A DNA stretch of 64,000 nt from Acidimicrobiales bacterium (lineage in GTDB: Bacteria > Actinomycetota > Acidimicrobiia > Acidimicrobiales > Aldehydirespiratoraceae), in the NCBI GenBank assembly GCA_029247365.1, contig JAQWLJ010000011.1:1-64000 (forward strand). Direction: 5' to 3'. Positions within the stretch are counted from its first letter, which is position 1, and each line of letters starts with the position of its first letter. A program made the position numbers and the translations under genes. Positions 1 to 64,000 of the stretch are shown in pieces. Under the pieces are notes generated by a model, which worked only from the letters and a program-made list of their open reading frames with translations, was not told the origin of the DNA and made no database searches.

Positions 1-69
1 ACCGACTGCGGCGCCCTTGCGGAGCCTCGTCTTGTCGATGCTGTAGGTGAGCTGATCGTGGGTGTTCAT
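1..69 (-). CDS. N-terminus of an unidentified protein, cut by the window edge
   Basis: Only the first 23 codons are present; the product begins MNTHDQLTYSIDKTRLRKGA and runs off the left edge. The ATG at 67-69 is preceded by a good Shine-Dalgarno sequence (GAGGAAG, about 9 bases upstream), unlike many genes in this window. The upstream 190 bp is unusually A/T-rich for this DNA, with A5-G-T5 and CTTTT..AAAAAG runs near 149-169, so a regulated promoter is plausible. The family cannot be recognised from 23 residues. Confidence 0.5.
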   Translation of the reverse strand, partial: MNTHDQLTYSIDKTRLRKGAAVG

Positions 70-265
70 AGTTCTGGACTTCCTCGTTTGGGCCGCCTGA
101 GTGGCTGCCGTTCGAGGGTCCAGATGAAGCCCAAACCGTTACTGGACACTTTTCCGAAAAAGTTTTTCCAACCCACACACACCTAGGCGCAAGCAACCCC
201 ACCACCAGATCACCTACACGAGAACAGGTAGGTCTCCCGCACAGCCACAGCGGATAGCGGCCTCC

Positions 266-1081
266 TCACGAACAGATCTCGCGTTGGAGAACGGTCTCGG
301 TGTGGCCGTCAGCGGGCAACAGCATCTCGAGACGAAGCTCATCAACCGTGACGTCGAACGGCCCACCAATCGCTGCGATCATCGAAATGAACCGCAGCTG
401 CCCGGCCCGCGTTTCGAGCACTAGTGGGACCATCGCGTCGTTCCCTGATGGGAGGGGATCACGGTCCGACAGGTCGGCGACATCGGGGTAGGTTCGGGCC
501 TCTTCGATCAGTGCAGCGAGCCCAGCGTCAAAGGGCCGTTCGAGCGCGTCGCGTTCGAGTCGGTGGAGCAACACTGCGGCAAACCGCTCCCAGTCAACCA
601 TCGCAGGTCGAATGCCCTCTGGGTGAAAGCACAGACGTACTGCGTTCAGCCCAATGTGGGATGGCACGTCGATCCCACTCAGCGCGGTGATCTGCACGAA
701 TGCCGGGTTGGCCAGGACAATGTCCCACCCCCGGTCGATGACGTACGCGGGAATCAGAGCGCGAGCGTTGACAACAGTCTCGAGGATGTGGCGCACCTCA
801 CCGAGGCCGGGGTCATCGAGGGTTCGTTCGGCGTACTCAGAGGCGTAGCCAGCGGTTGCAAGGAGCACGTTCTGGTCGCGCAACGGCAGTTCGAGTGTGC
901 GGGCGAGGTGCAGAACCATGTCGCGGCTGGGCTTGCTGCGTCCGGTCTCAAGGAACGAGAGATGCCGCTGCGACACCGCGGCCGCTGCTGCGAGCGCTAG
1001 CTGGGAATACCGGCGAGCATCGCGCCATCGACGCAACTCCTCACCGAACGAAGCGGGCGTGACGACTGCGGTGTCGGCCAT
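266..1081 (-). CDS. XRE-family transcriptional regulator with MmyB-like ligand domain
   Basis: A DNA-binding regulator of 271 residues. Residues about 12-66 form an XRE helix-turn-helix with the recognition segment VSQRHLSFLETGRSKPS, and residues about 95-270 resemble the MmyB-like C-terminal domain (AYVIDRGWDIVLANPAF), thought to sense a small molecule, possibly a fatty acid. I chose the ATG at 1081 over an in-frame GTG at 1105 because a TAGGGT box lies seven bases upstream, the spacing of a leaderless transcript. It stands alone, with a low-feature spacer before tRNA-Ser. The target genes are unknown. Confidence 0.85.
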   Translation of the reverse strand: MADTAVVTPASFGEELRRWRDARRYSQLALAAAAAVSQRHLSFLETGRSKPSRDMVLHLARTLELPLRDQNVLLATAGYASEYAERTLDDPGLGEVRHILETVVNARALIPAYVIDRGWDIVLANPAFVQITALSGIDVPSHIGLNAVRLCFHPEGIRPAMVDWERFAAVLLHRLERDALERPFDAGLAALIEEARTYPDVADLSDRDPLPSGNDAMVPLVLETRAGQLRFISMIAAIGGPFDVTVDELRLEMLLPADGHTETVLQREICS

Positions 1082-1088
1082 GAGCTCA

Positions 1089-1094
1089 ACCCTA
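1089..1094 (-). promoter_or_regulatory. -10 box (TAGGGT) of the XRE regulator gene, leaderless type
   Basis: TAGGGT on the minus strand lies seven bases before the ATG at 1081, with no Shine-Dalgarno between. The transcript should start at or next to the start codon. No clear -35 element is seen. Confidence 0.45.
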
Positions 1095-1395
1095 GGAGTC
1101 CGCACGTAACGAAGCTGATGACCTCACCCGTCAATAGTGTCGCCCGCTGTCTCCGCCAACGACGCCAAGATCCGAGAGACTACCGCAGGCCGCACCGTCA
1201 TCCGAACCCCCGACAGTGCTCGACGCGTTCCCTCGCCCTGTACTCGGCGACTTTGGCCTCCAGGACCCGATCTTCGTCGACAAGACCTCCCGTGGCGCTA
1301 CTCGCGTGCAGATCGTCGGTGACGCCGACCAACCACACCGCTCTGCGACAACTTGGGGGTGGGCCACGCCCTAGGGCGCCGCTAACCTCATCGCC

Positions 1396-1485
1396 GGAAG
1401 GTTGCCAGAGCGGACGAATGGGGCGGCCTCGAAAGCCGTTGTGGCCTCCGGGTCACCATGGGTTCGAATCCCATACCTTCCGCCA
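1396..1485 (+). tRNA. tRNA-Ser (anticodon CGA)
   Basis: A cloverleaf of 90 nt with an encoded CCA end. The acceptor strands GGAAGGT (1396-1402) and ACCTTCC (1475-1481) pair perfectly. The anticodon stem 1423-1427/1435-1439 closes the loop CTCGAAA, giving anticodon CGA at 1430-1432. The T-arm GGGTTCGAATCCC is standard, and the long variable arm is typical of a class II serine tRNA. It decodes UCG, a frequent codon in this DNA. Confidence 0.95.
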
Positions 1486-1490
1486 CACCT

Positions 1491-1516
1491 GGTGCCGGTC
1501 CCTCGGGGCCGGCATC
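1491..1516 (+). terminator. Hairpin downstream of tRNA-Ser
   Basis: TGCCGGTCC (1493-1501) pairs with GGGCCGGCA (1506-1514) around the loop CTCG, with one G-U pair, and the stem can extend to 1491/1516. It begins six bases after the tRNA CCA end. There is no T-run, as is common for actinobacterial terminators, so it may also be an RNA-processing signal. Confidence 0.55.
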
Positions 1517-1591
1517 AGTCGATTTCGGCGCCGGCGCGCGCTGCAACGCAGAAAATGCCACATGCCGTCCGACTTCGTGGCCGCCGGCCCC

Positions 1592-2419
1592 TCAGTACAA
1601 CCGAATCGAGCCGTGCTCGACCTCAAGCTCGGCTGCCTCGTAGCCGGGATCGTTCGGTAGGTAGACGATGTACTCGCCGTCGGGATCGTCGACACGGAGG
1701 CGGACAGGCTCGGCCTGCTCAGCGGCTCGGCCGATCGCCGCTGCCGCAGTCGGGAACCGGTCGAGACACGACAGCATGCGATGAGTAACCGCCATCATCG
1801 TCAACTCGCCGGCTTGCCATTCAGCCATCGCCTGAGCAGGCGTGACCCAACGGTGCGCCATGATCTCGGACTCGTCGGGGTGGGGGATTTGCCCCGATGG
1901 CGCAGAGGCGAGAAAGAAACGCGTGTCGAACCGTCGGGCAGGGCCGACCGGCGTCACAAATCTTGCCACCTCGTGCAACGTGCTCAGGTCGAGCGCAATG
2001 TCGTGCTCGACAAGCAGATCGGTGAAGGCTTTGCTGTCCTCGTCCAGCGCAGCTCGCAGGCCGGGCAGCATCGACACCTCGATCGACGGTGTCCCGAGCA
2101 GCATCCCGACCTCTTCGAGGGTCTCGCGAATGGCAGCGAACCACCAAGCGAGCCCACCTTCGTCGATCTGTAACGCAGCGGACGCTGCTGCGTCGGTGAG
2201 GTTGACGCCAACCCGTTCGGCATCATCGGCGTCGGCTCGATCGACTCGGCCACCGGGAAAGACCCAGGCATTGGCCGCAAACGCAAGTTTGCCTGCCCGC
2301 TGCACAAGCAAGACCTCGAGCTCGGGCCCGTCGCGCACCACCATCACGGTCGCCGCATCGCGGACCGGTACGACTGCGGCTCCCTCGATCTGCTCGTTCT
2401 TGAAGAAGGACGCGCCCAT
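1592..2419 (-). CDS. Nudix hydrolase, NUDT19/CoA-pyrophosphatase-like
   Basis: A 275-residue hydrolase of nucleoside-diphosphate-linked compounds. The Nudix catalytic core RETLEEVG is at residues 98-105, preceded by FPGGRVD at 54-60. About 40 residues separate the PGG and the RExxEE core, an insertion typical of NUDT19-like and CoA-hydrolysing members, so a CoA derivative is a likely but unproved substrate. Its ATG overlaps the stop of the small upstream gene as ATGA, which implies translational coupling. Confidence 0.8.
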   Translation of the reverse strand: MGASFFKNEQIEGAAVVPVRDAATVMVVRDGPELEVLLVQRAGKLAFAANAWVFPGGRVDRADADDAERVGVNLTDAAASAALQIDEGGLAWWFAAIRETLEEVGMLLGTPSIEVSMLPGLRAALDEDSKAFTDLLVEHDIALDLSTLHEVARFVTPVGPARRFDTRFFLASAPSGQIPHPDESEIMAHRWVTPAQAMAEWQAGELTMMAVTHRMLSCLDRFPTAAAAIGRAAEQAEPVRLRVDDPDGEYIVYLPNDPGYEAAELEVEHGSIRLY

Positions 2420-2598
2420 CAGCCGATAGTGAGCACGATGTCGACTCGCTCATCGCTCTCGAAGCCGATCATCTCCATGGGATTGACGACGGTGCCGTTC
2501 ATCACGATCGCGACCGCCTCTCGGGCGGAGCGAAACCGACCGGACTCGTCGAGCCTGTTCGGGTCAGCCGGTGAGTCGACTGCTCTACCTCGGTGCAC
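2419..2598 (-). CDS. Small unknown protein coupled to the Nudix gene
   Basis: About 59 residues from a GTG at 2598, ending in the well-formed segment SAREAVAIVMNGTVVNPMEM followed by VDIVLTIG. The last base of its TGA is part of the ATG of the Nudix gene, so the two form a pair. The start is uncertain: other in-frame starts are a GTG at 2622 and an ATG at 2502. Its promoter would lie in the 40 bp shared with the divergent trmL gene. I do not recognise the family. Confidence 0.45.
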   Translation of the reverse strand: MHRGRAVDSPADPNRLDESGRFRSAREAVAIVMNGTVVNPMEMIGFESDERVDIVLTIG

Positions 2599-2622
2599 TG
2601 CTCGCCGGTCACAGCCCAACAC

Positions 2623-2628
2623 TAGGGT
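2623..2628 (+). promoter_or_regulatory. -10 box (TAGGGT) of trmL, leaderless type
   Basis: TAGGGT lies six bases before the trmL ATG. The reverse strand of the same site reads TAGTGT and could serve the divergent small gene. Confidence 0.45.
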
Positions 2629-2634
2629 CCGGTC

Positions 2635-3147
2635 ATGGACGTCGTCCTCGTGCACCCCGAGATTGCAAACAATACGGGCGCAATCATCCGGCTCTGCGCG
2701 AACACCGGTGCCCGGCTCCACCTCGTCGAACCGCTTGGATTCTCACTCGACGACAGCCTCTTGAAGCGAGCCGGTCTCGATTACCACGAGCACACGACCA
2801 TGGTCGTACACGAGTCGCTGGACGCCGCCGCCACTGCGCTGCCTGGCCGATGGTGGGGCTTTTCGTCACAGGCAACGACGCGTTACACCGACGCGCCGAT
2901 CGCTGCCGACGACACCGTGGTATTCGGCGCGGAACGAGCCGGGCTCGACGCCGGTGCTCGTCACCGAATCGGCGCCGACCGGATGCTCACCATCCCGATG
3001 CAGGCCGAAAGCCGCAGCTTGAACCTCGCCAATGCCGTAAGCGTTGTCGTCTACGACACCTGGCGACGCCAGGGGTTCCCCGGCGCTGCGGACTCAGCGT
3101 CGGGCTTGACCACAGAGTCATTAACCGAGGCGACATTCGACCCGTAG
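2635..3147 (+). CDS. trmL: tRNA (cytidine(34)-2'-O)-methyltransferase
   Basis: A SPOUT-class enzyme of 170 residues that methylates the ribose of the wobble base in leucine tRNAs. All three SpoU motifs are visible: PEIANNTGAIIRLC (8-21), VVFGAERAGL (95-104) and IPMQAESRSLNLANAVSVVV (120-139), the last forming the knotted AdoMet site. The length matches TrmL, which consists of the catalytic domain alone. It is read divergently from the small gene/Nudix pair and is followed 41 bp later by an unrelated gene. Confidence 0.9.
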   Translation: MDVVLVHPEIANNTGAIIRLCANTGARLHLVEPLGFSLDDSLLKRAGLDYHEHTTMVVHESLDAAATALPGRWWGFSSQATTRYTDAPIAADDTVVFGAERAGLDAGARHRIGADRMLTIPMQAESRSLNLANAVSVVVYDTWRRQGFPGAADSASGLTTESLTEATFDP

Positions 3148-3188
3148 GCGGCGTCACAACACAAAGAACTCGGGCGTCGCACCACCGA

Positions 3189-4796
3189 GTGCTCGTGGAC
3201 ACCTCCTCGAACGGCACCTACGTTGCGGCGGTGGCCGACGACCAGACTTTTCACGATCTCATTGAGGGTTATTGCCGCGAACTGAGCGTTCGAGCGGGTG
3301 ACACGGTCGAGGTCTGCATCTCCACCGCCGCAGATCACTTCGACCTCACCGTGCAACGGTGGGGAGCCGAACGAGAGACCGTGTGGTCGGCAACGGGTCG
3401 GACCGGCACCCACCACGAGCTTCCGGTCGACGCCGATGCACACGGCTGCGGCTGGCCTGTCACGATCGAGATCCCAACCGATTCCTCGTGGCGTTCAGGC
3501 TTTTACCTCATCACTCTCACCGCCGACAGAGGCCCCGCCGATCGGCGCGTCGCTCACGCCGGCTTCGTCATCCGAACCGCGGGCCAACCCAGGCGAGCGA
3601 TCCTCGTCCTCGGCACCAATACCTGGAACGCCTACAACACCTGGGGTGGCAAGAGCCTTTACACGGGCGGCAAGCAGGTCTCATTCCACCGCCCCTTCGG
3701 TCGCGGCATGCTCGATCGACCCGAGGTCGAACGCGATGACCGCAAGGCCCGGCCGGTGTACACCGGCGAGGAGCCCGATGCCGACGGCCTGATCTTCCAG
3801 GCATACCGAACGGAACGGAACTACCCATCCGCAATCGGATCGACCGGCTGGTTTACCCACGAGCGCCGCTTCGCCGAGTGGGCCGAACGCGGCGGCTACG
3901 CCTTCGACTATGCGACCTCGTCGGACCTCGAACACGACCCTTCGGCCCTCGATGGCTACGACCTGGTGCTCAGCGTCGGCCACGACGAGTACTGGTCAGC
4001 CCACCAGCGAGACACACTCGAACGGCACGTTGCCGGTGGCGGGCATTTTGTGTCGTTCTCCGGCAACACGATGTTCTGGCAAGTCCGAGTTGAGGAAGGG
4101 CTCAATGGCGGTCCCACGATGGTGGGCCACAAGTACTCCGCTCACGAGACTGATGTAGCCGCTGCAACCGACCCCAGCGCTATCACCGGCATGTGGGCCG
4201 ACCCGCTCGTCCAGCGCCCCGAGTGGTCGTTCCTCGGTGCCGGCTCAGCATTCGGCCTCTACCACCGCTTCGGCAACGCGACCGCCCGCGGAGTCGGCGG
4301 GTTCATCGTGTATCGACCCGAGCACTGGCTGCTCGACGGAACCAGCCTCGGGTACGGCGACGTGCTCGGCCGTGACGCCGGCGTCGTCGGCTACGAGACC
4401 GTCGGGCTGCCGATCCAGATCGATGATCTCGGCCTGCCGGTGCCCCGCGACCGTGATGACTTCCCTGCCGAGATCGAGATCGTGGGCCTGGTGCCAGCCA
4501 GCAACCTCGGCGTCGGCGACTACCCAAAGTCGATCGCTGCGTTGTCTGACCAAGGCGACCTCGAGTTCATCGCGGACCGCATCCACGGTGGCGTCACCGA
4601 GGAAAACAAGGCGAAGGCCCGGCATGGCAATGCGGCGATGCTCACCTGTCGCCCATTCGCCGCTGGCGGCGAGGTCGTCACAGTCGGATCGACCGACTGG
4701 ACGTTCGGCCTCAACGATCCACTGGTCAGCCGGGTGACGGCAAACGCCTTGGATCGGTACATCGCCGGAGAAGTTCCGCGGCAACACCGACGTTGA
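3189..4796 (+). CDS. N,N-dimethylformamidase beta-subunit-like protein
   Basis: About 535 residues. An N-terminal beta-sandwich-like region (1-130) precedes a domain beginning RRAILVLGTNTWNAYNTWGG (136-155) that continues with LVLSVGHDEYWSAHQRDTLE and a C-terminal DWTFGL segment. This is the organisation of the large DMFase subunit C-terminal domain and related proteins, which bind iron. No small-subunit gene is adjacent, so an amidase role on dimethylformamide is not shown. The GTG at 3189 is chosen because the frame upstream overlaps trmL; a GTG at 3195 is equally possible. Confidence 0.7.
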   Translation: MLVDTSSNGTYVAAVADDQTFHDLIEGYCRELSVRAGDTVEVCISTAADHFDLTVQRWGAERETVWSATGRTGTHHELPVDADAHGCGWPVTIEIPTDSSWRSGFYLITLTADRGPADRRVAHAGFVIRTAGQPRRAILVLGTNTWNAYNTWGGKSLYTGGKQVSFHRPFGRGMLDRPEVERDDRKARPVYTGEEPDADGLIFQAYRTERNYPSAIGSTGWFTHERRFAEWAERGGYAFDYATSSDLEHDPSALDGYDLVLSVGHDEYWSAHQRDTLERHVAGGGHFVSFSGNTMFWQVRVEEGLNGGPTMVGHKYSAHETDVAAATDPSAITGMWADPLVQRPEWSFLGAGSAFGLYHRFGNATARGVGGFIVYRPEHWLLDGTSLGYGDVLGRDAGVVGYETVGLPIQIDDLGLPVPRDRDDFPAEIEIVGLVPASNLGVGDYPKSIAALSDQGDLEFIADRIHGGVTEENKAKARHGNAAMLTCRPFAAGGEVVTVGSTDWTFGLNDPLVSRVTANALDRYIAGEVPRQHRR

Positions 4797-4891
4797 GCCA
4801 CCGCGATCACCACAACCGTCGGCCGGTGGACCGTGCTGACGTCGTGCACGATGTTCTCGCTCAAGATCGCGAAACCGATACGGGGGAAGCA

Positions 4892-5854
4892 CTACTCAGC
4901 GGTGAGGGTCGAGAACCGGGCGAGATCGACGTTCCCACCGCTGAGGGTTACGCCAACACGCTGCCCGCAAAGATCAACCTTCCCGCTGAGCGCGGCCGCC
5001 AGCGCTGACGCCCCCGACGGCTCAAGGACGACGTTGAGACGTTCGAACGCAAAGCGCATCGCAGCGACGATCTCGTCATCGGTCACCAGCACGATCTCGT
5101 CGACGCGCTCGCGCATGACTGCGAAAGTCTTGTCACCGCACGACATCGTCTGCTGGCCATCGGCAATCGTCGCCGGCGTCTCCGACAGCGACACCCTTTC
5201 CCCTGCAGCCAGCGACTGCTTTACGTCGTCGCCGGCAGCCGGCTCGACACCGATCACACGCACGTCGCCGAGCGCCTTGGCCACCGTGGCGCAGCCGGAG
5301 ATCAGTCCACCGCCACCAACACAGGCAATGAGCGTGTCGACCGGTTCCGTGGCGAACAGCTCACGGGTGAGGGTCCCCTGACCGGCCATGACCGCCCACG
5401 CATCGAACGGCGGGATGAGGGTGAGGCCGCGTTCCTCCGCAATGGCATTGCCGATCGCTTCGCGGGATTCTCGGTAGCGGTCGTAGCCGACGATCTCGGC
5501 GCCGTACCCTGTGGCCGCTGAGCGCTTCGCCGCCGGTGCGTCGTGGGGCATAACGATCACGGCCGGGATGTCGTGCAGCGCAGCTGAGAGCGCCAACGCC
5601 TGGCCATGGTTGCCTGAGGAGAACGTGACCACCCCGGCAGCGCGCGCCGAGAGCGATAGCGATGCCACCGCGTTGTATGCGCCGCGAAACTTGAACGACC
5701 CAGTCCGCTGAAAGCACTCGGCCTTGAGCCGGACGCGAGCGGCGACGAGGTCATCGAGCGTTCGACTGGTCACCTCAGGGGTCACGTGGGCGACACCCGC
5801 GAGCCGCTCGACTGCGGCATCTACGTCATCGAGATCGAGCTCGTTGTCGGTCAT
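4892..5854 (-). CDS. PLP-dependent threonine/serine dehydratase or serine racemase
   Basis: A fold-type II PLP enzyme of 320 residues. The Schiff-base lysine is K55 in [12 protein letters not shown], the substrate loop SSGNHGQ is at 79-85, and the phosphate-binding glycine loop GGGGLISG is at 180-187. There is no C-terminal ACT domain, so it resembles the short catabolic/racemase type rather than biosynthetic IlvA. It is divergent from aroQ, 63 bp apart, and both have leaderless-type promoters. Dehydratase and racemase cannot be separated from sequence alone. Confidence 0.85.
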
Positions 5855-5860
5855 GGCCTG

Positions 5861-5866
5861 ACCGTA
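5861..5866 (-). promoter_or_regulatory. -10 box (TACGGT) of the dehydratase gene, leaderless type
   Basis: TACGGT on the minus strand lies six bases before the ATG at 5854, with no ribosome-binding site between. Confidence 0.45.
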
Positions 5867-5904
5867 ACCGGCCGAAAGTCACCGCCAATGCAAGATGCAG
5901 CTCG

Positions 5905-5910
5905 TACTGT
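5905..5910 (+). promoter_or_regulatory. -10 box (TACTGT) of aroQ, leaderless type
   Basis: TACTGT lies seven bases before the aroQ ATG at 5918. It supports this start over longer in-frame readings that would overlap the divergent gene. Confidence 0.45.
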
Positions 5911-5917
5911 GGCAGCC

Positions 5918-6358
5918 ATGGCGCACCAGATCCTCGTGCTGAACGGACCGAACCTGAATTTGCTTGGCGCGCGCGAGCCCGAGATCTATGGATCCGACAC
6001 GCTCGACGACATCGTCGCCGAACTCAGTGCCCTCGCACGCAACCGAAACACCGAGATCCGCCACCTGCAGTCGAACCACGAGGGTGCGTTGATCGATGCG
6101 CTCCACGACGCTCGCGGCTGGGCTGACGCAGTGATCTTTAACCCCGGCGCGTTCACCCACTACTCGATCGCGCTGCGCGACGCCATCGTCGCCTCGGAGT
6201 TGCCGGTGGTCGAGACGCACCTCAGCAATGTGCATGCGCGGGAAGAGTTCCGGCATCACAGCGTGGTGAGCGCAGTGTGTCTTGGGGTCGTGCTGGGCTT
6301 CGGAAAGCGAAGCTACGTTGCGGCTCTGGACGCCGTGATCCACCACCTCGACGCGTGA
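5918..6358 (+). CDS. aroQ: Type II 3-dehydroquinate dehydratase
   Basis: A dodecameric shikimate-pathway enzyme that converts 3-dehydroquinate to 3-dehydroshikimate. At 146 residues it has the usual family length. Visible motifs are the N-terminal [17 protein letters not shown] (9-25, with the catalytic Tyr24), QSNHEG (51-56), [15 protein letters not shown] (75-89) and [14 protein letters not shown] (99-112). No other shikimate genes are nearby. The ATG at 5918 matches the family N-terminus. Confidence 0.95.
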
Positions 6359-6434
6359 AAGCACCGCCACGACGGCCAAACCCGTTGGACCTGCTGTCGG
6401 TGGAGCGGAGCTCCCGATCGGCACTGGCGCCGAG

Positions 6435-6998
6435 TTAGCGGAATAGCTGGTTTTCCATCAGCACCGTCACCACGTCGATCGACGACCCGGTCTTATCCGC
6501 AGTCTGTTGTTCGCGCGCCAGTCGACCCGCCGTTGGAATGGAGAGCGCCAGCCCAACGCAAGTAAATGCAAACCCGACCGCGTAGGGCCACAGGGACGCG
6601 CTCAGAACCATCAGCACGAACCCGGCCAGCGCGGCCATGCCACTGGCCACGAGCTGGAACATCATGTTGCGCGGATAGGAGTGGGCGAAAGCTTCCGCAG
6701 AGCGGTAGCCGACCCGTGCTGCGAGCATCCGGCCAACCGCCACCGAGACAACCCCGGCCGCAACCGCAAACGCCACCGACATGCCAACCGACTGGGCCTG
6801 ATCGAGGTCGGCGACGATCACGATCGCAACCGCCCACACCGGCACAATCGCAAGAGCGACGTACAGCGAAAGCATTCGCAAGGCGACAAGTGCGCTCGGC
6901 TGGGTCGCCATCGAACGCATCCCGACGAACGGGATGAACATCTTTGGGAGCAGGCGGATGACGGGCCGCCAGCCAGGATCGGAGCGTTGCTTGCTCAC
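6435..6998 (-). CDS. Four-helix membrane protein of unknown function in the NAD-salvage operon
   Basis: 187 residues with four predicted membrane helices (about 38-60, 70-92, 112-137 and 140-160) and a short basic N-terminus. It starts at a GTG that overlaps the pncA stop (GTGA), so it is translated as the third member of pncB-pncA-orf. I do not recognise a family. The context makes a role in uptake or handling of nicotinamide or nicotinate possible, but nothing in the sequence proves it. Confidence 0.7.
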   Translation of the reverse strand: MSKQRSDPGWRPVIRLLPKMFIPFVGMRSMATQPSALVALRMLSLYVALAIVPVWAVAIVIVADLDQAQSVGMSVAFAVAAGVVSVAVGRMLAARVGYRSAEAFAHSYPRNMMFQLVASGMAALAGFVLMVLSASLWPYAVGFAFTCVGLALSIPTAGRLAREQQTADKTGSSIDVVTVLMENQLFR

Positions 6999-7609
6999 AC
7001 CAGGTCGATGCCGGCGGCGGTCATCTCCTCGAGTGCCGCTTCGGTGGTGTCGGGGGCGACGCCTGCACAATGGGCCAGCAGAACACGGGTCTCGAAGCCG
7101 TTCGCCTTCGCGTCGAGCGCCGTCGCCCGAACACAGTGGTCGGTGGCGATCCCCACAACATCGACGTGGGTAACACCACGTTGCCGGAGCCACGCACCGA
7201 GCAACACCGACTCGTCGGCCGCTGCACCACCGTCAAACCCCGTATAGCTCGCGGTTGCGCGGCCCTTCAGAAAGATTTCGTCGATCGCGATCTGCAGGTT
7301 CTGATGGAACTCGGCACCAGGGGTGTCTGCCCCGCAATGCACCGGCCACGTGTCGACGAAGTTCGGCACCTCATCACCATTTGCCCAGTGTTCACCCGGA
7401 TCCACATGCCAGTCCTTGCTCGCTACAACTACGGCGTAGTCGCCACCAGCTCGGTCGAGGCCAACAACATCGGTAATCGACTGGGCGACAGCGGCACCGC
7501 CATCGACACCCATCGAGCCGCCTTCGCAGAAGTCATTCTGCACATCGACTACGACCAGCGCTGTCGTGGGTTCTCCATCGGCTGCCTTCGCGTTTGTCGC
7601 TGTCGTCAC
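6995..7609 (-). CDS. pncA: Nicotinamidase
   Basis: An isochorismatase-fold hydrolase of 204 residues that converts nicotinamide to nicotinate. The catalytic triad is visible as D22 (VDVQNDFCEGG), K115 (IFLKGR) and C159 (GIATDHCVRAT). The metal-site residues D66, H68 and H74 are in SKDWHVDPGEHW, with H91 in WPVHC. The GTG start overlaps the pncB stop as GTGA, and the two consecutive NAD-salvage steps are therefore coupled. Confidence 0.92.
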   Translation of the reverse strand: MTTATNAKAADGEPTTALVVVDVQNDFCEGGSMGVDGGAAVAQSITDVVGLDRAGGDYAVVVASKDWHVDPGEHWANGDEVPNFVDTWPVHCGADTPGAEFHQNLQIAIDEIFLKGRATASYTGFDGGAAADESVLLGAWLRQRGVTHVDVVGIATDHCVRATALDAKANGFETRVLLAHCAGVAPDTTEAALEEMTAAGIDLV

Positions 7610-8979
7610 GGTGCAGCTCTTCCAGTAGGCATTGGCGTCGAGAGCGGTTCCTCTACACCTTCCCAGATGGTGGGGATCGCTGGCGAGTGAGTCGGCCAGG
7701 GGGTTCGGTCGGCGTCCTGGAGCCGGCTGCGGCGCTCGGCACACCGCTGGCGAGCCTCCTCGGGGTTCGTGAGATCGGCAACGATTTCGCCGTCGCGCAC
7801 GAGCGGCACCTGTGGGTTCATCGTGTCGTCTTGCAGTTCGACTGGCAGCACCGAGAGAACCTCACCGGTAAAACGACCGTCGGCATCAACGATGCGGTGC
7901 ACGTCCTTGCGGCCGCCAAGCGTCCGCTTCCCGGGCGACAACTTGCCAACTGCGCGCAGCTCGGCGTCCGGAGCGTCGGAGTCTGCGATCGACACGAGCT
8001 TGTAGACCATCTGCGCCGTCGGGTGGCCGGATCCAGTAACGAGGCTGGTGCCGACGAGGTAGGCGTCAATCGGTGCGCCCGCCGCTTCGAGTTGGGCAAC
8101 CTTGAACTCGTCGAGATCGCTCGACACCACGATGCGGCAGTTGGTGGCACCGAGACTGTCGAGCAGGTTGCGGGCGGCCCGGCTGTCTTCCTCGAGTTGG
8201 CCACTGTCGATACGGACGGCACCAATGTCGGGGCCGACGACATTTACCGCCCGTCGGATGCCCTCCATCACGTCGAAGGTGTCGACCAGATAGGTCGAAG
8301 CGACACCGAGGGTTTCGCTCTGCGCCTCGAACGCCTCTTCTTCGGTCGCATGGGCGAGGACGAAGGCATGCGCAGTGGTACCACCGGTCGGGATGCCGTG
8401 GCGGCGGCCGGCTTCGAGGTTCGACGTCGTATTGAAGCCACCAACGAACCCCGCCCGCGCCGCGGCGACCGCCGACTGGGGATCGGTACGGCGGCTGCCA
8501 CCTTCGATGAGCAGACGACCACCGGCGGCATCGGCCATACGGGCCGCCGCACTGGCGACGGCACAGTCGTGGTTAAGGACCGACAGCATCACCGTCTCGA
8601 GCACAACGCACTCGGCGAACGTTCCCGTGACCGTCAGCACGGGCGAATAGGGGAAGAACAGCTCGCCCTCGGCGTAGCCGGCGATATCACCGCTGAACCG
8701 GTACGCGCGAAGCCAATCGGCCATCTCGCCTTCGGCCACCACCCCCGAATCGAGCAGATGCTCGACGGTCGCATCGTCGAACTGGAACCGGCTCACGGCG
8801 TCGAGGACACGGTCAATACCAGCGACGACACCGTACGCCCGGTTCGAGGGCAACCGGCGGGCAAACACCTCGAAGACGGCACGTCGATGAGCAACGCCCG
8901 ACTGCAAGGCCGACGCGACCATCGTGAGTTCGTAGTGATCAGTCAGCAATGCCGACGTGGGCCGTTCCACGCCTTTCAC
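7606..8979 (-). CDS. pncB: Nicotinate phosphoribosyltransferase
   Basis: Joins nicotinate to PRPP to make nicotinate mononucleotide, the step after PncA. The protein begins with the family signature ALLTDHYELTMVASAL and later shows RIDSGQLEEDSRAARNLLD and IDAYLVGTSLVTG, the PRPP/phosphate-binding part. I used the GTG at 8979, which gives about 457 residues; an ATG at 9063 would add 28 low-complexity residues and cannot be excluded. It is the first gene of a three-gene operon, divergent from the ABC exporter. Confidence 0.88.
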   Translation of the reverse strand: MKGVERPTSALLTDHYELTMVASALQSGVAHRRAVFEVFARRLPSNRAYGVVAGIDRVLDAVSRFQFDDATVEHLLDSGVVAEGEMADWLRAYRFSGDIAGYAEGELFFPYSPVLTVTGTFAECVVLETVMLSVLNHDCAVASAAARMADAAGGRLLIEGGSRRTDPQSAVAAARAGFVGGFNTTSNLEAGRRHGIPTGGTTAHAFVLAHATEEEAFEAQSETLGVASTYLVDTFDVMEGIRRAVNVVGPDIGAVRIDSGQLEEDSRAARNLLDSLGATNCRIVVSSDLDEFKVAQLEAAGAPIDAYLVGTSLVTGSGHPTAQMVYKLVSIADSDAPDAELRAVGKLSPGKRTLGGRKDVHRIVDADGRFTGEVLSVLPVELQDDTMNPQVPLVRDGEIVADLTNPEEARQRCAERRSRLQDADRTPWPTHSPAIPTIWEGVEEPLSTPMPTGRAAP

Positions 8980-9087
8980 GCTAGCGGCCGGGGGCGCGCT
9001 GGCCGTTGTCGTGATGCCAGAGGTCCGTGCGACACCGGGCACGTCCCCTGCCGGAATACTCATCGCACCGATACGTTGATCCGGACC

Positions 9088-10950
9088 ATGACAAGCCCGT
9101 TCCAGATCATGCACTCAATGACCTCGGACCGTTCAGCGCTCGATGGCAAGGCCATCACCAAACAGACCCGGGCTCGCGTCTTCGCCTTCGCCAAGCCCTA
9201 CAAGCGATCGATCCTCGGGTTCCTCGGCACGATCATTGTCTCGACGTTCCTCGGCTTGCTGCCCCCGCTGCTGATCCGTGAGGTGTTCGACGACGCGATC
9301 GTCAACGGCGATGGCGGCTACATCAACATCCTCTTCCTCTTCCTGGTCGCCGCGGCGCTCGGGGAGGCTGTCCTGGGCCTGGTCGAGCGGTACCTGTCGA
9401 GCCGAATCGGCGAGGGTCTCATCTATGACCTGCGAGTCAGGCTCTTCGACCACGTGCAGCGGATGCCGATCGCGTTTTTCACCCGGACCCAGACCGGCAC
9501 ACTCATCAGCCGCCTCAACAACGACGTGATCGGTGCCCAGCGGGCGTTCACCGGCACGCTCGGCACGGTTGTCGGCAACGTCATCGCACTCACCGGCACG
9601 CTAATTGCAATGCTGCTACTCGAGTGGAAGCTCACCCTGCTCGCAATCGTGATCCTGCCATTCTTTGTGCTGCCCGCTCGTCGAGTCGGTGCTGGTCTTA
9701 GCGACATCACCCGCGAAGGCATGAACGTCAACGCCTCGATGAACAACACGATGACGGAGCGATTCAACGTTGCCGGCGCGCTGCTAGTGAAGTTGTTCGG
9801 TCGGCATAAGGCGGAAGCCGACGACTTCAGCGACCGCGCTGGCCGGGTGCGAGACATCGGTGTTCGCTCAGCGATGTACTCGCGAGTCTTTCTCGCCGCG
9901 CTCACGCTCGTCGGCGCCATCGGCACCGCCCTTGTCTACTGGTGGGGTGGTCACCAGGTGATCGATGGCGACATCACCCCCGGAACCCTTGTCGCGCTCG
10001 GTCTGTACACCGTGAGGATCTACATGCCCCTGACGTCGCTCTCGAACGCCCGGGTCGACGTCATGCAGGCGTTCGTTTCGTTCGAGCGGGTGTTCGAGGT
10101 ACTCGACACCCCCAACGTCATCCAAGACGCCGACGACGCCGTTGATCTCCCCAGCCCCGCCAGAGGCGAGATCCGGTTCAAGAACGTCACCTTCCGCTAC
10201 CCCAACCCCGCCGAGGGAACCCCTGAGTCGCTCGGCGGCCGAGAGCAGACCGGCTCGCTCGACGATGTATTGCGCGGGGTCGACGTCGACGTCACACCCG
10301 GCCAGATGGTCGCCATCGTCGGTCCATCCGGCAGCGGGAAGACCACAATGACGTCGCTCGTCCCTCGGCTCTACGACATTACGAGCGGCGCGATCACCAT
10401 TGACGGCCACGACATCGATTCGGTGACCCAGGACTCGCTGCGCAAGACAATTGGCGTCGTCAGCCAAGACCCACACCTGTTCCACGACACGGTTGGCTCG
10501 AACCTCCGCTACGCCCGGCCGGGCGCCACCGACGCTGAACTCGTCGAGGCCTGCCGGGCTGCACGGATTCACGATGTGATCGCCGACCTCCCCGACGGCT
10601 ACGACACCGTCGTCGGTGAACGGGGTTACCGTCTTTCGGGTGGCGAAAAGCAGCGCCTGGCCATTGCTCGCATGCTGCTGAAGGATCCCGCCATCGTGAT
10701 CCTCGACGAAGCGACCAGCCATCTCGACACTGAGAACGAGGCCTACGTCCAAGAGGCACTGGCTGGCGCGCTCGAGGGTCGCACCTCGCTCGTGATCGCA
10801 CATCGTCTGTCGACCATCACTGATGCCGACCAGATCCTTGTGCTCGACGACGGCCGGATCGTCGAGCGCGGCACCCACGAGCAGTTGCGCCGCTCGGGCG
10901 GGCTCTACGAAGAGCTGTACGAAACACTCGTGCGCGCCGAGGTCGAGTAG
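9088..10950 (+). CDS. ABC exporter, fused permease-ATPase half-transporter
   Basis: 620 residues: six membrane helices in about residues 35-330 followed by a nucleotide-binding domain. Walker A is GPSGSGKTT (412-420), the signature LSGGEKQ starts at 516, Walker B is IVILDEATSHLD (about 535-547), and the H-loop is VIAHRLST. This is the MsbA/multidrug-lipid exporter architecture, and it should work as a homodimer because no partner is adjacent. The substrate is unknown. A reading frame continues far upstream but is antisense to pncB; the ATG at 9088 is the natural start. Confidence 0.9.
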   Translation: MTSPFQIMHSMTSDRSALDGKAITKQTRARVFAFAKPYKRSILGFLGTIIVSTFLGLLPPLLIREVFDDAIVNGDGGYINILFLFLVAAALGEAVLGLVERYLSSRIGEGLIYDLRVRLFDHVQRMPIAFFTRTQTGTLISRLNNDVIGAQRAFTGTLGTVVGNVIALTGTLIAMLLLEWKLTLLAIVILPFFVLPARRVGAGLSDITREGMNVNASMNNTMTERFNVAGALLVKLFGRHKAEADDFSDRAGRVRDIGVRSAMYSRVFLAALTLVGAIGTALVYWWGGHQVIDGDITPGTLVALGLYTVRIYMPLTSLSNARVDVMQAFVSFERVFEVLDTPNVIQDADDAVDLPSPARGEIRFKNVTFRYPNPAEGTPESLGGREQTGSLDDVLRGVDVDVTPGQMVAIVGPSGSGKTTMTSLVPRLYDITSGAITIDGHDIDSVTQDSLRKTIGVVSQDPHLFHDTVGSNLRYARPGATDAELVEACRAARIHDVIADLPDGYDTVVGERGYRLSGGEKQRLAIARMLLKDPAIVILDEATSHLDTENEAYVQEALAGALEGRTSLVIAHRLSTITDADQILVLDDGRIVERGTHEQLRRSGGLYEELYETLVRAEVE

Positions 10951-11089
10951 CGCAACAACTCGGTGAGCATCGCGTCGAGGCGCTGATGTCCCCAGAGCAG
11001 ACGCTCAAAGCGACGGAATGCCGCCCCGTGACCAGCCGTCATGTACCTGGGCCATGAGCATGTGCCTCGAGCCGGGTGCGAACGTCTGA

Positions 11090-12280
11090 TCAATGGGTTG
11101 GACGTCGCAGCCCGCCAGCGCCGACGAGAAACCGGCTGCGCATCAGCGCCAGCGCAGCGAACGCAGAAACGGCAACCACGACGTACATGCTGTCGTAGCC
11201 GAACGCGTCGGCGACGAACCCAAGGGCGAGCGCTCCAAGCGCATTGGCAACATCACCAAAGGTCGTGACCGTCGCAACGGCCCGTGATCGTTCTGCATCA
11301 GAAGCGGAGTCGACTGCGATCAGGATCATCAGCGGCACATTCCAGGCGAGGCCGATCGCAAGTACGACGGCGGCGGCGTAGAGCCATGCCGTTGATGACG
11401 CCGTGGCCAGCAGAAGCGCGCCGATGATCACCGTGCCGTGTGCAAACGTCGCCAGCTGCCGACGGGGGAAACGGGTGAAGACGCGACCACTCACCGATCG
11501 CATCGCCATCACGACCATCGAATAGGTGAGCAACAGCCAACGGGCGTCTTCGATGCCGAACTCCTCGCCGTAGTCGGCGATGAAGGCGTTGAAGCCAAGG
11601 AAGCCCACGAAGACCAGCATGTTGACGATGCCAATACGGGCCGCAACGGGATGGAACAGGTCGCTCATCTTCGCTGCGGGGACGGCATCGTCAGGGCGGG
11701 TCTCAGGCAAAAAGAAGGCAACGACTGCGGTGGAACCACAAAACACGGCGGCGAGCGCGAACGCCCAGCTGAAGCCGTGGGCCTGCATGATGATCTCGCC
11801 AAAGACCTGGCCAACTGCGAAGCCGACGAGCACGACCGTCGAAAACAGGCCAAACACCTGGTCGCGGTGCTCGACGGGCGGCAGTTCGGTAGCGACGGTG
11901 GCCTGCGAGAGGTACATCACCGAACTGGCAGCACCGGAGAACACCCGCACCACAAGCAACAGCCACAGCTCACCGGTCTCGGCAGCCGGCGTATGCAGCA
12001 GCTGGGTGACGACGAGCGCGAGCGCTCCCCCGATCATCACCGGGCGGCGGCCGACTCGGTCGAGCATGTAGCCGCCGAACGGGCGGACGACGAGCATGCC
12101 AATCGCCCAGACCCCAAAAGCGAGCCCGATCTCGGCCGAGCCACCGCCCAGCTCGCGCTCGACCAGCCGCGGCAGGACCGGGAAGGCCACCCCGGCAACA
12201 CCGAAGTACAGCATCGTGGCCCCGAACACCGCCAGGATGCGCGGCGTGTAGACGCGTTCGGTGGCGGCGGGGGCAGTCAC
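11090..12280 (-). CDS. MFS transporter
   Basis: 396 residues with about 12 membrane helices. The classic MFS loop motif appears as GGYMLDRVGRRPVMIGG after helix 2, with a related RFPRR-type loop after helix 8. It resembles drug or small-molecule exporters, but the substrate is unknown. The GTG at 12280 is preferred to a TTG at 12289 because a TAGCTT box lies seven bases before it. The 139 bp beyond its stop, towards the ABC gene, holds no convincing gene. Confidence 0.85.
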   Translation of the reverse strand: MTAPAATERVYTPRILAVFGATMLYFGVAGVAFPVLPRLVERELGGGSAEIGLAFGVWAIGMLVVRPFGGYMLDRVGRRPVMIGGALALVVTQLLHTPAAETGELWLLLVVRVFSGAASSVMYLSQATVATELPPVEHRDQVFGLFSTVVLVGFAVGQVFGEIIMQAHGFSWAFALAAVFCGSTAVVAFFLPETRPDDAVPAAKMSDLFHPVAARIGIVNMLVFVGFLGFNAFIADYGEEFGIEDARWLLLTYSMVVMAMRSVSGRVFTRFPRRQLATFAHGTVIIGALLLATASSTAWLYAAAVVLAIGLAWNVPLMILIAVDSASDAERSRAVATVTTFGDVANALGALALGFVADAFGYDSMYVVVAVSAFAALALMRSRFLVGAGGLRRPTH

Positions 12281-12287
12281 CGAGCGC

Positions 12288-12293
12288 AAGCTA
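12288..12293 (-). promoter_or_regulatory. -10 box (TAGCTT) of the MFS gene, leaderless type
   Basis: TAGCTT on the minus strand lies seven bases before the GTG at 12280 and decides the start between two candidates. Confidence 0.45.
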
Positions 12294-12341
12294 CTGCTCG
12301 CCTGCTACCGGACCCGCATTCCAGCCGAGTAGACATCCTCC

Positions 12342-13001
12342 GTGTCTTACGCCGGAACTTCACCCAGCGCGCTGCCGACGACATGGCAATTCCGTATCTC
12401 TGGAAAAGTCTTCCGTTTCGTGAGTCGGCTCCTGAGCCGACCCAGCAGTGAACGACTCCCCGAGCTCGGCGACGACCCGATCATCTTCGCTGCCAACCAC
12501 GCAAGCATGTCTGACGTCTTCTTCGCGATTGCGACCCTTTCGGACTGGAAGTACCCGGCGCGTTGTCTGGTTCGGTACTCCTACTTCGCGAACCCGTTGA
12601 TGGGCGCGTTCCTCCGCAATGTCGGCTGTGTCCCGGCCGGTGGCGGCGGAACCGACGCCGTCGCCGAGGGTGTGAAGATCCTCGAGACGGGCTTTCCGAT
12701 CGCAGTTATGGTCGAGGGCCGGATCGTGCCGCCCGACGAACGGGCCGACGACGGCATGGGTGAGTTCCGCGACGGCTTCATCACTATCGCAAGGACAGCC
12801 GATGCCCGCATCCTTCCGATCGTGATCACCAACGCCGACCGCGTATGGGGCAGTCGGGCAGCGCTGCCAAAGCTTCGACTACGCAACCGGCCCGAGGTCA
12901 ACATCCGGGTGGGGACGCCGTACTCCGTTGACGGACTGGCCGACAGTGAAGCGATCGCCGAGGCTCGGAGCCAGATGGCAACGATGCTCGCCCACCCGTA
13001 A
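12342..13001 (+). CDS. PlsC-like 1-acyl-glycerol-3-phosphate acyltransferase
   Basis: A 219-residue acyltransferase that transfers an acyl chain to a lysophospholipid or similar alcohol at the membrane. The catalytic NHxxxxD motif is NHASMSD (about 52-58), and the substrate-binding EGRI segment is at about 124-127. A weak -10-like TAGACA lies six bases before the GTG. It is followed 11 bp later by the sulfatase, so the two are probably co-transcribed. The exact acceptor is not known. Confidence 0.8.
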   Translation: MSYAGTSPSALPTTWQFRISGKVFRFVSRLLSRPSSERLPELGDDPIIFAANHASMSDVFFAIATLSDWKYPARCLVRYSYFANPLMGAFLRNVGCVPAGGGGTDAVAEGVKILETGFPIAVMVEGRIVPPDERADDGMGEFRDGFITIARTADARILPIVITNADRVWGSRAALPKLRLRNRPEVNIRVGTPYSVDGLADSEAIAEARSQMATMLAHP

Positions 13002-13012
13002 CGTCGACGGCC

Positions 13013-14524
13013 ATGAACGGGGGAAGGAAGCCCAACCAGCTGCTCATCGTCTCCGATGAGGAGCGCCGTAACGACTGGCTGCGGGGAAAGGTCGACCTAC
13101 CTGCCCACCAGCGGCTGATGGACGACGGCCTCACGTTCAACCGCTACTACACGCACGCCTCTCCGTGTTCGCCAAGCCGGGCGTCGCTGTACACCGGGAG
13201 CTATCTCGCTGAGCATGGTGTGGTGAACAATGTGTCGTTCCCGGGGCACACCGCGCTCGATCCGACCATCCCCACCATTGGGTCGCTGCTCAACCAACAG
13301 GGCTACTACTCGGCCTACCTCGGGAAGTTCCACCTCACCCATGATGCGATCCCCGACATGGAGGCGTTTGGGTACCGAGACTTCAAGGGCAACGACATGC
13401 ATTACACGGGGTCGGCGTGGAGTGGGCGCCACTTCGACCCGATCATCGCTGGTGACGCAATCGAGTGGCTGCGCGAACACGGCACTCGCGTCGAGCCATG
13501 GCATCTCACGGTTGCCCTCGTGAACCCACACGACATCATGTGGTTTCCAATCGACCACCCGACGTTTCAGAACGCGCACCCGAACATGAAGAAGGTGTTC
13601 GACTTCATGCAGGAGCTGCGCCTGAAAGGGGTGCCGGTCGAAGCGATGCCGGAGGACTACGACGAGTTGTTCGACACGCTCCCCGAGAACTTCCACGACG
13701 ACCTCCACACCAAGCCAGAGATCCAGCGGGCATGGCGCCAGGTGCGCAACACCGAGCACTTCGTCGGGCACATTGACCGCAACGACGAGCGGGCGTGGCT
13801 GCGCCAGCTCGATTACTACGCCGCGCTGCACCGAGAGCTCGACCACAATCTGCAGGGGATCCTCGATGTTCTCGACGAACTCGATATCTACAACGACACC
13901 GTCATCGCGTACACGTCTGACCACGGTGACGCCTGCGGGAGTCACGGCCTCCGGGCGAAATTGCCGTGTGTGTACGAGGAGGTCATGGGTGTGCCGCTCA
14001 TCATGAAAGTGCCGGGGATGACAACGGCGGGCACCGAGTCCGACGCGCTCGCCACCCACGTCGACCTTGCGACAACATTGTGCGCGCTTGGCGGGGTTGA
14101 TGTCGATGCCTCACCGACGCTGTCGGGCGTCGACCTCTCGCCTGCCTTGTGCGACCCCTCGGCCTCACCGCGCGACTACGTGTTCTTCTCGCAAGATTCG
14201 GCCCAGTCGGGCCTGATCGCCAACACCCGTTACGCCGTCCGCGGTTTCTTCGATGGCGAGACCAAATACGCCCGCTACTACGGCATTGGCGGCGGCATCG
14301 AACGAGACGGCACGGTGGACGAGCGACCGAAGCTCTTCGGCGAAGACGCCGCCTTCGAAGACCACGACCACGAGTGGTACGAACCGAGCGACGATCCGCA
14401 CGAGCTCATCAATCTCGCCAATGATGTCGGTCGCCGGTCCAAGTTGCGTGAACATTTCAGCCGGCTGCTTGAGATCGAACGTCTCGAGCTCGGCGACAGG
14501 GCAGGCCACGGAGCGCGCTCGTGA
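13013..14524 (+). CDS. Type I sulfatase
   Basis: A 503-residue alkaline-phosphatase-superfamily sulfatase. The formylglycine signature is C52-S-P-S-R56 in CSPSRASLYTG; C52 would be oxidised by a formylglycine-generating enzyme encoded elsewhere. The second metal-binding block is YTSDHGDACGSHGL (about 305-318). The usual N-terminal DDQR metal motif is replaced by SDEERRND (14-21), so one metal ligand is changed or shifted. No signal peptide is visible, which suggests a cytoplasmic enzyme acting on an imported sulfate ester. An alpha/beta hydrolase follows. Confidence 0.88.
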   Translation: MNGGRKPNQLLIVSDEERRNDWLRGKVDLPAHQRLMDDGLTFNRYYTHASPCSPSRASLYTGSYLAEHGVVNNVSFPGHTALDPTIPTIGSLLNQQGYYSAYLGKFHLTHDAIPDMEAFGYRDFKGNDMHYTGSAWSGRHFDPIIAGDAIEWLREHGTRVEPWHLTVALVNPHDIMWFPIDHPTFQNAHPNMKKVFDFMQELRLKGVPVEAMPEDYDELFDTLPENFHDDLHTKPEIQRAWRQVRNTEHFVGHIDRNDERAWLRQLDYYAALHRELDHNLQGILDVLDELDIYNDTVIAYTSDHGDACGSHGLRAKLPCVYEEVMGVPLIMKVPGMTTAGTESDALATHVDLATTLCALGGVDVDASPTLSGVDLSPALCDPSASPRDYVFFSQDSAQSGLIANTRYAVRGFFDGETKYARYYGIGGGIERDGTVDERPKLFGEDAAFEDHDHEWYEPSDDPHELINLANDVGRRSKLREHFSRLLEIERLELGDRAGHGARS

Positions 14525-14552
14525 ACGCGAAGCGGAGAATCAGGAGCCAACA

Positions 14553-15260
14553 GTGAGCATTTGGTCGACAGAAGCGCCCGTCCCGATCGTCTTCCTGCAT
14601 GGTTGGGCGACCTCCACCCAGATGACGTGGGTCGAACCCGGCTGGTTCGAGCTCGTGAAGGAGGGTGGTTCCCGGCCCCTCGGATACGACCTGTTGGGGC
14701 ACGGCGAGGCCGACAAGCCTGACGACGTCGAGGCCTACAAGGACCTTGTCACCCCGCTGGTCGATCAACTGCCGTTCGGCGTCGATGAAGGGCGCCAGAT
14801 CGACATCGTCGGCTACTCGCTCGGCGCTCGCACTGCGCTCGACCTGACGCTACGGCACCCGCAACTCGTCCGGCGCCTCGTTTTGAGCGGTGTGGGTCGC
14901 AACCTGGTCGAGGGCTCGGCGCTCGGCGAAGGGTCCGATCGCGCTGGAGCCGACTATCGCTTCGAAGGGCTCCTCCGCACAGCTGGCGAAGAAGCCGCTG
15001 CCATCTTGCAGAAAGTTGGCGAAGCTCAGTCCGCTCGCGACGACCGCTACTTCACCGCCGAGCAACTGGCCACCGTGACCCAGCCGGTGTTGATGGTGAT
15101 CGGCACCGAGGACTTCGCTGGTCCACCCGAGCCGCTGGCGGATCTCCTGCCGAACGTCGAGGTAACGATCCTGCCGGGGGTTGACCACTTCTCGCTACCG
15201 AAGCAGTTCGGGTTCATCGACGCTGCACTCGAGTTCCTCGATTGCGTACCTCGCTGGTAG
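14553..15260 (+). CDS. Alpha/beta hydrolase
   Basis: 235 residues. The nucleophile elbow is GYSLGAR with S89; an acid in VIGTEDFAG and a histidine in GVDHFSLP complete the expected triad. The oxyanion-hole motif is FLHGWA (14-19). The GTG at 14553 has a strong AGGAG six bases upstream, which settles the start. It follows the sulfatase by 28 bp, so the pair may hydrolyse a sulfated ester in sequence. The substrate is not known. Confidence 0.82.
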   Translation: MSIWSTEAPVPIVFLHGWATSTQMTWVEPGWFELVKEGGSRPLGYDLLGHGEADKPDDVEAYKDLVTPLVDQLPFGVDEGRQIDIVGYSLGARTALDLTLRHPQLVRRLVLSGVGRNLVEGSALGEGSDRAGADYRFEGLLRTAGEEAAAILQKVGEAQSARDDRYFTAEQLATVTQPVLMVIGTEDFAGPPEPLADLLPNVEVTILPGVDHFSLPKQFGFIDAALEFLDCVPRW

Positions 15261-15274
15261 CGCGGCGACCCGGC

Positions 15275-16303
15275 TCAGACGAACATGACCTCACAGCCCG
15301 TACCGGCAAGGACGGCGTCAACGCGCTCACGATCTGCGTCGCTCAGTGCTGCATAGTCGGCTCGCAACCACTCGAGGCACTTGCTCTGGTACTTGAACGG
15401 GCCCTGTCGGTAGTTCTGGCCGTCGATGTTGCAGACGACCTCGTCGACACCGCTCATGAACGCTTCGGCGTTGGCGACCATGAAGGGCGCATAGGAGCGC
15501 CCCGCCTCAGAGAGCATGCGCTTCGTGCCCTCGGGCAGGTCGTCGAGCGAGACCCACCCCTCGTCGCCGTCGATAGGTAGCCAGCTGCTGTCGTCGAGAC
15601 GATCAACCCACGTGATGACCTTGGGTGCTCGCTTCGCAGCGATAGCCGTCGGCGTCGGGTCCCACTTCACGAGCTGTGTCAGCTGACCGAAGATCCCAAA
15701 GTCACCACGACCCGGTCGATCACCGAGCAAGAAGTCATGGGTCGAGAACAGCGCGGTGAGCGCGTCGAGGACACGTTCGTAAGAAACCTCGATGATTGGC
15801 GCGTTGAGATCGGTCGAACCGACGAGTTCGCGCCGGCGGATCTGGCGCTGGGTGATGAAGTCGTACGCCTGCTGTGCTGCGTCGCTATCCATTTTGAGGC
15901 TTCGCGACGTGGGGAGCAGCTGGCCGGCCTTGTCGATGTCATCCTCGTACGCCCAGCGGTAGTGGTACATCGCCTTGGTGAGCCACTCGTCACCGAAGTC
16001 CTCCAGGAGGGCGTCGATGAATGCCAGCGCCGGGTCCGTCGGCACGATGCTGCGATCCTCGTACTCGCCTTCAAGGCGCATGATCTGAGGCGACGAATCG
16101 ACCGTCACGTCACCGTGCGAGCCGTCGGCGTTCGGGTAGACGATCACCGGGATGATCGGAACGGGGGCCTTTGGGAGGTCATCCCACTTCGAATCGCGCA
16201 ACACCCACCGGAAGGGGATGTGTCGGTAGCGGAGGACGCTGCGCATTTTCAGGGTGTACGGGGATCCGTAAGCCCCAGCGAGAACGAGGGGGTGATCGGT
16301 CAT
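15275..16303 (-). CDS. Large glutathione-S-transferase-like protein A
   Basis: 342 residues. An N-terminal thioredoxin-fold segment with GSPYTLKMRSVLRYRHIPF (13-31) is followed by an alpha-helical domain containing GDRPGRGDFGIFGQLTQL. At about 340 residues it is longer than classical GSTs (about 210). It closely resembles the protein encoded at 16995-18029, with the same FMVANAEAF/FMIANHEAI and C-terminal CLEWLRADY/CLDWIRAEY blocks. It is the last gene of a three-gene minus-strand operon; GGAAGAAG overlapping the previous stop provides the ribosome-binding site. Confidence 0.78.
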   Translation of the reverse strand: MTDHPLVLAGAYGSPYTLKMRSVLRYRHIPFRWVLRDSKWDDLPKAPVPIIPVIVYPNADGSHGDVTVDSSPQIMRLEGEYEDRSIVPTDPALAFIDALLEDFGDEWLTKAMYHYRWAYEDDIDKAGQLLPTSRSLKMDSDAAQQAYDFITQRQIRRRELVGSTDLNAPIIEVSYERVLDALTALFSTHDFLLGDRPGRGDFGIFGQLTQLVKWDPTPTAIAAKRAPKVITWVDRLDDSSWLPIDGDEGWVSLDDLPEGTKRMLSEAGRSYAPFMVANAEAFMSGVDEVVCNIDGQNYRQGPFKYQSKCLEWLRADYAALSDADRERVDAVLAGTGCEVMFV

Positions 16304-16317
16304 GCGTCTGCTTCTTC

Positions 16318-16998
16318 CTACTTGCGTCGTTGCATCCGGCGGAACGCCTCGAAACGTCCGACGAACTCATCCTCTTGTTCCTGGGTCCATTCGACCGCAT
16401 CCCAGCCCAAAAGCTCGCGGCAGCGCTCCCCGTGCGCGGCCCAAGAGGAAGGAATGGGTGCGGTGAGACCGAGGCGCTGCAGGCCGGCAAGTCGAACGTG
16501 GATCGGCATCGCCACCGCTTCGGCGAGCGAGGCCTCGGTGCCGGCCAGCCACGCCGTCTCGTTGGCCCAACCACCCATGATGTCGAGTGCTGCGACGAGC
16601 TTCTGCCCAGCCCGTTCGATTCGATCGCGCTCGACGCCGTAATACACACCGACCATCGGCCGGAACGCGTTCTGATCGATCCACGCAACCCGCTCGCGCA
16701 CCAGCTCGCGGGCCGGGAGGTCCAACGGGAGCAAACTTGGTGCGTCGATTCGTTCCTCCAGCCACTCGAGCACCGGGATCGATTCGGCCAGATATTCGTG
16801 GCCCACCCGCACCATCGGGACCTCGAGCTTTGGGCTGTGATCGATGAACTCCTGCGGGATGACAAAGTCGTTGGGGCGAGCGGCCGAAGGGGGAACTGAC
16901 ACGAGTTCGTGCCCAATCCCTCGCTGGTGAAGCGCCCATTCAACCCGCGTGGAGAACGGGCAGATCCAGTGACCGAACAACGCAACGTCGGCACTCAT
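16318..16998 (-). CDS. Glutathione S-transferase-like protein, short
   Basis: 226 residues, the usual GST length. The N-terminus FGHWICPFSTRVEWALHQRG carries a CPFS redox/glutathione-site motif, followed by VPMVRVGHEYLAESIPVLEW, which matches the G-site P-V-L and E-S-x-x-I elements. Its ATG overlaps the stop of the upstream paralogue (ATGA). The context of three GST-like genes suggests one thiol-dependent pathway, perhaps ether or aromatic cleavage or detoxification; this is inference. Confidence 0.8.
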   Translation of the reverse strand: MSADVALFGHWICPFSTRVEWALHQRGIGHELVSVPPSAARPNDFVIPQEFIDHSPKLEVPMVRVGHEYLAESIPVLEWLEERIDAPSLLPLDLPARELVRERVAWIDQNAFRPMVGVYYGVERDRIERAGQKLVAALDIMGGWANETAWLAGTEASLAEAVAMPIHVRLAGLQRLGLTAPIPSSWAAHGERCRELLGWDAVEWTQEQEDEFVGRFEAFRRMQRRK

Positions 16999-18029
16999 GA
17001 CACCAGCAACTCGCAGCCGGTGCCGTCGAGGAAGGTAGCAACCCGCCTGCGGTCGGTGTCGGTCAGTGCGGCGTACTCGGCTCGGATCCAGTCGAGGCAC
17101 TTGCCCTGGTACGAGAAAGGAGCCTGCCGGAACGCAGCGCCCTCCATCTCACAAAAGACCTCATCGGCCCCCGCCGCGATCGCCTCGTGGTTGGCGATCA
17201 TGAACGGCGCGTAGGTACGACCGGCCTCCTCAAAGAGGGTTCTCGTGGTCGCCACAACGTCCTCGATGTCGAGCCAACCTCCCTCCTCGTCCTCAACCGC
17301 CCACCACGACAAATCATCGAGCCACTGGACCCACATGATCGCCCGTGGCGCTCGGTCAACGGCTACGGCGGTGGGCGTGGGGTCCCACCACACCAGCGGA
17401 GTCAGCTGGCCAAACATCGCAAAGTCGGCGCGGCCGGGACGATCGCCGAACAAGAAGGTCTGGTCGGCGAGATGAGCCTGAAGCGCATCGAGGGTGCGCT
17501 CATACGAGCGCTCGATGGCGTTCGCGTTTGCGTCCGTCGAGCCGACCAGGGCGCGACGGGCGACCTGGCGTTGGATGATGAAGTCGTGGGCCGCGGCTGC
17601 CCGGTCATCTGGTAGCCGGAGTGATGCGTCGAGCGGGAGGAGCCGACCCGACTTCTCGGTGTCTTCCTCGTTCGCCCAGCGGTAGTGGTACATCGCCTTC
17701 GATACCCATTCGTCGGCGAAGTCCTCGAGCACAAAGTCGAGCAACGCCGTAGCCGGGTCGACGGGGACAATGCTGCGGCCGGCGTACTCCGCTTCGAGCT
17801 TGGTGATCTGCGGCGATGAGTCGACCATGACGTCTCGGTAGCTACCGTCGTCATTGCACCAGCCGATCACCGGGATAACAGGCACTGCGCCGTCCGGCAT
17901 GTCATCGCCCTTCATGCCCCGCACCACCCACTGATGCGGTATGTGGCGGTACCGGAGAACAGCGCGCATCTTGCGGCTGTAGGGCGAGCTGTGTGCTCCC
18001 CGGATCACGAGTTCCGGTTGCGTCGACAT
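16995..18029 (-). CDS. Large glutathione-S-transferase-like protein B
   Basis: 344 residues, first gene of the GST-like operon and paralogue of protein A. The G-site-like N-terminus is SSPYSRKMRAVLRYRHIPHQ (14-33); the helical domain carries GDRPGRADFAMFGQLTPL. The ATG at 18029 is preferred to an in-frame ATG 12 bases further upstream because AATGAT lies seven bases before it. A decayed GST gene on the opposite strand lies 45 bp upstream, so this locus has seen duplication and loss. Confidence 0.78.
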   Translation of the reverse strand: MSTQPELVIRGAHSSPYSRKMRAVLRYRHIPHQWVVRGMKGDDMPDGAVPVIPVIGWCNDDGSYRDVMVDSSPQITKLEAEYAGRSIVPVDPATALLDFVLEDFADEWVSKAMYHYRWANEEDTEKSGRLLPLDASLRLPDDRAAAAHDFIIQRQVARRALVGSTDANANAIERSYERTLDALQAHLADQTFLFGDRPGRADFAMFGQLTPLVWWDPTPTAVAVDRAPRAIMWVQWLDDLSWWAVEDEEGGWLDIEDVVATTRTLFEEAGRTYAPFMIANHEAIAAGADEVFCEMEGAAFRQAPFSYQGKCLDWIRAEYAALTDTDRRRVATFLDGTGCELLVS

Positions 18030-18074
18030 AGTGCCTATCATTCTGGCACATCATCGTTCGCGTCGCGTCGGGGC

Positions 18075-18338
18075 ATATGCACCGTGCACGGGTTGACCCG
18101 CTCCGACCTCACCCGGAAGGTAGCGAGCTACCTCGACGAGACTGGCCGACCCTGACGGCTCGAGCCGTGCCCGCCAAATCCCCACGCCGAAGCGGGCTGG
18201 ACCGCTGGCATCCCCGTCGTCACCGACCCGGACGGGCCCCTGCTGTGGGACTCGACCACGATCATCGAGCATCTCGATGCCGCACCACCCGATCAGAAGG
18301 TCATGCCCACTCGACAGCTGAGCACTTCCTATCTGCCA
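18075..18338 (+). pseudogene. Remnant of a glutathione S-transferase gene with a nonsense codon
   Basis: One frame reads a recognisable GST N-terminal domain: TVHGLTRSDLTRKVASYLDE, then TGRP, TGA at 18153-18155, then RLEPCPPNPHAEAGWTAGIP and VVTDPDGPLLWDSTTIIEHL. Related GSTs commonly have tryptophan after GRP, so TGG to TGA is the simplest explanation. The helical C-terminal domain is absent; homology ends near 18310, and the frame then runs into the 3' end of the oppositely oriented MFS gene. No intact start codon is evident. It lies beside three intact GST-like genes. Confidence 0.7.
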
Positions 18339-19490
18339 TCACGACTCGCCCGGTTCCGCCATGACGAACACGGCCAGAACCAGAGCGGCAAGGCCGCAGG
18401 CAGCCGCTGTGAACATCGTTGCCGAGAACCCAACCCGGACGTAGAGGAGGGTCGCGAGCGGCGTGATCAGCGCGCGGACCAACGTGGTCACCATCACGGC
18501 GCGACCCACCATCTGCGCTCGAGCACCCGGGTCGAGCTCCGACAGCAACGGGATCGCCGAGACGATGCCGTATTCGAACCCGAGAAACGCAATTACGAGC
18601 ACGGCCAAGCCGATGCCGAGCGGAGGCGCGTCGACCATGCCGAGCAGCACAATCATTGCGGTCATCAGCAGTGTTCCACCGATGATCGATCGCCGCTTGC
18701 CGACGCGATCGGTGAGTCGGCTCGATCCCACGGTGGCGACGACCTCCACCGCACCAACCGCAAGCACAGCCAGGCCGACCTCGGTGGTGTCGAGATCGTA
18801 GCTGTCCTCGAGCCATAGGCCGTGGGTGAGAAAGAGAAACTGGGCGGCAGCGGTGAGTGCCCCGTTCGTCGCCAACGCAGCGACGGCCGAACGGGTCATA
18901 CGCGGCTTGCGGGTCTGCACGGCAACCGGACGTTCCTCCCCCGACTCACGGCGAAGGATGCTCAGACCAACGACGAGCAATAACGCACCCAGTACGGCCT
19001 GGGGTGCCCACCACGCAACGCCATCGATGAGCAGGCCGACCAGCGGGAGACCAACCAACGCTGCACCGCCCCAGGTCAGCTCGACGAGCCCGGTGGCCCG
19101 GCCTCGTCGTTCGTAGGCGACAACCGCGCCGACCCACGAGTTAAGCGACACTTGGTTGGCAGTGCGGCCGAAGCCGACGATCACGAACCCAACGATGAAC
19201 CCAGGCGCGCCGAGCGTTGCGATCAGCAGACCCCCACCGGCGACGAGCCCGCAGACGCCCATGACCCTGATCGCACCCCAACGATCGCTGAACCGACCCA
19301 TGAGCGGTGCACTCAGCGCGGTGAGCTCACGGGCACTGAGGACCGCGCTCGTCGCGCCGACGCTCATTCCTGTGCCGCGGGCGAACGCCGGAAGGAAGGT
19401 GTAGGCCATCCGCATTGCGACGTTGATTGCGAATCGAGCCACGATGAGCGCAGGAAGCGCCCGCCGCACCTCGGGACTGAAGTTGCTCAT
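18339..19490 (-). CDS. MFS transporter
   Basis: 383 residues with about 12 membrane helices. The MFS signature loop appears as GRFSDRWGAIRVMGVCG after helix 2 and SRLTDRVGKRRSIIGG between helices 8 and 9. The substrate is unknown. It is divergent from the sterol-desaturase-like gene, and the shared 144-bp region contains the perfect palindrome at 19609-19624, so the two may be co-regulated. Confidence 0.85.
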   Translation of the reverse strand: MSNFSPEVRRALPALIVARFAINVAMRMAYTFLPAFARGTGMSVGATSAVLSARELTALSAPLMGRFSDRWGAIRVMGVCGLVAGGGLLIATLGAPGFIVGFVIVGFGRTANQVSLNSWVGAVVAYERRGRATGLVELTWGGAALVGLPLVGLLIDGVAWWAPQAVLGALLLVVGLSILRRESGEERPVAVQTRKPRMTRSAVAALATNGALTAAAQFLFLTHGLWLEDSYDLDTTEVGLAVLAVGAVEVVATVGSSRLTDRVGKRRSIIGGTLLMTAMIVLLGMVDAPPLGIGLAVLVIAFLGFEYGIVSAIPLLSELDPGARAQMVGRAVMVTTLVRALITPLATLLYVRVGFSATMFTAAACGLAALVLAVFVMAEPGES

Positions 19491-19598
19491 CGGCAGCCAG
19501 TCATCGGGTCAGCAACAACCGATGGCAAAAGTCTCGTCGGGCACAGCGTCGAGAACGGATCCCGTGATCTCCATGTGTCCCTCCTGGAAATGTGCCGG

Positions 19599-19627
19599 TT
19601 GCCTTTTCCTGAACGATCGTTCAGTAT
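19599..19627 (+). promoter_or_regulatory. Promoter of the sterol-desaturase-like gene
   Basis: A -35-like TTGCCT (19599-19604) and a -10-like CAGTAT (19622-19627) are separated by 17 bp. The -10 lies seven bases before the ATG at 19635, the leaderless pattern seen across this window. Confidence 0.5.
19609..19624. promoter_or_regulatory. Perfect 16-bp palindrome, probable TetR-type operator
   Basis: CTGAACGATCGTTCAG is its own reverse complement. It fills the spacer and touches the -10 of the predicted promoter, so a bound dimer would exclude RNA polymerase. The GAACG-NN-CGTTC form is typical of TetR/AcrR operators. No tetR gene is adjacent. Confidence 0.65.
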
Positions 19628-19634
19628 GCGGCCA

Positions 19635-20639
19635 ATGAAGCGATCCCGCACCAGAATGCAGCGAGCAAAAGGCTACGACCCGGAGCCGTTCGACCTGCCA
19701 CCCATCTTCCAATCGCCCGCTCGCTCCGGCGCAATGCTTCCGTGGTTCATCACGAAGTTCATGTGGCCCCAGTCGCTGCTATGGATCGGCCTTGGCGCCC
19801 TGACGTACCACGTCCTTACCCCCAGCCTCGATCGGTTTTCAAGCCTGAGCGTCGACGACATCGCGATCCTGTGGGCCCGCAACGTCGTCGTGATGCTCGT
19901 CGTCATTGGCGGGCAGCACTACTGGCTCCATATCCGCCGGGCCCAGGGCATGGAGTTCAAGTACGAGGGCCGCTGGCTCGCCCAGAATCGCAAGAGCTTC
20001 ACGTTCAACGACCAGACCCGCGACAACATGTTCTGGACCCTCGTAAGCGGCGGCAGCATCGCTGCGCTCTACGAGGCGATCCTGTTCCGGTTGTACGCCG
20101 CCGAGGCGATCCCCCAACTCGACGCACTCTGGGCGATCGCATTGATGACGATCGCCGTGTTCTTCATCGAAGGTGTGCACTTCTACCTGAACCATCGTCT
20201 CCTGCATGTCGACCCGCTCTACCAGTGGTTCCACGCCCTGCACCACCGAAACGTCAATACGGGGCCGTGGACGGGCATCTCGATGCACCCCGGTGAACAC
20301 CTCCTCTACCTATCGCTGCCTTTTGTCTTTCTTGTCATCCCCGGCTCGCCGTTCCTCGTCACGTTCAGCCTCATCTACCTGTTGATCTCGCCATCACCGT
20401 CGCACTCCGGCTTCCATCGGTTCAAGCTTGGGACGACCCGCGACGTCCACGGCGGTGACATCTTCCACAACCTCCACCACCGGTACTTCGAGGTGAACTA
20501 CGGGACGCTCCTCGTCCCGATGGACGCGTGGTTCGGAACCTTCCACGACGGAAGCCTCGAGGCCCACGAGCTCATGAAGAAGCGGCGACGCAACACGCCA
20601 GAAGCTGGCGACACGAGTGAGGTGATCAACGATGGCTGA
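19635..20639 (+). CDS. Sterol desaturase / fatty acid hydroxylase family membrane protein
   Basis: 334 residues with several membrane helices and the di-iron histidine clusters HRLLH (187-191), HALHH (200-204) and HNLHH (278-282). The family uses O2 to hydroxylate or desaturate lipids. The ATG at 19635 fits a -10 box seven bases upstream; an ATG at 19626 lies inside that box and is unlikely. A paralogue is at 34239-35216. Its last 8 bases overlap the aldolase gene, so the two are co-expressed. Confidence 0.85.
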   Translation: MKRSRTRMQRAKGYDPEPFDLPPIFQSPARSGAMLPWFITKFMWPQSLLWIGLGALTYHVLTPSLDRFSSLSVDDIAILWARNVVVMLVVIGGQHYWLHIRRAQGMEFKYEGRWLAQNRKSFTFNDQTRDNMFWTLVSGGSIAALYEAILFRLYAAEAIPQLDALWAIALMTIAVFFIEGVHFYLNHRLLHVDPLYQWFHALHHRNVNTGPWTGISMHPGEHLLYLSLPFVFLVIPGSPFLVTFSLIYLLISPSPSHSGFHRFKLGTTRDVHGGDIFHNLHHRYFEVNYGTLLVPMDAWFGTFHDGSLEAHELMKKRRRNTPEAGDTSEVINDG

Positions 20640-21378
20640 TGGCAATCGTCCAACCGAAGAGGCACAGGTCCGGGTCGAGCTCGCGGCTGCATTCCGCCTC
20701 GCCGTACACGAGGGCTGGCACGAAAGCGTTGCCAACCACTTCAGCGCCGCAGTGTCCGACGACGGCACACAATTCCTCATAAATCCGCGCTGGAAACACT
20801 TCGGCACGATCAAAGCATCCGAACTCCTGTTGCTCGACGCCAACGACGATTCGGTGATGGCCGGACCCGACGCGCCAGACCCGTCGGCCTGGGCCATCCA
20901 CGGCCAGATCCACATGGCATCGCCTCGGGCGCGGGTCCTCATCCACCTCCATCCGCCCTACGCCACCGCGATCGCGTCGCTCGCTGATCCGACCATCCTC
21001 CCGATCGATCAGAACACTGCTCGCTACTTCGGTGAGGTCGCCTACGACCTCGAGTTCGGCGGCATCGCTGACGACGGGGAAGAGGGCCACCGCCTTGCGG
21101 AGGTGCTTCAGGACAAGAGTGTGCTGATGATGGGTAACCATGGGGTCACCACGGTCGGCCAGACCGTGGCGGAGGCGTTCGAGTCGATGTACTACCTCGA
21201 GAAAGCGTGTCAGAACCTCGTGCTTGCGTACTCGACTGGGCAGCCGTTGAGCGTGCTTGACGACGACATGGCCGCGAAGGTCGCCAAGGGCTGGAAGCAG
21301 TTCGGCGGCCTCGGCGACGCCCACTTCGAGCAGCGGGTGGCACAGCTCGACCAGACCGACCCCGACTACCGGGACTGA
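20632..21378 (+). CDS. Class II aldolase/adducin family protein
   Basis: 248 residues, a zinc-dependent aldolase or epimerase of the fuculose-phosphate aldolase type. The metal-binding histidines are H105 and H107 in LIHLHPPYATAIA and the later MMGNHGVTTVG histidine. The start overlaps the desaturase by 8 bases. The aldol substrate cannot be deduced; coupling to a lipid hydroxylase is unusual. Confidence 0.85.
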   Translation: MADGNRPTEEAQVRVELAAAFRLAVHEGWHESVANHFSAAVSDDGTQFLINPRWKHFGTIKASELLLLDANDDSVMAGPDAPDPSAWAIHGQIHMASPRARVLIHLHPPYATAIASLADPTILPIDQNTARYFGEVAYDLEFGGIADDGEEGHRLAEVLQDKSVLMMGNHGVTTVGQTVAEAFESMYYLEKACQNLVLAYSTGQPLSVLDDDMAAKVAKGWKQFGGLGDAHFEQRVAQLDQTDPDYRD

Positions 21379-21471
21379 TCGGTAGACAACGATGTGGACC
21401 CAGGGGGGAAACCCGTGGCCATCCAAGGCGTCTCATTCGGGCCCGCGCCAAACCGGCTTGACTGCACCTAA

Positions 21472-21792
21472 GTGACCGCACACAAAACGCTTCACGCCCG
21501 GGCGGCAGAGATCGAGCAGCGCCTTGCGGAAATCGAACGCGAGTCGAAGAAGGCCACCAGTGGGATCGGGTTCGGGAAACGAATTGGCGAAGGGACGAAC
21601 ATCGCAGTCGAGCGACTCAAGGACGTGTCGATGCACCAGGGTCTGCAGACCGAACTGGCCAACATCAAACGGGCGCTCGAGAAGCTCAACGAAGGCGGGC
21701 CGATGCGGTGCGACGGCTGCAGTGGGCCCATTCCTGCCGCCCGACTCGACGCACTGCCGTGGGCGGTTCGATGCGTCGCCTGTGCCGTCTGA
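21472..21792 (+). CDS. DksA/TraR-type C4 zinc-finger protein
   Basis: 106 residues: an N-terminal coiled-coil-like region (5-75, rich in E/R/K) and a C-terminal zinc finger with C80-x2-C83 and C101-x2-C104 in the spacing of the DksA/TraR family. Such proteins bind the RNA polymerase secondary channel, but small actinobacterial members are poorly studied and this role is inferred. The start is a GTG. The following EamA gene begins 15 bp downstream. Confidence 0.75.
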   Translation: MTAHKTLHARAAEIEQRLAEIERESKKATSGIGFGKRIGEGTNIAVERLKDVSMHQGLQTELANIKRALEKLNEGGPMRCDGCSGPIPAARLDALPWAVRCVACAV

Positions 21793-21807
21793 CGATCGAA
21801 TCATCCG

Positions 21808-22641
21808 ATGGCCATCCTTCTTGCAATCCTCTGCACACTCTCGATCGGTGCCGGCGAACACCTCGCTGCAGGCGCCACCAAGTCGACGCGGTCACACGAA
21901 ATTACGTCGGGCATGCTCGCGTCAGGGGCCTTGCTCACCGGAGCACTGGCGCTCGCATGGCGGGGCGATCCGACCACACACGATCTCGTCTTCGGCGCAC
22001 TTGCCGGGGTCGCCAACGGCGTCGGCATCTTACTCCTCTACCTTGCGTACTCGCGGGGGAGCCTTCGCTCAGCGGCGCCAACGGCAGGTGTCGTCATGTC
22101 GGCGGTACCGGTGCTGTGGAATCTCACCGTCGGTTCAGTGCCCGGGCTCCTCGTCTGGGTGGGAATCGGGCTTGGGCTCACCGCAATTGGATTCACGTCG
22201 TACCAACCCGATGGCGGCGAAGACGATCAGTTCGCCGCCAACCTCGCGATTGTCGCCGGAGTCGTGTTCGGAATCCTGTTGATCCTGCTGGGTGAAATCG
22301 GCAGCGACGCCGGAGGATCGCCGCTGTTCGTTCAGCGCACGGTCGGCCTCGTGGTCGCCGTCTCCGTCACCCGCCTGACCGGGCCTCGGATCCTCCCTGC
22401 GACCTGGGCCGACCGGCGGGCCTCGTTTATCGTCGGCTTGTTTGCCACGGGGGCCGTGATCCTCTTTGTTCTCGCGATCCAGGCCGGCGGCAGCCTGGCC
22501 GTCGTCAGTGTCATGGGTTCGCAGTACCCGGCAGTCGCCGTTCTGCTCGGCGTGATGCTGCACCGTCAACCGCTGCGGTGGTGGCAGGGTGTCGGCCTTG
22601 CCATGGCGAGCCTGGCAGTCGCGCTGATCGCGATCGGCTGA
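21808..22641 (+). CDS. EamA/DMT-family transporter
   Basis: 277 residues with ten predicted membrane helices in two EamA-like halves; the end of the first half reads GIGLGLTAIGFTSYQ and the end of the second LGVMLHRQPLRWWQGVGLAM. This matches drug/metabolite exporters of unknown substrate. A similar transporter is at 42449-43273. It ends 14 bp before the selenoprotein gene, which has its own predicted promoter inside the end of this gene. Confidence 0.85.
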   Translation: MAILLAILCTLSIGAGEHLAAGATKSTRSHEITSGMLASGALLTGALALAWRGDPTTHDLVFGALAGVANGVGILLLYLAYSRGSLRSAAPTAGVVMSAVPVLWNLTVGSVPGLLVWVGIGLGLTAIGFTSYQPDGGEDDQFAANLAIVAGVVFGILLILLGEIGSDAGGSPLFVQRTVGLVVAVSVTRLTGPRILPATWADRRASFIVGLFATGAVILFVLAIQAGGSLAVVSVMGSQYPAVAVLLGVMLHRQPLRWWQGVGLAMASLAVALIAIG

Positions 22642-22643
22642 GG

Positions 22644-22649
22644 GATACT
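22644..22649 (+). promoter_or_regulatory. -10 box (GATACT) of the selenoprotein gene, leaderless type
   Basis: GATACT lies six bases before the ATG at 22656 and right after the EamA stop codon. It suggests separate transcription without a 5' leader. Confidence 0.4.
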
Positions 22650-22655
22650 GGTGCC

Positions 22656-23126
22656 ATGAACATCCAACCGAAACTGACCGGCTCACCGCTCGGCTACACG
22701 CTGCACCAAGTCGAGGGCCTTGGTGACGACTACCAGTCGTGGAGCAAGGCTCTGTGGTCTAACGACCGCGCGGTTCCGGCGACGTTCAAAGAGCTGATCT
22801 TCCTCCGCAGCTCCGTCGTAAACGCGTGCCCTACTTGACTCGAGAGTCATGTTGCCTCGGCGAGGCAACGAGGGGTCACCGACGAAAAAATCGATGCCGT
22901 CCACGTCCCTGACACGTGGGCCAACATCTTCGACGATGAGGAGCGGGTGGTGCTCGAGTTAGCGGACAAGATGTCAGGCGACGTGTCGTCGCTGCCGTCA
23001 CTACTCATCGAGGAGCTGCATTCCCATTTCAGCGAAGCTGAGTTAGCTGAGCTCATCCTCGTCGCTGGTCAAGCCAATCTGAACAACCGCGTTGGAAACG
23101 CAGCCAAACAGCTTCTTGGCAAGTAG
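22656..23126 (+). CDS. AhpD-like (carboxymuconolactone decarboxylase family) protein, probable selenoprotein
   Basis: One frame of 157 codons, interrupted only by TGA at 22836-22838, encodes a complete AhpD-like protein of 156 residues. It shows the AhpD proton-relay signature exactly: E46-x11-C58-x2-[TGA]61-x3-H65 (KELIFLRSSVVNACPT, then LESHVASARQRGV). The TGA replaces the second, reactive cysteine of the CxxC. A hairpin starts 13 bases after it. The 95 downstream codons are free of stops and keep family character, so decay is unlikely. AhpD-like CxxU selenoproteins are known from marine metagenomes. Two rare TTA codons (22959, 23043) hint at foreign origin. A thiol peroxidase/disulfide reductase role is inferred. 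Confidence 0.82.
22836..22838 (+). other. Selenocysteine (TGA) codon, residue 61
   Basis: An in-frame TGA at the position of the second cysteine of the AhpD CxxC motif, read C-P-T-Sec. The context is the only place in the window where a TGA replaces a known redox cysteine. Confidence 0.78.
22851..22869 (+). promoter_or_regulatory. Bacterial SECIS element
   Basis: GTTGCCTC (22851-22858) pairs perfectly with GAGGCAAC (22862-22869) around the loop GGC. The loop is 21-23 bases after the TGA, and its first base is G, both within the known requirements of SelB-binding bacterial SECIS hairpins. It lies inside the coding sequence, as bacterial SECIS elements do. Confidence 0.75.
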
Positions 23127-23133
23127 CCGAGCG

Positions 23134-24840
23134 TTACTTCACCTCGGACCATCGGTCGATCACACAAACATCGGCGACGAACCGCACCTCGCGCCGAGGT
23201 GACCAATAGTGCGCCGCTTCGTGTACCGCGGCCTCGACCATGACCGCAACCGCAGCAGCATGCTCTGCCGGCGTATGGACGAGTAATTCATCGTGCAGAC
23301 ACAGGACGACTTCGGCGCCAAGCGCGCGGCCCCGGCGACGCACGGTGATTGCCCAAATCTTGAAGTACTCGGCCGCAGCTCCTTGGATGAGCGCGTTGCG
23401 GGCGTAGCGGCCACGTGCGGCTGCAGCTGACACCGCCTGGTCGATGTCGCCCTCGGTGTCAGCGGTGGTGCCCATGCGTACCCGTCGACCGCCGACGGTG
23501 AAGATGTCCTCTGAGCGCTTACCCGACTCTGCTGCCCGCTCGAGGAGCCCCATCGCCGCGGGGTAGTTCTTCGTGAGCCCGGCGAGCGCGCCCGCCGATT
23601 CGCCGGTGGTGGCGCCGTACATTGCGCCAAGGATCGCCACCTTGGCGATGTCTCGCTCGACACCCAGGGTTCGGGCGACCGGTGCGTACAAATCGTCCTG
23701 CTGGGTCGCGCCGATGAAGCCCGCATCGCCCGATACGGCAGCGAGCACTCGCGGCTCGATCTGGCCGAGGTCGGCCCGAACCAGCTTGTAGCCCGGGGCT
23801 GCGGCAACGAGCGGGCGCATCGCAGCTGGGAGATTGTGCATACCGGCAGACGCGGTCATGCGGCCAGCCGCGCCGTCGGAACCGGACCAGTCACCACGCA
23901 AGCGACCACCGCGGACGTGCTCGTCGAGCCATTGCCACCCATAGGTGGTGGCAATACGTTCGGCCTTACGCCATGCCAGGAGCGCGTCGATCACCGGCTC
24001 GTCCTCACGCAGCGCTTCCATCCGCCACGCCCTCGTGTCGGGTAGGTCAATCCCCTGACGACGGAGCATCGCCTTGACCTCCGCCGGGTTTCGCAGGTTG
24101 ATCTCCCAGCGGGGTTCGAGCTGCTGGAAGACACGTTCGTCGCGTTCGGCCCGACGTTCGTCTTCCTCGGCCATGGTGCGAGGACGGGCACCCGTCGCCT
24201 TGGTGATCAGCCGGCGGGCTTCGACTTCGTCGATGGGGAGACCGTTCGTGGTCAACTCCGCGCACAGCAGCTCCGCTGCCGATTCCGACCGGGCCGTCGA
24301 TGCGGCCCGGTCCGGGTCGACTCGCCCGGCGAGGAGGTGCTCCTGGGCATGCATCGCATCGAGCGCGAGAGCGGCCCAGGTCGCGAGCCGATCAGGCGTC
24401 TCTCCGAAGCCGCCGTCGATCCACTCGGGGCGAAGATGACCGTCGGGCCGAATCGGCTGACCGCGGTCACCCTCAACGGCAGGCGCGTCGAGTAGTCCGA
24501 GCTGGCCCATCTTGGGCAGGGTGTCGAGATCGAGCTTCTGCAAGGAGGCCCACACGACCCCGAGCGGAGCGCGCCACGTGCCGTTGAGCAGGCGATGCAC
24601 GACCGTGACATCCCAACAGCGATCGATCGGAACGCCTGCCATCGCAATCGGGTCTGCAGCGGACCCTCTTCCCCACCACACCCAGCGGGGTCCCACATCA
24701 CCGTGGAGTTCGCGAAGAATCGTGGCCGGATCAGCCGCTGGGATGGCCCAGTGCTCGTCCGTGGTTGCGAGTCCGAGCCCAACGCCCGGGGCGAGGGCGA
24801 CAGCGACAGTGTCGTCGCGGGAGAAGACCGGGAGCGTCAA
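23134..24840 (-). CDS. Bifunctional 3'-5' exonuclease/DNA polymerase, family A
   Basis: 568 residues, an actinobacterial PolA relative without the 5'-3' exonuclease domain. Polymerase motif A is VRADLGQIEPRVLAAVSGD, motif B lies in RDIAKVAILGAMYG, and motif C is LCLHDELLVHTP (HDE). The N-terminal third corresponds to the 3'-5' exonuclease domain, but its catalytic acids are not obvious. In motif A the usual Ser after Asp-Tyr is replaced (DLGQIE). It starts at a TTG that overlaps the upstream stop (TTGA), coupling it to the aminotransferase. Confidence 0.85.
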   Translation of the reverse strand: MTLPVFSRDDTVAVALAPGVGLGLATTDEHWAIPAADPATILRELHGDVGPRWVWWGRGSAADPIAMAGVPIDRCWDVTVVHRLLNGTWRAPLGVVWASLQKLDLDTLPKMGQLGLLDAPAVEGDRGQPIRPDGHLRPEWIDGGFGETPDRLATWAALALDAMHAQEHLLAGRVDPDRAASTARSESAAELLCAELTTNGLPIDEVEARRLITKATGARPRTMAEEDERRAERDERVFQQLEPRWEINLRNPAEVKAMLRRQGIDLPDTRAWRMEALREDEPVIDALLAWRKAERIATTYGWQWLDEHVRGGRLRGDWSGSDGAAGRMTASAGMHNLPAAMRPLVAAAPGYKLVRADLGQIEPRVLAAVSGDAGFIGATQQDDLYAPVARTLGVERDIAKVAILGAMYGATTGESAGALAGLTKNYPAAMGLLERAAESGKRSEDIFTVGGRRVRMGTTADTEGDIDQAVSAAAARGRYARNALIQGAAAEYFKIWAITVRRRGRALGAEVVLCLHDELLVHTPAEHAAAVAVMVEAAVHEAAHYWSPRREVRFVADVCVIDRWSEVK

Positions 24841-26018
24841 CGCACCGCGTCGACGGCTTGAATCACCGCGTCGATCTCGTCTTCGCTGTTGTAGTAGTGC
24901 GCGGACGCACGAATGACGGTGGGGAGACCGCGCGGTTCGAGATCAAGACGAGCGCGGTCGGGACCCGACGTCGATGTATTGATTTTACGAAGCAATAGTT
25001 GCGCCTGCACCGACGCAGCATCGACCCCATCGACGGTAAAGGTAACGATGCCGCCCCGCCGAGCACCCTTGTCGTGCACTCCGACCCGGTCGAGCGATTC
25101 GAGCCCGGCCCGCAAGCGGGCGCCGAGGTTGGTGATGCGAGCAGCTGTCGTCTCGATGCCGAGGCTCAGCGCATAGTCGACGGCGACCCCAAGACCCGCC
25201 TTTCCGGCGTAGTAGGTCTCCCAATTCTCGAACCGGCGAGCATCGGGCCTCCACTCGTAGTCGTCGGCTTGCGTCCAGTCAGCCGAGTGAAGGTCGATGA
25301 ACGGCGGCTCGAGGACCTCGAGGGCTCGCTCGCCGGCGTAGAGGAATCCGGTGCCGCGGGGGCCACGCAGGTACTTCCGACCCGTACCAGAGAGCACGTC
25401 ACAACCAATCGTGTTGACATCGAGCGGCACCTGCCCGGCCGACTGGCAGGCATCGAGCACGTAGAACACCCCGTGCTTGGCGCACAGCGCGCCCACTTCT
25501 TCAGCCGGGTTGATCAGACCGCCGCTGGTCGGGATGTGGGTCATCGCCATCATTGCCGCACCTGCAGCAAGCTCGGTATCCACCTGGGCAAGGTCGATCT
25601 GGCCGTAGTCGTCGTCGTCGATCAGCACCATCTCGATGCCGAAACGCCGTTCGAGTTGGAGGAAGGCGAGGACGTTGCTCGAGTATTCGGCCCGACAGGT
25701 GACGACGCGATCACCCCGCTCGAAGGGGTAGCCGTAGACCGCCATGTCCCATGCCCGAGTGGCGTTCTCGATCACTGCCATGTGTTCGCGAGGCGCGCCG
25801 ACGAGCGCACCGAGTGAGTCGTAGACGGCTTCGAGTTGGCCGTGGCGTTCGTCGGCCGTCTCATAGCCGCCGATCGCTTCTTCACGGCGGAGATAGTCGA
25901 CGACCGTGTCGGTTACGACCGACGGTGGCAGCGCCGAGCCGGCGTTGTTGACATGGATGACGTTCTCGATGCCCGGGGTTGCCGCCCGCACTGCTTCCAG
26001 GGAGAATTGTGTGCTCAC
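24837..26018 (-). CDS. Class V aminotransferase, cysteine-desulfurase/kynureninase-like
   Basis: 393 residues, fold-type I PLP enzyme. The PLP lysine is K215 in SGTGRKYLRGPRG, the cofactor aspartate is D189 and the glutamine Q192 in VLDACQSAGQ. No catalytic cysteine loop typical of IscS is visible, so desulfurase activity is doubtful; an isopenicillin-epimerase-like or lyase role is possible. Its stop overlaps the polymerase start. The GTG at 26018 has TAAGTT six bases upstream. Confidence 0.82.
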   Translation of the reverse strand: MSTQFSLEAVRAATPGIENVIHVNNAGSALPPSVVTDTVVDYLRREEAIGGYETADERHGQLEAVYDSLGALVGAPREHMAVIENATRAWDMAVYGYPFERGDRVVTCRAEYSSNVLAFLQLERRFGIEMVLIDDDDYGQIDLAQVDTELAAGAAMMAMTHIPTSGGLINPAEEVGALCAKHGVFYVLDACQSAGQVPLDVNTIGCDVLSGTGRKYLRGPRGTGFLYAGERALEVLEPPFIDLHSADWTQADDYEWRPDARRFENWETYYAGKAGLGVAVDYALSLGIETTAARITNLGARLRAGLESLDRVGVHDKGARRGGIVTFTVDGVDAASVQAQLLLRKINTSTSGPDRARLDLEPRGLPTVIRASAHYYNSEDEIDAVIQAVDAVR

Positions 26019-26024
26019 CGCGTC

Positions 26025-26030
26025 AACTTA
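26025..26030 (-). promoter_or_regulatory. -10 box (TAAGTT) of the class V aminotransferase operon, leaderless type
   Basis: TAAGTT on the minus strand lies six bases before the GTG at 26018 and would drive both the aminotransferase and the coupled polymerase gene. Confidence 0.45.
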
Positions 26031-26053
26031 CAACGGGGAGCGCGAGGTAGACG

Positions 26054-27208
26054 ATGGCTCACAAACGTGGATTCCCGCCCGAAGAATTCACCGGTCGCAC
26101 CGAGCGCGCCCAAGTGCTCATGGCCGAGCGTGGCTTCGACGCAATCCTCGTGTGCACCGAACCCGAAGTCCGCTACTTCACCGGTTTCCACACGCCGTTC
26201 TGGCAGAGCCCAACCCGGCCCTGGTTCACCATCGTCCCCGCCGCGGGCAAGCCGGTTGCGGTGATCCCCGGTATCGGCGGCCCTTCGATGTCGGCCACAT
26301 GGATCGATGACGTCCGCACATGGTCGTCGCCACGGCCCGACGACGACGGAGTGACGCTGCTGGCCGACACCCTGCGTGAGCTCACCGGCCCCGACGCCAC
26401 CATCGGCCTGCCGATGGGCCCGGAGACGCACGTACGCATGCCGCTCGCCGATCTCGACCGCCTCCGCGTCTTGCTTGGCGATTTCGTCGACGCCACCGAC
26501 ATCATTCGCAGTCTTCGGATGGTCAAGACCGAACGCGAGATCCAAAAGCACCGCATGATCTGCGGCATCGTCTCGGACGCGTTTGACCGACTTCCCGAGA
26601 TCGTGTCAACCGGAATGTCGGAGCGACAGGCCTTCCAAGCCTTCCGGGCCGAGATCCTGGACCAGGGGGCCGATGACGTGCCCTATCTCGTCGGTGCCAC
26701 CGGGCCCGGCGGAATCGACGACATCATCCGGCAGCCCTCGGACCGAGTGATCACCGACGGCGACCTCCTGATCTTCGACACCGGATCGACGATCGACGGC
26801 TACTTCTCCGACTTCGACCGCAACTTCGCCTTCACCCACGCCGACCAGTCAGCCAAGGACGCGTACTGCGCTGTCTGGGAGGCGACCGAGGCCGGGTTCG
26901 AAGCATGCAGGCCCGGCGCCACCACGAGCGATGTGTTCCGGGCGATGAACGAGGTTCTGAAGGCTAACGGTTCGCTCGGCAACGACGTCGGCCGTATGGG
27001 CCATGGCCTTGGTATGCAGGTCACCGAGTGGCCATCGCACACCGCCACTGACGAGACACCGATCGAAGCGAATATGGTGCTCACCCTCGAACCAGGGCTG
27101 CTGTGGGCCCCGGGCAAGGCGATGGTGCACGAAGAGAACATCGTCGTTGGCGCTGACGGCTCCGAGTGGCTCAGCCGCCGAGCCGCCCCCAAACTCCCAA
27201 TCATCTGA
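26054..27208 (+). CDS. M24-family (creatinase/Xaa-Pro peptidase-like) hydrolase
   Basis: 384 residues: an N-terminal creatinase-like domain (1-150) and a pita-bread catalytic domain. The five metal ligands are present: D242 (FDTGS), D253 (YFSDFDRNF), H317 (GRMGHGLGMQ), E346 (TLEPGL) and E360 (VHEENIVV). Members hydrolyse prolyl peptides, creatine, ectoine or related small amides, and the gene context (dioxygenase, racemase-like) favours a small-molecule substrate. GAGGT six bases before the ATG is the ribosome-binding site. Confidence 0.85.
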   Translation: MAHKRGFPPEEFTGRTERAQVLMAERGFDAILVCTEPEVRYFTGFHTPFWQSPTRPWFTIVPAAGKPVAVIPGIGGPSMSATWIDDVRTWSSPRPDDDGVTLLADTLRELTGPDATIGLPMGPETHVRMPLADLDRLRVLLGDFVDATDIIRSLRMVKTEREIQKHRMICGIVSDAFDRLPEIVSTGMSERQAFQAFRAEILDQGADDVPYLVGATGPGGIDDIIRQPSDRVITDGDLLIFDTGSTIDGYFSDFDRNFAFTHADQSAKDAYCAVWEATEAGFEACRPGATTSDVFRAMNEVLKANGSLGNDVGRMGHGLGMQVTEWPSHTATDETPIEANMVLTLEPGLLWAPGKAMVHEENIVVGADGSEWLSRRAAPKLPII

Positions 27209-27219
27209 GGAGGATCGAT

Positions 27220-28119
27220 ATGACCAACGTCTCCGCAGACCCCGTCCTGAGTCAGGACGAGATCGACGGTTACTGGCGCGACGGCTTTGTCTTCGTGCCC
27301 GATGCGCTCACTGCTGATCAACTCGCCGCGCTGCGCGCCGACTTCGCGGCATGGGTTGACGAGAGCCGCGCACACGTCGAACCGTTCGGCGTCACCGAGG
27401 ACGGCCGCGCCCGCTTCGACCTCCAACCCGGTCACTGCGCCGAGCATCCGGCCCTGCGTCGAGTGGCGTCCCCCGTCGATGTCTCTGAGGCGTACCTCTC
27501 AGCCATGCGGGACAACCGGGCCCTCGACGCAGTCACCCAACTCGTGGGCCCGAACATCGAGTTCAACAACTCGAAGATCAACGCGAAACATCCGGGCACG
27601 GCCACCGAGGTCAAGTACCACCAAGACTTCATGTTCCAGCCCCACACCAACGAAGACCTCGTTACGTGCCTCTTCTTCCTCGACGACGTCACCCCCGAGA
27701 ATGGACCACTCAACGTCGTGCCAGGCACCCACATCGGCCCAATGTTTGATCACTGGCACGACGGGGTGTACACCGGCACCGTCGCCCCCCAGGTTGAGGC
27801 TGCCCACGTCGACCAGGCCATCCCCGTGCACGGCCCAGCGGGATCGGCGTGCCTGATGCACACCCGCCTGCTGCATGGCTCGGCACCCAATCACTCCGAC
27901 AAACCCCGCACTCTGTTCATCAGCGAATACCGCGCCGAAGACTCCAAGCCGCTGCAGGTCAACCATCTGCCATCGCCATACGACGGCGAGGTAGTGCGCG
28001 GTGAACGCACCAATCGGGTCCGATGCTCCACCTACGAGATGGCGTATCCCGAGGTACCGACCACTGCGTCGTTCTTCGATCAGCAAGACAAGGACGGGCG
28101 CGTCCGCAGAACCACATGA
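27220..28119 (+). CDS. PhyH-family Fe(II)/2-oxoglutarate dioxygenase 1
   Basis: 299 residues. The iron-binding facial triad is H134-x-D136 (KYHQDFMF) with H219 (RLLHGSAPN), and an arginine in KPRTLFISEYR probably binds 2-oxoglutarate. Such enzymes hydroxylate unactivated carbons of small molecules. An AGGAGG that overlaps the previous stop gives a very strong start signal. It is the middle gene of the M24-PhyH-racemase operon and overlaps the next gene by 4 bases. Confidence 0.88.
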   Translation: MTNVSADPVLSQDEIDGYWRDGFVFVPDALTADQLAALRADFAAWVDESRAHVEPFGVTEDGRARFDLQPGHCAEHPALRRVASPVDVSEAYLSAMRDNRALDAVTQLVGPNIEFNNSKINAKHPGTATEVKYHQDFMFQPHTNEDLVTCLFFLDDVTPENGPLNVVPGTHIGPMFDHWHDGVYTGTVAPQVEAAHVDQAIPVHGPAGSACLMHTRLLHGSAPNHSDKPRTLFISEYRAEDSKPLQVNHLPSPYDGEVVRGERTNRVRCSTYEMAYPEVPTTASFFDQQDKDGRVRRTT

Positions 28120-28889
28120 CAATTCCCCCGCTCGTTCCACTCGGCTTCGAGACCGACGAGGGCTACGGCGATCGAGCGCGGCTAGGGCTGATCGTGCTCG
28201 AGACCGACCAGACGATCGAGGCCGAAGCGCAAGCCGTCACCCACCGTCTCGACGGGGTCACGATCTATCACTCCCGGATCCGCATGGAGCCCGAGGTGAC
28301 CCGCGAAACGCTGACCGCAATGAAAGCCCGCCTGCCCGAAGCGGCGGGGCTGTTGCCGAACGCATTCGGGTTCGATGCGATCGGTTACGGCTGCACATCG
28401 GCGTCGACCCTCATCGGCTCCGACGGCGTGGCCGAATGCATCGAATCCGCCCATCCCAGGGTGCCGAACACCGAGCCGATTACCGCCGCTATCACCGCAA
28501 TGCACGCGCTCGACGCGACCCGGGTCGCGATCGTCACGCCCTACACGGCAGCGGTCACGGCACCAGTGGCACAACGCTTCTTAGCGGCTGGTCTCGAGGT
28601 CACCGGCCTCGGTTCGTTCACCCAGTCGAGCGATCTCGTCGTGGCCCGAATCTCGTCGGCCTCGATTGCGGATGGTGTGCGTTCCATCGTCGAGCAGGGT
28701 GACTGCGACGCCGTCTTCGTGTCGTGCACGAGCCTGCGTGTGCTCGGGATCGCACCAGAACTCGAAACCGAGCTCGGCGTGCCGATCGTGTCGAGCAACA
28801 TGGCACTCATCTGGCACCTGCTTCGCCTGGCTGGGGTCGACGACGACCTCGCTGCATTCGGGCGGTTGTTCAGCTCCTCGCTCCCATGA
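28116..28889 (+). CDS. Asp/Glu racemase superfamily protein, maleate isomerase/arylmalonate decarboxylase-like
   Basis: 257 residues. The two opposed catalytic cysteines of the superfamily are C93 (IGYGCTSAS) and C204 (FVSCTSLRVL), which suggests an isomerase or racemase rather than a one-cysteine decarboxylase. It starts with an ATGA overlap at the dioxygenase stop. It faces a convergent gene one base beyond its stop. The natural substrate is probably a dicarboxylate or hydantoin-like acid; this is inferred. Confidence 0.8.
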   Translation: MTIPPLVPLGFETDEGYGDRARLGLIVLETDQTIEAEAQAVTHRLDGVTIYHSRIRMEPEVTRETLTAMKARLPEAAGLLPNAFGFDAIGYGCTSASTLIGSDGVAECIESAHPRVPNTEPITAAITAMHALDATRVAIVTPYTAAVTAPVAQRFLAAGLEVTGLGSFTQSSDLVVARISSASIADGVRSIVEQGDCDAVFVSCTSLRVLGIAPELETELGVPIVSSNMALIWHLLRLAGVDDDLAAFGRLFSSSLP

Positions 28890-28890
28890 T

Positions 28891-29709
28891 TCAGAGGTGT
28901 CGCACTTCGTCGGCGCCGTCATAGAGCACCGACGAGAGCGCCGTGTTGGCTGCTGCCCGCACCGCTCGACCTGCGTCGTCAAGCTTTGTCGGAAGTGACA
29001 CCGTTTCGAACGCAACATCAGAGGTGGCGCCACGGATCGAAGCGACGTGGTGTTCACCCCGTACCGGCCTGACGTCGGCAGCCAGGAAACTCTGCATCGC
29101 GAGGCCGACCCGGCGACTGGTTGAGCGATTTGGCTGGGAGCCGTGGACGATCCATGGATGATGCAGCGACATCTGGCCAGGGCGTAGCTCGAGGTGGACG
29201 GCAGTCGACACCTCGACACCGTCGATCTCTTGGCCCCGAGTGAGGATGTTGTCGTCGCCGTAGCGGTCGATGTGGGTGCTTCGCGTGCGGTGCGACCCCG
29301 GGATCACCGACACACATCCGCTCTCAACCGTCGACGGGCTGAGGGCAAGCCACGCCGTCACGAAGCGGTCGGGTTGAAGACCCATGTAGTGAGCGTCCTG
29401 ATGCCAGCTGACGTAGCCCGCAGATGACGGATCCTTGATGAACAAGACGGTCGACCACAGCGAAATATCAGGCCCGATGATTTGTTCGGCGCAGTCGACA
29501 ACCCGCGGATCGGTCACGACATCAGCCAGGAACGGGAACGCGAGGTGCGCGTTGTTGCGATGCTCGGGGTGGAGATCGTCGGGATGCTCGGCCTCCGCAT
29601 GCTCAAGCGCAACCAGCAGCTCGCCCGCCTCGGCTTCACTCATAACATCGATGGGGGCGACCCAGCCGTGCTCGAGATAGCGCGCAAGTTGCTCGTCGGT
29701 CAGACCCAC
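28891..29709 (-). CDS. PhyH-family dioxygenase 2
   Basis: 272 residues. Facial triad H103-x-D105 (SWHQDAHYMG) and H189 (PWIVHGSQPN), and the arginine of STSRRVGLAM as likely co-substrate ligand. The GTG at 29709 has an AAGGGG-type ribosome-binding site about 7 bases upstream; an ATG at 29736 would lengthen the protein by nine residues. It is convergent with the racemase-like gene and divergent from the amidase. Similarity to ectoine hydroxylase-type PhyH proteins is possible but not specific. Confidence 0.85.
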   Translation of the reverse strand: MGLTDEQLARYLEHGWVAPIDVMSEAEAGELLVALEHAEAEHPDDLHPEHRNNAHLAFPFLADVVTDPRVVDCAEQIIGPDISLWSTVLFIKDPSSAGYVSWHQDAHYMGLQPDRFVTAWLALSPSTVESGCVSVIPGSHRTRSTHIDRYGDDNILTRGQEIDGVEVSTAVHLELRPGQMSLHHPWIVHGSQPNRSTSRRVGLAMQSFLAADVRPVRGEHHVASIRGATSDVAFETVSLPTKLDDAGRAVRAAANTALSSVLYDGADEVRHL

Positions 29710-29787
29710 CGGTTCACCCCTTTCTGCGGGGTCCATAGTCTGGCCGAATGGTGGCGCGTTTCGCATATCGCTGGTAGCCAGAGCGCC

Positions 29788-31200
29788 GTGAACGTCGCCC
29801 TGCTTTCCGCTACCGAGCAATGCCACCTCGTCGCTGAGGGCGAACTGTCAGCAGTCGAGCTTCTCGACGCGTGCCTTGCCCAGTATGAGCGCCACAATCC
29901 GACACTCAACGCGATCATTCACGAGGAGATCGACGCCGCTCGCACCGAGGCCCGCTCGGCCGACGATGCACGAGTACGGGGTGGCCCGGGTGGACCGCTC
30001 GACGGCCTCCCGATCACCGTGAAGGACTCCATCGACTGGGCCGGTAGGCCGAGCACGTGGGGCGATCCGCAATACCGCGACCACCGGCCCACCGAAGATG
30101 CCAGCGTGCTCGCCCAACTGCGCGCGGCAGGAGCCATTGTGTGGGGGAAGACCAACGTGCCCCTGCATCTCGCCGAGTGGCAGACCTTCAACAGCATTCA
30201 CGGCCGCACCAACAACCCGTGGGACGTCGATCGTACGCCCGGTGGATCATCGGGTGGGTCAGCGGTGGCGGTCGCCACCGGCATGGCAGCACTCGAAGTT
30301 GGTAGCGATATCGGTGGCTCAGTACGTTGGCCGGCCGCTCACACGGGCATCACCGGCCTCAAACCGAGCTATGGCCTCATCTCGCAACACGGGCACACGT
30401 TCCCTGGCCAGGAGGGAACCGTCGACCACAACGTGATCGGTCCAATCGCCCGCACGATCGCCGACCTCGAACTCGTCCTGCCACCCATGCATGAGCCGTA
30501 CATCTCACTGCGCGACCCCTCGCAGGCCTCACTGTCGGACTTCACCGTCGGCGTCTTGCTCGACAACCCCGTCGGCGACCAGGACGCTGCGGTCACGGCA
30601 ACCATCCAGGCCGCTATCGACCAGCTCAGCGATGCCGGTCTGGGTCTCGCCGAGCCGCCGCCGATGGACCTGCTCCTCACCGGCCAGTCCATCGGCCAAC
30701 AACTCGGGCGTGCCGCAGCGTCAGGCCCCAACCCTCCTCCGCCGTCAGCCGACGTCGGCCGTTACGACGAGGGCAGCCGGGATTACGACGCGCTCATCGC
30801 CCACGCCTCTCGGATGACCCATCGGGAATGGATGTCACTCAACGACGAACGCGAGCGGACCCGTCTGCGGTGGCGCGACTACTTCCGCACCGTCGACCTT
30901 CTCCTGACTCCTATCGCTGCGACTACCGCGCCGCCTCACGACGAGCGGTCCTTCGCCCAGCAACGGGTCGTTGTCAACGGAGTCGAGCGGTCGATCGCCG
31001 AGCAGTGGTTCTGGGCTGGTATCGCCAATGTCACCTACCAACCGGCCGTGTCGTTTCCAGCCGGCTGCGCGACCGACGGACTTCCCGTCGGGATGCAGGC
31101 GGTCGGCCCGTTTATGTCTGACCGCACGGTGTTGCGGTTCGGTGCGCTGGCCGAGACCGTGCTCGGATGCCCACTCACAACCCTTCACGCCCGCTGGTGA
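29788..31200 (+). CDS. Amidase signature family hydrolase
   Basis: 470 residues. The Ser-cisSer-Lys triad is visible: K79 in LDGLPITVKDS, the glycine/serine stretch GGSSGGSAVAVATGMAALEV (152-171) with the cis-serine, and S178 in GSDIGGS as nucleophile. Such enzymes hydrolyse a range of amides. The GTG at 29788 starts the protein cleanly; reading further upstream would be antisense to the dioxygenase. A flavin oxidoreductase gene follows after 64 bp. Confidence 0.88.
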   Translation: MNVALLSATEQCHLVAEGELSAVELLDACLAQYERHNPTLNAIIHEEIDAARTEARSADDARVRGGPGGPLDGLPITVKDSIDWAGRPSTWGDPQYRDHRPTEDASVLAQLRAAGAIVWGKTNVPLHLAEWQTFNSIHGRTNNPWDVDRTPGGSSGGSAVAVATGMAALEVGSDIGGSVRWPAAHTGITGLKPSYGLISQHGHTFPGQEGTVDHNVIGPIARTIADLELVLPPMHEPYISLRDPSQASLSDFTVGVLLDNPVGDQDAAVTATIQAAIDQLSDAGLGLAEPPPMDLLLTGQSIGQQLGRAAASGPNPPPPSADVGRYDEGSRDYDALIAHASRMTHREWMSLNDERERTRLRWRDYFRTVDLLLTPIAATTAPPHDERSFAQQRVVVNGVERSIAEQWFWAGIANVTYQPAVSFPAGCATDGLPVGMQAVGPFMSDRTVLRFGALAETVLGCPLTTLHARW

Positions 31201-31264
31201 CCGCTCGCCGCAACGCTCGACGATTGGGCCGCCGCACAACCAAAATTCTTGAGGAGCCGCCGAC

Positions 31265-33307
31265 ATGAGCGCCGACCCCCTGCTCGAACCGTTCACGATC
31301 GGCGATCTCACGCTGAAGAACCGCATCTTCTCGAGTAGCCACGCGCCCGGCTACAACACCGATGGCACCCCCAACGAACGTTATGTCGCCTACCACGAGG
31401 AGAAGGCGAGAGGCGGCATCGGCCTCACCATGATCGGCGGGTCAAGCAATGTATCGCCCGACTCCGCATCGCTGTGGGGGCAGATGTACTTCGGCGCCGA
31501 CGCGATCATCGGTCCGCTCGCGGCGATGACCGATCGCATCCACGCACATGGGGCCGCAGTGATGTGCCAGATCACGCACATGGGCCGTCGCAACGTCTCC
31601 AACGATGGCGACTGGTTACCCACGATCGCACCGTCACCGATCCGCGAGCCCATGCATCGGGGCTGGCCAAAGCAAATGGAGAAAAGCGATATTCGCCGGG
31701 TAGTGGCCGACTTCGCCGCCGCGGCCGTGCGTGCCCGGGCGGGTGGGCTCGACGGCATCGAACTCTGCGCGACCAGCCATCTGATCGACCAGTTCTGGAC
31801 GCCGCTGGCGAACCACCGCACCGATGAATACGGGGGCTCCCTCGACAACCGGTTGCGCTTCACGTTCGAAGTGCTCGACGCAATCCGCATTGCAATCGGA
31901 ACCGACCTGCTGGTCGGCATCCGCATGATCGCCGACGAAGACCAGATCGGTGGGCTGAGTCGCGAGGAGAGCGCCGAGATCGCGCAACGTCTGGCCACAT
32001 CGAGGCTCCTCAACTTCATCAATGTCGCAAGCTCGTCACTGGCCACCGAGGAGGGCCTGTCGAAGGCGATTCCGCCATCGGGAACGCCGTTGATGCCCTT
32101 CGTTTCGCTGGCCGCGTCGATCAAGGCCGAGATCGACCTCCCAGTGCTGCACGCCACCCGAATCACCGACCTGGCGTCAGCGCGCCACGCCATCTCGTCG
32201 GGACTGATCGATCTCGCAGGCATGACCCGGGCCCACATCGCCGACCCCCACATCGTCACCAAGCTCGAACGCGGTGAAGCAGACCGCATCCGGGTCTGTG
32301 TCGGAGCATCGTTCTGCATCAACCGACTCCACCAGGGCCTCGAGTCGGTGTGCATCCAGAACCCGGCGACGGGGCGGGAGATCCACATCCCTCAGCTCGT
32401 CACCCCCTCCGGAAGCGCTGGCGTAAAGGCTGTCGTGGTCGGCGCCGGACCGGGCGGCCTCGAGTCGGCGCGGGTGCTTGCCGAGCGAGGACACGACGTG
32501 GTGCTGTTCGAGGCACAAGACCGGGTTGGCGGCCAGGTCGTGTTGGCCGCTCGTGCGAGTGAACGACAATCCGAGCTGCTCGGCATCACCGGTTGGCTCG
32601 AACGCGAAGTCGAACATGCCGGCGTCGATGTCCGGCTCGGCACACCCGTCGACGCGGCCGACATTCTCGCCGAAGCACCTGCGGTTGTGGTGGTCGCCAC
32701 CGGCGGCTGGCCCGATGCCGGGTTCCTCACCTCCGGGGCAGACCTCGTATCGAGTGGCTGGGACGTGCTCGGCGGACACGTCGACCCCACTGGTCGGGTC
32801 CTGCTCTACGACGACCATGGTGGCGAGAACGCTCCTTCGGTCGCCGAGTACCTCTCCGGACGCGGTGTCACCGATATCGAGTTCGTCACCCCCGACCGAC
32901 TGGTCGCTCAAGACCTCGCTGCTACCACCGGCCCTGCCTACCTTGAGATGCTGTACGACGCCGGCGTTGCGATGACCCCCGACCATGCGCTCGTGCGGGT
33001 CGAGCGGGCCGCTGACGGGGCGGGGCTGGCCGCCGTTCTCCGCAACATCCACACCCGGCGCGAGCACGTTCGGATCGTCGACCATGTTGTCTTCGAGCAT
33101 GGTGTGGTGCCTGATGACGACCTCTACGTCTCCCTTCGCGACAGGTCGACAAACGGGGGCGTGCTCGATATCGCCGCGCTGACCGCCGGCCAACCGCAAC
33201 CGACGCAGAGCAACGGCTACGCACTCTTTCGCGTCGGTGACGCAGTGGCGAGCCGCACTATCGCGGCAGCCATCTACGAAGCCCGTCGGCTCTGCCAGTC
33301 TCTCTGA
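31265..33307 (+). CDS. Two-domain flavoprotein of the trimethylamine/dimethylglycine dehydrogenase-like OYE family
   Basis: 680 residues: an N-terminal FMN TIM barrel (1-340), then a cysteine region and an FAD/NAD(P) domain with VVGAGPGGLESARVLAERG (about 391-409). The iron-sulfur ligands C345, C351 and C363 match trimethylamine dehydrogenase positions, but the second cysteine is A348 (CVGASFC), as in dimethylglycine/N-methylproline demethylase-like members. Demethylation of an N-methylated amine is therefore a plausible role. A GAGGAG ribosome-binding site precedes the ATG. Confidence 0.85.
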   Translation: MSADPLLEPFTIGDLTLKNRIFSSSHAPGYNTDGTPNERYVAYHEEKARGGIGLTMIGGSSNVSPDSASLWGQMYFGADAIIGPLAAMTDRIHAHGAAVMCQITHMGRRNVSNDGDWLPTIAPSPIREPMHRGWPKQMEKSDIRRVVADFAAAAVRARAGGLDGIELCATSHLIDQFWTPLANHRTDEYGGSLDNRLRFTFEVLDAIRIAIGTDLLVGIRMIADEDQIGGLSREESAEIAQRLATSRLLNFINVASSSLATEEGLSKAIPPSGTPLMPFVSLAASIKAEIDLPVLHATRITDLASARHAISSGLIDLAGMTRAHIADPHIVTKLERGEADRIRVCVGASFCINRLHQGLESVCIQNPATGREIHIPQLVTPSGSAGVKAVVVGAGPGGLESARVLAERGHDVVLFEAQDRVGGQVVLAARASERQSELLGITGWLEREVEHAGVDVRLGTPVDAADILAEAPAVVVVATGGWPDAGFLTSGADLVSSGWDVLGGHVDPTGRVLLYDDHGGENAPSVAEYLSGRGVTDIEFVTPDRLVAQDLAATTGPAYLEMLYDAGVAMTPDHALVRVERAADGAGLAAVLRNIHTRREHVRIVDHVVFEHGVVPDDDLYVSLRDRSTNGGVLDIAALTAGQPQPTQSNGYALFRVGDAVASRTIAAAIYEARRLCQSL

Positions 33308-33334
33308 AGCAGACAGGGACTCCAGGCCCGGTGC

Positions 33335-33340
33335 CATACT
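33335..33340 (+). promoter_or_regulatory. -10 box (CATACT) of the isocitrate-lyase-like gene, leaderless type
   Basis: CATACT lies seven bases before the ATG at 33348 in the 40-bp gap after the flavoprotein gene, and decides the start. Confidence 0.42.
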
Positions 33341-33347
33341 CGACACC

Positions 33348-34217
33348 ATGAGCTTCGCTGATCGTCGCGCCGCCCTCGCCGCCCGAGTTCGGGCTCGCGA
33401 ATTGACCGTCGCCCCCGGCGTTTTCGACCTGGTATCGGCCAGGATCGCGGATCAGGCTGGGTTCGCTGCCCTCTACATGAGCGGTTACGGCGTATCGGCC
33501 TCACGTATGGGCCTACCTGATGCCGGGCTCACGTCGTTCGCCGACATGGTCGATCAGGCTCGCCGCCTTACCGCCGGCACATCAGCTCCCCTGATCGCCG
33601 ATGCCGACACCGGTTTTGGTGGACTGCTCAACGTCCGCCACACGGTCGAGGGATACGAAGCCGTTGGCGTTGCCGCCATCCAGTTCGAAGATCAAGAGTT
33701 CCCGAAAAAGTGCGGACATGCCGAGGGTCGGCGGGTGATCGACACCGATGACATGGTGAAAAAGGTTGAGGTTGCGGTCGACAGCCGCTCGAGCGACGAC
33801 TTCCTGGTCATTGCGCGCACCGACGCGCGCAGCTCACTCGGACTCAACGAGGCGATCGCCCGCGGGCGGGCCTACGCAGCCGCTGGCGCCGACCTGATCT
33901 TCGTCGAATCGCCCGAGACCGAAGACGAGTTCGCCCGCATCGCCGCAGAGGTCGACGCGCCGCTCGTCGCCAACATGGTGGAGGGTGGCTTCTCGCCGAT
34001 GCTGTCGGCCGACCGGCTCGCAGGACTCGGCTTCACCATTGCGCTCTTCCCTACCATGGGTCTGTTTGCTGCGACCGCGGCGATGCGCTCGGCCTACGGC
34101 GCACTGCACACCGAGGGCGCAAGTCCCGGGGCGAACTCGCTCATGCCGATCGGTGAGATGCACACACTCATGGGATTCGACGAGGTGTGGGCCTTCGACG
34201 AGCGCTGGGCCGACTGA
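33348..34217 (+). CDS. Isocitrate lyase/PEP mutase family protein
   Basis: 289 residues, a TIM-barrel lyase. The metal-binding DADTGFGG is at about 84-91 and the catalytic loop is FPKKCGHAEGRR (about 121-132). The KKCGH form is that of 2-methylisocitrate lyases and oxaloacetate/carboxyphosphonate relatives. There is no prpC/prpD context, so a methylcitrate role is not supported; a C-C lyase acting late in the neighbouring catabolic cluster is more likely (inference). Confidence 0.82.
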   Translation: MSFADRRAALAARVRARELTVAPGVFDLVSARIADQAGFAALYMSGYGVSASRMGLPDAGLTSFADMVDQARRLTAGTSAPLIADADTGFGGLLNVRHTVEGYEAVGVAAIQFEDQEFPKKCGHAEGRRVIDTDDMVKKVEVAVDSRSSDDFLVIARTDARSSLGLNEAIARGRAYAAAGADLIFVESPETEDEFARIAAEVDAPLVANMVEGGFSPMLSADRLAGLGFTIALFPTMGLFAATAAMRSAYGALHTEGASPGANSLMPIGEMHTLMGFDEVWAFDERWAD

Positions 34218-34238
34218 GGGGCGCCGCTCAGTCGGCGC

Positions 34239-35216
34239 TCAGGTGTGGCGATCCTTCAGGCGCGCTGCACCTTCGTCGGTACCGTCGTGGGCGGTGCCGA
34301 GCCAGTAGTCGAGCGGGAACTCGGCGCTGCCGTAGTTGCAGCGGATGTAGCGATGGTGCATCTGATGGAAATAGCCATCGAGTGACAGCACCATCGTTCC
34401 CTTGACCACCACACCTTCGTAGCCAGAGTGGCTCGAGGGCGCGCCCAGCATCTGCCAGAACAGCAAGAACAGCACGTGAGCCGGATGCAGCGGCAAGACA
34501 ATCACGATGGCGAGCGTGCTGAAGTAGACGAGGTGCTCGACCGGGTGCATCGAAAGCCCTGACCATGGCCCGACGTTGACGTTGCGATGGTGCACGGCGT
34601 GAACGGCGCGGTAGATCGACTCGTGATGCATCGCCCGATGCGTCACGTAGAAGTGCAGGCTCTGCCATACCGGCATCACGAGGAAGGCGAGCACAAACCA
34701 CACCGGGTTCCCACCGGGATCGACCGTCGACACATGATCGTTGGCGAACATCCAACGAGCCCACACTTCCCAACCACTCGCAATGGGGATTCCCGACAGC
34801 AGGGTGTAGGCGACGTTGTCCTTGACCTGGTCGTGAAACGCGAAACGACGCTTGTTTCTGCCGAGCGGTCGCGTGTCCCACCGGCGCTCGTCCCCCTGAC
34901 CGCGCCGCATGTAGAACCACCAGTGCAACCCACCGATGATCACACCGGCGAGCACGATGTTCCGGAGCAGGAGCTCTGCGACCCAACCGACCGAGAGGTC
35001 AGCCTGGCCGCCGTCGACGGGTTGGAGCCAGAACGCCATCACAACGGCGAGCACGATGTAGACGGTGCGGTCGTTGAACGACAGGTGATTCTTCAGGGTG
35101 TACTTCGCAGCCTCAACCGGCTGCGGTGGCCACACGAGATACGGCGCCGGCCGCGTCGGCAGATAGCGGGGTTGCAGCGCCCAATCGCCGGCCACCCGGC
35201 GTTCAGTGTCGGTCAC
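34239..35216 (-). CDS. Sterol desaturase / fatty acid hydroxylase family membrane protein 2
   Basis: 325 residues, paralogue of the protein at 19635-20639, with the same layout: helices, then histidine clusters HRAMHH, HAVHH and HQMHH, the block VNVGPWSGLSMHPVEHLVYF and a terminal NYGSAEFPLDYWLGTAHDG. It is likely a di-iron lipid hydroxylase or desaturase. The GTG at 35216 has TACCTT seven bases upstream. It lies 118 bp downstream of the acyl-CoA dehydrogenase on the same strand. Confidence 0.85.
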   Translation of the reverse strand: MTDTERRVAGDWALQPRYLPTRPAPYLVWPPQPVEAAKYTLKNHLSFNDRTVYIVLAVVMAFWLQPVDGGQADLSVGWVAELLLRNIVLAGVIIGGLHWWFYMRRGQGDERRWDTRPLGRNKRRFAFHDQVKDNVAYTLLSGIPIASGWEVWARWMFANDHVSTVDPGGNPVWFVLAFLVMPVWQSLHFYVTHRAMHHESIYRAVHAVHHRNVNVGPWSGLSMHPVEHLVYFSTLAIVIVLPLHPAHVLFLLFWQMLGAPSSHSGYEGVVVKGTMVLSLDGYFHQMHHRYIRCNYGSAEFPLDYWLGTAHDGTDEGAARLKDRHT

Positions 35217-35223
35217 GCGCGGC

Positions 35224-35229
35224 AAGGTA
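35224..35229 (-). promoter_or_regulatory. -10 box (TACCTT) of the second desaturase gene, leaderless type
   Basis: TACCTT on the minus strand lies seven bases before the GTG at 35216. No palindrome like that of the first desaturase is present here. Confidence 0.45.
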
Positions 35230-35334
35230 GCGCTGCGCCGAGTAGAACACACGAACTATTCCCGGTTCCGATCGTGCCGACCACCCCACCACCTCGGCGA
35301 CCCAACCAAAGGGCCGCACATCGCCCACTCGTCC

Positions 35335-36594
35335 TCAGCCAGTCTTGGCCCGACCGGAGATACCGAACAGCTTGCCCGCAACCTTACGGATCTGAATCTC
35401 TTCGGTTCCCTCAGTGATCCGGTAGCGCCGGTGATGGCGGTAGATGTGCTCGAACGGGTACTTGCGTCCGTAGCCGTACCCGCCACACGCCTGCATGGCC
35501 TGATCGGCGGCGTTACAGCAAAACCGGTTGGCTCGGTAGTTGCACATGGCAACCCGGTCGGTGATCTCGAGATGGTCGACGCCCTGGTCCATCTGCCACG
35601 CCGTCTTCCATATGAGCGCCCGGATCATCTCGGCCTCGGTGTAGAGCTCGGCAAGTGGGAACTGGATCGCCTGATTCTGCGAGAGCGGCTTGCCGAACAC
35701 CATGCGGTTGTTGACGTGCTCAACGGCCATGTCGATGCAATGCAGACCAGCGCCAACCGACGACGCTGCCTGACGGATCCGATTCTCATGGACGAACAAC
35801 TGCGCTGTCTGCAGGCCGCGGCCCTCCTCCCCAAGGATCGCTGCATGCGGCACCCGCACGTCGGTGAGGCGGACGTGGGCGTGGTCCGTGGGCATGTTGA
35901 ACGTCCACATGAACTCCTCTACCTCGAAGCCGGTCGTGTCGACCGGCACGATGAAGTTCGTGATGCCGTGACCCTCGCCCGGGTTCCCAGAGGTACGGGC
36001 GAAGATGTAGTCGTGCGTCGCGTGGTGAAGCCCGGTGTTCCAGTACTTCTCGCCGTTGATGATCCACTCATCACCATCACGAACGGCCGTTGTTTCCATC
36101 CACGTTGCGTCACTGCCGTGAAGCGGTTCGGTCAGACCGAAGCCAATACGGGCTTCCCCGGCGAGCATCTTCGGGATCCACTCGGCCTGCTGCTGGTCTG
36201 AACCGAACTTCTCCATCATCAGCACGGTTGGGAAATTTCCGATGATCGACGACTCGTTCTGTAGATCGTTGTGGAGGCCGAGCCCTTTGCGAGCCAGGTG
36301 CTCGCGGACGACCGCCATTGCCAGGTTGGAACCGTCACGGCCACCGAAGCGCTCGGGCAGGTGGTACCGCAGCAGGCCTGCGTTGTCAGCCTCGACCCTC
36401 ATCCGGCGAAGTAGTGCCTCCCACTCGGCATTGGGGAGACCATCGCGGTCCCAGTCGGTGCGTGCGTCTTCACGACGATGATCGAAAAAACGAATGTTGT
36501 CGTCTTCGTTCTCCATGGGCTTGATGACGTCGTCGATGAACGCGTCGCACTCGTCGAGCAACGCTTGGATGTCGGCCGGAATCGAGAAGTCCAT
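35335..36594 (-). CDS. Acyl-CoA dehydrogenase
   Basis: 419 residues, FAD-dependent. The flavin/substrate block GFGLTEPLHGSDATWMET and the C-terminal RITEGTEEIQIRKVAGKLF with the probable catalytic glutamate (about residue 395) are clear. It belongs to the longer members that act on branched, aromatic or sterol-type acyl-CoAs; the chain specificity is not visible. The ATG at 36594 has TACGGT six bases upstream. Confidence 0.9.
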   Translation of the reverse strand: MDFSIPADIQALLDECDAFIDDVIKPMENEDDNIRFFDHRREDARTDWDRDGLPNAEWEALLRRMRVEADNAGLLRYHLPERFGGRDGSNLAMAVVREHLARKGLGLHNDLQNESSIIGNFPTVLMMEKFGSDQQQAEWIPKMLAGEARIGFGLTEPLHGSDATWMETTAVRDGDEWIINGEKYWNTGLHHATHDYIFARTSGNPGEGHGITNFIVPVDTTGFEVEEFMWTFNMPTDHAHVRLTDVRVPHAAILGEEGRGLQTAQLFVHENRIRQAASSVGAGLHCIDMAVEHVNNRMVFGKPLSQNQAIQFPLAELYTEAEMIRALIWKTAWQMDQGVDHLEITDRVAMCNYRANRFCCNAADQAMQACGGYGYGRKYPFEHIYRHHRRYRITEGTEEIQIRKVAGKLFGISGRAKTG

Positions 36595-36600
36595 GCGGCC

Positions 36601-36606
36601 ACCGTA
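36601..36606 (-). promoter_or_regulatory. -10 box (TACGGT) of the acyl-CoA dehydrogenase gene, leaderless type
   Basis: TACGGT on the minus strand lies six bases before the ATG at 36594 and favours it over an in-frame start at 36630. Confidence 0.45.
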
Positions 36607-36648
36607 GAGCGACCGTTCGAAGTCGCCCAAAGACGACGCGGCGGCCGT

Positions 36649-37428
36649 CTAGGCCCGGCGGTCGAGGTAGGCATCGCAGAGATCAATGAGCCGCTCGCCA
36701 CCGAAGGAATTCTCGTGGCCCGCGTGTACAACGGTGACCGGAAGTTCGCGGAGCCGACGGATGGTGTCGACGTACGCGTCGATGTCAGACTCTTGAAGCG
36801 CATCGAGCAGGGGGCCGTCGTAGATCGCATCGCCCGAGAACAAGGTGCCGGTGGATTCTTCCCACAGACCGAGGCTGCCGGGCGAGTGACCAGGAAGGTG
36901 GAGGACTTCGAAGGTCCTATCACCCAAGTCGACGACCTCGCCCTCGGCAACAACACGGGTCGCTGGCGAAGCAGCGATCTCGTAGGCCAACTCGATGGGG
37001 TCGCCACTCGGTACGGCATCAATCATCAGCGGTGGGAACTCGTAGCCACCGGCTTCGTACACGCCGACCGTGGTCGCCCCGTAGGCCGAGGTCTCCAGCG
37101 CTGCGAACTGCGGCTCTGCTACCTCATGGGCTTCGTCTGCATGGATGACACGGTGCTCAAACTCGTGGAGCCCACCGACATGATCGGCATGTGCGTGAGT
37201 CGCAACCGCAAGCAAGCACCCCCCGAGTTCGCGCTCGACGAACGGGCGGAGTGGTCGAATCCCCATCCCGGTGTCAACGACCATGTCGGCGTCTCGGCCC
37301 CGTACGTGCCAGACGTTGCAGCGCAGGAACGGATGCACGTGAGGTTCGGTCACGAGCGTGATCGAGTCGTCCATCCGTTCGCGGACCCACCACACGTCCG
37401 CCGTCGGCAGGTCGGTGATCAGAGCCAT
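36649..37428 (-). CDS. Metallo-beta-lactamase fold hydrolase
   Basis: 259 residues. The binuclear metal motif is H78-A-H80-A-D82-H83 (THAHADHVGG), followed by LPGHSPGSLGLW, SGDAIYDG and the last histidine in HAGHENSFGG. This is the glyoxalase II-like subgroup of hydrolases, substrate unknown. It is divergent from the EctC-VOC gene; both have leaderless-type promoters in a 40-bp gap. Confidence 0.88.
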   Translation of the reverse strand: MALITDLPTADVWWVRERMDDSITLVTEPHVHPFLRCNVWHVRGRDADMVVDTGMGIRPLRPFVERELGGCLLAVATHAHADHVGGLHEFEHRVIHADEAHEVAEPQFAALETSAYGATTVGVYEAGGYEFPPLMIDAVPSGDPIELAYEIAASPATRVVAEGEVVDLGDRTFEVLHLPGHSPGSLGLWEESTGTLFSGDAIYDGPLLDALQESDIDAYVDTIRRLRELPVTVVHAGHENSFGGERLIDLCDAYLDRRA

Positions 37429-37435
37429 AGCGTCG

Positions 37436-37441
37436 ACGCTA
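37436..37441 (-). promoter_or_regulatory. -10 box (TAGCGT) of the MBL-fold gene, leaderless type
   Basis: TAGCGT on the minus strand lies seven bases before the ATG at 37428. Confidence 0.45.
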
Positions 37442-37456
37442 CGACGTCCGAGCCGC

Positions 37457-37462
37457 GACAAT
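37457..37462 (+). promoter_or_regulatory. -10 box (GACAAT) of the EctC-VOC gene, leaderless type
   Basis: GACAAT lies six bases before the ATG at 37469. With the divergent box at 37436 it makes a compact back-to-back promoter. Confidence 0.4.
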
Positions 37463-37468
37463 CGACCC

Positions 37469-38233
37469 ATGATTATCCGCTCAATCGAAGACTTGCAGGC
37501 CACCGGCCGCTACGCCGAGAAAGCGGGCGTGTTCACCAGCGCTCGGTATCTGCTGCGCGAGGACCAGGTGGGGTTCACGATGACGCAGACCTCTGTCGCC
37601 TCCGGGACACGGCAGGTGCTGGCGTACGCGCACCATATCGAAGCCAACCTCGTCCTCGATGGCGAGGGTGTGCTCACCAACCTCGAGACCGGCGAGGCCC
37701 ACGAGTTGCGGCCCGGCGTGATGTACACATTCGACGGCCACGAACGGCACCAGATCGAGGCGACGACAGACCTTCGGATCGTCTGCATCTTTCGGCCAGC
37801 GCTGCTCGGCAGCGAAACCCACGACGAAACCGGCGCCTACCCGCCGGCCCACATCGCTCGCTGGACCAGCGTGACGATCGACTGCCATGACGTCGACATC
37901 GTCGCCGACTTCTACGCCGCACTCCTCGGCTGGGAGGTCACCGAACGGGGGGCTAGGTGGGCACAGCTACGCGACCCAGAACGCGGCGTTGGACTCAACA
38001 TTTCGGCCGAGTCGAACTTCGTCACACCCGTGTGGCCCCCGAGCGAGGGCGATCCACAGAAGCAGCTGCACCTTGAGATTCTGGTGACCGACGTCGAGGC
38101 TGCGGCTGCGATCGTGCTGACAAACGGGGGATCCGAGGCCGCATGGCAACCTGGAGACCGGGATCGCGACCGTCTCCGCGTCATGCTCGACCCGGCCGGA
38201 CACCCGTTCTGCCTTTTCGTGATGGGAGAGTGA
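37469..38233 (+). CDS. Ectoine-synthase-like cupin fused to a VOC/glyoxalase domain
   Basis: 254 residues in two domains. Residues 1-125 match L-ectoine synthase EctC throughout (MIIRSIEDLQATGRYAEKAG at the start; HHIEANLVLDGEGVL; RPGVMYTFDGHERH) and keep the three iron ligands E59, Y86 and H94. Residues about 134-254 form a VOC-type domain (VTIDCHDVDIVADFYAALLG to LDPAGHPFCLFVMGE). No ectA, ectB or ectD is adjacent. Ring closure of an ectoine-like precursor, or the reverse, coupled to a second step is possible; the function of the fusion is not known. Confidence 0.8.
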   Translation: MIIRSIEDLQATGRYAEKAGVFTSARYLLREDQVGFTMTQTSVASGTRQVLAYAHHIEANLVLDGEGVLTNLETGEAHELRPGVMYTFDGHERHQIEATTDLRIVCIFRPALLGSETHDETGAYPPAHIARWTSVTIDCHDVDIVADFYAALLGWEVTERGARWAQLRDPERGVGLNISAESNFVTPVWPPSEGDPQKQLHLEILVTDVEAAAAIVLTNGGSEAAWQPGDRDRDRLRVMLDPAGHPFCLFVMGE

Positions 38234-38238
38234 GGGCC

Positions 38239-38552
38239 GTGAGCGTTCCCGCCTGTCCGGTCTGCACCATGCCCGAGCCGCTGCTCGCCGACGACGGGTT
38301 CGAGTGCGCGACTGTGGTCACGAGTGGGCCGACGACCGAGCCCCTGAGGTGCGCGACATCAATGGCAAGCTCCTTGCCGAGGGCGACAACATCACGATCG
38401 TCAAAGATTTGAAGCTCGACGGGAAGTCGGGCGGTATCAAGGTGGGCACCGAGGTGAAGGGGATCCGCCTCATTCCCGGCGATCATCCGATCCAGGGAAA
38501 GGTCGACGGCCGGGTCGTGCTGATCATGGCCAACAAGGTGAAGCTCGCCTGA
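38239..38552 (+). pseudogene. phnA: phnA-like zinc-ribbon gene with a one-base frameshift
   Basis: The GTG at 38239 opens a frame reading SVPACPVCTMPEPLLADDGF then EC, a CxxC zinc-ribbon half. After TGC at 38305-38307 one base is missing near 38308-38309, and the family sequence continues in the next frame: DCGHEWADDRAPEVRD, then NGKLLAEGDNITIVKDLKLD to the stop at 38550-38552. The rest is intact PhnA/YjdM. Either a recent deletion, a sequencing error in a GCGCG run, or recoding is responsible. The gene starts 5 bp after the EctC-VOC stop. Confidence 0.75.
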
Positions 38553-38553
38553 T

Positions 38554-39711
38554 TCAACCCGAGATGTGCGCGTCCATCGCTGCGAGACCAGCGTCGAGAC
38601 CGCGTCGACCGAACCCAAGGCGGAAGCGGTCGGTTGGCGTCGGGCCGAGGTCCGACGAGTAGATCGTCGACGGCAACAGCAGCACACCCGCCTCCTCCAC
38701 CAGGCGCTGCGCCCACACGTCAACACCTGCTGCGCCGAGGTAGCGCGGGTAAGCCATGCACGAACCATCAGGGCGCTGCCATGCAAAAAGGGCGGCGTGA
38801 CGGTCGAAGAAGGCTTCCCACTTGGGCAGATTCTCGTCGATGATCGAATTGTTCCGAGCAAGGATCTGATCGCGATTCTGCAGCGCGATGATCGCCAGGC
38901 GCTCACTCGGGCCCGAGCTGCAGATCGACAAGTAGTGCTTCATGCGCTCCATGCGGCGGAGCACGCCGTGGTCCTGGCACGCGATCCAGCCGATGCGCAG
39001 GCCGGGCAGGCCGTACGACTTCGACATCACGCCGAGCGAGAGCCCCCGCTCGTACTCGTCGGCGATGAACGGCAGATGCTGGGTGCCGGTGGGGCCGAGG
39101 CCGTGAAAGATCTCGTCGTGAAGGATCCAAATGCCGTGTCGCCGACACAGTGCAATCAGTGCCCAGTACCGATCGAGCGGAAGAATCGCGCCGGTCGGGT
39201 TGTGGGGAAAGTTGATCGTGACGAGCTTCGTGGTGGGACGAATCGCAGCAGCGACGCGGTCGACATCGAGCGACCATCCGTCGTCACCATCGAGAGGCAC
39301 ACCCGTCACCTCGCAGATGGCTTGCGGCAATGTTTCGTGCGACTGGTAGTTCGGGGTGACGACAATCGCATGGCTGTCGGGTTCGAGCAGAACCTGGTTT
39401 GCAGCGAAGATCCCCTCTGATGCACCGGCGAAACAGAGGACGTCGTGGGGCGACCGTCCTGCGAACGTCGCCGCCACCGCCTCGCGTAGGTCGGGAGCGC
39501 CCCATGTCTCGGTGTATCCGAGCCACATATCGTCGAAGTCGGCCCGCTGCTCAGGCGTCGCCATGTCGAGCAACTCGCGCATCGACATCGACTCGGCGTC
39601 GGACGCAGTCAGGTGGTGTTCCGCGACGAACTCCCATTTCGCAAAGTGGGTCTCGAGACGAAAGTCCGGCAACACATGAAGAACGGTAGCGGCGTCAGTG
39701 CGCCCGCTCAC
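38554..39711 (-). CDS. Class I/II PLP aminotransferase
   Basis: 385 residues, fold-type I. PLP-contacting residues are N171 (NFPHNPTGA), D199 (ILHDEIFHG) and the Schiff-base K231 (SKSYGLPGLRIGW). It resembles aspartate-aminotransferase-like and capreomycidine-synthase-like enzymes; the substrate is unknown. The GTG at 39711 is one of several possible starts; a GTG at 39675 would remove 12 residues. It begins 12 bp from tRNA-Lys on the opposite strand. Confidence 0.82.
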   Translation of the reverse strand: MSGRTDAATVLHVLPDFRLETHFAKWEFVAEHHLTASDAESMSMRELLDMATPEQRADFDDMWLGYTETWGAPDLREAVAATFAGRSPHDVLCFAGASEGIFAANQVLLEPDSHAIVVTPNYQSHETLPQAICEVTGVPLDGDDGWSLDVDRVAAAIRPTTKLVTINFPHNPTGAILPLDRYWALIALCRRHGIWILHDEIFHGLGPTGTQHLPFIADEYERGLSLGVMSKSYGLPGLRIGWIACQDHGVLRRMERMKHYLSICSSGPSERLAIIALQNRDQILARNNSIIDENLPKWEAFFDRHAALFAWQRPDGSCMAYPRYLGAAGVDVWAQRLVEEAGVLLLPSTIYSSDLGPTPTDRFRLGFGRRGLDAGLAAMDAHISG

Positions 39712-39723
39712 TAGGATCTTGTC

Positions 39724-39797
39724 GCCCCCGTAGCCAAGCTGGTTACGGCAGCGGACTTTTAATCCGAAGATCGTGGGTTCGAGTCCCACCGGGGGCA
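39724..39797 (+). tRNA. tRNA-Lys (anticodon TTT)
   Basis: 74 nt without an encoded CCA. Acceptor strands GCCCCCG (39724-39730) and CGGGGGC (39790-39796) pair fully, with discriminator A. Anticodon loop CTTTTAA gives TTT at 39758-39760. The anticodon stem has a G-A mismatch at its first pair (39751/39767). The T-arm GTGGGTTCGAGTCCCAC is standard. A -10-like TAGGAT (39712-39717) lies just upstream. Confidence 0.95.
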
Positions 39798-39918
39798 CTG
39801 ATGACCGCAGATACCCAGAGCGATTCGCGTCCCGACGGTTCCGATCCCGAACCGGTGGTACAGCTATCGACGACCTCGTCGTGCTGATCCCGCTCTTTGC
39901 TTGCTGGGTACACTCACG

Positions 39919-40968
39919 GTGACGACGCGAGACGAGCTGGTGGCCTGGTGGAAGTGGTTCTCCGAACGTGAGTGCCGCGGTTATTCACCGCTTTATGAGT
40001 CGATCAGCAACGCCGTAGCCGCGGCCGACGATCTCCACGATCGACTCCTCGCTGAACCGAACCATGTTCGTCAGCCGAACATGCTGCTCGCAACGATGCA
40101 CGATCTCGTGCTCCGGGGCGCGGCTCCCGAGTTGGCCACGTTGTACGACGGCACAGCCCCGCCTGGCGCCGACGCCGGACCCCTCTTCGTCGATGTGGCG
40201 CTGCGTCGATGGGAGGAACTTGTGCCGGTCCTCGAAGCGCGCCGAACCCAGACCAACGAGGTCGGCCGCGTGGGCGTGCTCGCCCCTGCGCTGGCGACAC
40301 TGGTGACACACGAACCCACCACGCTGATCGATGTCGGCACCAGCGCAGGCCTGACGCTGACACTCCCCCACTGCCTGATCGACTATGGCGAGCGGGGCAC
40401 ACTCGGCCCGGCCGATAGTCCGGTCCACGTCGAGTGCGAGATTCTTCGCGGCGACCCGCCGATACGCCCGACGGCGATAACGCGACGGATCGGCCTCGAC
40501 CGGCGCCCACTCGACCCCAATGACCCTGACGACGCTCGTTGGCTGCTGGCATGCACCTGGCCCGACACCGGACGGCTCGAGCGCACCCGCCTCGCACTCG
40601 ATCTTGCTGTCGCTCACCCGTGCGAACTTCGGACCGGCGATGCGGTCACCGACCTTCCGGCCCTTCTCGCCGAGATCGACGGTCCGATCGTCGTCACCAC
40701 TACCTGGGCCCTTGCCTACCTGCCCGATCACGCCCGCGCTGCGTTCGTCGACGTGCTGGCTGCGGGCAGTGTCGATCGCCCAGTCAGCTGGGTCAGTGTC
40801 GAAGCCCCGACCGTCGTCGAAGGGTTGCCCGAGATCGACTCTCCAGCCGTTGAGGGCATCTCGGCCAGCGTGGTTGGCGCCACGCTGTTCCGTGGCGGCG
40901 AAGTCACCGAACGGCACACGCTCGGCCATGCGCACGCCCACGGTCGTTGGATCTGGTGGCACCAATGA
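39919..40968 (+). CDS. DUF2332-family protein
   Basis: About 349 residues of an uncharacterised family common in actinobacteria and proteobacteria. Recognisable blocks are FSERECRGYSPLYESIS near the N-terminus, DVGTSAGLTLTL (about 138-149), GLDRRPLDPNDPDDARWLLA and VTTTWALAYL. The DxGxSAGL segment resembles an AdoMet-binding loop, so a methyltransferase-like fold is possible (inference). A GTG at 39919 or TTG at 39901 could be the start. A terminator-like hairpin follows directly. Confidence 0.75.
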   Translation: MTTRDELVAWWKWFSERECRGYSPLYESISNAVAAADDLHDRLLAEPNHVRQPNMLLATMHDLVLRGAAPELATLYDGTAPPGADAGPLFVDVALRRWEELVPVLEARRTQTNEVGRVGVLAPALATLVTHEPTTLIDVGTSAGLTLTLPHCLIDYGERGTLGPADSPVHVECEILRGDPPIRPTAITRRIGLDRRPLDPNDPDDARWLLACTWPDTGRLERTRLALDLAVAHPCELRTGDAVTDLPALLAEIDGPIVVTTTWALAYLPDHARAAFVDVLAAGSVDRPVSWVSVEAPTVVEGLPEIDSPAVEGISASVVGATLFRGGEVTERHTLGHAHAHGRWIWWHQ

Positions 40969-40990
40969 GGCACCGACTGAGATCGGTGCT
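40969..40990 (+). terminator. Hairpin after the DUF2332 gene
   Basis: GCACCGA (40970-40976) pairs perfectly with TCGGTGC (40983-40989) around a six-base loop, starting at the base after the stop codon. There is no T-run. Confidence 0.5.
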
Positions 40991-41026
40991 CACGCTCAGC
41001 AGAACCCCCACAGGAGCCCGGCCCAG

Positions 41027-41032
41027 TAGCCT
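41027..41032 (+). promoter_or_regulatory. -10 box (TAGCCT) of the dihydropyrimidinase gene, leaderless type
   Basis: TAGCCT lies six bases before the ATG at 41039, with no ribosome-binding site between. Confidence 0.45.
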
Positions 41033-41038
41033 CGCGTT

Positions 41039-42445
41039 ATGACCATCGTGGTTCGTGGGGGATCCGTGGTGTCGACGAGCGGCGCCACGGCGGCGGACGT
41101 CGTCATCGACGGCGAAACGATCACCGCGGTCCTCGCGCCGGGTTCTCCGATGTCGGCCGCAGCTGCGGCCGGGGCCGAACGTGTAGTCGACGCGACCGGT
41201 TGCTACGTCCTCCCCGGTGGTGTCGACGCGCACGTCCATCTCCAGCTGCCGATGTCACCCGAGGCAACCTCATCCGACACCTTCGAGACCGGCACGGCCG
41301 CCGCTGCGTGGGGCGGCACCACAACCGTGATCGACTTCGCCGGTCAGCTCGCCGGCATGCACGTGCGCGACGCCGTCGAGGAACGCCACGCCGAGGCCGA
41401 CGGACAGTGTGCGATCGACTACGGCTTCCACCTCTCGATGGGCGACATTCACGACACATCGCTCAAGGAGATGGAGTCCCTCATGGGCGAGGGCATCACC
41501 AGCTTCAAGTACTTCATGGCCTACCCGGGGGCCTGGTACAGCGATGACGGCAAGCTGCTGCGGGCCATGCAGAAAGCGGCCGATCTCGGCGCAATGGTCA
41601 TGATGCACGCAGAAAACGGCATCGCAATAGACGTCCTACGCGACCAAGCGGTCGAGGCCGGCCGAACGCAGCCGGTGTGGCACGGCCGTACCCGACCGAC
41701 CCGGCTCGAGGGCGAAGCGGTCCACCGGGCCGCTGCCCTCGCCGAGATAGCGGGTGCACCGCTCTACATCGTCCACCTGTCGTCGGCCGACGCACTCGAG
41801 CAGGTGCGCTGGGCCCGCGGCCGGGGTCAGAACGTCTTTGCCGAGACGTGCCCGCAGTACCTCTACCTGACGATCGACGAACATCTCGATCATGAGGGCC
41901 TCGGCGGGTTGCGGGCGGTCTGTTCTCCCCCGCTGCGCGAGCACCACCACCACGGATCCCTCTGGCACGGGCTTCGTCACGACGACCTCGCGGTCGTCGC
42001 CACCGATCATTGCCCATTCTGCGACAACGAGAAGCTGCTTGGAACCGACGACTTTCGGGTAACGCCAAATGGGCTCGGCTCGATCGAACACCGCATGGAC
42101 CTGTTGCACTCCGGCGTGGTCGCCGGCCAGCTCGGCCTCAACCGCTGGGTCGAGACCTGCAGCACCACCCCAGCCCGACTGTTCGGTCTCTACCCGCAAA
42201 AGGGCGTCATCGCCCCGGGGTCCGATGCCGACATCGTCGTCTACGACCCAGCCGTGCAACACACCCTCGGCGTCGACTCGCACCATATGAACCTCGACAA
42301 CTCCGTATGGGAGGGGGTCGAGGTCACGGGCCAGGTCCGCAGCGTGCTCTCACGTGGCAGCTTCGTGATCGATGATCGGTCCTATGTCGGCCGAGCCGGC
42401 CACGGGCGCTTTGTGCCGCGCGGCATCAGCGATCTGTTCGTCTGA
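41039..42445 (+). CDS. Dihydropyrimidinase / hydantoinase
   Basis: 468 residues, a cyclic amidohydrolase that opens dihydropyrimidine or hydantoin rings. The binuclear zinc site is visible: H65-x-H67 (DAHVHLQLP), the carboxylated lysine K157 in FKYFMAYPG, further histidines in MMHAENG and IVHLSS, and the aspartate of ATDHCPF. It is followed 3 bp later by an EamA transporter and then, convergently, by yqeC. Hydantoinase and yqeC genes also sit together in the purine/pyrimidine cluster of E. coli, which supports a nucleobase-catabolism link. Confidence 0.9.
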   Translation: MTIVVRGGSVVSTSGATAADVVIDGETITAVLAPGSPMSAAAAAGAERVVDATGCYVLPGGVDAHVHLQLPMSPEATSSDTFETGTAAAAWGGTTTVIDFAGQLAGMHVRDAVEERHAEADGQCAIDYGFHLSMGDIHDTSLKEMESLMGEGITSFKYFMAYPGAWYSDDGKLLRAMQKAADLGAMVMMHAENGIAIDVLRDQAVEAGRTQPVWHGRTRPTRLEGEAVHRAAALAEIAGAPLYIVHLSSADALEQVRWARGRGQNVFAETCPQYLYLTIDEHLDHEGLGGLRAVCSPPLREHHHHGSLWHGLRHDDLAVVATDHCPFCDNEKLLGTDDFRVTPNGLGSIEHRMDLLHSGVVAGQLGLNRWVETCSTTPARLFGLYPQKGVIAPGSDADIVVYDPAVQHTLGVDSHHMNLDNSVWEGVEVTGQVRSVLSRGSFVIDDRSYVGRAGHGRFVPRGISDLFV

Positions 42446-42448
42446 GCT

Positions 42449-43273
42449 ATGGGCGCCCTCTTCGGTCTGATGGCTGCGATGTCGATCAGCACGACCGAGT
42501 TCTTCTGCCGGCGGGTCGCCAACGAGGTCGGTCCAATCGTTGCGGCATCGGTCACCAGCCTGCTCGCCGCAGTCACCGCGCTCGTCATCGCAGTTGTCAC
42601 CGACGGCTCGGCGGTCACCCGTGACCTACTCCTCGGTGCCGCCTCAGGTCTCGGTTTCGGCGTCGGCATGTCGACGTACCTCCAGGGCGTCCGGGTCTCA
42701 TCATCGGCCGTGGTCGGGCCCACATCGGCCGCGCTCACCGCACTCATCCCGTTCACGTACGCAGCTGTGGCCGAAGAAGCACCGGCTGCACTCGGCTATC
42801 TGGGAGCCGGACTCGCCATCACAGGGCTCATGTTCGTCACGATCGGAGGTTCAGCCGCAACAAACGTCACTGCGGGTCTGCCGTTCGGGACCATGTCCGG
42901 GCTCGGCTACGGCCTCGGCACACTGGCGTTGATCAAGGTCGGCGATGACTCCGGAAGTTGGCCGATCGTCATACAGCGCATCACTGCGTTCGGCGCTATC
43001 GCCACCTTCGCCCTCACTCGGAAGCGCCCGATCCTCCCACCGCGTCAGTACGCGCCGGCCGCGCTCGGTGCTGGCCTGTTCGCCGGACTTAGTTCGGTCC
43101 TTGGGCTGATCGGTCTGTCTGCGAACGCTGCAGCTGCGTCGGTAACGATCACGCTCTTCCCGGCCGGTAGCGTGCTCATAGGCCGCGTGCTGTTTCGCGA
43201 TGCCGTGACTCGCGCTCAGGTGGTCGGGCTTGCCATCGTGATCGCAGGCACGATCGCCATCGTGATGAGCTAG
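42449..43273 (+). CDS. EamA/DMT-family transporter
   Basis: 274 residues with ten predicted membrane helices in two repeats. It begins 3 bp after the dihydropyrimidinase stop, so it is probably the exporter or importer partner of that enzyme. Its last 4 bases overlap the end of the convergent yqeC gene. It resembles the transporter at 21808-22641. The substrate is unknown. Confidence 0.85.
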   Translation: MGALFGLMAAMSISTTEFFCRRVANEVGPIVAASVTSLLAAVTALVIAVVTDGSAVTRDLLLGAASGLGFGVGMSTYLQGVRVSSSAVVGPTSAALTALIPFTYAAVAEEAPAALGYLGAGLAITGLMFVTIGGSAATNVTAGLPFGTMSGLGYGLGTLALIKVGDDSGSWPIVIQRITAFGAIATFALTRKRPILPPRQYAPAALGAGLFAGLSSVLGLIGLSANAAAASVTITLFPAGSVLIGRVLFRDAVTRAQVVGLAIVIAGTIAIVMS

Positions 43274-43992
43274 GGCGAGTCAGGCAAGCGGTCTGCGGGA
43301 AGATCGGCTACCGCCGTGAGCGGCACTGCGCCGAGCAGCCGACGGAGCTCGTCAACCAGGCTGCCGTCGGCGTCGGTCACTCGGTTCAGGAGCACAGAGA
43401 ACCTGGCGCCGGCCGGCACGTCTTTTCGGGACCCAGCCGGCGAAAGAAGCACCCGGGCCAGCCGCTCGGGGCTGAGCTCATCGACCTCGCGGCAGCCGGC
43501 GAGCGCCGCAACCCGCTCTGGACGCTGACAGCCCTCGAGAATCGGTACGCCAACTGCAGCCATGCCAACACAGGCGACGACATGCGTTGATGCCAACGGA
43601 ATCACCGGCTCATAGTCGCGAGGTGCCTTGAACGGCATGCGCCGTGAGCCGTCGGCCTCGACCGCAACGGTGTCGGCAAATGCCCCCCAACGGTCACACG
43701 TCTGCGGGGTAACCCCAACTGCACGGTGGTCATCAACATGCTGCCATGCGATCACCCATCCGTGATCGTCGAGGGCCCGAGCAAGCTCAGCATCGCCAGG
43801 GTCGAGCAGGACGGGACGGCCACCGGTTCGCTCCACCCCCATCTTCGTCGTGGTGGTAATGACGGTGCGGCCCTGACGGTAACGGCCAAGCGCGAACAAC
43901 GCCGTTGTCTTGCCGCCACCGCCGACGAACGAAACGAGCGCCTGAGGGCCGAGCTCAAGGGCTTCGCCGAGCGTCTCCCATCCGATGGTCAT
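43270..43992 (-). CDS. yqeC: YqeC, accessory protein for selenium-dependent molybdenum hydroxylases
   Basis: 240 residues. The family blocks are all present: P-loop-like FVGGGGKTTALFAL (22-35), TTTTKMGVER (46-55), VEADGSRRMPFKAPRDYEPV (111-130) and THVVACVGMAAVG (136-148). YqeC is required in bacteria that insert selenium as a labile cofactor into xanthine-dehydrogenase-like enzymes. No such hydroxylase or selD is in the window. The ATG at 43992 fits the family start. It lies next to a dihydropyrimidinase and 20 kb from the selenoprotein gene. Confidence 0.8.
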   Translation of the reverse strand: MTIGWETLGEALELGPQALVSFVGGGGKTTALFALGRYRQGRTVITTTTKMGVERTGGRPVLLDPGDAELARALDDHGWVIAWQHVDDHRAVGVTPQTCDRWGAFADTVAVEADGSRRMPFKAPRDYEPVIPLASTHVVACVGMAAVGVPILEGCQRPERVAALAGCREVDELSPERLARVLLSPAGSRKDVPAGARFSVLLNRVTDADGSLVDELRRLLGAVPLTAVADLPADRLPDSP

Positions 43993-44144
43993 GACCCGAA
44001 CGTAGCCAGGAAACAGGCACCAGTCGCGCCTGCGGATCGCCCGGTCCTCGAGCCGAACCCAGACCGCCTCGCTCGCCTGTCGCTCCCTTCGCAACCTCGG
44101 CGCGGACCCGGCACGAACCTTTGCGGCGTTAGCCTTTCTTCTTC

Positions 44145-45035
44145 GTGAAGCAGCTCCAAGTCCTCTCCGCCGTCTGCGCCCTTGTGGTGCTGGTTCTTCT
44201 CGCCACCTCGTGCGGCTCTGACAGCGGTTCCGATGGCACCGTGATCGCCTCCATCAACGGGCGCGAGCTCACCCGCGGCCAGCTCGACGATCTGCTCCCC
44301 GACGGTGACAACACCGTCGATACACGCATCGCGTCGACGGTGAGCGAGTGGCTCCTCGCTCAGGTCGTCGAGTTCGAGCTCCAACAACGGGGCTTCGCTC
44401 CCACCGCCGAGGAGCGCTCCGACAGCATCGAGCTCGTCGAACTTCGGGGGATCGGCCGAAACGACACCGAGCAAGATCTGCTTGCCAACTCGTACGCGTT
44501 GAGCCTGGCGGCCGGCCGTTGGTCGATCGAGGAGCTCGAGACCCTCGACGGCCCAGAGCCGCCTATGTATCTGTGCTCCAACCACATCCTCCTCAACGAA
44601 CTCGGCGAGGCCGAAGCCGCACTCGAACGTTTCAACGACGGTGAGGATTTCGCCGAGCTCGCGATCGAGCTCTCGACCGGGCCATCGGGCCCGAACGGCG
44701 GTGATCTTGGCTGTGTTCTCGAGGGCCAGTTCGTACAGCCGTTCGAGGAGGCCGCCTTCGCGGCCGAGTCTGGCGACGTGATCGGCCCGGTTGAGACCGC
44801 GTTCGGGTTCCACATCATCCAGATCGAGTCGGTCGGTCCGGCCACCGAAGAGAACCACCCCTCGGCCGATCCCGTCGAGATTGCGCAGCTCATGCTGCAG
44901 GCCCGCCGGTTCCAAGAGGCTGGGCTGATCGGGATGCTCGAAGCATCCGCCATCGACAACTTCGGCGCCGACGCGTCCGTGGACTCGTCAATCGGAACGC
45001 TCGACTCGCTGACGCTACAGATCAGCGTCGGATAG
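44145..45035 (+). CDS. Lipoprotein with PpiC-type peptidyl-prolyl isomerase domain
   Basis: 296 residues. The signal peptide ends in the lipobox LATSC with C23, so the protein is anchored outside the membrane. An N-terminal SurA-like helical part precedes the parvulin domain at about 145-230 (CSNHILL, DFAELAIELSTGPSG, GGDLGCVLEGQF, AAESGDVIGPVETAFGFHII). It acts as a folding catalyst or chaperone for exported proteins, like PrsA. The start is GTG with TAGCCT nine bases upstream. Confidence 0.85.
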   Translation: MKQLQVLSAVCALVVLVLLATSCGSDSGSDGTVIASINGRELTRGQLDDLLPDGDNTVDTRIASTVSEWLLAQVVEFELQQRGFAPTAEERSDSIELVELRGIGRNDTEQDLLANSYALSLAAGRWSIEELETLDGPEPPMYLCSNHILLNELGEAEAALERFNDGEDFAELAIELSTGPSGPNGGDLGCVLEGQFVQPFEEAAFAAESGDVIGPVETAFGFHIIQIESVGPATEENHPSADPVEIAQLMLQARRFQEAGLIGMLEASAIDNFGADASVDSSIGTLDSLTLQISVG

Positions 45036-45059
45036 CCAGAGCCCGGCTGCGGCTCGGTC

Positions 45060-45065
45060 TACGGT
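45060..45065 (+). promoter_or_regulatory. -10 box (TACGGT) of the MOSC gene, leaderless type
   Basis: TACGGT lies seven bases before the ATG at 45073. A GTG at 45064 overlaps the box and is therefore not a likely start. Confidence 0.45.
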
Positions 45066-45072
45066 GACCTCA

Positions 45073-45777
45073 ATGCAGGTGCTTCAGATCTGGCGATATC
45101 CGATTAAGTCGGTCGGCGGCGAACACCTGGAGGCGGCGACCATCGGCAACCTCGGTGTTGCTGGCGATCGGGGCTGGGGTCTCGTCGACGAATCGACCGG
45201 TTATGTCCTCACTGCGCGGCGCGAACCGAAGCTGCTGATGGCGACCTGCCGTCTTCTTGAGGGTGCACCGGTCACCACGACCGACGCTGGCGACCGGTTG
45301 CGCTCCTCTGCTGACTGGAGCGGGTGGCTCGGTCGGTCCGTTCGTCTCGAGAAGGCCAGCAACATCGGCGGGACCTACGAGAACCCACTCGACATCGAGA
45401 ACGAGGCCAACTGGATGTCGTGGCAGGGTCCGGCCGACGCGTGGCACGACAGCGCTCAGTCTCGCATCAGCCTCGTCAGCACCGGCTCGCTCGGCGACTG
45501 GGACGCCCGTCGGTTCCGCGCCAACATCGTGGTCGAGGGCGACGGTGAGGACGAGTTCATCGGATCGTCGATCCGGATCGGCGACGAAGTGGAGGCGACC
45601 GTGATGAAAGGCATCGATCGGTGCGTGATGGTCACCCGGCCGCAGCCCGGACTCGAGCGCAACCTCAGCGTGCTGCGCACCATCACCAAACGCCCAAACG
45701 GCACCTTCTGTATCGGAGCGCTCATTGACCGGGGTGGAACCATCATGGTGGGAGATCGAGTCGACGCAAGCTCATGA
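45073..45777 (+). CDS. MOSC-domain protein with N-terminal beta-barrel
   Basis: 234 residues. The N-terminus MQVLQIWRYPIKSVGGEHLE is the MOSC N-terminal domain, and the MOSC domain proper includes RRFRANIVVEG and the conserved cysteine in GIDRCVMVTRPQP. Such proteins, like the mARC/YcbX group, bind molybdenum cofactor and reduce N-hydroxylated compounds. It overlaps the PPTase gene by 4 bases (ATGA). Confidence 0.85.
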   Translation: MQVLQIWRYPIKSVGGEHLEAATIGNLGVAGDRGWGLVDESTGYVLTARREPKLLMATCRLLEGAPVTTTDAGDRLRSSADWSGWLGRSVRLEKASNIGGTYENPLDIENEANWMSWQGPADAWHDSAQSRISLVSTGSLGDWDARRFRANIVVEGDGEDEFIGSSIRIGDEVEATVMKGIDRCVMVTRPQPGLERNLSVLRTITKRPNGTFCIGALIDRGGTIMVGDRVDASS

Positions 45778-46469
45778 CCGTCATCGACCTTGCGCTTGCG
45801 GTTCCGCCGCAGTCTGCGTATCGAGTCGAGCAACTCTCCCTGATCGTCGACGACAGCGAGCGCAACCGCGCCGCCCGCTTCCACCACAACGATGACCGGT
45901 CTCTGTACATCACCGCCCATGCGCTGGCGCGTCTCGCACTCACACGACGTCGGCCACGTATCGCTCCGTCGGACTGGCGCTTCTCGAATGGACCCTGGGG
46001 CAGGCCCCATCCAGTCAACATCGAGACGGGCAAACTCCAGTTCAACCGCTCGCACACACGGGGAATGACGGCCGTTGCGGTCGCCGAGGAGGTGGACGTC
46101 GGTGTCGACGTGAAATGGACCCGCCCCGACGACTGGATCTATGAAACCGCCACGACCGTGTTTTCCTCCGCTGAGGTCGACTCCCTCTTGACCCTCGACG
46201 AGGAGGAGCGCCGCGATCGCTTCTTCCTCTACTGGACGTTGAAGGAGAGCTACATCAAAGCCCGTGGGATGGGGGTGTCGCTTCCACTGACGCGCATCTC
46301 CTTTGCGCGCACGGTCGGCGAAGACGCGGTACTCGACCTCGGCCCATCGTTGGAGGACGACGCGGCCTCGTGGGCGTTCGCAACCTTTCGACCGGCACCC
46401 GAAGTACGCGGCGCCATCGCCGTACGGACCCCGTCACTCAACATGGAGGTCTCATGGCCCGACGTCTAA
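45774..46469 (+). CDS. Sfp-type 4'-phosphopantetheinyl transferase
   Basis: 231 residues, transfers the CoA arm to carrier proteins of fatty-acid, polyketide or peptide synthases. The conserved NRSHTRGM (91-98), GVDVKWTRP (110-118) and FFLYWTLKESYIKARGMG (150-167) blocks are present. In the metal motif (G-I/V-D-x-E) the glutamate is K114, an unusual change at a magnesium ligand; D112 and E158 are kept. No carrier-protein synthase is nearby. It is coupled to the MOSC gene by ATGA. Confidence 0.82.
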   Translation: MTVIDLALAVPPQSAYRVEQLSLIVDDSERNRAARFHHNDDRSLYITAHALARLALTRRRPRIAPSDWRFSNGPWGRPHPVNIETGKLQFNRSHTRGMTAVAVAEEVDVGVDVKWTRPDDWIYETATTVFSSAEVDSLLTLDEEERRDRFFLYWTLKESYIKARGMGVSLPLTRISFARTVGEDAVLDLGPSLEDDAASWAFATFRPAPEVRGAIAVRTPSLNMEVSWPDV

Positions 46470-47056
46470 CGATCGCGCTGCTGGGCACGTTGGGGTTGCT
46501 TGCGGCTGCGTGTGGCGACGATGCGTTGTCGACTGAAGAGGTCGAAGCGATCGACAGGCTGGTCGATGCTGCGCTGACCGTTGACGAGAAACGGTGCATC
46601 CTTGGCGGCATCGACAGGCTTGGGATCCCCGTGTCACAAATCGCCGCCGACGAACTGACCGCCGATCAGGATGGTGAGGTCCTCGCCGCCACCCTCGAAT
46701 GTGTCGAAGACCTCGCCACAATCGAAAGCTTTATTGACTCCTTCATTGCCGGCGCCGCCGAAGAAGGCACTGAACTCAGCCGCAACGAAGCCCGGTGCGC
46801 GATTCGGGCTCTCGAAGCCGAAGACCAGGGCGCAGCAATCCACGCCTGCCTCGGCGACCGGGCCAGCGACGGCGACTTCGGCGATGATCCAGTGCTCGAC
46901 TTGCTCGCCGAACAGTGCCGGCGGGGCAACGACCAGGCCTGCGATGAACTCCACGTCACGAGCCCCATCGGCAGCGAGTACGAGGCCTACGGCCGCACCT
47001 GCGGTGGACGTGCCCCCGAGGGTGCCGAGCCGAGTTGCTTCGATGAACTCGACTGA
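46454..47056 (+). CDS. Secreted lipoprotein of unknown function
   Basis: 200 residues. The signal peptide MARRLTIALLGTLGLLAAAC gives a lipobox with C20. The mature protein is acidic and has eight or more cysteines (for example DEKRCILGG, LECVED, EARCAIRAL, IHACLGD, AEQCRRG, YGRTCGGRAP), suggesting disulfide-linked helical repeats. GGAGG before the ATG gives a ribosome-binding site although the gene overlaps the PPTase by 16 bases. I do not recognise the family. Confidence 0.7.
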   Translation: MARRLTIALLGTLGLLAAACGDDALSTEEVEAIDRLVDAALTVDEKRCILGGIDRLGIPVSQIAADELTADQDGEVLAATLECVEDLATIESFIDSFIAGAAEEGTELSRNEARCAIRALEAEDQGAAIHACLGDRASDGDFGDDPVLDLLAEQCRRGNDQACDELHVTSPIGSEYEAYGRTCGGRAPEGAEPSCFDELD

Positions 47057-47074
47057 GGCGCGAGTACGTCGAGA

Positions 47075-47617
47075 TCAGTCCTTGGGCGGGCGATAGAAGG
47101 TGGCGAGCTGCGCCAATGCGGCACCGACACCACCGATGGCCGCAATCAGCAAGCCGGTCCAACCGTCGAGGTCTTCAATGATCCCAAGTCGGTAGTCGAG
47201 GCTGTACTGGCCGGCGCCACTCGTGGCGACACCAACAACGAGGACCGCATAGATGACGTTCAGCTCGATGCCGTCGTTGACGCTCATGAAGCCGTTCTTC
47301 CAATGCACGGTGTAGCCGGCCACGGTCATGAGCGCGACGATCGCCATTGCGGCAAAGGGGGTGAGCAAACCGGCCGCAAGCAGCAGACCGGCGCCGACCT
47401 CGGTGCTCGCCGCCAGGTAGGCATTGAGCTTGCCGGGGCGCATACCCATCGAGTCGAACCAGCGAGCGGTACCGGCGATCTTCCCACCCTTGAGGAACTT
47501 CTGATAGCCGTGGGCGGCAACTGAAATACCGGCGAAGACCCGGACGACAAGCATGCCGATGCTCACCGCATCGGGGTGGGCGACGTAGCTGTCGGTGGCA
47601 AGAATCGTTGTGAGCAT
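47075..47617 (-). CDS. DoxX-family membrane protein
   Basis: 180 residues with four membrane helices. The first-helix motif RVFAGISVAAHGYQKFLKGG is typical of DoxX, followed by EVGAGLLLAAGLLTPFAAMA. DoxX-like proteins are linked to redox homeostasis at the membrane. AAAGGGAG six bases before the ATG at 47617 is a strong ribosome-binding site. It is convergent with the lipoprotein gene and divergent from the thiolase-like gene. Confidence 0.82.
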   Translation of the reverse strand: MLTTILATDSYVAHPDAVSIGMLVVRVFAGISVAAHGYQKFLKGGKIAGTARWFDSMGMRPGKLNAYLAASTEVGAGLLLAAGLLTPFAAMAIVALMTVAGYTVHWKNGFMSVNDGIELNVIYAVLVVGVATSGAGQYSLDYRLGIIEDLDGWTGLLIAAIGGVGAALAQLATFYRPPKD

Positions 47618-47660
47618 GTGGACTCCCTTTCCGGGCGCGCATTGTAGGAGACTCACCACC

Positions 47661-48761
47661 GTGACCCTCCCAATCACTGCGGCCGTGCGCAGCCCGTTTG
47701 CCGAAGCCGACGGCGTGCTCGCAAGGTGGCACCCGGTCGATCTTGCGGCAGTCGTGATGGACGCCGCCCTTGCGGCAGCCGGTATTGACGCCAACACCGT
47801 CGATCTCGTCGTGGCCGGTTGCACCGAACCGGTTGGGGCTCAAGGGGCGAACGCGGCCCATGCCTGCGCACTTGCCGCAGGCTGGCCGCCATCGATCCCG
47901 GGCCTCGTGGTCGATGCCGAGACCGCATCGGGATTCGCGGCGCTGGTGGTAGCCCACGATGCCCTCGCAGCCGGACGAGCGCGCACTGCCGTCGTCGTCG
48001 GCCTCAATAGCGCATCGGTGGTCCAGCCGGGGGCAGGTGCGCTTGGCCGGATCTACGGCCGACCCTGGGGACCTTCAGTCGAACAGCGATACGCCCAGTC
48101 CGGTGGCCTGCTCCCACCAATCACCGCCGCCGACCGACTCGCTCTCGCCCGAGGAATAACCCAAGCGCAGCAGGACGAGTGGGGCCTGCGATCACTCGAC
48201 CGCCGCGTTGCCCCCCCAGCCGCGCTGGTCACGGTTGGCGCCCGTCCTGGTGAGTCGGTGGCCGTGCAGCGCGACACCCCGATCTCCGACGACGCGCATC
48301 GCCAGATCCCGGTCGACGAGTTGGAGCCGATCTTTGATCCAAACGGCACCACGACAGCCGCCAGCTTTGCACCTGCGGCCGACGGGGTGGCCGTCATAGT
48401 GCTGTCGACGGCGGCGGCCGAACCGCTCGGCGTACTCGAGTCGGCATCGCTGGGTGCCGGTGATCCGAACGACCCGCTCGGCGGTCTCGACATCGTTAGA
48501 GGAGCGGCGCCGTTGCCGGCCAGTGGCTGGATGATCGCTGAACCATCCGCTTCCACGACGCTGCTTGCGCTCCAGGAACTCAAAATCGACAAGTCGCTGG
48601 TCAACCAGCACGGTGGCACGATCGCCGTTGGCGACGCTGCCGCCGCAGAGGATCTGCGCCTCATCATCGATGGTCTGCACGCCGCCGAGGCGGGCGCCCA
48701 GGGCGCCGCACTTCGCTGCGGCGGTGGAGCCGCGGGTATCTCCCACTGGCGGCGCTCGTAG
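47661..48761 (+). CDS. Thiolase-fold protein lacking catalytic residues
   Basis: 366 residues aligning along the full thiolase family. The active-site cysteine position is T89 (VVDAETASGFAAL where active thiolases have C-x-S-G); the NEAFA block is replaced by AEPSAS, and GHP by GDA (VNQHGGTIAVGDAAAA). Only the C-terminal CGGG cysteine (ALRCGGGAAG) remains. Claisen condensation by the normal mechanism is therefore unlikely. It may be a structural subunit, a ligand-binding protein or an enzyme with another chemistry. AGGAG lies ten bases before the GTG. Confidence 0.8.
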   Translation: MTLPITAAVRSPFAEADGVLARWHPVDLAAVVMDAALAAAGIDANTVDLVVAGCTEPVGAQGANAAHACALAAGWPPSIPGLVVDAETASGFAALVVAHDALAAGRARTAVVVGLNSASVVQPGAGALGRIYGRPWGPSVEQRYAQSGGLLPPITAADRLALARGITQAQQDEWGLRSLDRRVAPPAALVTVGARPGESVAVQRDTPISDDAHRQIPVDELEPIFDPNGTTTAASFAPAADGVAVIVLSTAAAEPLGVLESASLGAGDPNDPLGGLDIVRGAAPLPASGWMIAEPSASTTLLALQELKIDKSLVNQHGGTIAVGDAAAAEDLRLIIDGLHAAEAGAQGAALRCGGGAAGISHWRRS

Positions 48762-48770
48762 GCTGACACC

Positions 48771-49040
48771 GTGCAACTGTTCGGTTACGGCGTGCTCAAT
48801 ATCCTGGTGGCGATCGGCGGGTTCTACGTGATCATGCGTGTGGGGATGACGATGCTCGGTGCCATGGGGCAGCCGATTCCCGAACCACCCCCTGCGGGTG
48901 AGCTGCGCAAGGTCAAGATCATGTATCGCTGCGCGATCTGCGGTGCCGAGGTTCGAATGACGATCGCCCCACACGAGGATCCCGAGCCACCGCGACACTG
49001 CCTTGAGGACATGGATCTCGTCGCTCCCATCGAGGATTGA
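48771..49040 (+). CDS. Small membrane-anchored zinc-ribbon-like protein
   Basis: 89 residues. One membrane helix (about 5-28) is followed by a proline-rich linker (QPIPEPPPAGE) and a soluble end with CAIC and HC (MYRCAICGAEVRMTIAP, RHCLED). The cysteines could bind zinc. It begins at a GTG 9 bp after the thiolase-like stop. Similar small proteins precede crgA-like loci in some actinobacteria, but I cannot name a function. Confidence 0.6.
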   Translation: MQLFGYGVLNILVAIGGFYVIMRVGMTMLGAMGQPIPEPPPAGELRKVKIMYRCAICGAEVRMTIAPHEDPEPPRHCLEDMDLVAPIED

Positions 49041-49053
49041 GCTTTCCACAGCC

Positions 49054-49062
49054 TGTGGATAA
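49054..49062 (-). promoter_or_regulatory. DnaA-box consensus (TTATCCACA) upstream of crgA
   Basis: The minus strand reads the perfect DnaA box TTATCCACA. A partial inverted copy, TTTCCACA (49043-49050), faces it three bases away. A single box may be chance, but the pair lies just upstream of a cell-division gene. Confidence 0.4.
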
Positions 49063-49073
49063 GCATGGGGAGA

Positions 49074-49091
49074 AATCACACGCATGTGATT
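49074..49091. promoter_or_regulatory. 18-bp inverted repeat upstream of crgA
   Basis: AATCACA-CGCA-TGTGATT has perfect 7-bp arms. Its centre is about 58 bases before the predicted crgA transcription start, a position suited to a regulator. The orientation is opposite to a CRP half-site pair (TGTGA..TCACA). Confidence 0.5.
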
Positions 49092-49127
49092 CGACGTCCT
49101 TGGTTCCCGACCTCGTCGAGATGCGCC

Positions 49128-49133
49128 TATCCT
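49128..49133 (+). promoter_or_regulatory. -10 box (TATCCT) of crgA, leaderless type
   Basis: TATCCT lies seven bases before the ATG at 49141, with no ribosome-binding site between. Confidence 0.5.
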
Positions 49134-49140
49134 CAGCGCC

Positions 49141-49431
49141 ATGTCCGAGCAGAAGCCAACGAAGCGTCGAGTGTCCGGTGGCCGCGTAACCCCGAAGGGC
49201 ACCCGTCCCGAGGGTTACACCTCCGAGACGTTCAGCCACACCGGACTCGATGAACAGAGGGAATCATCCCCCACCTGGGTGCCAGTTCTGATGTTTAGCC
49301 TGCTTGGCCTCGGCATCGCCACGATCCTGCTCAACTACGTTGGGTCGATCTGGGACACCAACAACGGCATCCTCCTGCTCGGCCTCGGCATGATCCTTGG
49401 CGGCATCATCACCGCCACCGAGTACCGATAA
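49141..49431 (+). CDS. crgA: Cell division protein CrgA
   Basis: 96 residues: a basic N-terminal tail (KPTKRRVSGGRVTPKGTRPE), two membrane helices (about 46-66 and 76-91) and the conserved WVPVLMFSLLGLGIATILLN segment. CrgA is an actinobacterial divisome protein that interacts with FtsZ, FtsQ, FtsI and FtsW. It supports the taxonomic placement. A dyad and a DnaA box precede its promoter. It converges with dcd 16 bp downstream. Confidence 0.92.
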   Translation: MSEQKPTKRRVSGGRVTPKGTRPEGYTSETFSHTGLDEQRESSPTWVPVLMFSLLGLGIATILLNYVGSIWDTNNGILLLGLGMILGGIITATEYR

Positions 49432-49447
49432 CGGCCCTCGTCCAGCG

Positions 49448-50011
49448 CTAGTCGAAGTTCTCCCAGTAGCGGCTCGGCATCGGGCCCTGCTGATACTTGT
49501 ACTTCGATTTCAACGCGCCTGAACCGTAGGGCGTCTCGGCTGGCGTGGTCATCTGCTGGAACGAAATCTGGCCGATCTTCATACCGGGATAGAGGGTGAT
49601 CGGCAGGTTCGCGACATTGCTCAACTCGAGCGTCAACTGCCCATCGAAGCCGGCATCGACGAAACCCGCAGTGGAGTGGATCAGCAGGCCGAGGCGTCCG
49701 AGCGATGACTTGCCCTCGAGCCGAGCGACTAGGTCGTCGGGCACAGCAACGCGCTCGAGCGTCGACCCGAGCACGAACTCGCCCGGATGCAGGATGAACG
49801 GATCGTCTCCTGCGGTCTCGACCAACTCGGTCAGCTCCTCGAGGTTCTGCTTCACATCGATGTGACCCATCGTGTGGTTCTTAAACACCCGAAAAAAGCG
49901 GTCGAGCCGCAGGTCGACCGATGACGGCTGCAAGCTGTTCGGCCCGAGCGGCTCGATAACGATTTTGCCAGCATCGAGCTGCTCACGGATGGTGCGGTCG
50001 GAAAGGATCAC
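49448..50011 (-). CDS. dcd: dCTP deaminase
   Basis: 187 residues. The signature [20 protein letters not shown] (100-119) and [12 protein letters not shown] with the catalytic E129 are intact. It deaminates dCTP, and actinobacterial enzymes are often bifunctional and release dUMP directly. Its ATG overlaps the tdk stop as ATGA, so dcd and tdk form a thymidylate-supply operon. Confidence 0.93.
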
Positions 50012-50760
50012 GCGTTGTCTCCAGCGGGATGGGTGGCATGGACTTGGGTTGCATGGAGCGGCATCGGAACGGCATCGGGATCAACCTCAACCGGGCCACT
50101 GCGATCGGGGCGATCAGCAGGCCGGGCGACATCATCGTCGAGAAGTTCGAGCTGGTCACCTCGAGCAGCGCGTGCACCTTCCATCCAGTGCGCACGGCAC
50201 AGCAGGTCGTAGAAGACCTCACCGGCAGTGGGGCTGCTCGTGTCGCCGACGACCACCGTGGCGCCACTGATGACCTGGACCCCGTCAACGAACCGGGCAT
50301 TGTGGGTGGCCCGGGCCCCGCACCAGCATCGGGCCTCGACCTGAATCTCGGTGCGGTTGTCGGCCAGTTCCATCAGGCGGGCAGAGCCCGGGAACATCAC
50401 ACCCTGAAACGTCGTGAGTAGACCGAAGGCGTAGACGTCGACCCCAAGGTCGTCAACCACTCGAGCGAGTTGGTCGCACTGCGCCGGATCATAGAACTGA
50501 GCTTCATCACAGATCACCGCATTCAGGTGGCCGAGTGACCCCACCCGTTGGCGGACCAACTCGAAGAGGTCGGAACCCGGCTCAACGATCTCGGCGTCGG
50601 CCGACACACCCAAGCGGCTCGACACGCGCCCTTCGGTCCGATCGAGCTGGGTCATCAGGAGTGTGGTGAGCCCGCGAGCGCGCAGGTTGTGGTGGATCTG
50701 CAGGGCCTGCGTTGACTTGCCTGATCCCATCGTGCCGAAGGTGAAGCGCAGTTTGGCCAT
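50008..50760 (-). CDS. tdk: Thymidine kinase (type II)
   Basis: 250 residues. Walker [10 protein letters not shown] (9-17), the DEAQF motif (about 85-89) and the lasso/zinc region [13 protein letters not shown] are visible. It phosphorylates thymidine. The C-terminus is extended by about 40 acidic/proline-rich residues beyond the family core. It is translated upstream of, and coupled to, dcd. TAGGGT lies eight bases before the ATG. Confidence 0.92.
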
Positions 50761-50768
50761 CGCTCTGG

Positions 50769-50774
50769 ACCCTA
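50769..50774 (-). promoter_or_regulatory. -10 box (TAGGGT) of tdk-dcd
   Basis: TAGGGT on the minus strand lies eight bases before the tdk ATG, giving a transcript with almost no leader. Confidence 0.42.
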
Positions 50775-50913
50775 CTAACGCTCCGTGGTCGCCGCCGCCC
50801 CAGGTTTTCCCCAGAAGTACCGATCGATAGGTCGACAGCGCAGCTGGGGAACCCGACCCTGATCACTGCGGCAGTGTGCTGAACCGACCCTCCCGCTACG
50901 ATCGGCCGCTTCT

Positions 50914-50984
50914 GCGGGTGTAGTTCAATGGTAGAACATCAGCTTCCCAAGCTGAGAACGCGAGTTCGATTCTCGTCACCCGCT
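50914..50984 (+). tRNA. tRNA-Gly (anticodon CCC)
   Basis: 71 nt without encoded CCA. GCGGGTG (50914-50920) pairs with CACCCGC (50977-50983), discriminator T. Anticodon stem TCAGC/GCTGA closes loop TTCCCAA, giving CCC at 50946-50948. T-arm CGAGTTCGATTCTCG is standard. A -10-like TACGAT (50897-50902) precedes it. Confidence 0.95.
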
Positions 50985-50994
50985 CGATGCTCGA

Positions 50995-52245
50995 TCAAAC
51001 CCGATTGGCGGCGTCGGCGATACGGTCCTCGGCCATCGCCGCCACCAGTGCCGCCTCGTCCGGGTAGGCGGCAGGGTCGACGCGGTCGAGCCGGAAGGGT
51101 GCAGGGTTGGCGAACGGCTCGTCGCCGAGGATCAGCTGCGACACCAGCTTGCCCATGCCCGGCCCATGGGTGATCCCCGATTCACTGTCACCCGCGAGCG
51201 CCCACAGTCCATCGATCTCTGGGACCTCACCGATATAGAGACCACCGTCGACGGTGTAGACCGGGGTCCCCTGGATCGACTCGACGTTCGGGAGGCCTGA
51301 GAGGGCGGGGAACACCTCAGCGATTGTCTCCTGCTCCGCGTACTGGGCATCGATCAGCGTCTGCGAGACCGGCCGCTCGTACCCGAACTCGAGGCCTTCG
51401 GCCGACAGTGCCGACACCAGCCGGTAGGCGAAGCTGCCGCCCCACGAGAACGCGCCATGCAGTTCGCGCAGCCACAGGTGGAGCTCGGGGCACTGGACGG
51501 TCGGCGTCTGCGGCGACAGCCCGGCGGCCTCGGAGACAAAGCGGGTCGCGACCATCGGGACCAACGGCAGGCGTCGGTCAACCGACGCGAGGAGCGCGGC
51601 GTTCCATCCGCCGGCCGCCATAACGACGGTGGTCGCCTCGATCATGCCGTCATCGGTTTCGACCCCAACGACTGCGCCGTCGGTGGTCTTCACCCGTGTC
51701 ACCGGCGTATCCCACCGAAACTCGACGCCGGTTGCGTCAAGCCGGTCGAGGAGTTCCCGCTGCGCGAGGGCAGTCGTGAGCTGGATGGCCTCCGGCATCA
51801 GCACCCCTCCAGCAACCGCAGCCGGATCGACGGCACCGAGCATTGCCTCGGCAACCTCGTCACGGCCGAGCCGACGGGTGCCGTCCCTGACCTCCGGATG
51901 CCCAAGGATCCCAGTGGCCAGGCGATCGAGTTCCCCCGTCGTGAGTGCGAGGACCACATTGCCGTTGTGGGCGAACTCGAGGTCGGCCCCCTCTTCGTGT
52001 AGGCGGCGGTAGAACGCCAGGCCGTAGTCCTGGAGCGGCACGGTGCACCCACCCAGTCGACGGTTGTGGTCGGCCCCGAACCGGGCCACGAATCCGGCCC
52101 CGGCCGGCGTGGTCCCGCCAAGTGGGCCGGCAGCATCGACGATCACGACCTCGCGTGCTCCGGCCTCGACGAGATGGAAGGCAGCAGCAGCGCCGGCAAT
52201 GCCAGCACCGATGACGCAGATGGGGCCGTCGGGGACGGACGTCAC
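50995..52245 (-). CDS. FAD-dependent amino-acid/sarcosine oxidase-like protein (DadA family)
   Basis: 416 residues. The dinucleotide-binding motif [19 protein letters not shown] is at the N-terminus (about 10-28), with [16 protein letters not shown] after it and the C-terminal FAD contact [20 protein letters not shown]. Family members oxidise D-amino acids, sarcosine or related secondary amines. The GTG overlaps the stop of the preceding F420-family gene (GTGA), so the two are coupled. It ends 10 bp from tRNA-Gly. Confidence 0.85.
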
Positions 52246-52619
52246 CTGGATCCAGCCTCGTCTGCGTTGCGGGGGCTGAGGGTCACGATGTTCAACGCGC
52301 CCCGATGCACGGCGGCACTCGTTTCGTGTCGACGACCGCAGTACCAAACGGCGGTGTCGCTCTCGGCTTCGATGTTCTTGAGCCATTGCGACTCGTCACG
52401 CACGGTCGAGACGAGGACTCGGTCACCGATCCGAAAGCCAAGCAGCGGCACCTCACGGGTTTTGCCAGACACACGGCCGGTGTTCTCCATGACGACGGCA
52501 CCCAGGCCAACGGGAAGCGGCGACCCGAGACCAGCCCGAACGAGCGGGCGGACAACCCGGTTCAGCGACCGAAACATCGCCTGCATGGGATCGGTGGAAG
52601 TCGGCGTGCTTGAGGCCAT
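52242..52619 (-). CDS. DDN/F420-type nitroreductase-family protein
   Basis: 125 residues. The family block [20 protein letters not shown] and [20 protein letters not shown] are clear. Relatives such as Mycobacterium Ddn use reduced F420 to reduce quinones or nitro compounds. It is coupled to the downstream flavoprotein. GGAG lies just before the ATG at 52619. Cofactor choice is inferred from the family. Confidence 0.82.
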
Positions 52620-52726
52620 AACTCCAGTCAACCAGACAGGCGGTTGCAACCGGCCAGCCAAGGGTCACACCGGTCTGCTGATCTCAACAACTGCTTTGCG
52701 AAGCAAGCGAACGTCCTGGCTTCAGC

Positions 52727-53842
52727 TCAGCCCTCAGCTTCGCTGACGAAGCCCTTCCACCCGGCCATGTAGTCAATAAACGCATCGGACAGACCTTCGT
52801 TGGCGAGGTACTCGCGGCTCACCGGGATTTCGCTGGGAACGAACCGGGAATCTGCCTCGTAGCGGTTCGGGAAGTCGTGGTGCAAGATCGCGGCACGGCC
52901 AAGCATGACCCAGTCGGCTCCCGCAGCGAGAGCCCGTTCGGCGTCTGCGGGGCTGCGGATATTGCCGGCGACCCCGAGCCGCGTCGCGTCGCGTGGGAGT
53001 TCAGTGAACCACGACATCAGTGTGCGGCCCCTGAACGCCTCCTCCTCTGGCTCTTTGAAGACATCCCAGAGCGACAGATCGAGGAAGTCAATTTTCTGAT
53101 CCTCGAGGAGCCGTTTGGTTACCTCGATCATCTCGCCGAGACGAAGCCCGAAGCGCTCCGGCGAGAGCCGGACACCGAGGAGAAAGTTGGGGTCGCACTG
53201 CTCGCGAATTCCATCAATGATCGCGAAGAGCATTCGGGCGCGGTTCTCGACGTTGCCACCGAACTCGTCGCTGCGCCGATTGATCTCGGGACTGAGGAAC
53301 TGGGCGACGACATAGCCGTGGGCGCCGTGGATCTCGGCACCGTCGAAGCCCGCCTGCTCGCTGCGAACCGCCGCAGCGACGAAGTCGTCGATGAGTTTGA
53401 GAACCTCAGCATGACTGAGCGCGCGTGCACCGGTCGCTTCGTCGGCCGACGGGCACAGCGGTGCTTCCCCGATCAGTTCAGCCGGAGAGCGCATACCGGC
53501 GTGATGCAGTTGCACGACGCTGACGCTGCCCTCCGCGGCAATCCCATCGGCCAAGCGCCGGAGGCCGTCCACGTGCTCATCGCCGAAGACGCCGAGCTGC
53601 CCGGGGAAACCCTTCCCGAGTGTCTGCACGTGAGCAGCACATGTCATCGTCAAGCCAAATCCGCCCTCGGCCCGCATGGTCAACCAGTGCTGCTCTTCAT
53701 TGGACAACACACCATTGTCGTGACTCTGGGAGTTGGTGAGCGGTGCCAGCATGAACCGGTTCTTCATTGTCGGACCTCGTGGGAACGACATCGGGTCGAG
53801 CAGTGTGGGCATCGTGTCCTCCACGGTCGCCCGCGTGCTCAT
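52727..53842 (-). CDS. Old Yellow Enzyme family NADH:flavin oxidoreductase
   Basis: 371 residues, a single FMN TIM barrel without the iron-sulfur/FAD extension of the gene at 31265. Visible blocks are KNRFMLAPLTNSQS, VVQLHHAGMRS, the substrate-binding DGAEIHGAHGYVVAQFLSPE and GVAGNIRSP, LAAGADWVMLGRA. It should reduce an activated C=C bond. Its ATG overlaps the nitroreductase stop (ATGA); it is the last gene of a four-gene operon. Confidence 0.88.
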   Translation of the reverse strand: MSTRATVEDTMPTLLDPMSFPRGPTMKNRFMLAPLTNSQSHDNGVLSNEEQHWLTMRAEGGFGLTMTCAAHVQTLGKGFPGQLGVFGDEHVDGLRRLADGIAAEGSVSVVQLHHAGMRSPAELIGEAPLCPSADEATGARALSHAEVLKLIDDFVAAAVRSEQAGFDGAEIHGAHGYVVAQFLSPEINRRSDEFGGNVENRARMLFAIIDGIREQCDPNFLLGVRLSPERFGLRLGEMIEVTKRLLEDQKIDFLDLSLWDVFKEPEEEAFRGRTLMSWFTELPRDATRLGVAGNIRSPADAERALAAGADWVMLGRAAILHHDFPNRYEADSRFVPSEIPVSREYLANEGLSDAFIDYMAGWKGFVSEAEG

Positions 53843-54351
53843 CCGTCGAAGCTCCCGTGCGAGACATAGTCGTCCATCGACAGCCGCGGCGACGCAATGA
53901 CCGCCGGTGCCTCACCACCCTTCGCCTTGTAGCCAAGCGGGATGTACATGAGTGCTTCGTGGCTGTCGGGGATGCCAAGGATCGGTGCCACGTCGGCGAC
54001 TCGCTGCACCGTGACCGGGCAGGTCGCGAGCCCCTCAGCATGAGCGGCGAGCATCAGGTTCTGCAGGTGGCGACCAAGGTCGAACTGCAGTCGAATGCTG
54101 TCGCTGCGCTCGACACAACCGACCACGACGATCGGCGCACCGTGAATCCACACGGCGAAATCACACGGACCCTTGAGCGCCTCGATCACCTCGGGATCGG
54201 TAACCACGATCAACCGAACCGGCTGCCGGTTCTTGGCCGACCCGGCCATCCGAGCCGCGTCGAGCACCCGGCCGAGCACGTCGTTGGGGACCGGTTGGTC
54301 GGTGAAGGCGCGGGTGTCGCGCTTGGAACGGATGGCTGAGAGGACGTCCAT
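53839..54351 (-). CDS. Nitroreductase-family FMN protein
   Basis: 170 residues. The N-terminus MDVLSAIRSKRDTRAFTDQP has the FMN-binding R-S-x-R motif, followed by AGSAKNRQPVRLIVV and DLGRHLQNLMLAAHAEGLAT. It is a short member of a family that reduces nitro groups, quinones or halogenated tyrosines, or acts in ring reduction. It starts 17 bp after the reductive-dehalogenase-like gene and overlaps the OYE gene. Confidence 0.85.
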   Translation of the reverse strand: MDVLSAIRSKRDTRAFTDQPVPNDVLGRVLDAARMAGSAKNRQPVRLIVVTDPEVIEALKGPCDFAVWIHGAPIVVVGCVERSDSIRLQFDLGRHLQNLMLAAHAEGLATCPVTVQRVADVAPILGIPDSHEALMYIPLGYKAKGGEAPAVIASPRLSMDDYVSHGSFDG

Positions 54352-54368
54352 CCCCGGAGTCTGGCCGG

Positions 54369-55583
54369 TCAGCTCTGTGGCCACCAGTCCTCGGTCTGGC
54401 GGCGAGTACCCCTCCCCTGCCGGGCGTCGATCTTCAACGCCAGCCCAGGCCATCGGCTGGCGATCCGCTGCCAGACCCGGTTCCTTCGCTGGGTGTAATC
54501 GCGGGTGTATGGGCAAACCCGCACACACACCGAGCAATCGCTATTGACCCGGGTCCAGTACGCAAAGCACTTCTCGCCGTCGATCGTCCACTTCTCAACT
54601 CCGACCAGATTCGACTTGTTGTGACGATCGGTGGTGGGTGGACCGTCGGGGATCGCCTTCGACGGGCACCCCTTCGAACAGGCGTTGCAGCGCTCACACA
54701 TCTCTTTCACACCGAATGAGATCGGGGTGTCGTGGGTGAGCGGCAAGTTGGTGAAAATCTTGCCGAACCGCACACTCGTGCCGAACTCGGGGGTGATCAC
54801 CAGTCCGTGCTTGCCGTACTCGCCGAGCCCGGCCTGGATGGCGTAGGGCACCGCGAGCGCCGTGTCGTTCATCGATGGGATCGCCCGGTAGCCGAGGTTG
54901 CGGATGTACTGCGCAAGTGTGAGGAGCACGACGGCGTCATGGCTATAGCCCATGCCGGTCGCGGCGCCCGACAACGCCGACGGGGCGGTGTCGATCAGCG
55001 TCGAGTCCATCGCTTGGCCGACGACAATCACCTGGCCGAGGTCGTCGGGCAAGTCGTTGGGCTTCGGCCCACCCGACTGGACCGAAAATCGCTCGGTGTA
55101 CGTCCACCGATGGTCGTAGGCCGCCACGCCCACCAGGTCGGCGCCGGCCGCCCTGGCAGCGTGCTTCACGAGTGTCGCCGCCCGGTCAGGCGGACCGAGG
55201 TCAACCTGCTCGACAGCGCCGTCGCGCAGCATCGACAGCGGGTCGAGGAAGCCATCACGACGATCGCCGTCCTCGTACATCTCGGCGAACACGTCAGCGA
55301 CGTGCCACGTTGCATTGCGGAACGCGTAGTCGTGCTGCTGGTAGCCCTTGGCTGCTCGCCAATCGGCGAGTGGCCGTCGGTAGGTCGCGTAGAACGCATC
55401 GGCCTTGTCACTGTGCACTTCGGGGTCGAAGCGCGACCGACTGAAAACATCATCGACCTGGCTGAAGCGCTCGAAGTCGGGCCCGATGCAAAAGCCACAG
55501 GATGCGTCGGACGCGTCTGCCTTCACCGGGATGCGTTTGCGGTTCCGGGCTCGGAGTTCGGCATCGCCGCGACCAGTGTGCAT
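54369..55583 (-). CDS. Reductive-dehalogenase-like corrinoid/iron-sulfur protein
   Basis: 404 residues. Two [4Fe-4S] motifs use C296, C299, C302, C306 (CERCNACSKGCP) and C339, C350, C353, C357 (KCFAYW, CSVCVRVCPYT). Upstream, ATGMGYSHDAVVLLTLAQYI with Y213, then GYRAIPSMNDTALAVPYAIQ and GLGEYGKHGLVITPEFGTSV, follow the corrinoid-binding core of RdhA enzymes. No Tat signal is seen, so it is cytoplasmic. It could remove halogen or carry out another B12-dependent reduction; epoxyqueuosine reductase is a more distant alternative. It is coupled to the dioxygenase by ATGA. Confidence 0.8.
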   Translation of the reverse strand: MHTGRGDAELRARNRKRIPVKADASDASCGFCIGPDFERFSQVDDVFSRSRFDPEVHSDKADAFYATYRRPLADWRAAKGYQQHDYAFRNATWHVADVFAEMYEDGDRRDGFLDPLSMLRDGAVEQVDLGPPDRAATLVKHAARAAGADLVGVAAYDHRWTYTERFSVQSGGPKPNDLPDDLGQVIVVGQAMDSTLIDTAPSALSGAATGMGYSHDAVVLLTLAQYIRNLGYRAIPSMNDTALAVPYAIQAGLGEYGKHGLVITPEFGTSVRFGKIFTNLPLTHDTPISFGVKEMCERCNACSKGCPSKAIPDGPPTTDRHNKSNLVGVEKWTIDGEKCFAYWTRVNSDCSVCVRVCPYTRDYTQRRNRVWQRIASRWPGLALKIDARQGRGTRRQTEDWWPQS

Positions 55584-56566
55584 CAGTTCACCGTCAACCA
55601 GAGTCGCAGGAGATGCCGGCGCTCTGCGGGATCGTCGTGATCGACGTACGCGCCCCGCGAGTGCACCACAGTGTGGTTGGAGATGAACTGAATGTCACCC
55701 TCCGACAGCTCCATGTCGAGTCGCATCTCGGGCTCGGCGCCAATCGCATCGAAGGTCTCAATCAACTCCCGCCGCAGCGGGGAGATATCGACACCGCCAT
55801 GACGGTCGGCCGACCGCGAGTAATCGGAATGCCAAAACACCCGGAGCATCTCGCCGTCCCACGCGGCGGGCGACAACTCGAATACCGGCGACTCGCCCTG
55901 CGCTTCCTCGTTGCGCCGGTCGATCTGGAATGTCTCGAACAGTTCGGCGGCAAGGTCGGGGCGACGACGGGCAAGCTCGTTGTAGATCGCCGTCGAGCTG
56001 GCGATGCGGCTTTCGCCACCCTCCTTCGCGGTTCGGACGGCCAGCAGGCCGACGATGTCGGCAGCGTCGCAGTGGAAGCGAATGTCAGCGGCCGTTCGGT
56101 AGAGACGGACCAGCGGTCGGTCGGTTTCGCGGTAGTCGATGACGTGGCCGAGCAGCTCGCCGTTGGGGTTCTGGGGCCCGGGCCGGCCGATCGCGTGGCC
56201 GAGACACCAGTACGCCATGGCCGTCTTCTCGTCGCCCCACTCCCGCACCGGGATCCCGCGCAGCAGCACCACACCGAGACCGTCATAGAGTGCAGCGCGC
56301 CAGCCTTCGACTCGTTGACGGAGCACAGGCAGGTCGACCAATGCATGGTCGATGGCGGCCATGTCGGTGCCGGCTTCCAGGAGCTGGTCTGCGAGACCCC
56401 CAAGGTCGGCGATCTCCCTGTCGGTCAACACGAACATCCACGAGTCAACATCGAGGTCAGCGCCCCGCCACGCCGCCTCGTGCACGACAGCGCCGTCGGG
56501 ACGTCCGATCGAAGGACGCGTGAAGTAGCTGATTCGCTGTTCGTCAAAGGTCACGGGTCCGGCCAC
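55583..56566 (-). CDS. TauD/TfdA-family Fe(II)/2-oxoglutarate dioxygenase
   Basis: About 327 residues. The iron ligands H165-x-D167 (IRFHCDAADIV) and the C-terminal histidine in ISNHTVVHSRG are present, with an arginine in RRHLLRLWLTV for 2-oxoglutarate. The GTG at 56566 is used; an ATG at 56608 would overlap the divergent VOC start by two bases and is less likely. It heads the operon dioxygenase / RdhA-like / nitroreductase / OYE. Family members oxidatively remove sulfonate, ether or amine groups. Confidence 0.82.
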   Translation of the reverse strand: MAGPVTFDEQRISYFTRPSIGRPDGAVVHEAAWRGADLDVDSWMFVLTDREIADLGGLADQLLEAGTDMAAIDHALVDLPVLRQRVEGWRAALYDGLGVVLLRGIPVREWGDEKTAMAYWCLGHAIGRPGPQNPNGELLGHVIDYRETDRPLVRLYRTAADIRFHCDAADIVGLLAVRTAKEGGESRIASSTAIYNELARRRPDLAAELFETFQIDRRNEEAQGESPVFELSPAAWDGEMLRVFWHSDYSRSADRHGGVDISPLRRELIETFDAIGAEPEMRLDMELSEGDIQFISNHTVVHSRGAYVDHDDPAERRHLLRLWLTVN

Positions 56567-56606
56567 GGGCTCGACAGTACGCAAGACGGCAGCGGATGAT
56601 GAAGCC

Positions 56607-57158
56607 ATGACCGCAGCACCGCGCCTCACACTCAGCCACTCAACCCGCGCCGCGCGCGACATGGACACGATGGTCGCCTTCTACTGCGACGTTCTCGGCT
56701 TCCATGTCACCAACCGAGGGAAGGTCAGCGATGACGCCGAGATCACCTTCATTTCGCAGGACCCGAACGAGCATCACCAGGTCGTGCTGGTGGGCGGGGT
56801 TGACAATGACCCGCAATTCATGTTTGCCGACCACCTGGCCTTCCGGGTCGACAGCCTCGACGCGGTTCGTGCGGTGAAGGCCCGTCTCGAAGAAGCCGGT
56901 GTCGAAGGGGTGGCACCGGTCTCGCACGGCAATGCGTGGTCGGTGTACTTCACCGATCCGGAGGGCAACGGCATCGAGTGCTTCACCGACACGCCGTTCC
57001 ATGTCGCGCAGCCCTACCTCGAGGGCCTTCGAATCGAGATGAGCAACAGCGAGATTCTCGAGCACACGCGATCGGCGCTGGCCGACAAGCCTGAGTTCCA
57101 GCCAATCGAGCAATACCAGGCTGCGCTGGAGGCAAAGCTCACGACCGAAGGTCGCTAG
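56607..57158 (+). CDS. VOC-family protein (extradiol dioxygenase/glyoxalase-like)
   Basis: 183 residues. The first metal histidine is in LTLSHSTRAARDMDTMVAFY, the second in FADHLAFRV, and the glutamate in DPEGNGIECFTDTPFHV, the pattern of bacterial VOC enzymes such as catechol-2,3-dioxygenase-like proteins. It is divergent from the TauD operon and followed 15 bp later by a cupin gene, so the two are likely co-transcribed. The substrate is unknown. Confidence 0.82.
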   Translation: MTAAPRLTLSHSTRAARDMDTMVAFYCDVLGFHVTNRGKVSDDAEITFISQDPNEHHQVVLVGGVDNDPQFMFADHLAFRVDSLDAVRAVKARLEEAGVEGVAPVSHGNAWSVYFTDPEGNGIECFTDTPFHVAQPYLEGLRIEMSNSEILEHTRSALADKPEFQPIEQYQAALEAKLTTEGR

Positions 57159-57173
57159 TGGAAGACTCAGCGC

Positions 57174-57497
57174 ATGGAACATGACATCACCGGTTGGACA
57201 TTCACCGACGGCGATGAGGTGCCCTGGCAGGAGCTGGGGTCGGGGGTCGAGATGAAATCGCTAGGCATGGCCAACGGTCGCCTGATGGCGATGTTTCGGT
57301 TCGCGCCCGGCTACATCGGCAGCGTCCACGATCACGGGGACGCCGAGTTCACCTATGTGCTCGAGGGCGACCTGATCGCCAACGGCGTCGAGATGCAGGC
57401 CGGCCACAGCTACGCGGCCGAGGCGAAGACCAAACACACCGGCTTCGAGAGCCGGAGCGGCAGCACTGTCATCAGCGTCTTCCAGGTCCTTGGCTGA
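57174..57497 (+). CDS. Cupin-domain protein
   Basis: 107 residues of a single cupin. The first motif is SVHDHGDAEFTYVLEGDL (H-x-H and E) and the second contains the histidines of AGHSYAAEAKTKH. It may bind a metal and act as a small dioxygenase, isomerase or ligand sensor. It is transcribed after the VOC gene and ends at a hairpin. Confidence 0.8.
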   Translation: MEHDITGWTFTDGDEVPWQELGSGVEMKSLGMANGRLMAMFRFAPGYIGSVHDHGDAEFTYVLEGDLIANGVEMQAGHSYAAEAKTKHTGFESRSGSTVISVFQVLG

Positions 57498-57503
57498 GCA
57501 CTC

Positions 57504-57522
57504 ACGCTCGTCCGTCGAGCGT
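57504..57522. terminator. Hairpin between convergent cupin and FAH genes
   Basis: ACGCTCG (57504-57510) pairs perfectly with CGAGCGT (57516-57522) around a five-base loop. It lies between two convergent stop codons and may serve both directions; there is no T-run. Confidence 0.5.
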
Positions 57523-57541
57523 TCCTCCAGCTCACCGCGCG

Positions 57542-58378
57542 CTACACGCAGGTATTGCGAAGGACGCCGAGGCCGGCGATCTCGGTCTCGACGACATCGC
57601 CGGGGGCGAGGAACATGCCCTGCATCGCCCCGACGCCTTCGGGGGTGCCGGTGAAGATCATGTCGCCCGGCGCCAAGGTGATCGCCGACGAGATGTACTC
57701 CACGAGCGTCGGGACGTCGAAGATCAGGTGCGTGGTGTTCGACGATTGTCGGGTCTCGCCGTTGACCCGACAGACGATGTCGAGGTCGGCAGGATCGTCG
57801 ATCAGATCGGTCGACACGAGAACCGGACCGGTCGGCCCATAGGTGTCGCGGCTCTTGCCCAGGTCGAAGTGGGGCGGTTTGGCTGCGAACTGCAAGCGCC
57901 GATCGGAGATGTCCTGGCCGCACATGAGCCCGCCGATGTGGTTCCACGCATCGGCTCGAGGAATGTCGCGGCCTCCGTCACCGATCACAACGACAAGTTC
58001 GGCCTCGTAGTCGGCCGCGCCGCTTCGCAACTCGATGTCGTCGGTGGGCCCGACGATGCACGAGGTCCACTTGGTGAACACCAGCGGGTTCTCGGGCAGA
58101 TCCATGTCGGCCTCGCCGGCGTGGTCGGCGTAGTTCAGACCGATCGCGAAGACGTTGCGAGGCGCAGGAACCGGCGCACCGAAGGTCGTCTCGTCGACCA
58201 CGCCATCAGCATCGCGGCCATCGGTCGACGCGGCGATGTCGTGGAGCTCGGCGTGGCGGTCGATCGCCTCCATCGGATCTCCACTGAACGAACCTCCGGA
58301 CGCAGCCGCCAGGTCGTGCCAAGTGGCGCCGTTGATCAGGACAGCGCGGCCGTCGACGGTAGCGAGTCGGAATCCCAT
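57542..58378 (-). CDS. Fumarylacetoacetate hydrolase family protein
   Basis: 278 residues. The family core FAIGLNYADHAGEADM (77-92), the metal-binding acids in SGAADYEAELVVVIG, and DISDRRLQ, DLGKSRDTYGPTGPVL are all present. Members hydrolyse or decarboxylate ring-cleavage products such as 2-oxohept-3-ene-1,7-dioate, or act as oxaloacetate/acylpyruvate hydrolases. A GAGGAG five to ten bases upstream fixes the ATG at 58378. With the neighbouring hydroxylase it suggests aromatic catabolism. Confidence 0.9.
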   Translation of the reverse strand: MGFRLATVDGRAVLINGATWHDLAAASGGSFSGDPMEAIDRHAELHDIAASTDGRDADGVVDETTFGAPVPAPRNVFAIGLNYADHAGEADMDLPENPLVFTKWTSCIVGPTDDIELRSGAADYEAELVVVIGDGGRDIPRADAWNHIGGLMCGQDISDRRLQFAAKPPHFDLGKSRDTYGPTGPVLVSTDLIDDPADLDIVCRVNGETRQSSNTTHLIFDVPTLVEYISSAITLAPGDMIFTGTPEGVGAMQGMFLAPGDVVETEIAGLGVLRNTCV

Positions 58379-58509
58379 CAGGTCTCCTCGTGAGGGTGTC
58401 CAGGAGAGAACAGTGTGATCAACAAACGGGTGTAACACCCAACCACGTCGGGGCCGGCCGACTGCGAGTGAATCGGTGGAGGCGTTGACCGAGTACGTTC
58501 CGGCCTGAC

Positions 58510-59910
58510 ATGGATGCCGATCTCGTCGTCGTCGGTTGCGGGCCCATCGGGCTCATGGCCGCCATCCGCGCTACCCAGCACGGCCTCACGGTGATCGCGG
58601 TCGATCGGCTAACCGGCGTCTACCCACTCCCCCGTGCCATCGGAATGGACGACGAGATCCAGCGTTTGTTCGCCACGGCAGGAATGCTCGACGGCCTACG
58701 CGGCTGCTCGACCCCGATGCCAGGGGCTGAGTTCCAGGACCGCCACGGCACACGCGTCATCGGCTACGACATCCCGCCTGACCTCGTCGGTCCAAACGGT
58801 CACCCGCCCGTCATTGCCTTCGACCAACCAAGCCTCGAGCGGCTCATGCGCACCCGGGCCCGTGACATCGGGGTCGAGGTCCGGCTCAGCACCGACGTCA
58901 CCGGACTCACCGGCACCACAGTGCACACCGACGGGGGCGACATCATCGGGCGCTGGGTGCTCGGTGCCGACGGCGCCAGCAGCTTCGTCCGCAAGCACCT
59001 CGGCATCGCACTCGAAGACCAGGGCTTCGACGAGTCGTGGGTCGTCGCCGACACGACGCTGCTCGACCCTGAGCTTCCGCTACCTCGCAACTGCATCCAG
59101 CACTGCGAGCCGGCCCGCGTCATCACGTTCGTCCCCGGCCATGGCACCCGTCGACGTTGGGAGTTCCAGCTGCTGCCCGGCGAAACGCACGACGAGATGG
59201 GCAGTCACGAGCGGGTTGCTGAGCTCCTGGCCCGTTGGGGTACCAGCACCGAACTGCGGATCGACCGCGTCGCTGTTTACCGCTTCCACGCGACCGTTGC
59301 GGATCGGTTTCGGGTCGGCGATGTCTTCATCGCCGGCGATGCCGCCCATCAGATGCCACCGTTCAACGGCCAGGGCATGTGCTCAGGGATGCGTGACGCT
59401 GACAATCTGGCCTGGAAGCTCGCAGCGGTTGCGTCCGGAACCGCCGACGAAGCGTTGCTCGACACCTACGACCTCGAGCGCCGACCCCACGCCCGCGGTC
59501 AGGTCGAGCACTCCGCCGACGCCGGCCGCTTGATCAACACCATCGCTCGTGGCGGCGAGGCGGCGCTCGAGTCGGGCTACGGCGGCGGTCGGTCATTCCC
59601 CCACCTCGAAGGTGGGTGCATCGTCGGCGACCATCCGCGGGTGGGGCACCCGTTTCCGCAGCCCGTCATCGACGGCACCGGGTTCGACCCCACGCTTGGC
59701 GACGGCTGGGCCGCGGTCACCACCGCTGGCACCGAACCGGACCTGCCTGCGGGGCTGCATCGGGTCGTTGCCGACCCGGCCCACTTCCCTGGCCTGGTCG
59801 AACCTGGCGTCACGGTGCTGGTCCGTCCCGACCGCCATGTCGCGGCGGTGACCAACGACGTGCCCGCCGCGCTCGCAGCGCTCACTGCCACTGGGATGCG
59901 CTTCGGCTGA
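58510..59910 (+). CDS. FAD-dependent aromatic-ring monooxygenase (MhpA/PheA-like)
   Basis: 466 residues. The N-terminal dinucleotide motif LVVVGCGPIGLMAAIRATQ, LGADGASSFVRKHLGI, and the second FAD motif FIAGDAAHQMPPFNGQGM (about 272-289) identify a flavin hydroxylase. The C-terminal thioredoxin-like dimerisation part is short. It probably hydroxylates a phenolic or hydroxyphenyl-propionate-like acid. TACGTT lies 16 bases before the ATG. A PhyH gene follows 18 bp downstream. Confidence 0.88.
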   Translation: MDADLVVVGCGPIGLMAAIRATQHGLTVIAVDRLTGVYPLPRAIGMDDEIQRLFATAGMLDGLRGCSTPMPGAEFQDRHGTRVIGYDIPPDLVGPNGHPPVIAFDQPSLERLMRTRARDIGVEVRLSTDVTGLTGTTVHTDGGDIIGRWVLGADGASSFVRKHLGIALEDQGFDESWVVADTTLLDPELPLPRNCIQHCEPARVITFVPGHGTRRRWEFQLLPGETHDEMGSHERVAELLARWGTSTELRIDRVAVYRFHATVADRFRVGDVFIAGDAAHQMPPFNGQGMCSGMRDADNLAWKLAAVASGTADEALLDTYDLERRPHARGQVEHSADAGRLINTIARGGEAALESGYGGGRSFPHLEGGCIVGDHPRVGHPFPQPVIDGTGFDPTLGDGWAAVTTAGTEPDLPAGLHRVVADPAHFPGLVEPGVTVLVRPDRHVAAVTNDVPAALAALTATGMRFG

Positions 59911-59915
59911 GCGCC

Positions 59916-59921
59916 TACGGT
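59916..59921 (+). promoter_or_regulatory. -10 box (TACGGT) of the third PhyH gene, leaderless type
   Basis: TACGGT lies seven bases before the GTG at 59929 and favours it over the GTG at 59920 that overlaps the box. Confidence 0.42.
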
Positions 59922-59928
59922 GACGACC

Positions 59929-60834
59929 GTGCGCCACACCGACGAACACATCGAGCACTGGCTTCGCGAGGGAGCTGTCATCCTGCACGACTTCTTCACC
60001 GGCAAGGAGCTCGCGCCGGTCATCGACGACATGGAGGCGCTGTACGGCCACCTCCGACCGACCGACCCCGATGCACACCGCAAGTTCGACTCGACGACGG
60101 TGCGCGCCAAACAGTTCGAGCACACCCAGGACATGCCGTTTCCAGCCTCGCCCGCGGTCAACCTTCTCGGGCTGCACCCCGCCTTGATCGCGACGGCGCG
60201 CGCGGCACTCGGAACCGATGACGTTCGGCTCTACCAGAACCACACCTGGGCGAAGTTCACCGGCCAGACCGACTTCGATCAGCCTCACCACTGCGACTTC
60301 AAGAACCACACGCTCACGGCGCCCGGCGAGCAAGCGGTCGACCGAACGATCAACTTCATGATCTACCTAACCGATGTCACCGATGCCCACGGCGCTATCC
60401 ACTTCGTGCCGTTGTCATCGAGCGACCCGATCGTCGGCGACAACCGCATGAGCTTCGCCAGCAAGACCGACGGCACACTCGACCGGCTGAAGGAGGTCGA
60501 GCAGAGCGGTGCCGCCCCGGCGGGATCGGTCTTCGCCTACGGCATCGACGTCTACCACCGGGGCACAAACCTCACGGCGCCCGATGGTCACCGCTTCACA
60601 GTCACCGCGAGCTACAAAGCCGCCGGCAACGATCAGATCGGCTGGTCGGCGTGGCCTCGATGGTTCCGCGAACCCTGGGAGCTAGTCATGAACCACGCCA
60701 CGCCCGAACAGCTTGGCTGCCTCGGTGTTCCCGCACCGGGTGACCCATTCTGGACCGAACTGACGTTGCATCGAACCTCGGAACGCTGGCCCAAGATGGA
60801 CCTCACTTCCTACAGCGCAGCGATCAATTCGTAA
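59929..60834 (+). CDS. PhyH-family dioxygenase 3
   Basis: 301 residues. H121-x-D123 (QPHHCDFKNH) and a later histidine in GIDVYHRGTN form the iron triad. It starts MRHTDEHIEHWLREGAVILH (GTG read as Met). Together with the hydroxylase and FAH genes it belongs to a second oxidation cluster. It is clearly distinct in sequence from the PhyH proteins at 27220 and 28891. Confidence 0.85.
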   Translation: MRHTDEHIEHWLREGAVILHDFFTGKELAPVIDDMEALYGHLRPTDPDAHRKFDSTTVRAKQFEHTQDMPFPASPAVNLLGLHPALIATARAALGTDDVRLYQNHTWAKFTGQTDFDQPHHCDFKNHTLTAPGEQAVDRTINFMIYLTDVTDAHGAIHFVPLSSSDPIVGDNRMSFASKTDGTLDRLKEVEQSGAAPAGSVFAYGIDVYHRGTNLTAPDGHRFTVTASYKAAGNDQIGWSAWPRWFREPWELVMNHATPEQLGCLGVPAPGDPFWTELTLHRTSERWPKMDLTSYSAAINS

Positions 60835-60864
60835 CCAGCAGGGGCTCTGGTTTCCTCACGAACT

Positions 60865-60885
60865 CTGACGGCGTCTGCCGATCAG
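60865..60885 (+). terminator. Imperfect hairpin after the third PhyH gene
   Basis: CTGACGGC (60865-60872) pairs with GCCG-A-TCAG (60877-60885), with one bulged A. It is 31 bases beyond the stop codon and has no T-run. Confidence 0.3.
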
Positions 60886-60941
60886 GCTGCGCTGGGCATC
60901 AGCGGCGTTGCACCGGGGTAATCCGACGCACCGTCACAACC

Positions 60942-60947
60942 TACGCT
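60942..60947 (+). promoter_or_regulatory. -10 box (TACGCT) of the enoyl-CoA hydratase gene, leaderless type
   Basis: TACGCT lies seven bases before the ATG at 60955. Confidence 0.45.
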
Positions 60948-60954
60948 TATCACC

Positions 60955-61746
60955 ATGACCGAGCCGCTGCTGTTCACCAAGCGCGACGACGGCGTTGCCA
61001 TCGTCTCAACCAATGACGATCCGCTGAACCGGATGACCCTTGCGTACATCGACATGTTGAGCGAGGTCGTGGAAGACATTGCAGCCGACCCGACGATCCG
61101 CGCGTTCGTCATCACTGCCGAAGGCGACACCAACTTTTCCGTCGGCATGAACCTCAAGCAGTTGCCCGAGGGTCTGAAGCGGGCTGGCAGTGTCGACGCG
61201 TTCTTCGACCAGCGACTCGACCTGATCAGCCGCATCGAGACGATGGGGAAGCCATCGGTCGCGACCCTCTTTGGCCACTGCCTCGGCGGCGGCATCGAAC
61301 TCCCCCTCGGCTGTACGTTTCGCCTTGCAGCCGAAGAAGGCGCCAACATCGGCCTTCCGGAGATGGACCTCGGATCGACGCCAGCCTGGGGCGGCAGTGC
61401 TCGCTTGGCCAAGACGGTCGGCCGTCACCATGCGCTCGACATGATCTTGCGAGCAAAGACGCTCACCGGGCCCGAGGCACTCGCGATCGGCCTGGTCAAC
61501 GAAGTCTGGCCCATGGCGGACTTGAAGAATCGCGCGATAGCGCTGGCTGTCGACCTTGCCACGCAGCCCCGCCTCGCCGTGAAAGGCATGCTCGATGCAC
61601 TCCACGATGCCGAGCACAAAACACTCGATGAGCTGCTCGCAGCAGAGCGAGCTGCGGTTCACTTGACCTCAGACACGCCCGACGCAAAGGAGGGCATGAT
61701 GGCGTTCCTCGAGAAACGCAAACCGGTTTTCAACCAGGACGTCTGA
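60955..61746 (+). CDS. Enoyl-CoA hydratase/isomerase family protein
   Basis: 263 residues of the crotonase fold. The two oxyanion-hole peptides are NFSVGMNLKQL (60-70) and GHCLGGGIELPLGC (107-120). The first catalytic glutamate is E136 in GLPEMDLGSTPAWGG; the second position is not a glutamate, so it may be an isomerase or hydrolase rather than a hydratase. The CoA substrate is unknown. Confidence 0.85.
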   Translation: MTEPLLFTKRDDGVAIVSTNDDPLNRMTLAYIDMLSEVVEDIAADPTIRAFVITAEGDTNFSVGMNLKQLPEGLKRAGSVDAFFDQRLDLISRIETMGKPSVATLFGHCLGGGIELPLGCTFRLAAEEGANIGLPEMDLGSTPAWGGSARLAKTVGRHHALDMILRAKTLTGPEALAIGLVNEVWPMADLKNRAIALAVDLATQPRLAVKGMLDALHDAEHKTLDELLAAERAAVHLTSDTPDAKEGMMAFLEKRKPVFNQDV

Positions 61747-61809
61747 GAGTGGCTTCGCCAACCGCCACAGCGACGCTGAACGGTCGGCTCTCGGTGTCGT
61801 TGACCCGAT

Positions 61810-62991
61810 CTACAGCGCCGCGCCGATGACGTCGGCTGCGGCGGCCACACCCGACTCACCGATCGGGGCCCCCATTGAGCGAAGCGCGGCTTCGATCGTG
61901 CCCAGCGTCCCGAGGATGGTCGGAGGGTTGGTGTGGCCCATGTGGCCGATGCGGAACATGCTCGCCGGATTGAGCAGCCCCTTGCCGATGGTCACGCCAG
62001 CACCGTCCTCGCAACGTCGAGCGAGTTCGATCGCGTCGATCGAACCGGTTCGCACGGTGGTAACGCAGTTGCCATAGGCCTCGGGGTCGGTGACCTGGAG
62101 GTCAATGCCGTGCGGCGTCGACCAGGCCCGGACCGCGGCCCGCACGGCGTCAGCCAGGACCGCGTGCCGAGCCCAAACCGCCTCGATCCCGCCTTCCTCG
62201 TCGATCATGTGGAGCGCTTCGCGCGCTGCGTAGATGTGCGAAACCGGCGGGGTGCCGGAGTAGTTCTGATAGATCGCCTCGGCGCCGATGCGCTTTTGCC
62301 AGTCGAAGTAACTGTTGCGGCGGTCGTTGCCGTTACCTCGTTCGACGGTGCGCTCGCTCGCCCACACGTACCCGAGGCCGGGAGGTGTCATCAGCCCCTT
62401 CTGCGATGCCGCGATCGTTACGTCGACCCCCCATTCGTCCATGCGGTACTCGTCGCACCCCATTGACGCGATGCAGTCGACCATCAATAGCGCCGACGAT
62501 CCAGCGGCATCGATCGCAGCGCGCACGGCCGCGACATCGTTTCGAACTGACGTCGCGGTGTCGACGTGGACCATGAGCACGGCGGCGTAGTAGTCGGCCG
62601 GCATCGACGTGAGCTTTTCCTGCACCGCCCCCACGTCGACGGGCGCTCGGTCTGACCCGGGGACGCTGTCGACCTTCACACCCGATATCTCCACCGCCTC
62701 GCCCCACGCGGTGGCAAACCGGCCCCCCTCGAGAACGAGGACAGTGTCGCCGGCATTGAACACGTTGCTCGTGGTCATCTCCCACGCGCTGTGGCCGTTG
62801 CCGATCGTGACGAAGAGGTGGCCGTCGGTCTTGGCGATCGGCTTCATGCCGTCGAGCAGCTCCTCGGAGACATCGAGCAACTCGCCCTCATAGATGTTGG
62901 GCATCGCTCTCCGAAAGGCAGCCAACACCCGCTCGGGCATGATTGAAGGACCCGGAATAGCGACCGTCTCTCGGCCGTGGCGCAACGACAT
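61810..62991 (-). CDS. Class V aminotransferase, serine/alanine-glyoxylate type
   Basis: 393 residues. The PLP lysine is K198 in IAASQKGLMTPPGLGYV, the cofactor aspartate D172 in LMVDCIASMG, and the N-terminus has AIPGPSIMPERVL, the PGP motif of the AGXT/SGAT family. The C-terminus RIGHMGHTNPPTILGTLGTI is typical of this group. It moves an amino group onto glyoxylate or a related 2-oxo acid. TAGCTT lies seven bases before the ATG. Confidence 0.88.
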   Translation of the reverse strand: MSLRHGRETVAIPGPSIMPERVLAAFRRAMPNIYEGELLDVSEELLDGMKPIAKTDGHLFVTIGNGHSAWEMTTSNVFNAGDTVLVLEGGRFATAWGEAVEISGVKVDSVPGSDRAPVDVGAVQEKLTSMPADYYAAVLMVHVDTATSVRNDVAAVRAAIDAAGSSALLMVDCIASMGCDEYRMDEWGVDVTIAASQKGLMTPPGLGYVWASERTVERGNGNDRRNSYFDWQKRIGAEAIYQNYSGTPPVSHIYAAREALHMIDEEGGIEAVWARHAVLADAVRAAVRAWSTPHGIDLQVTDPEAYGNCVTTVRTGSIDAIELARRCEDGAGVTIGKGLLNPASMFRIGHMGHTNPPTILGTLGTIEAALRSMGAPIGESGVAAAADVIGAAL

Positions 62992-62998
62992 CGCTCAG

Positions 62999-63004
62999 AA
63001 GCTA
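62999..63004 (-). promoter_or_regulatory. -10 box (TAGCTT) of the class V aminotransferase gene, leaderless type
   Basis: TAGCTT on the minus strand lies seven bases before the ATG at 62991; the divergent Lin0512 box at 63027 is 23 bp away. Confidence 0.45.
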
Positions 63005-63026
63005 GCCGCAGACCACTGGCCAGCGT

Positions 63027-63032
63027 CATACT
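63027..63032 (+). promoter_or_regulatory. -10 box (CATACT) of the Lin0512 gene, leaderless type
   Basis: CATACT lies seven bases before the ATG at 63040. Confidence 0.42.
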
Positions 63033-63039
63033 GGCCGCC

Positions 63040-63402
63040 ATGTCTGAGACGACGACAACTCGCTGGGTCACCGAGATGGGTATGGGGGTCGACATTCGCG
63101 GCCGCGACTACACGAAAGCCGCTCGCCGTGCAGTGTTCGATGCACTTCGTCACAGCTCGCTCAACCTGTTCAACGCAGCTGGGGTCCGACGCGACGACAT
63201 GCACGTCGATGTCGTGATCGGATGCGCCGAACCCGACCAGGTCAATGCCGCCGCAGTCGCTGAGGAGGTGCCTTACGGAGTGGTCACCGTGCGCGCTGAG
63301 AAGGGCGGGCTCGACGTCGCGCCCATCGATGACGATGGGACCGGGGGCGTCACGATCGCCAACGCAGCGATTCTCGTCAGTTTTCCAACCGACACTCGGT
63401 GA
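63040..63402 (+). CDS. Lin0512-family protein
   Basis: 120 residues of a conserved family of unknown function. The blocks TEMGMGVDIRGRDYTKAARR, AVFDALRHSSLN, MHVDVVIGCAEPDQVNAAAV and VPYGVVTVRAEKGGL follow the family. It is divergent from the glyoxylate-type aminotransferase. Homologues often neighbour amino-acid or amine catabolic genes; that is general knowledge and not proof of function. Confidence 0.8.
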   Translation: MSETTTTRWVTEMGMGVDIRGRDYTKAARRAVFDALRHSSLNLFNAAGVRRDDMHVDVVIGCAEPDQVNAAAVAEEVPYGVVTVRAEKGGLDVAPIDDDGTGGVTIANAAILVSFPTDTR

Positions 63403-63474
63403 GTGCGACGGCCCGGGACCGCTCGACCGCCCCGGCGACCGTGCCAGCTTGCTCGCTCGGACGAGGCCGACGGC

Positions 63475-64000
63475 TCAGCCCCGCCGCAGAAGGAAGTCGA
63501 GCAGCGGCGCCGAAACCAGATCGGGGCATTCGACCAGGATCGAGTGGCGGACCTCGGGAAGGATCACGAGCTCACTGTCGGGCAGCGTTGCGTGAATGAA
63601 CTCGTTGAGCCGAGGGCTGCAACCGGGATCGTTCTCACCGGTAAGGACGAGGCACGGCACCGTCACCTCATGCAGCCATGGCGCCATCTCGGTTTCGGCA
63701 TACACGTCGAACACCGACAAGAAGACCTCGGGCGGAGTCGTGTTCACCTGCTCGATGCGGTGGTCGATGATCAACGGGTTCGCAGCAGCGAACTCGTCGG
63801 TATACCAACGGTTGACCAGGGTGGCGAGGACGTCGTCGATCCCCTCCTCGCGCATGCGGGCGACGACGCCCTTCACCTTCGCGCTGTCGTCTTCGGTCCG
63901 CCCCGCTGCGGTCGAGAGCAGTCCCACGGTGAGAGTCCGGTCGGGGAACCGCTGTGCGTAGCGAGGGCCGATCATGCCGCCGAGGCTGTGCCCAATCACA
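63475..64000 (-). CDS. Alpha/beta hydrolase, 5' end outside the window
   Basis: The C-terminal 174 residues, open at the right window edge. The nucleophile elbow GHSLGGM is at the very start of the visible part. The acid in CLVLTGENDPGC and the histidine in LPEVRHSILVE complete the triad. The pattern resembles 3-oxoadipate enol-lactonase and related esterases, which would suit the aromatic-type catabolic neighbourhood. Confidence 0.82.
   Translation of the reverse strand, partial: VIGHSLGGMIGPRYAQRFPDRTLTVGLLSTAAGRTEDDSAKVKGVVARMREEGIDDVLATLVNRWYTDEFAAANPLIIDHRIEQVNTTPPEVFLSVFDVYAETEMAPWLHEVTVPCLVLTGENDPGCSPRLNEFIHATLPDSELVILPEVRHSILVECPDLVSAPLLDFLLRRG

Follow-up and report, generated by a model that had tools for sequence, protein, structure and literature searches.

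The TGA at codon 61 of a gene for an AhpD-fold redox protein, found in a 64,000-nucleotide stretch of an Acidimicrobiales bacterium contig (hereafter, the window), is almost certainly decoded as selenocysteine (Sec), judging from sequence comparisons. This decoding, first suggested by an annotation made from the DNA alone (hereafter, the first-pass annotation), gains support from the selenocysteine machinery of the host, the conservation of the TGA, a covarying downstream hairpin and an exchange of Sec and Cys in a neighboring subfamily. With the TGA read as Sec, positions 22656-23126 of the forward strand form a single frame of 156 amino acids, the only internal TGA of which is codon 61 (22836-22838, followed by C, that is, TGAC); another 95 codons extend beyond it. 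The frame and the 95 open codons reported by the first-pass annotation were reproduced by translation.

The carboxymuconolactone decarboxylase-like (CMD) domain PF02627 matches residues 31-90, spanning the TGA, with 48.5 bits against a gathering cut-off of 23 (E 8.9e-13), which assigns the protein to the AhpD-like/CMD superfamily; the NCBIfam model of the AhpD core domain, TIGR00778, also matches above its cut-off (E 8.5e-12). The in-frame TGA is flanked by family homology on both sides, one of the patterns by which bacterial selenoproteins are recognized. The residues E46-x11-C58-x2-U61-x3-H65 reproduce the AhpD relay spacing exactly, with U61 in the place of the second cysteine, as had been proposed. 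E46 (22791-22793, forward strand), invariant across the family alignment, is the predicted proton-relay glutamate, equivalent to Glu36 of PA0269 and Glu118 of Mycobacterium tuberculosis AhpD (PMC3141380). C58 (22827-22829, forward strand), also invariant, is the predicted resolving cysteine of the CxxU motif, and H65 (22848-22850, forward strand), the predicted proton-relay histidine, is nearly invariant, being replaced in one relative (L029). A mechanical, standard-code ORF caller stops at codon 61, just as the first-pass annotation warned, and loses 95 of the 156 residues of this gene together with the active site.

Homologs were sought in genome contigs using a query with Cys substituted for Sec, so that the scan was free of bias towards TGA. 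It yielded 11 full-length relatives with 45-81% identity, from metagenome-assembled genomes (MAGs) of Actinomycetota/Acidimicrobiales and from one Thermomicrobiales MAG, and in all 11 of them codon 61 is TGA and the frame is otherwise free of stops. Members of the close family (above 250 bits) are present in four of the 395 genomes sampled from the class, all with the TGA; one of these four, G392, which belongs to the host genus, corresponds to the same-genus relative L020, having the same sequence around the TGA and SelB at the same place and with the same score. Among 396 genomes sampled from the phylum, the genome that contains the window is the only carrier, whereas the class of the Thermomicrobiales relative includes a second carrier (G866), with both the TGA and the hairpin. 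In total, 15 distinct full-length members (the window, the 11 loci, G314, G337 and G866) are known, and all are of the Sec type, an agreement that goes well beyond chance; all sequences compared come from uncultured genomes.

A TGA within the frame would also be produced by a nonsense mutation or a sequencing error that truncated an ordinary CxxC AhpD gene, but such an accident does not explain why the same TGA recurs in 15 separate assemblies, down to about 45% identity, without any other in-frame stop. Furthermore, the comparison with L020 gives a dN of 0.107 before the TGA and of 0.105 after it, and a dS of about 1 on both sides, so that both halves appear equally constrained as protein. 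The conserved TGA and the purifying selection downstream, equal to that upstream, refute the pseudogene explanation, to which we assign a negligible probability. The first-pass annotation had named scattered stops and frameshifts in homologs from the same genus as evidence that would overturn its proposal; where these were looked for, the TGA was conserved and the gene showed no decay.

The host genome (G000; 3.11 Mb, 98% complete) encodes the entire set of selA, selB, selC (tRNA-Sec) and selD, for which the first-pass annotation had recommended a search. The selB gene scores over the cut-off on contig C51, directly downstream of selA, and both genes are confirmed by NCBIfam; the C-terminal part of SelB matches its model only partly. 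The same contig carries the tRNA-Sec (64 bits, anticodon TCA). The selD gene, also over the cut-off, is located elsewhere in the genome (G000:C4:70200-71126, forward strand; L010). SelB was detected over the cut-off in all 11 genomes that contain the homologs; because 221 of the 395 genomes of the class also carry SelB, this association is consistent with Sec decoding and not decisive alone.

A selenium-free protein would result if a change of code or readthrough placed Trp or a near-cognate amino acid at this TGA; in favor of this, codon 61 has the TGAC context, which is known to be leaky in some systems. However, TGA is the normal stop of 10 of the 11 window genes checked, so that the genetic code is standard, and a change of code was rejected on these grounds. 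The full Sec machinery of the host, the location of the TGA at a catalytic Cys/Sec site, the covarying hairpin at SECIS distance and the exchange of TGA with TGC among sister genes (see below) all speak against a selenium-free product, which we consider very unlikely, and for the insertion of Sec.

The hairpin GTTGCCTC-GGC-GAGGCAAC (22851-22869, forward strand) begins 13 bases after the TGA and dominates the folded region. The 5' stem arm, GTTGCCTC, occupies 22851-22858, the apical loop GGC, with G first, 22859-22861 (21-23 bases past the TGA), and the 3' stem arm, GAGGCAAC, 22862-22869; the coordinates and distances originally given for this element are correct. It has the features by which a bacterial SECIS is defined, namely, a nearby downstream position, a small apical loop and a conserved G (PMC1088965). 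By its folding energy alone, the hairpin stands out only moderately (z about -1.6). Across 12 sequences, four of the 11 stem pairs have changed on both sides yet still pair, and the covariation score of the stem, 0.262, was reached in none of 500 shuffles, a count that takes no account of relatedness among the sequences. In a control, the true stem is 91% paired, compared to 27-62% for slid pairings, and RNAalifold recovers the same stem unprompted.

Because the shuffles ignore relatedness, much of the weight is borne by two other observations. First, the stem of the Chloroflexota copy has been rebuilt, as CCGCTTC-GGC-GAAGCGG. Second, Arg70, which is encoded within the stem, close to the loop, is specified by AGA or AGG in all 11 sequences that have Arg at this position, whereas these two codons make up 5% of the Arg codons in the window genes; the stem forces the use of rare Arg codons. 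This pattern of substitutions indicates that the hairpin is under selection. A search of the gene region against Rfam detected no SECIS family, with a single sub-threshold chance match, and when the host genome was scanned with a covariance model built on this SECIS, no other match was convincing (next best E 2.8), so that the model is family-specific. In the mechanism that we propose, the hairpin, 13 bases downstream of the UGA at codon 61, would recruit SelB with Sec-tRNA(Sec), and selenocysteine would be inserted at this codon instead of termination.

Sec decoding in this host is independently supported by other members of the same superfamily: three of the seven CMD-family genes in the genome have an in-frame TGA, which in each of them falls precisely on the U of CxxU. 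The second AhpD-family selenoprotein gene (L037; G000:C69:10726-10845, reverse strand) encodes a CFYU motif and matches NF041238 with 262.6 bits. The third (L038; G000:C40:161064-161189, reverse strand) encodes CHYU and matches TIGR01926 with 132.3 bits; after it comes a hairpin of 7 perfect base pairs with the loop GGUCU. The host selD contains an in-frame TGA at the active site as well, in GAGUGCK, and thus also encodes a selenoprotein, as it does in many organisms that use Sec. With at least three AhpD-family selenoprotein genes and a Sec-containing SelD, this genome offers a useful case for the question of why peroxide-handling enzymes keep Sec.

AhpD-like CxxU selenoproteins are an established class in marine metagenomes, as the first-pass annotation stated: a CxxU CMD domain-containing selenoprotein was described from the Sargasso Sea (PMC1088965), GOS yielded the pfam02627 CxxU selenoprotein 'AhpD-like 2' (PMC2398784), and a 2026 inventory lists, among the AhpD-type entries, NF041047, TIGR01926, PF02627 CMD-like CxxU, NF041238 and NF041537 (PMC13188914). 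The Sargasso CMD and 'AhpD-like 2' clusters, whose definition goes no further than the Pfam domain and which were compared by description, resemble the present protein in having PF02627, CxxU and a bacterial SECIS immediately behind the TGA. NF041238 (AhpD_rel_CFYUT, Sargasso hypothetical protein 1), the family of L037, likewise consists of AhpD-related (seleno)proteins, but the present protein reaches 19.4 where the cut-off is 175, has about half the length and contains CPTU instead of CFYU. The peroxidase-related, AhpD-like CxxU family TIGR01926, to which the Sec-type paralog L038 belongs, has the same fold and relay spacing, but the score of 34.2 is below its cut-off of 81.8. Scores also fall short for NF053654 (GroundWater_YciW; 41.4, cut-off 310) and for the GSU3128 (seleno)protein family NF041047 (27.8, cut-off 110). 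By these sequence comparisons, the protein works like the catalogued CxxU AhpD/CMD-like selenoproteins and represents an unnamed branch outside the named NCBIfam models, below the cut-off of every named selenoprotein family, so far always with Sec, and found mainly in Acidimicrobiia, with a small number of members in Chloroflexota. None of the papers searched links selenoproteins with Acidimicrobiia, and the present family adds a well-supported selenoprotein branch to this poorly cultivated actinobacterial class.

An exchange of Cys and Sec at residue 61, which the first-pass annotation suggested looking for among homologs, was found outside the close family and not within it, where 15 of 15 members have Sec and no Cys form was detected. 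One step out, in a sister subfamily from Chloroflexota, L069 has CAYU, encoded with TGA and followed by a hairpin, and L068 has CAYC, encoded with TGC, at the same position; both come from the class to which the Thermomicrobiales relative belongs. L068 retains a partly decayed hairpin sequence where L069 has the hairpin. Among the solved AhpD structures, PA0269 of Pseudomonas aeruginosa (2ijc, 2o4d, 7xw1), the closest relative by both sequence and fold, has Cys at the equivalent position.

The AlphaFold2 model of the protein is all-helical, as is the AhpD fold, with a mean pLDDT of 82 and low values for residues 1-20. It matches PA0269 with Z 16.3 (rmsd 2.3 over 122 residues), Atu0492 with Z 15.8, and M. 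tuberculosis AhpD with Z 10.5 at 13% identity. A sequence profile retrieves 2ijc (PA0269) with E 5e-19 and aligns the second Cys of its CAYC with residue 61. The relay consists of Glu36, Cys48, Tyr50, Cys51 and His55 in PA0269, and of Glu118, Cys130, His132, Cys133 and His137 in M. tuberculosis AhpD (PMC3141380). The Glu, the first Cys, the second redox residue and the His of PA0269 align with those of the present protein, and M. tuberculosis AhpD has the same E-x11-C-x2-C-x3-H relay and the same fold; given this alignment of the relay residues, Sec would replace the second redox Cys. The differences are that PA0269 has Cys-Ala-Tyr-Cys and no selenium, and that M. tuberculosis AhpD has Cys in place of Sec and His132 in place of Thr60 and carries its catalytic hairpin within the C-terminal half (PMC3141380). 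Thr60 occupies the third relay position (His132 in M. tuberculosis AhpD, Tyr50 in PA0269) and, given this residue and the loss of H65 in L029, the catalytic detail may differ from that of AhpD.

We infer that the protein is most likely a CxxU thiol/selenol peroxidase or a disulfide adaptor, and any substrate and electron donor assigned to it would be inferences of the same kind. U61 would serve as the second, C-terminal redox residue of the AhpD CxxC center, with C58 as its partner and with E46 and H65 acting as a proton relay; the selenol of U61 would attack a peroxide or a disulfide, and C58 would resolve the product via a U61-C58 selenenyl-sulfide. We lean slightly towards direct peroxidase activity: E, C, C/U and H make up the relay of AhpD proteins with peroxidase activity, and a FOX assay showed that PA0269 reduces H2O2 (PMC3141380). 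It is nevertheless quite conceivable, if somewhat less than probable, that Sec is inserted into a protein with a different function, either a thiol-disulfide adaptor, such as an AhpD-like donor to a peroxiredoxin, or an enzyme of other reductive chemistry, for example, dehalogenation. An adaptor role towards AhpC has been ascribed to AhpD (PMC3141380), the debrominase Bmp8 combines the same fold (Z 12.5 with our model) with another chemistry, debromination, and the genomic neighbors indicate no substrate; conversely, nothing connects the protein to halogenated substrates.

Upstream of the selenoprotein gene are genes for a class II aldolase, a DksA-type zinc finger protein and an EamA transporter; downstream, in convergent orientation, is a family-A DNA polymerase-like gene (23134-24840, reverse strand; 568 amino acids). 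This gene order is common only to L020, from the same genus, and to no other carrier, so that the neighbors do not identify a substrate; a synteny check for an operon partner revealed none that would point to one. Three of the other genus members checked lack the aldolase-EamA-AhpD segment as a block; in them, another gene (by eye, isocitrate lyase/PEP mutase-like) comes after the polymerase gene, and then the fatty acid hydroxylase gene. A search of viral contigs found no relative, so that a phage origin is not indicated, and the AhpD proteins that a search of plasmid proteins yielded are all distant, with identities below 60%. We give an even chance to the reading that the 15 sequences form an AhpD selenoprotein subfamily not named before, one that depends obligately on Sec and has no Cys form, that occurs in scattered Acidimicrobiia and in a few Chloroflexota, and that is gained or lost within the host genus as a cassette with its neighbors.

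In the window, the aldolase-EamA-AhpD block lies between the fatty acid hydroxylase gene and the DNA polymerase-like gene (19422-24840). The latter persists in several members of the genus; PF00476 covers only the C-terminal part of its 568-residue product, and the best PHROG match is a phage DNA polymerase.
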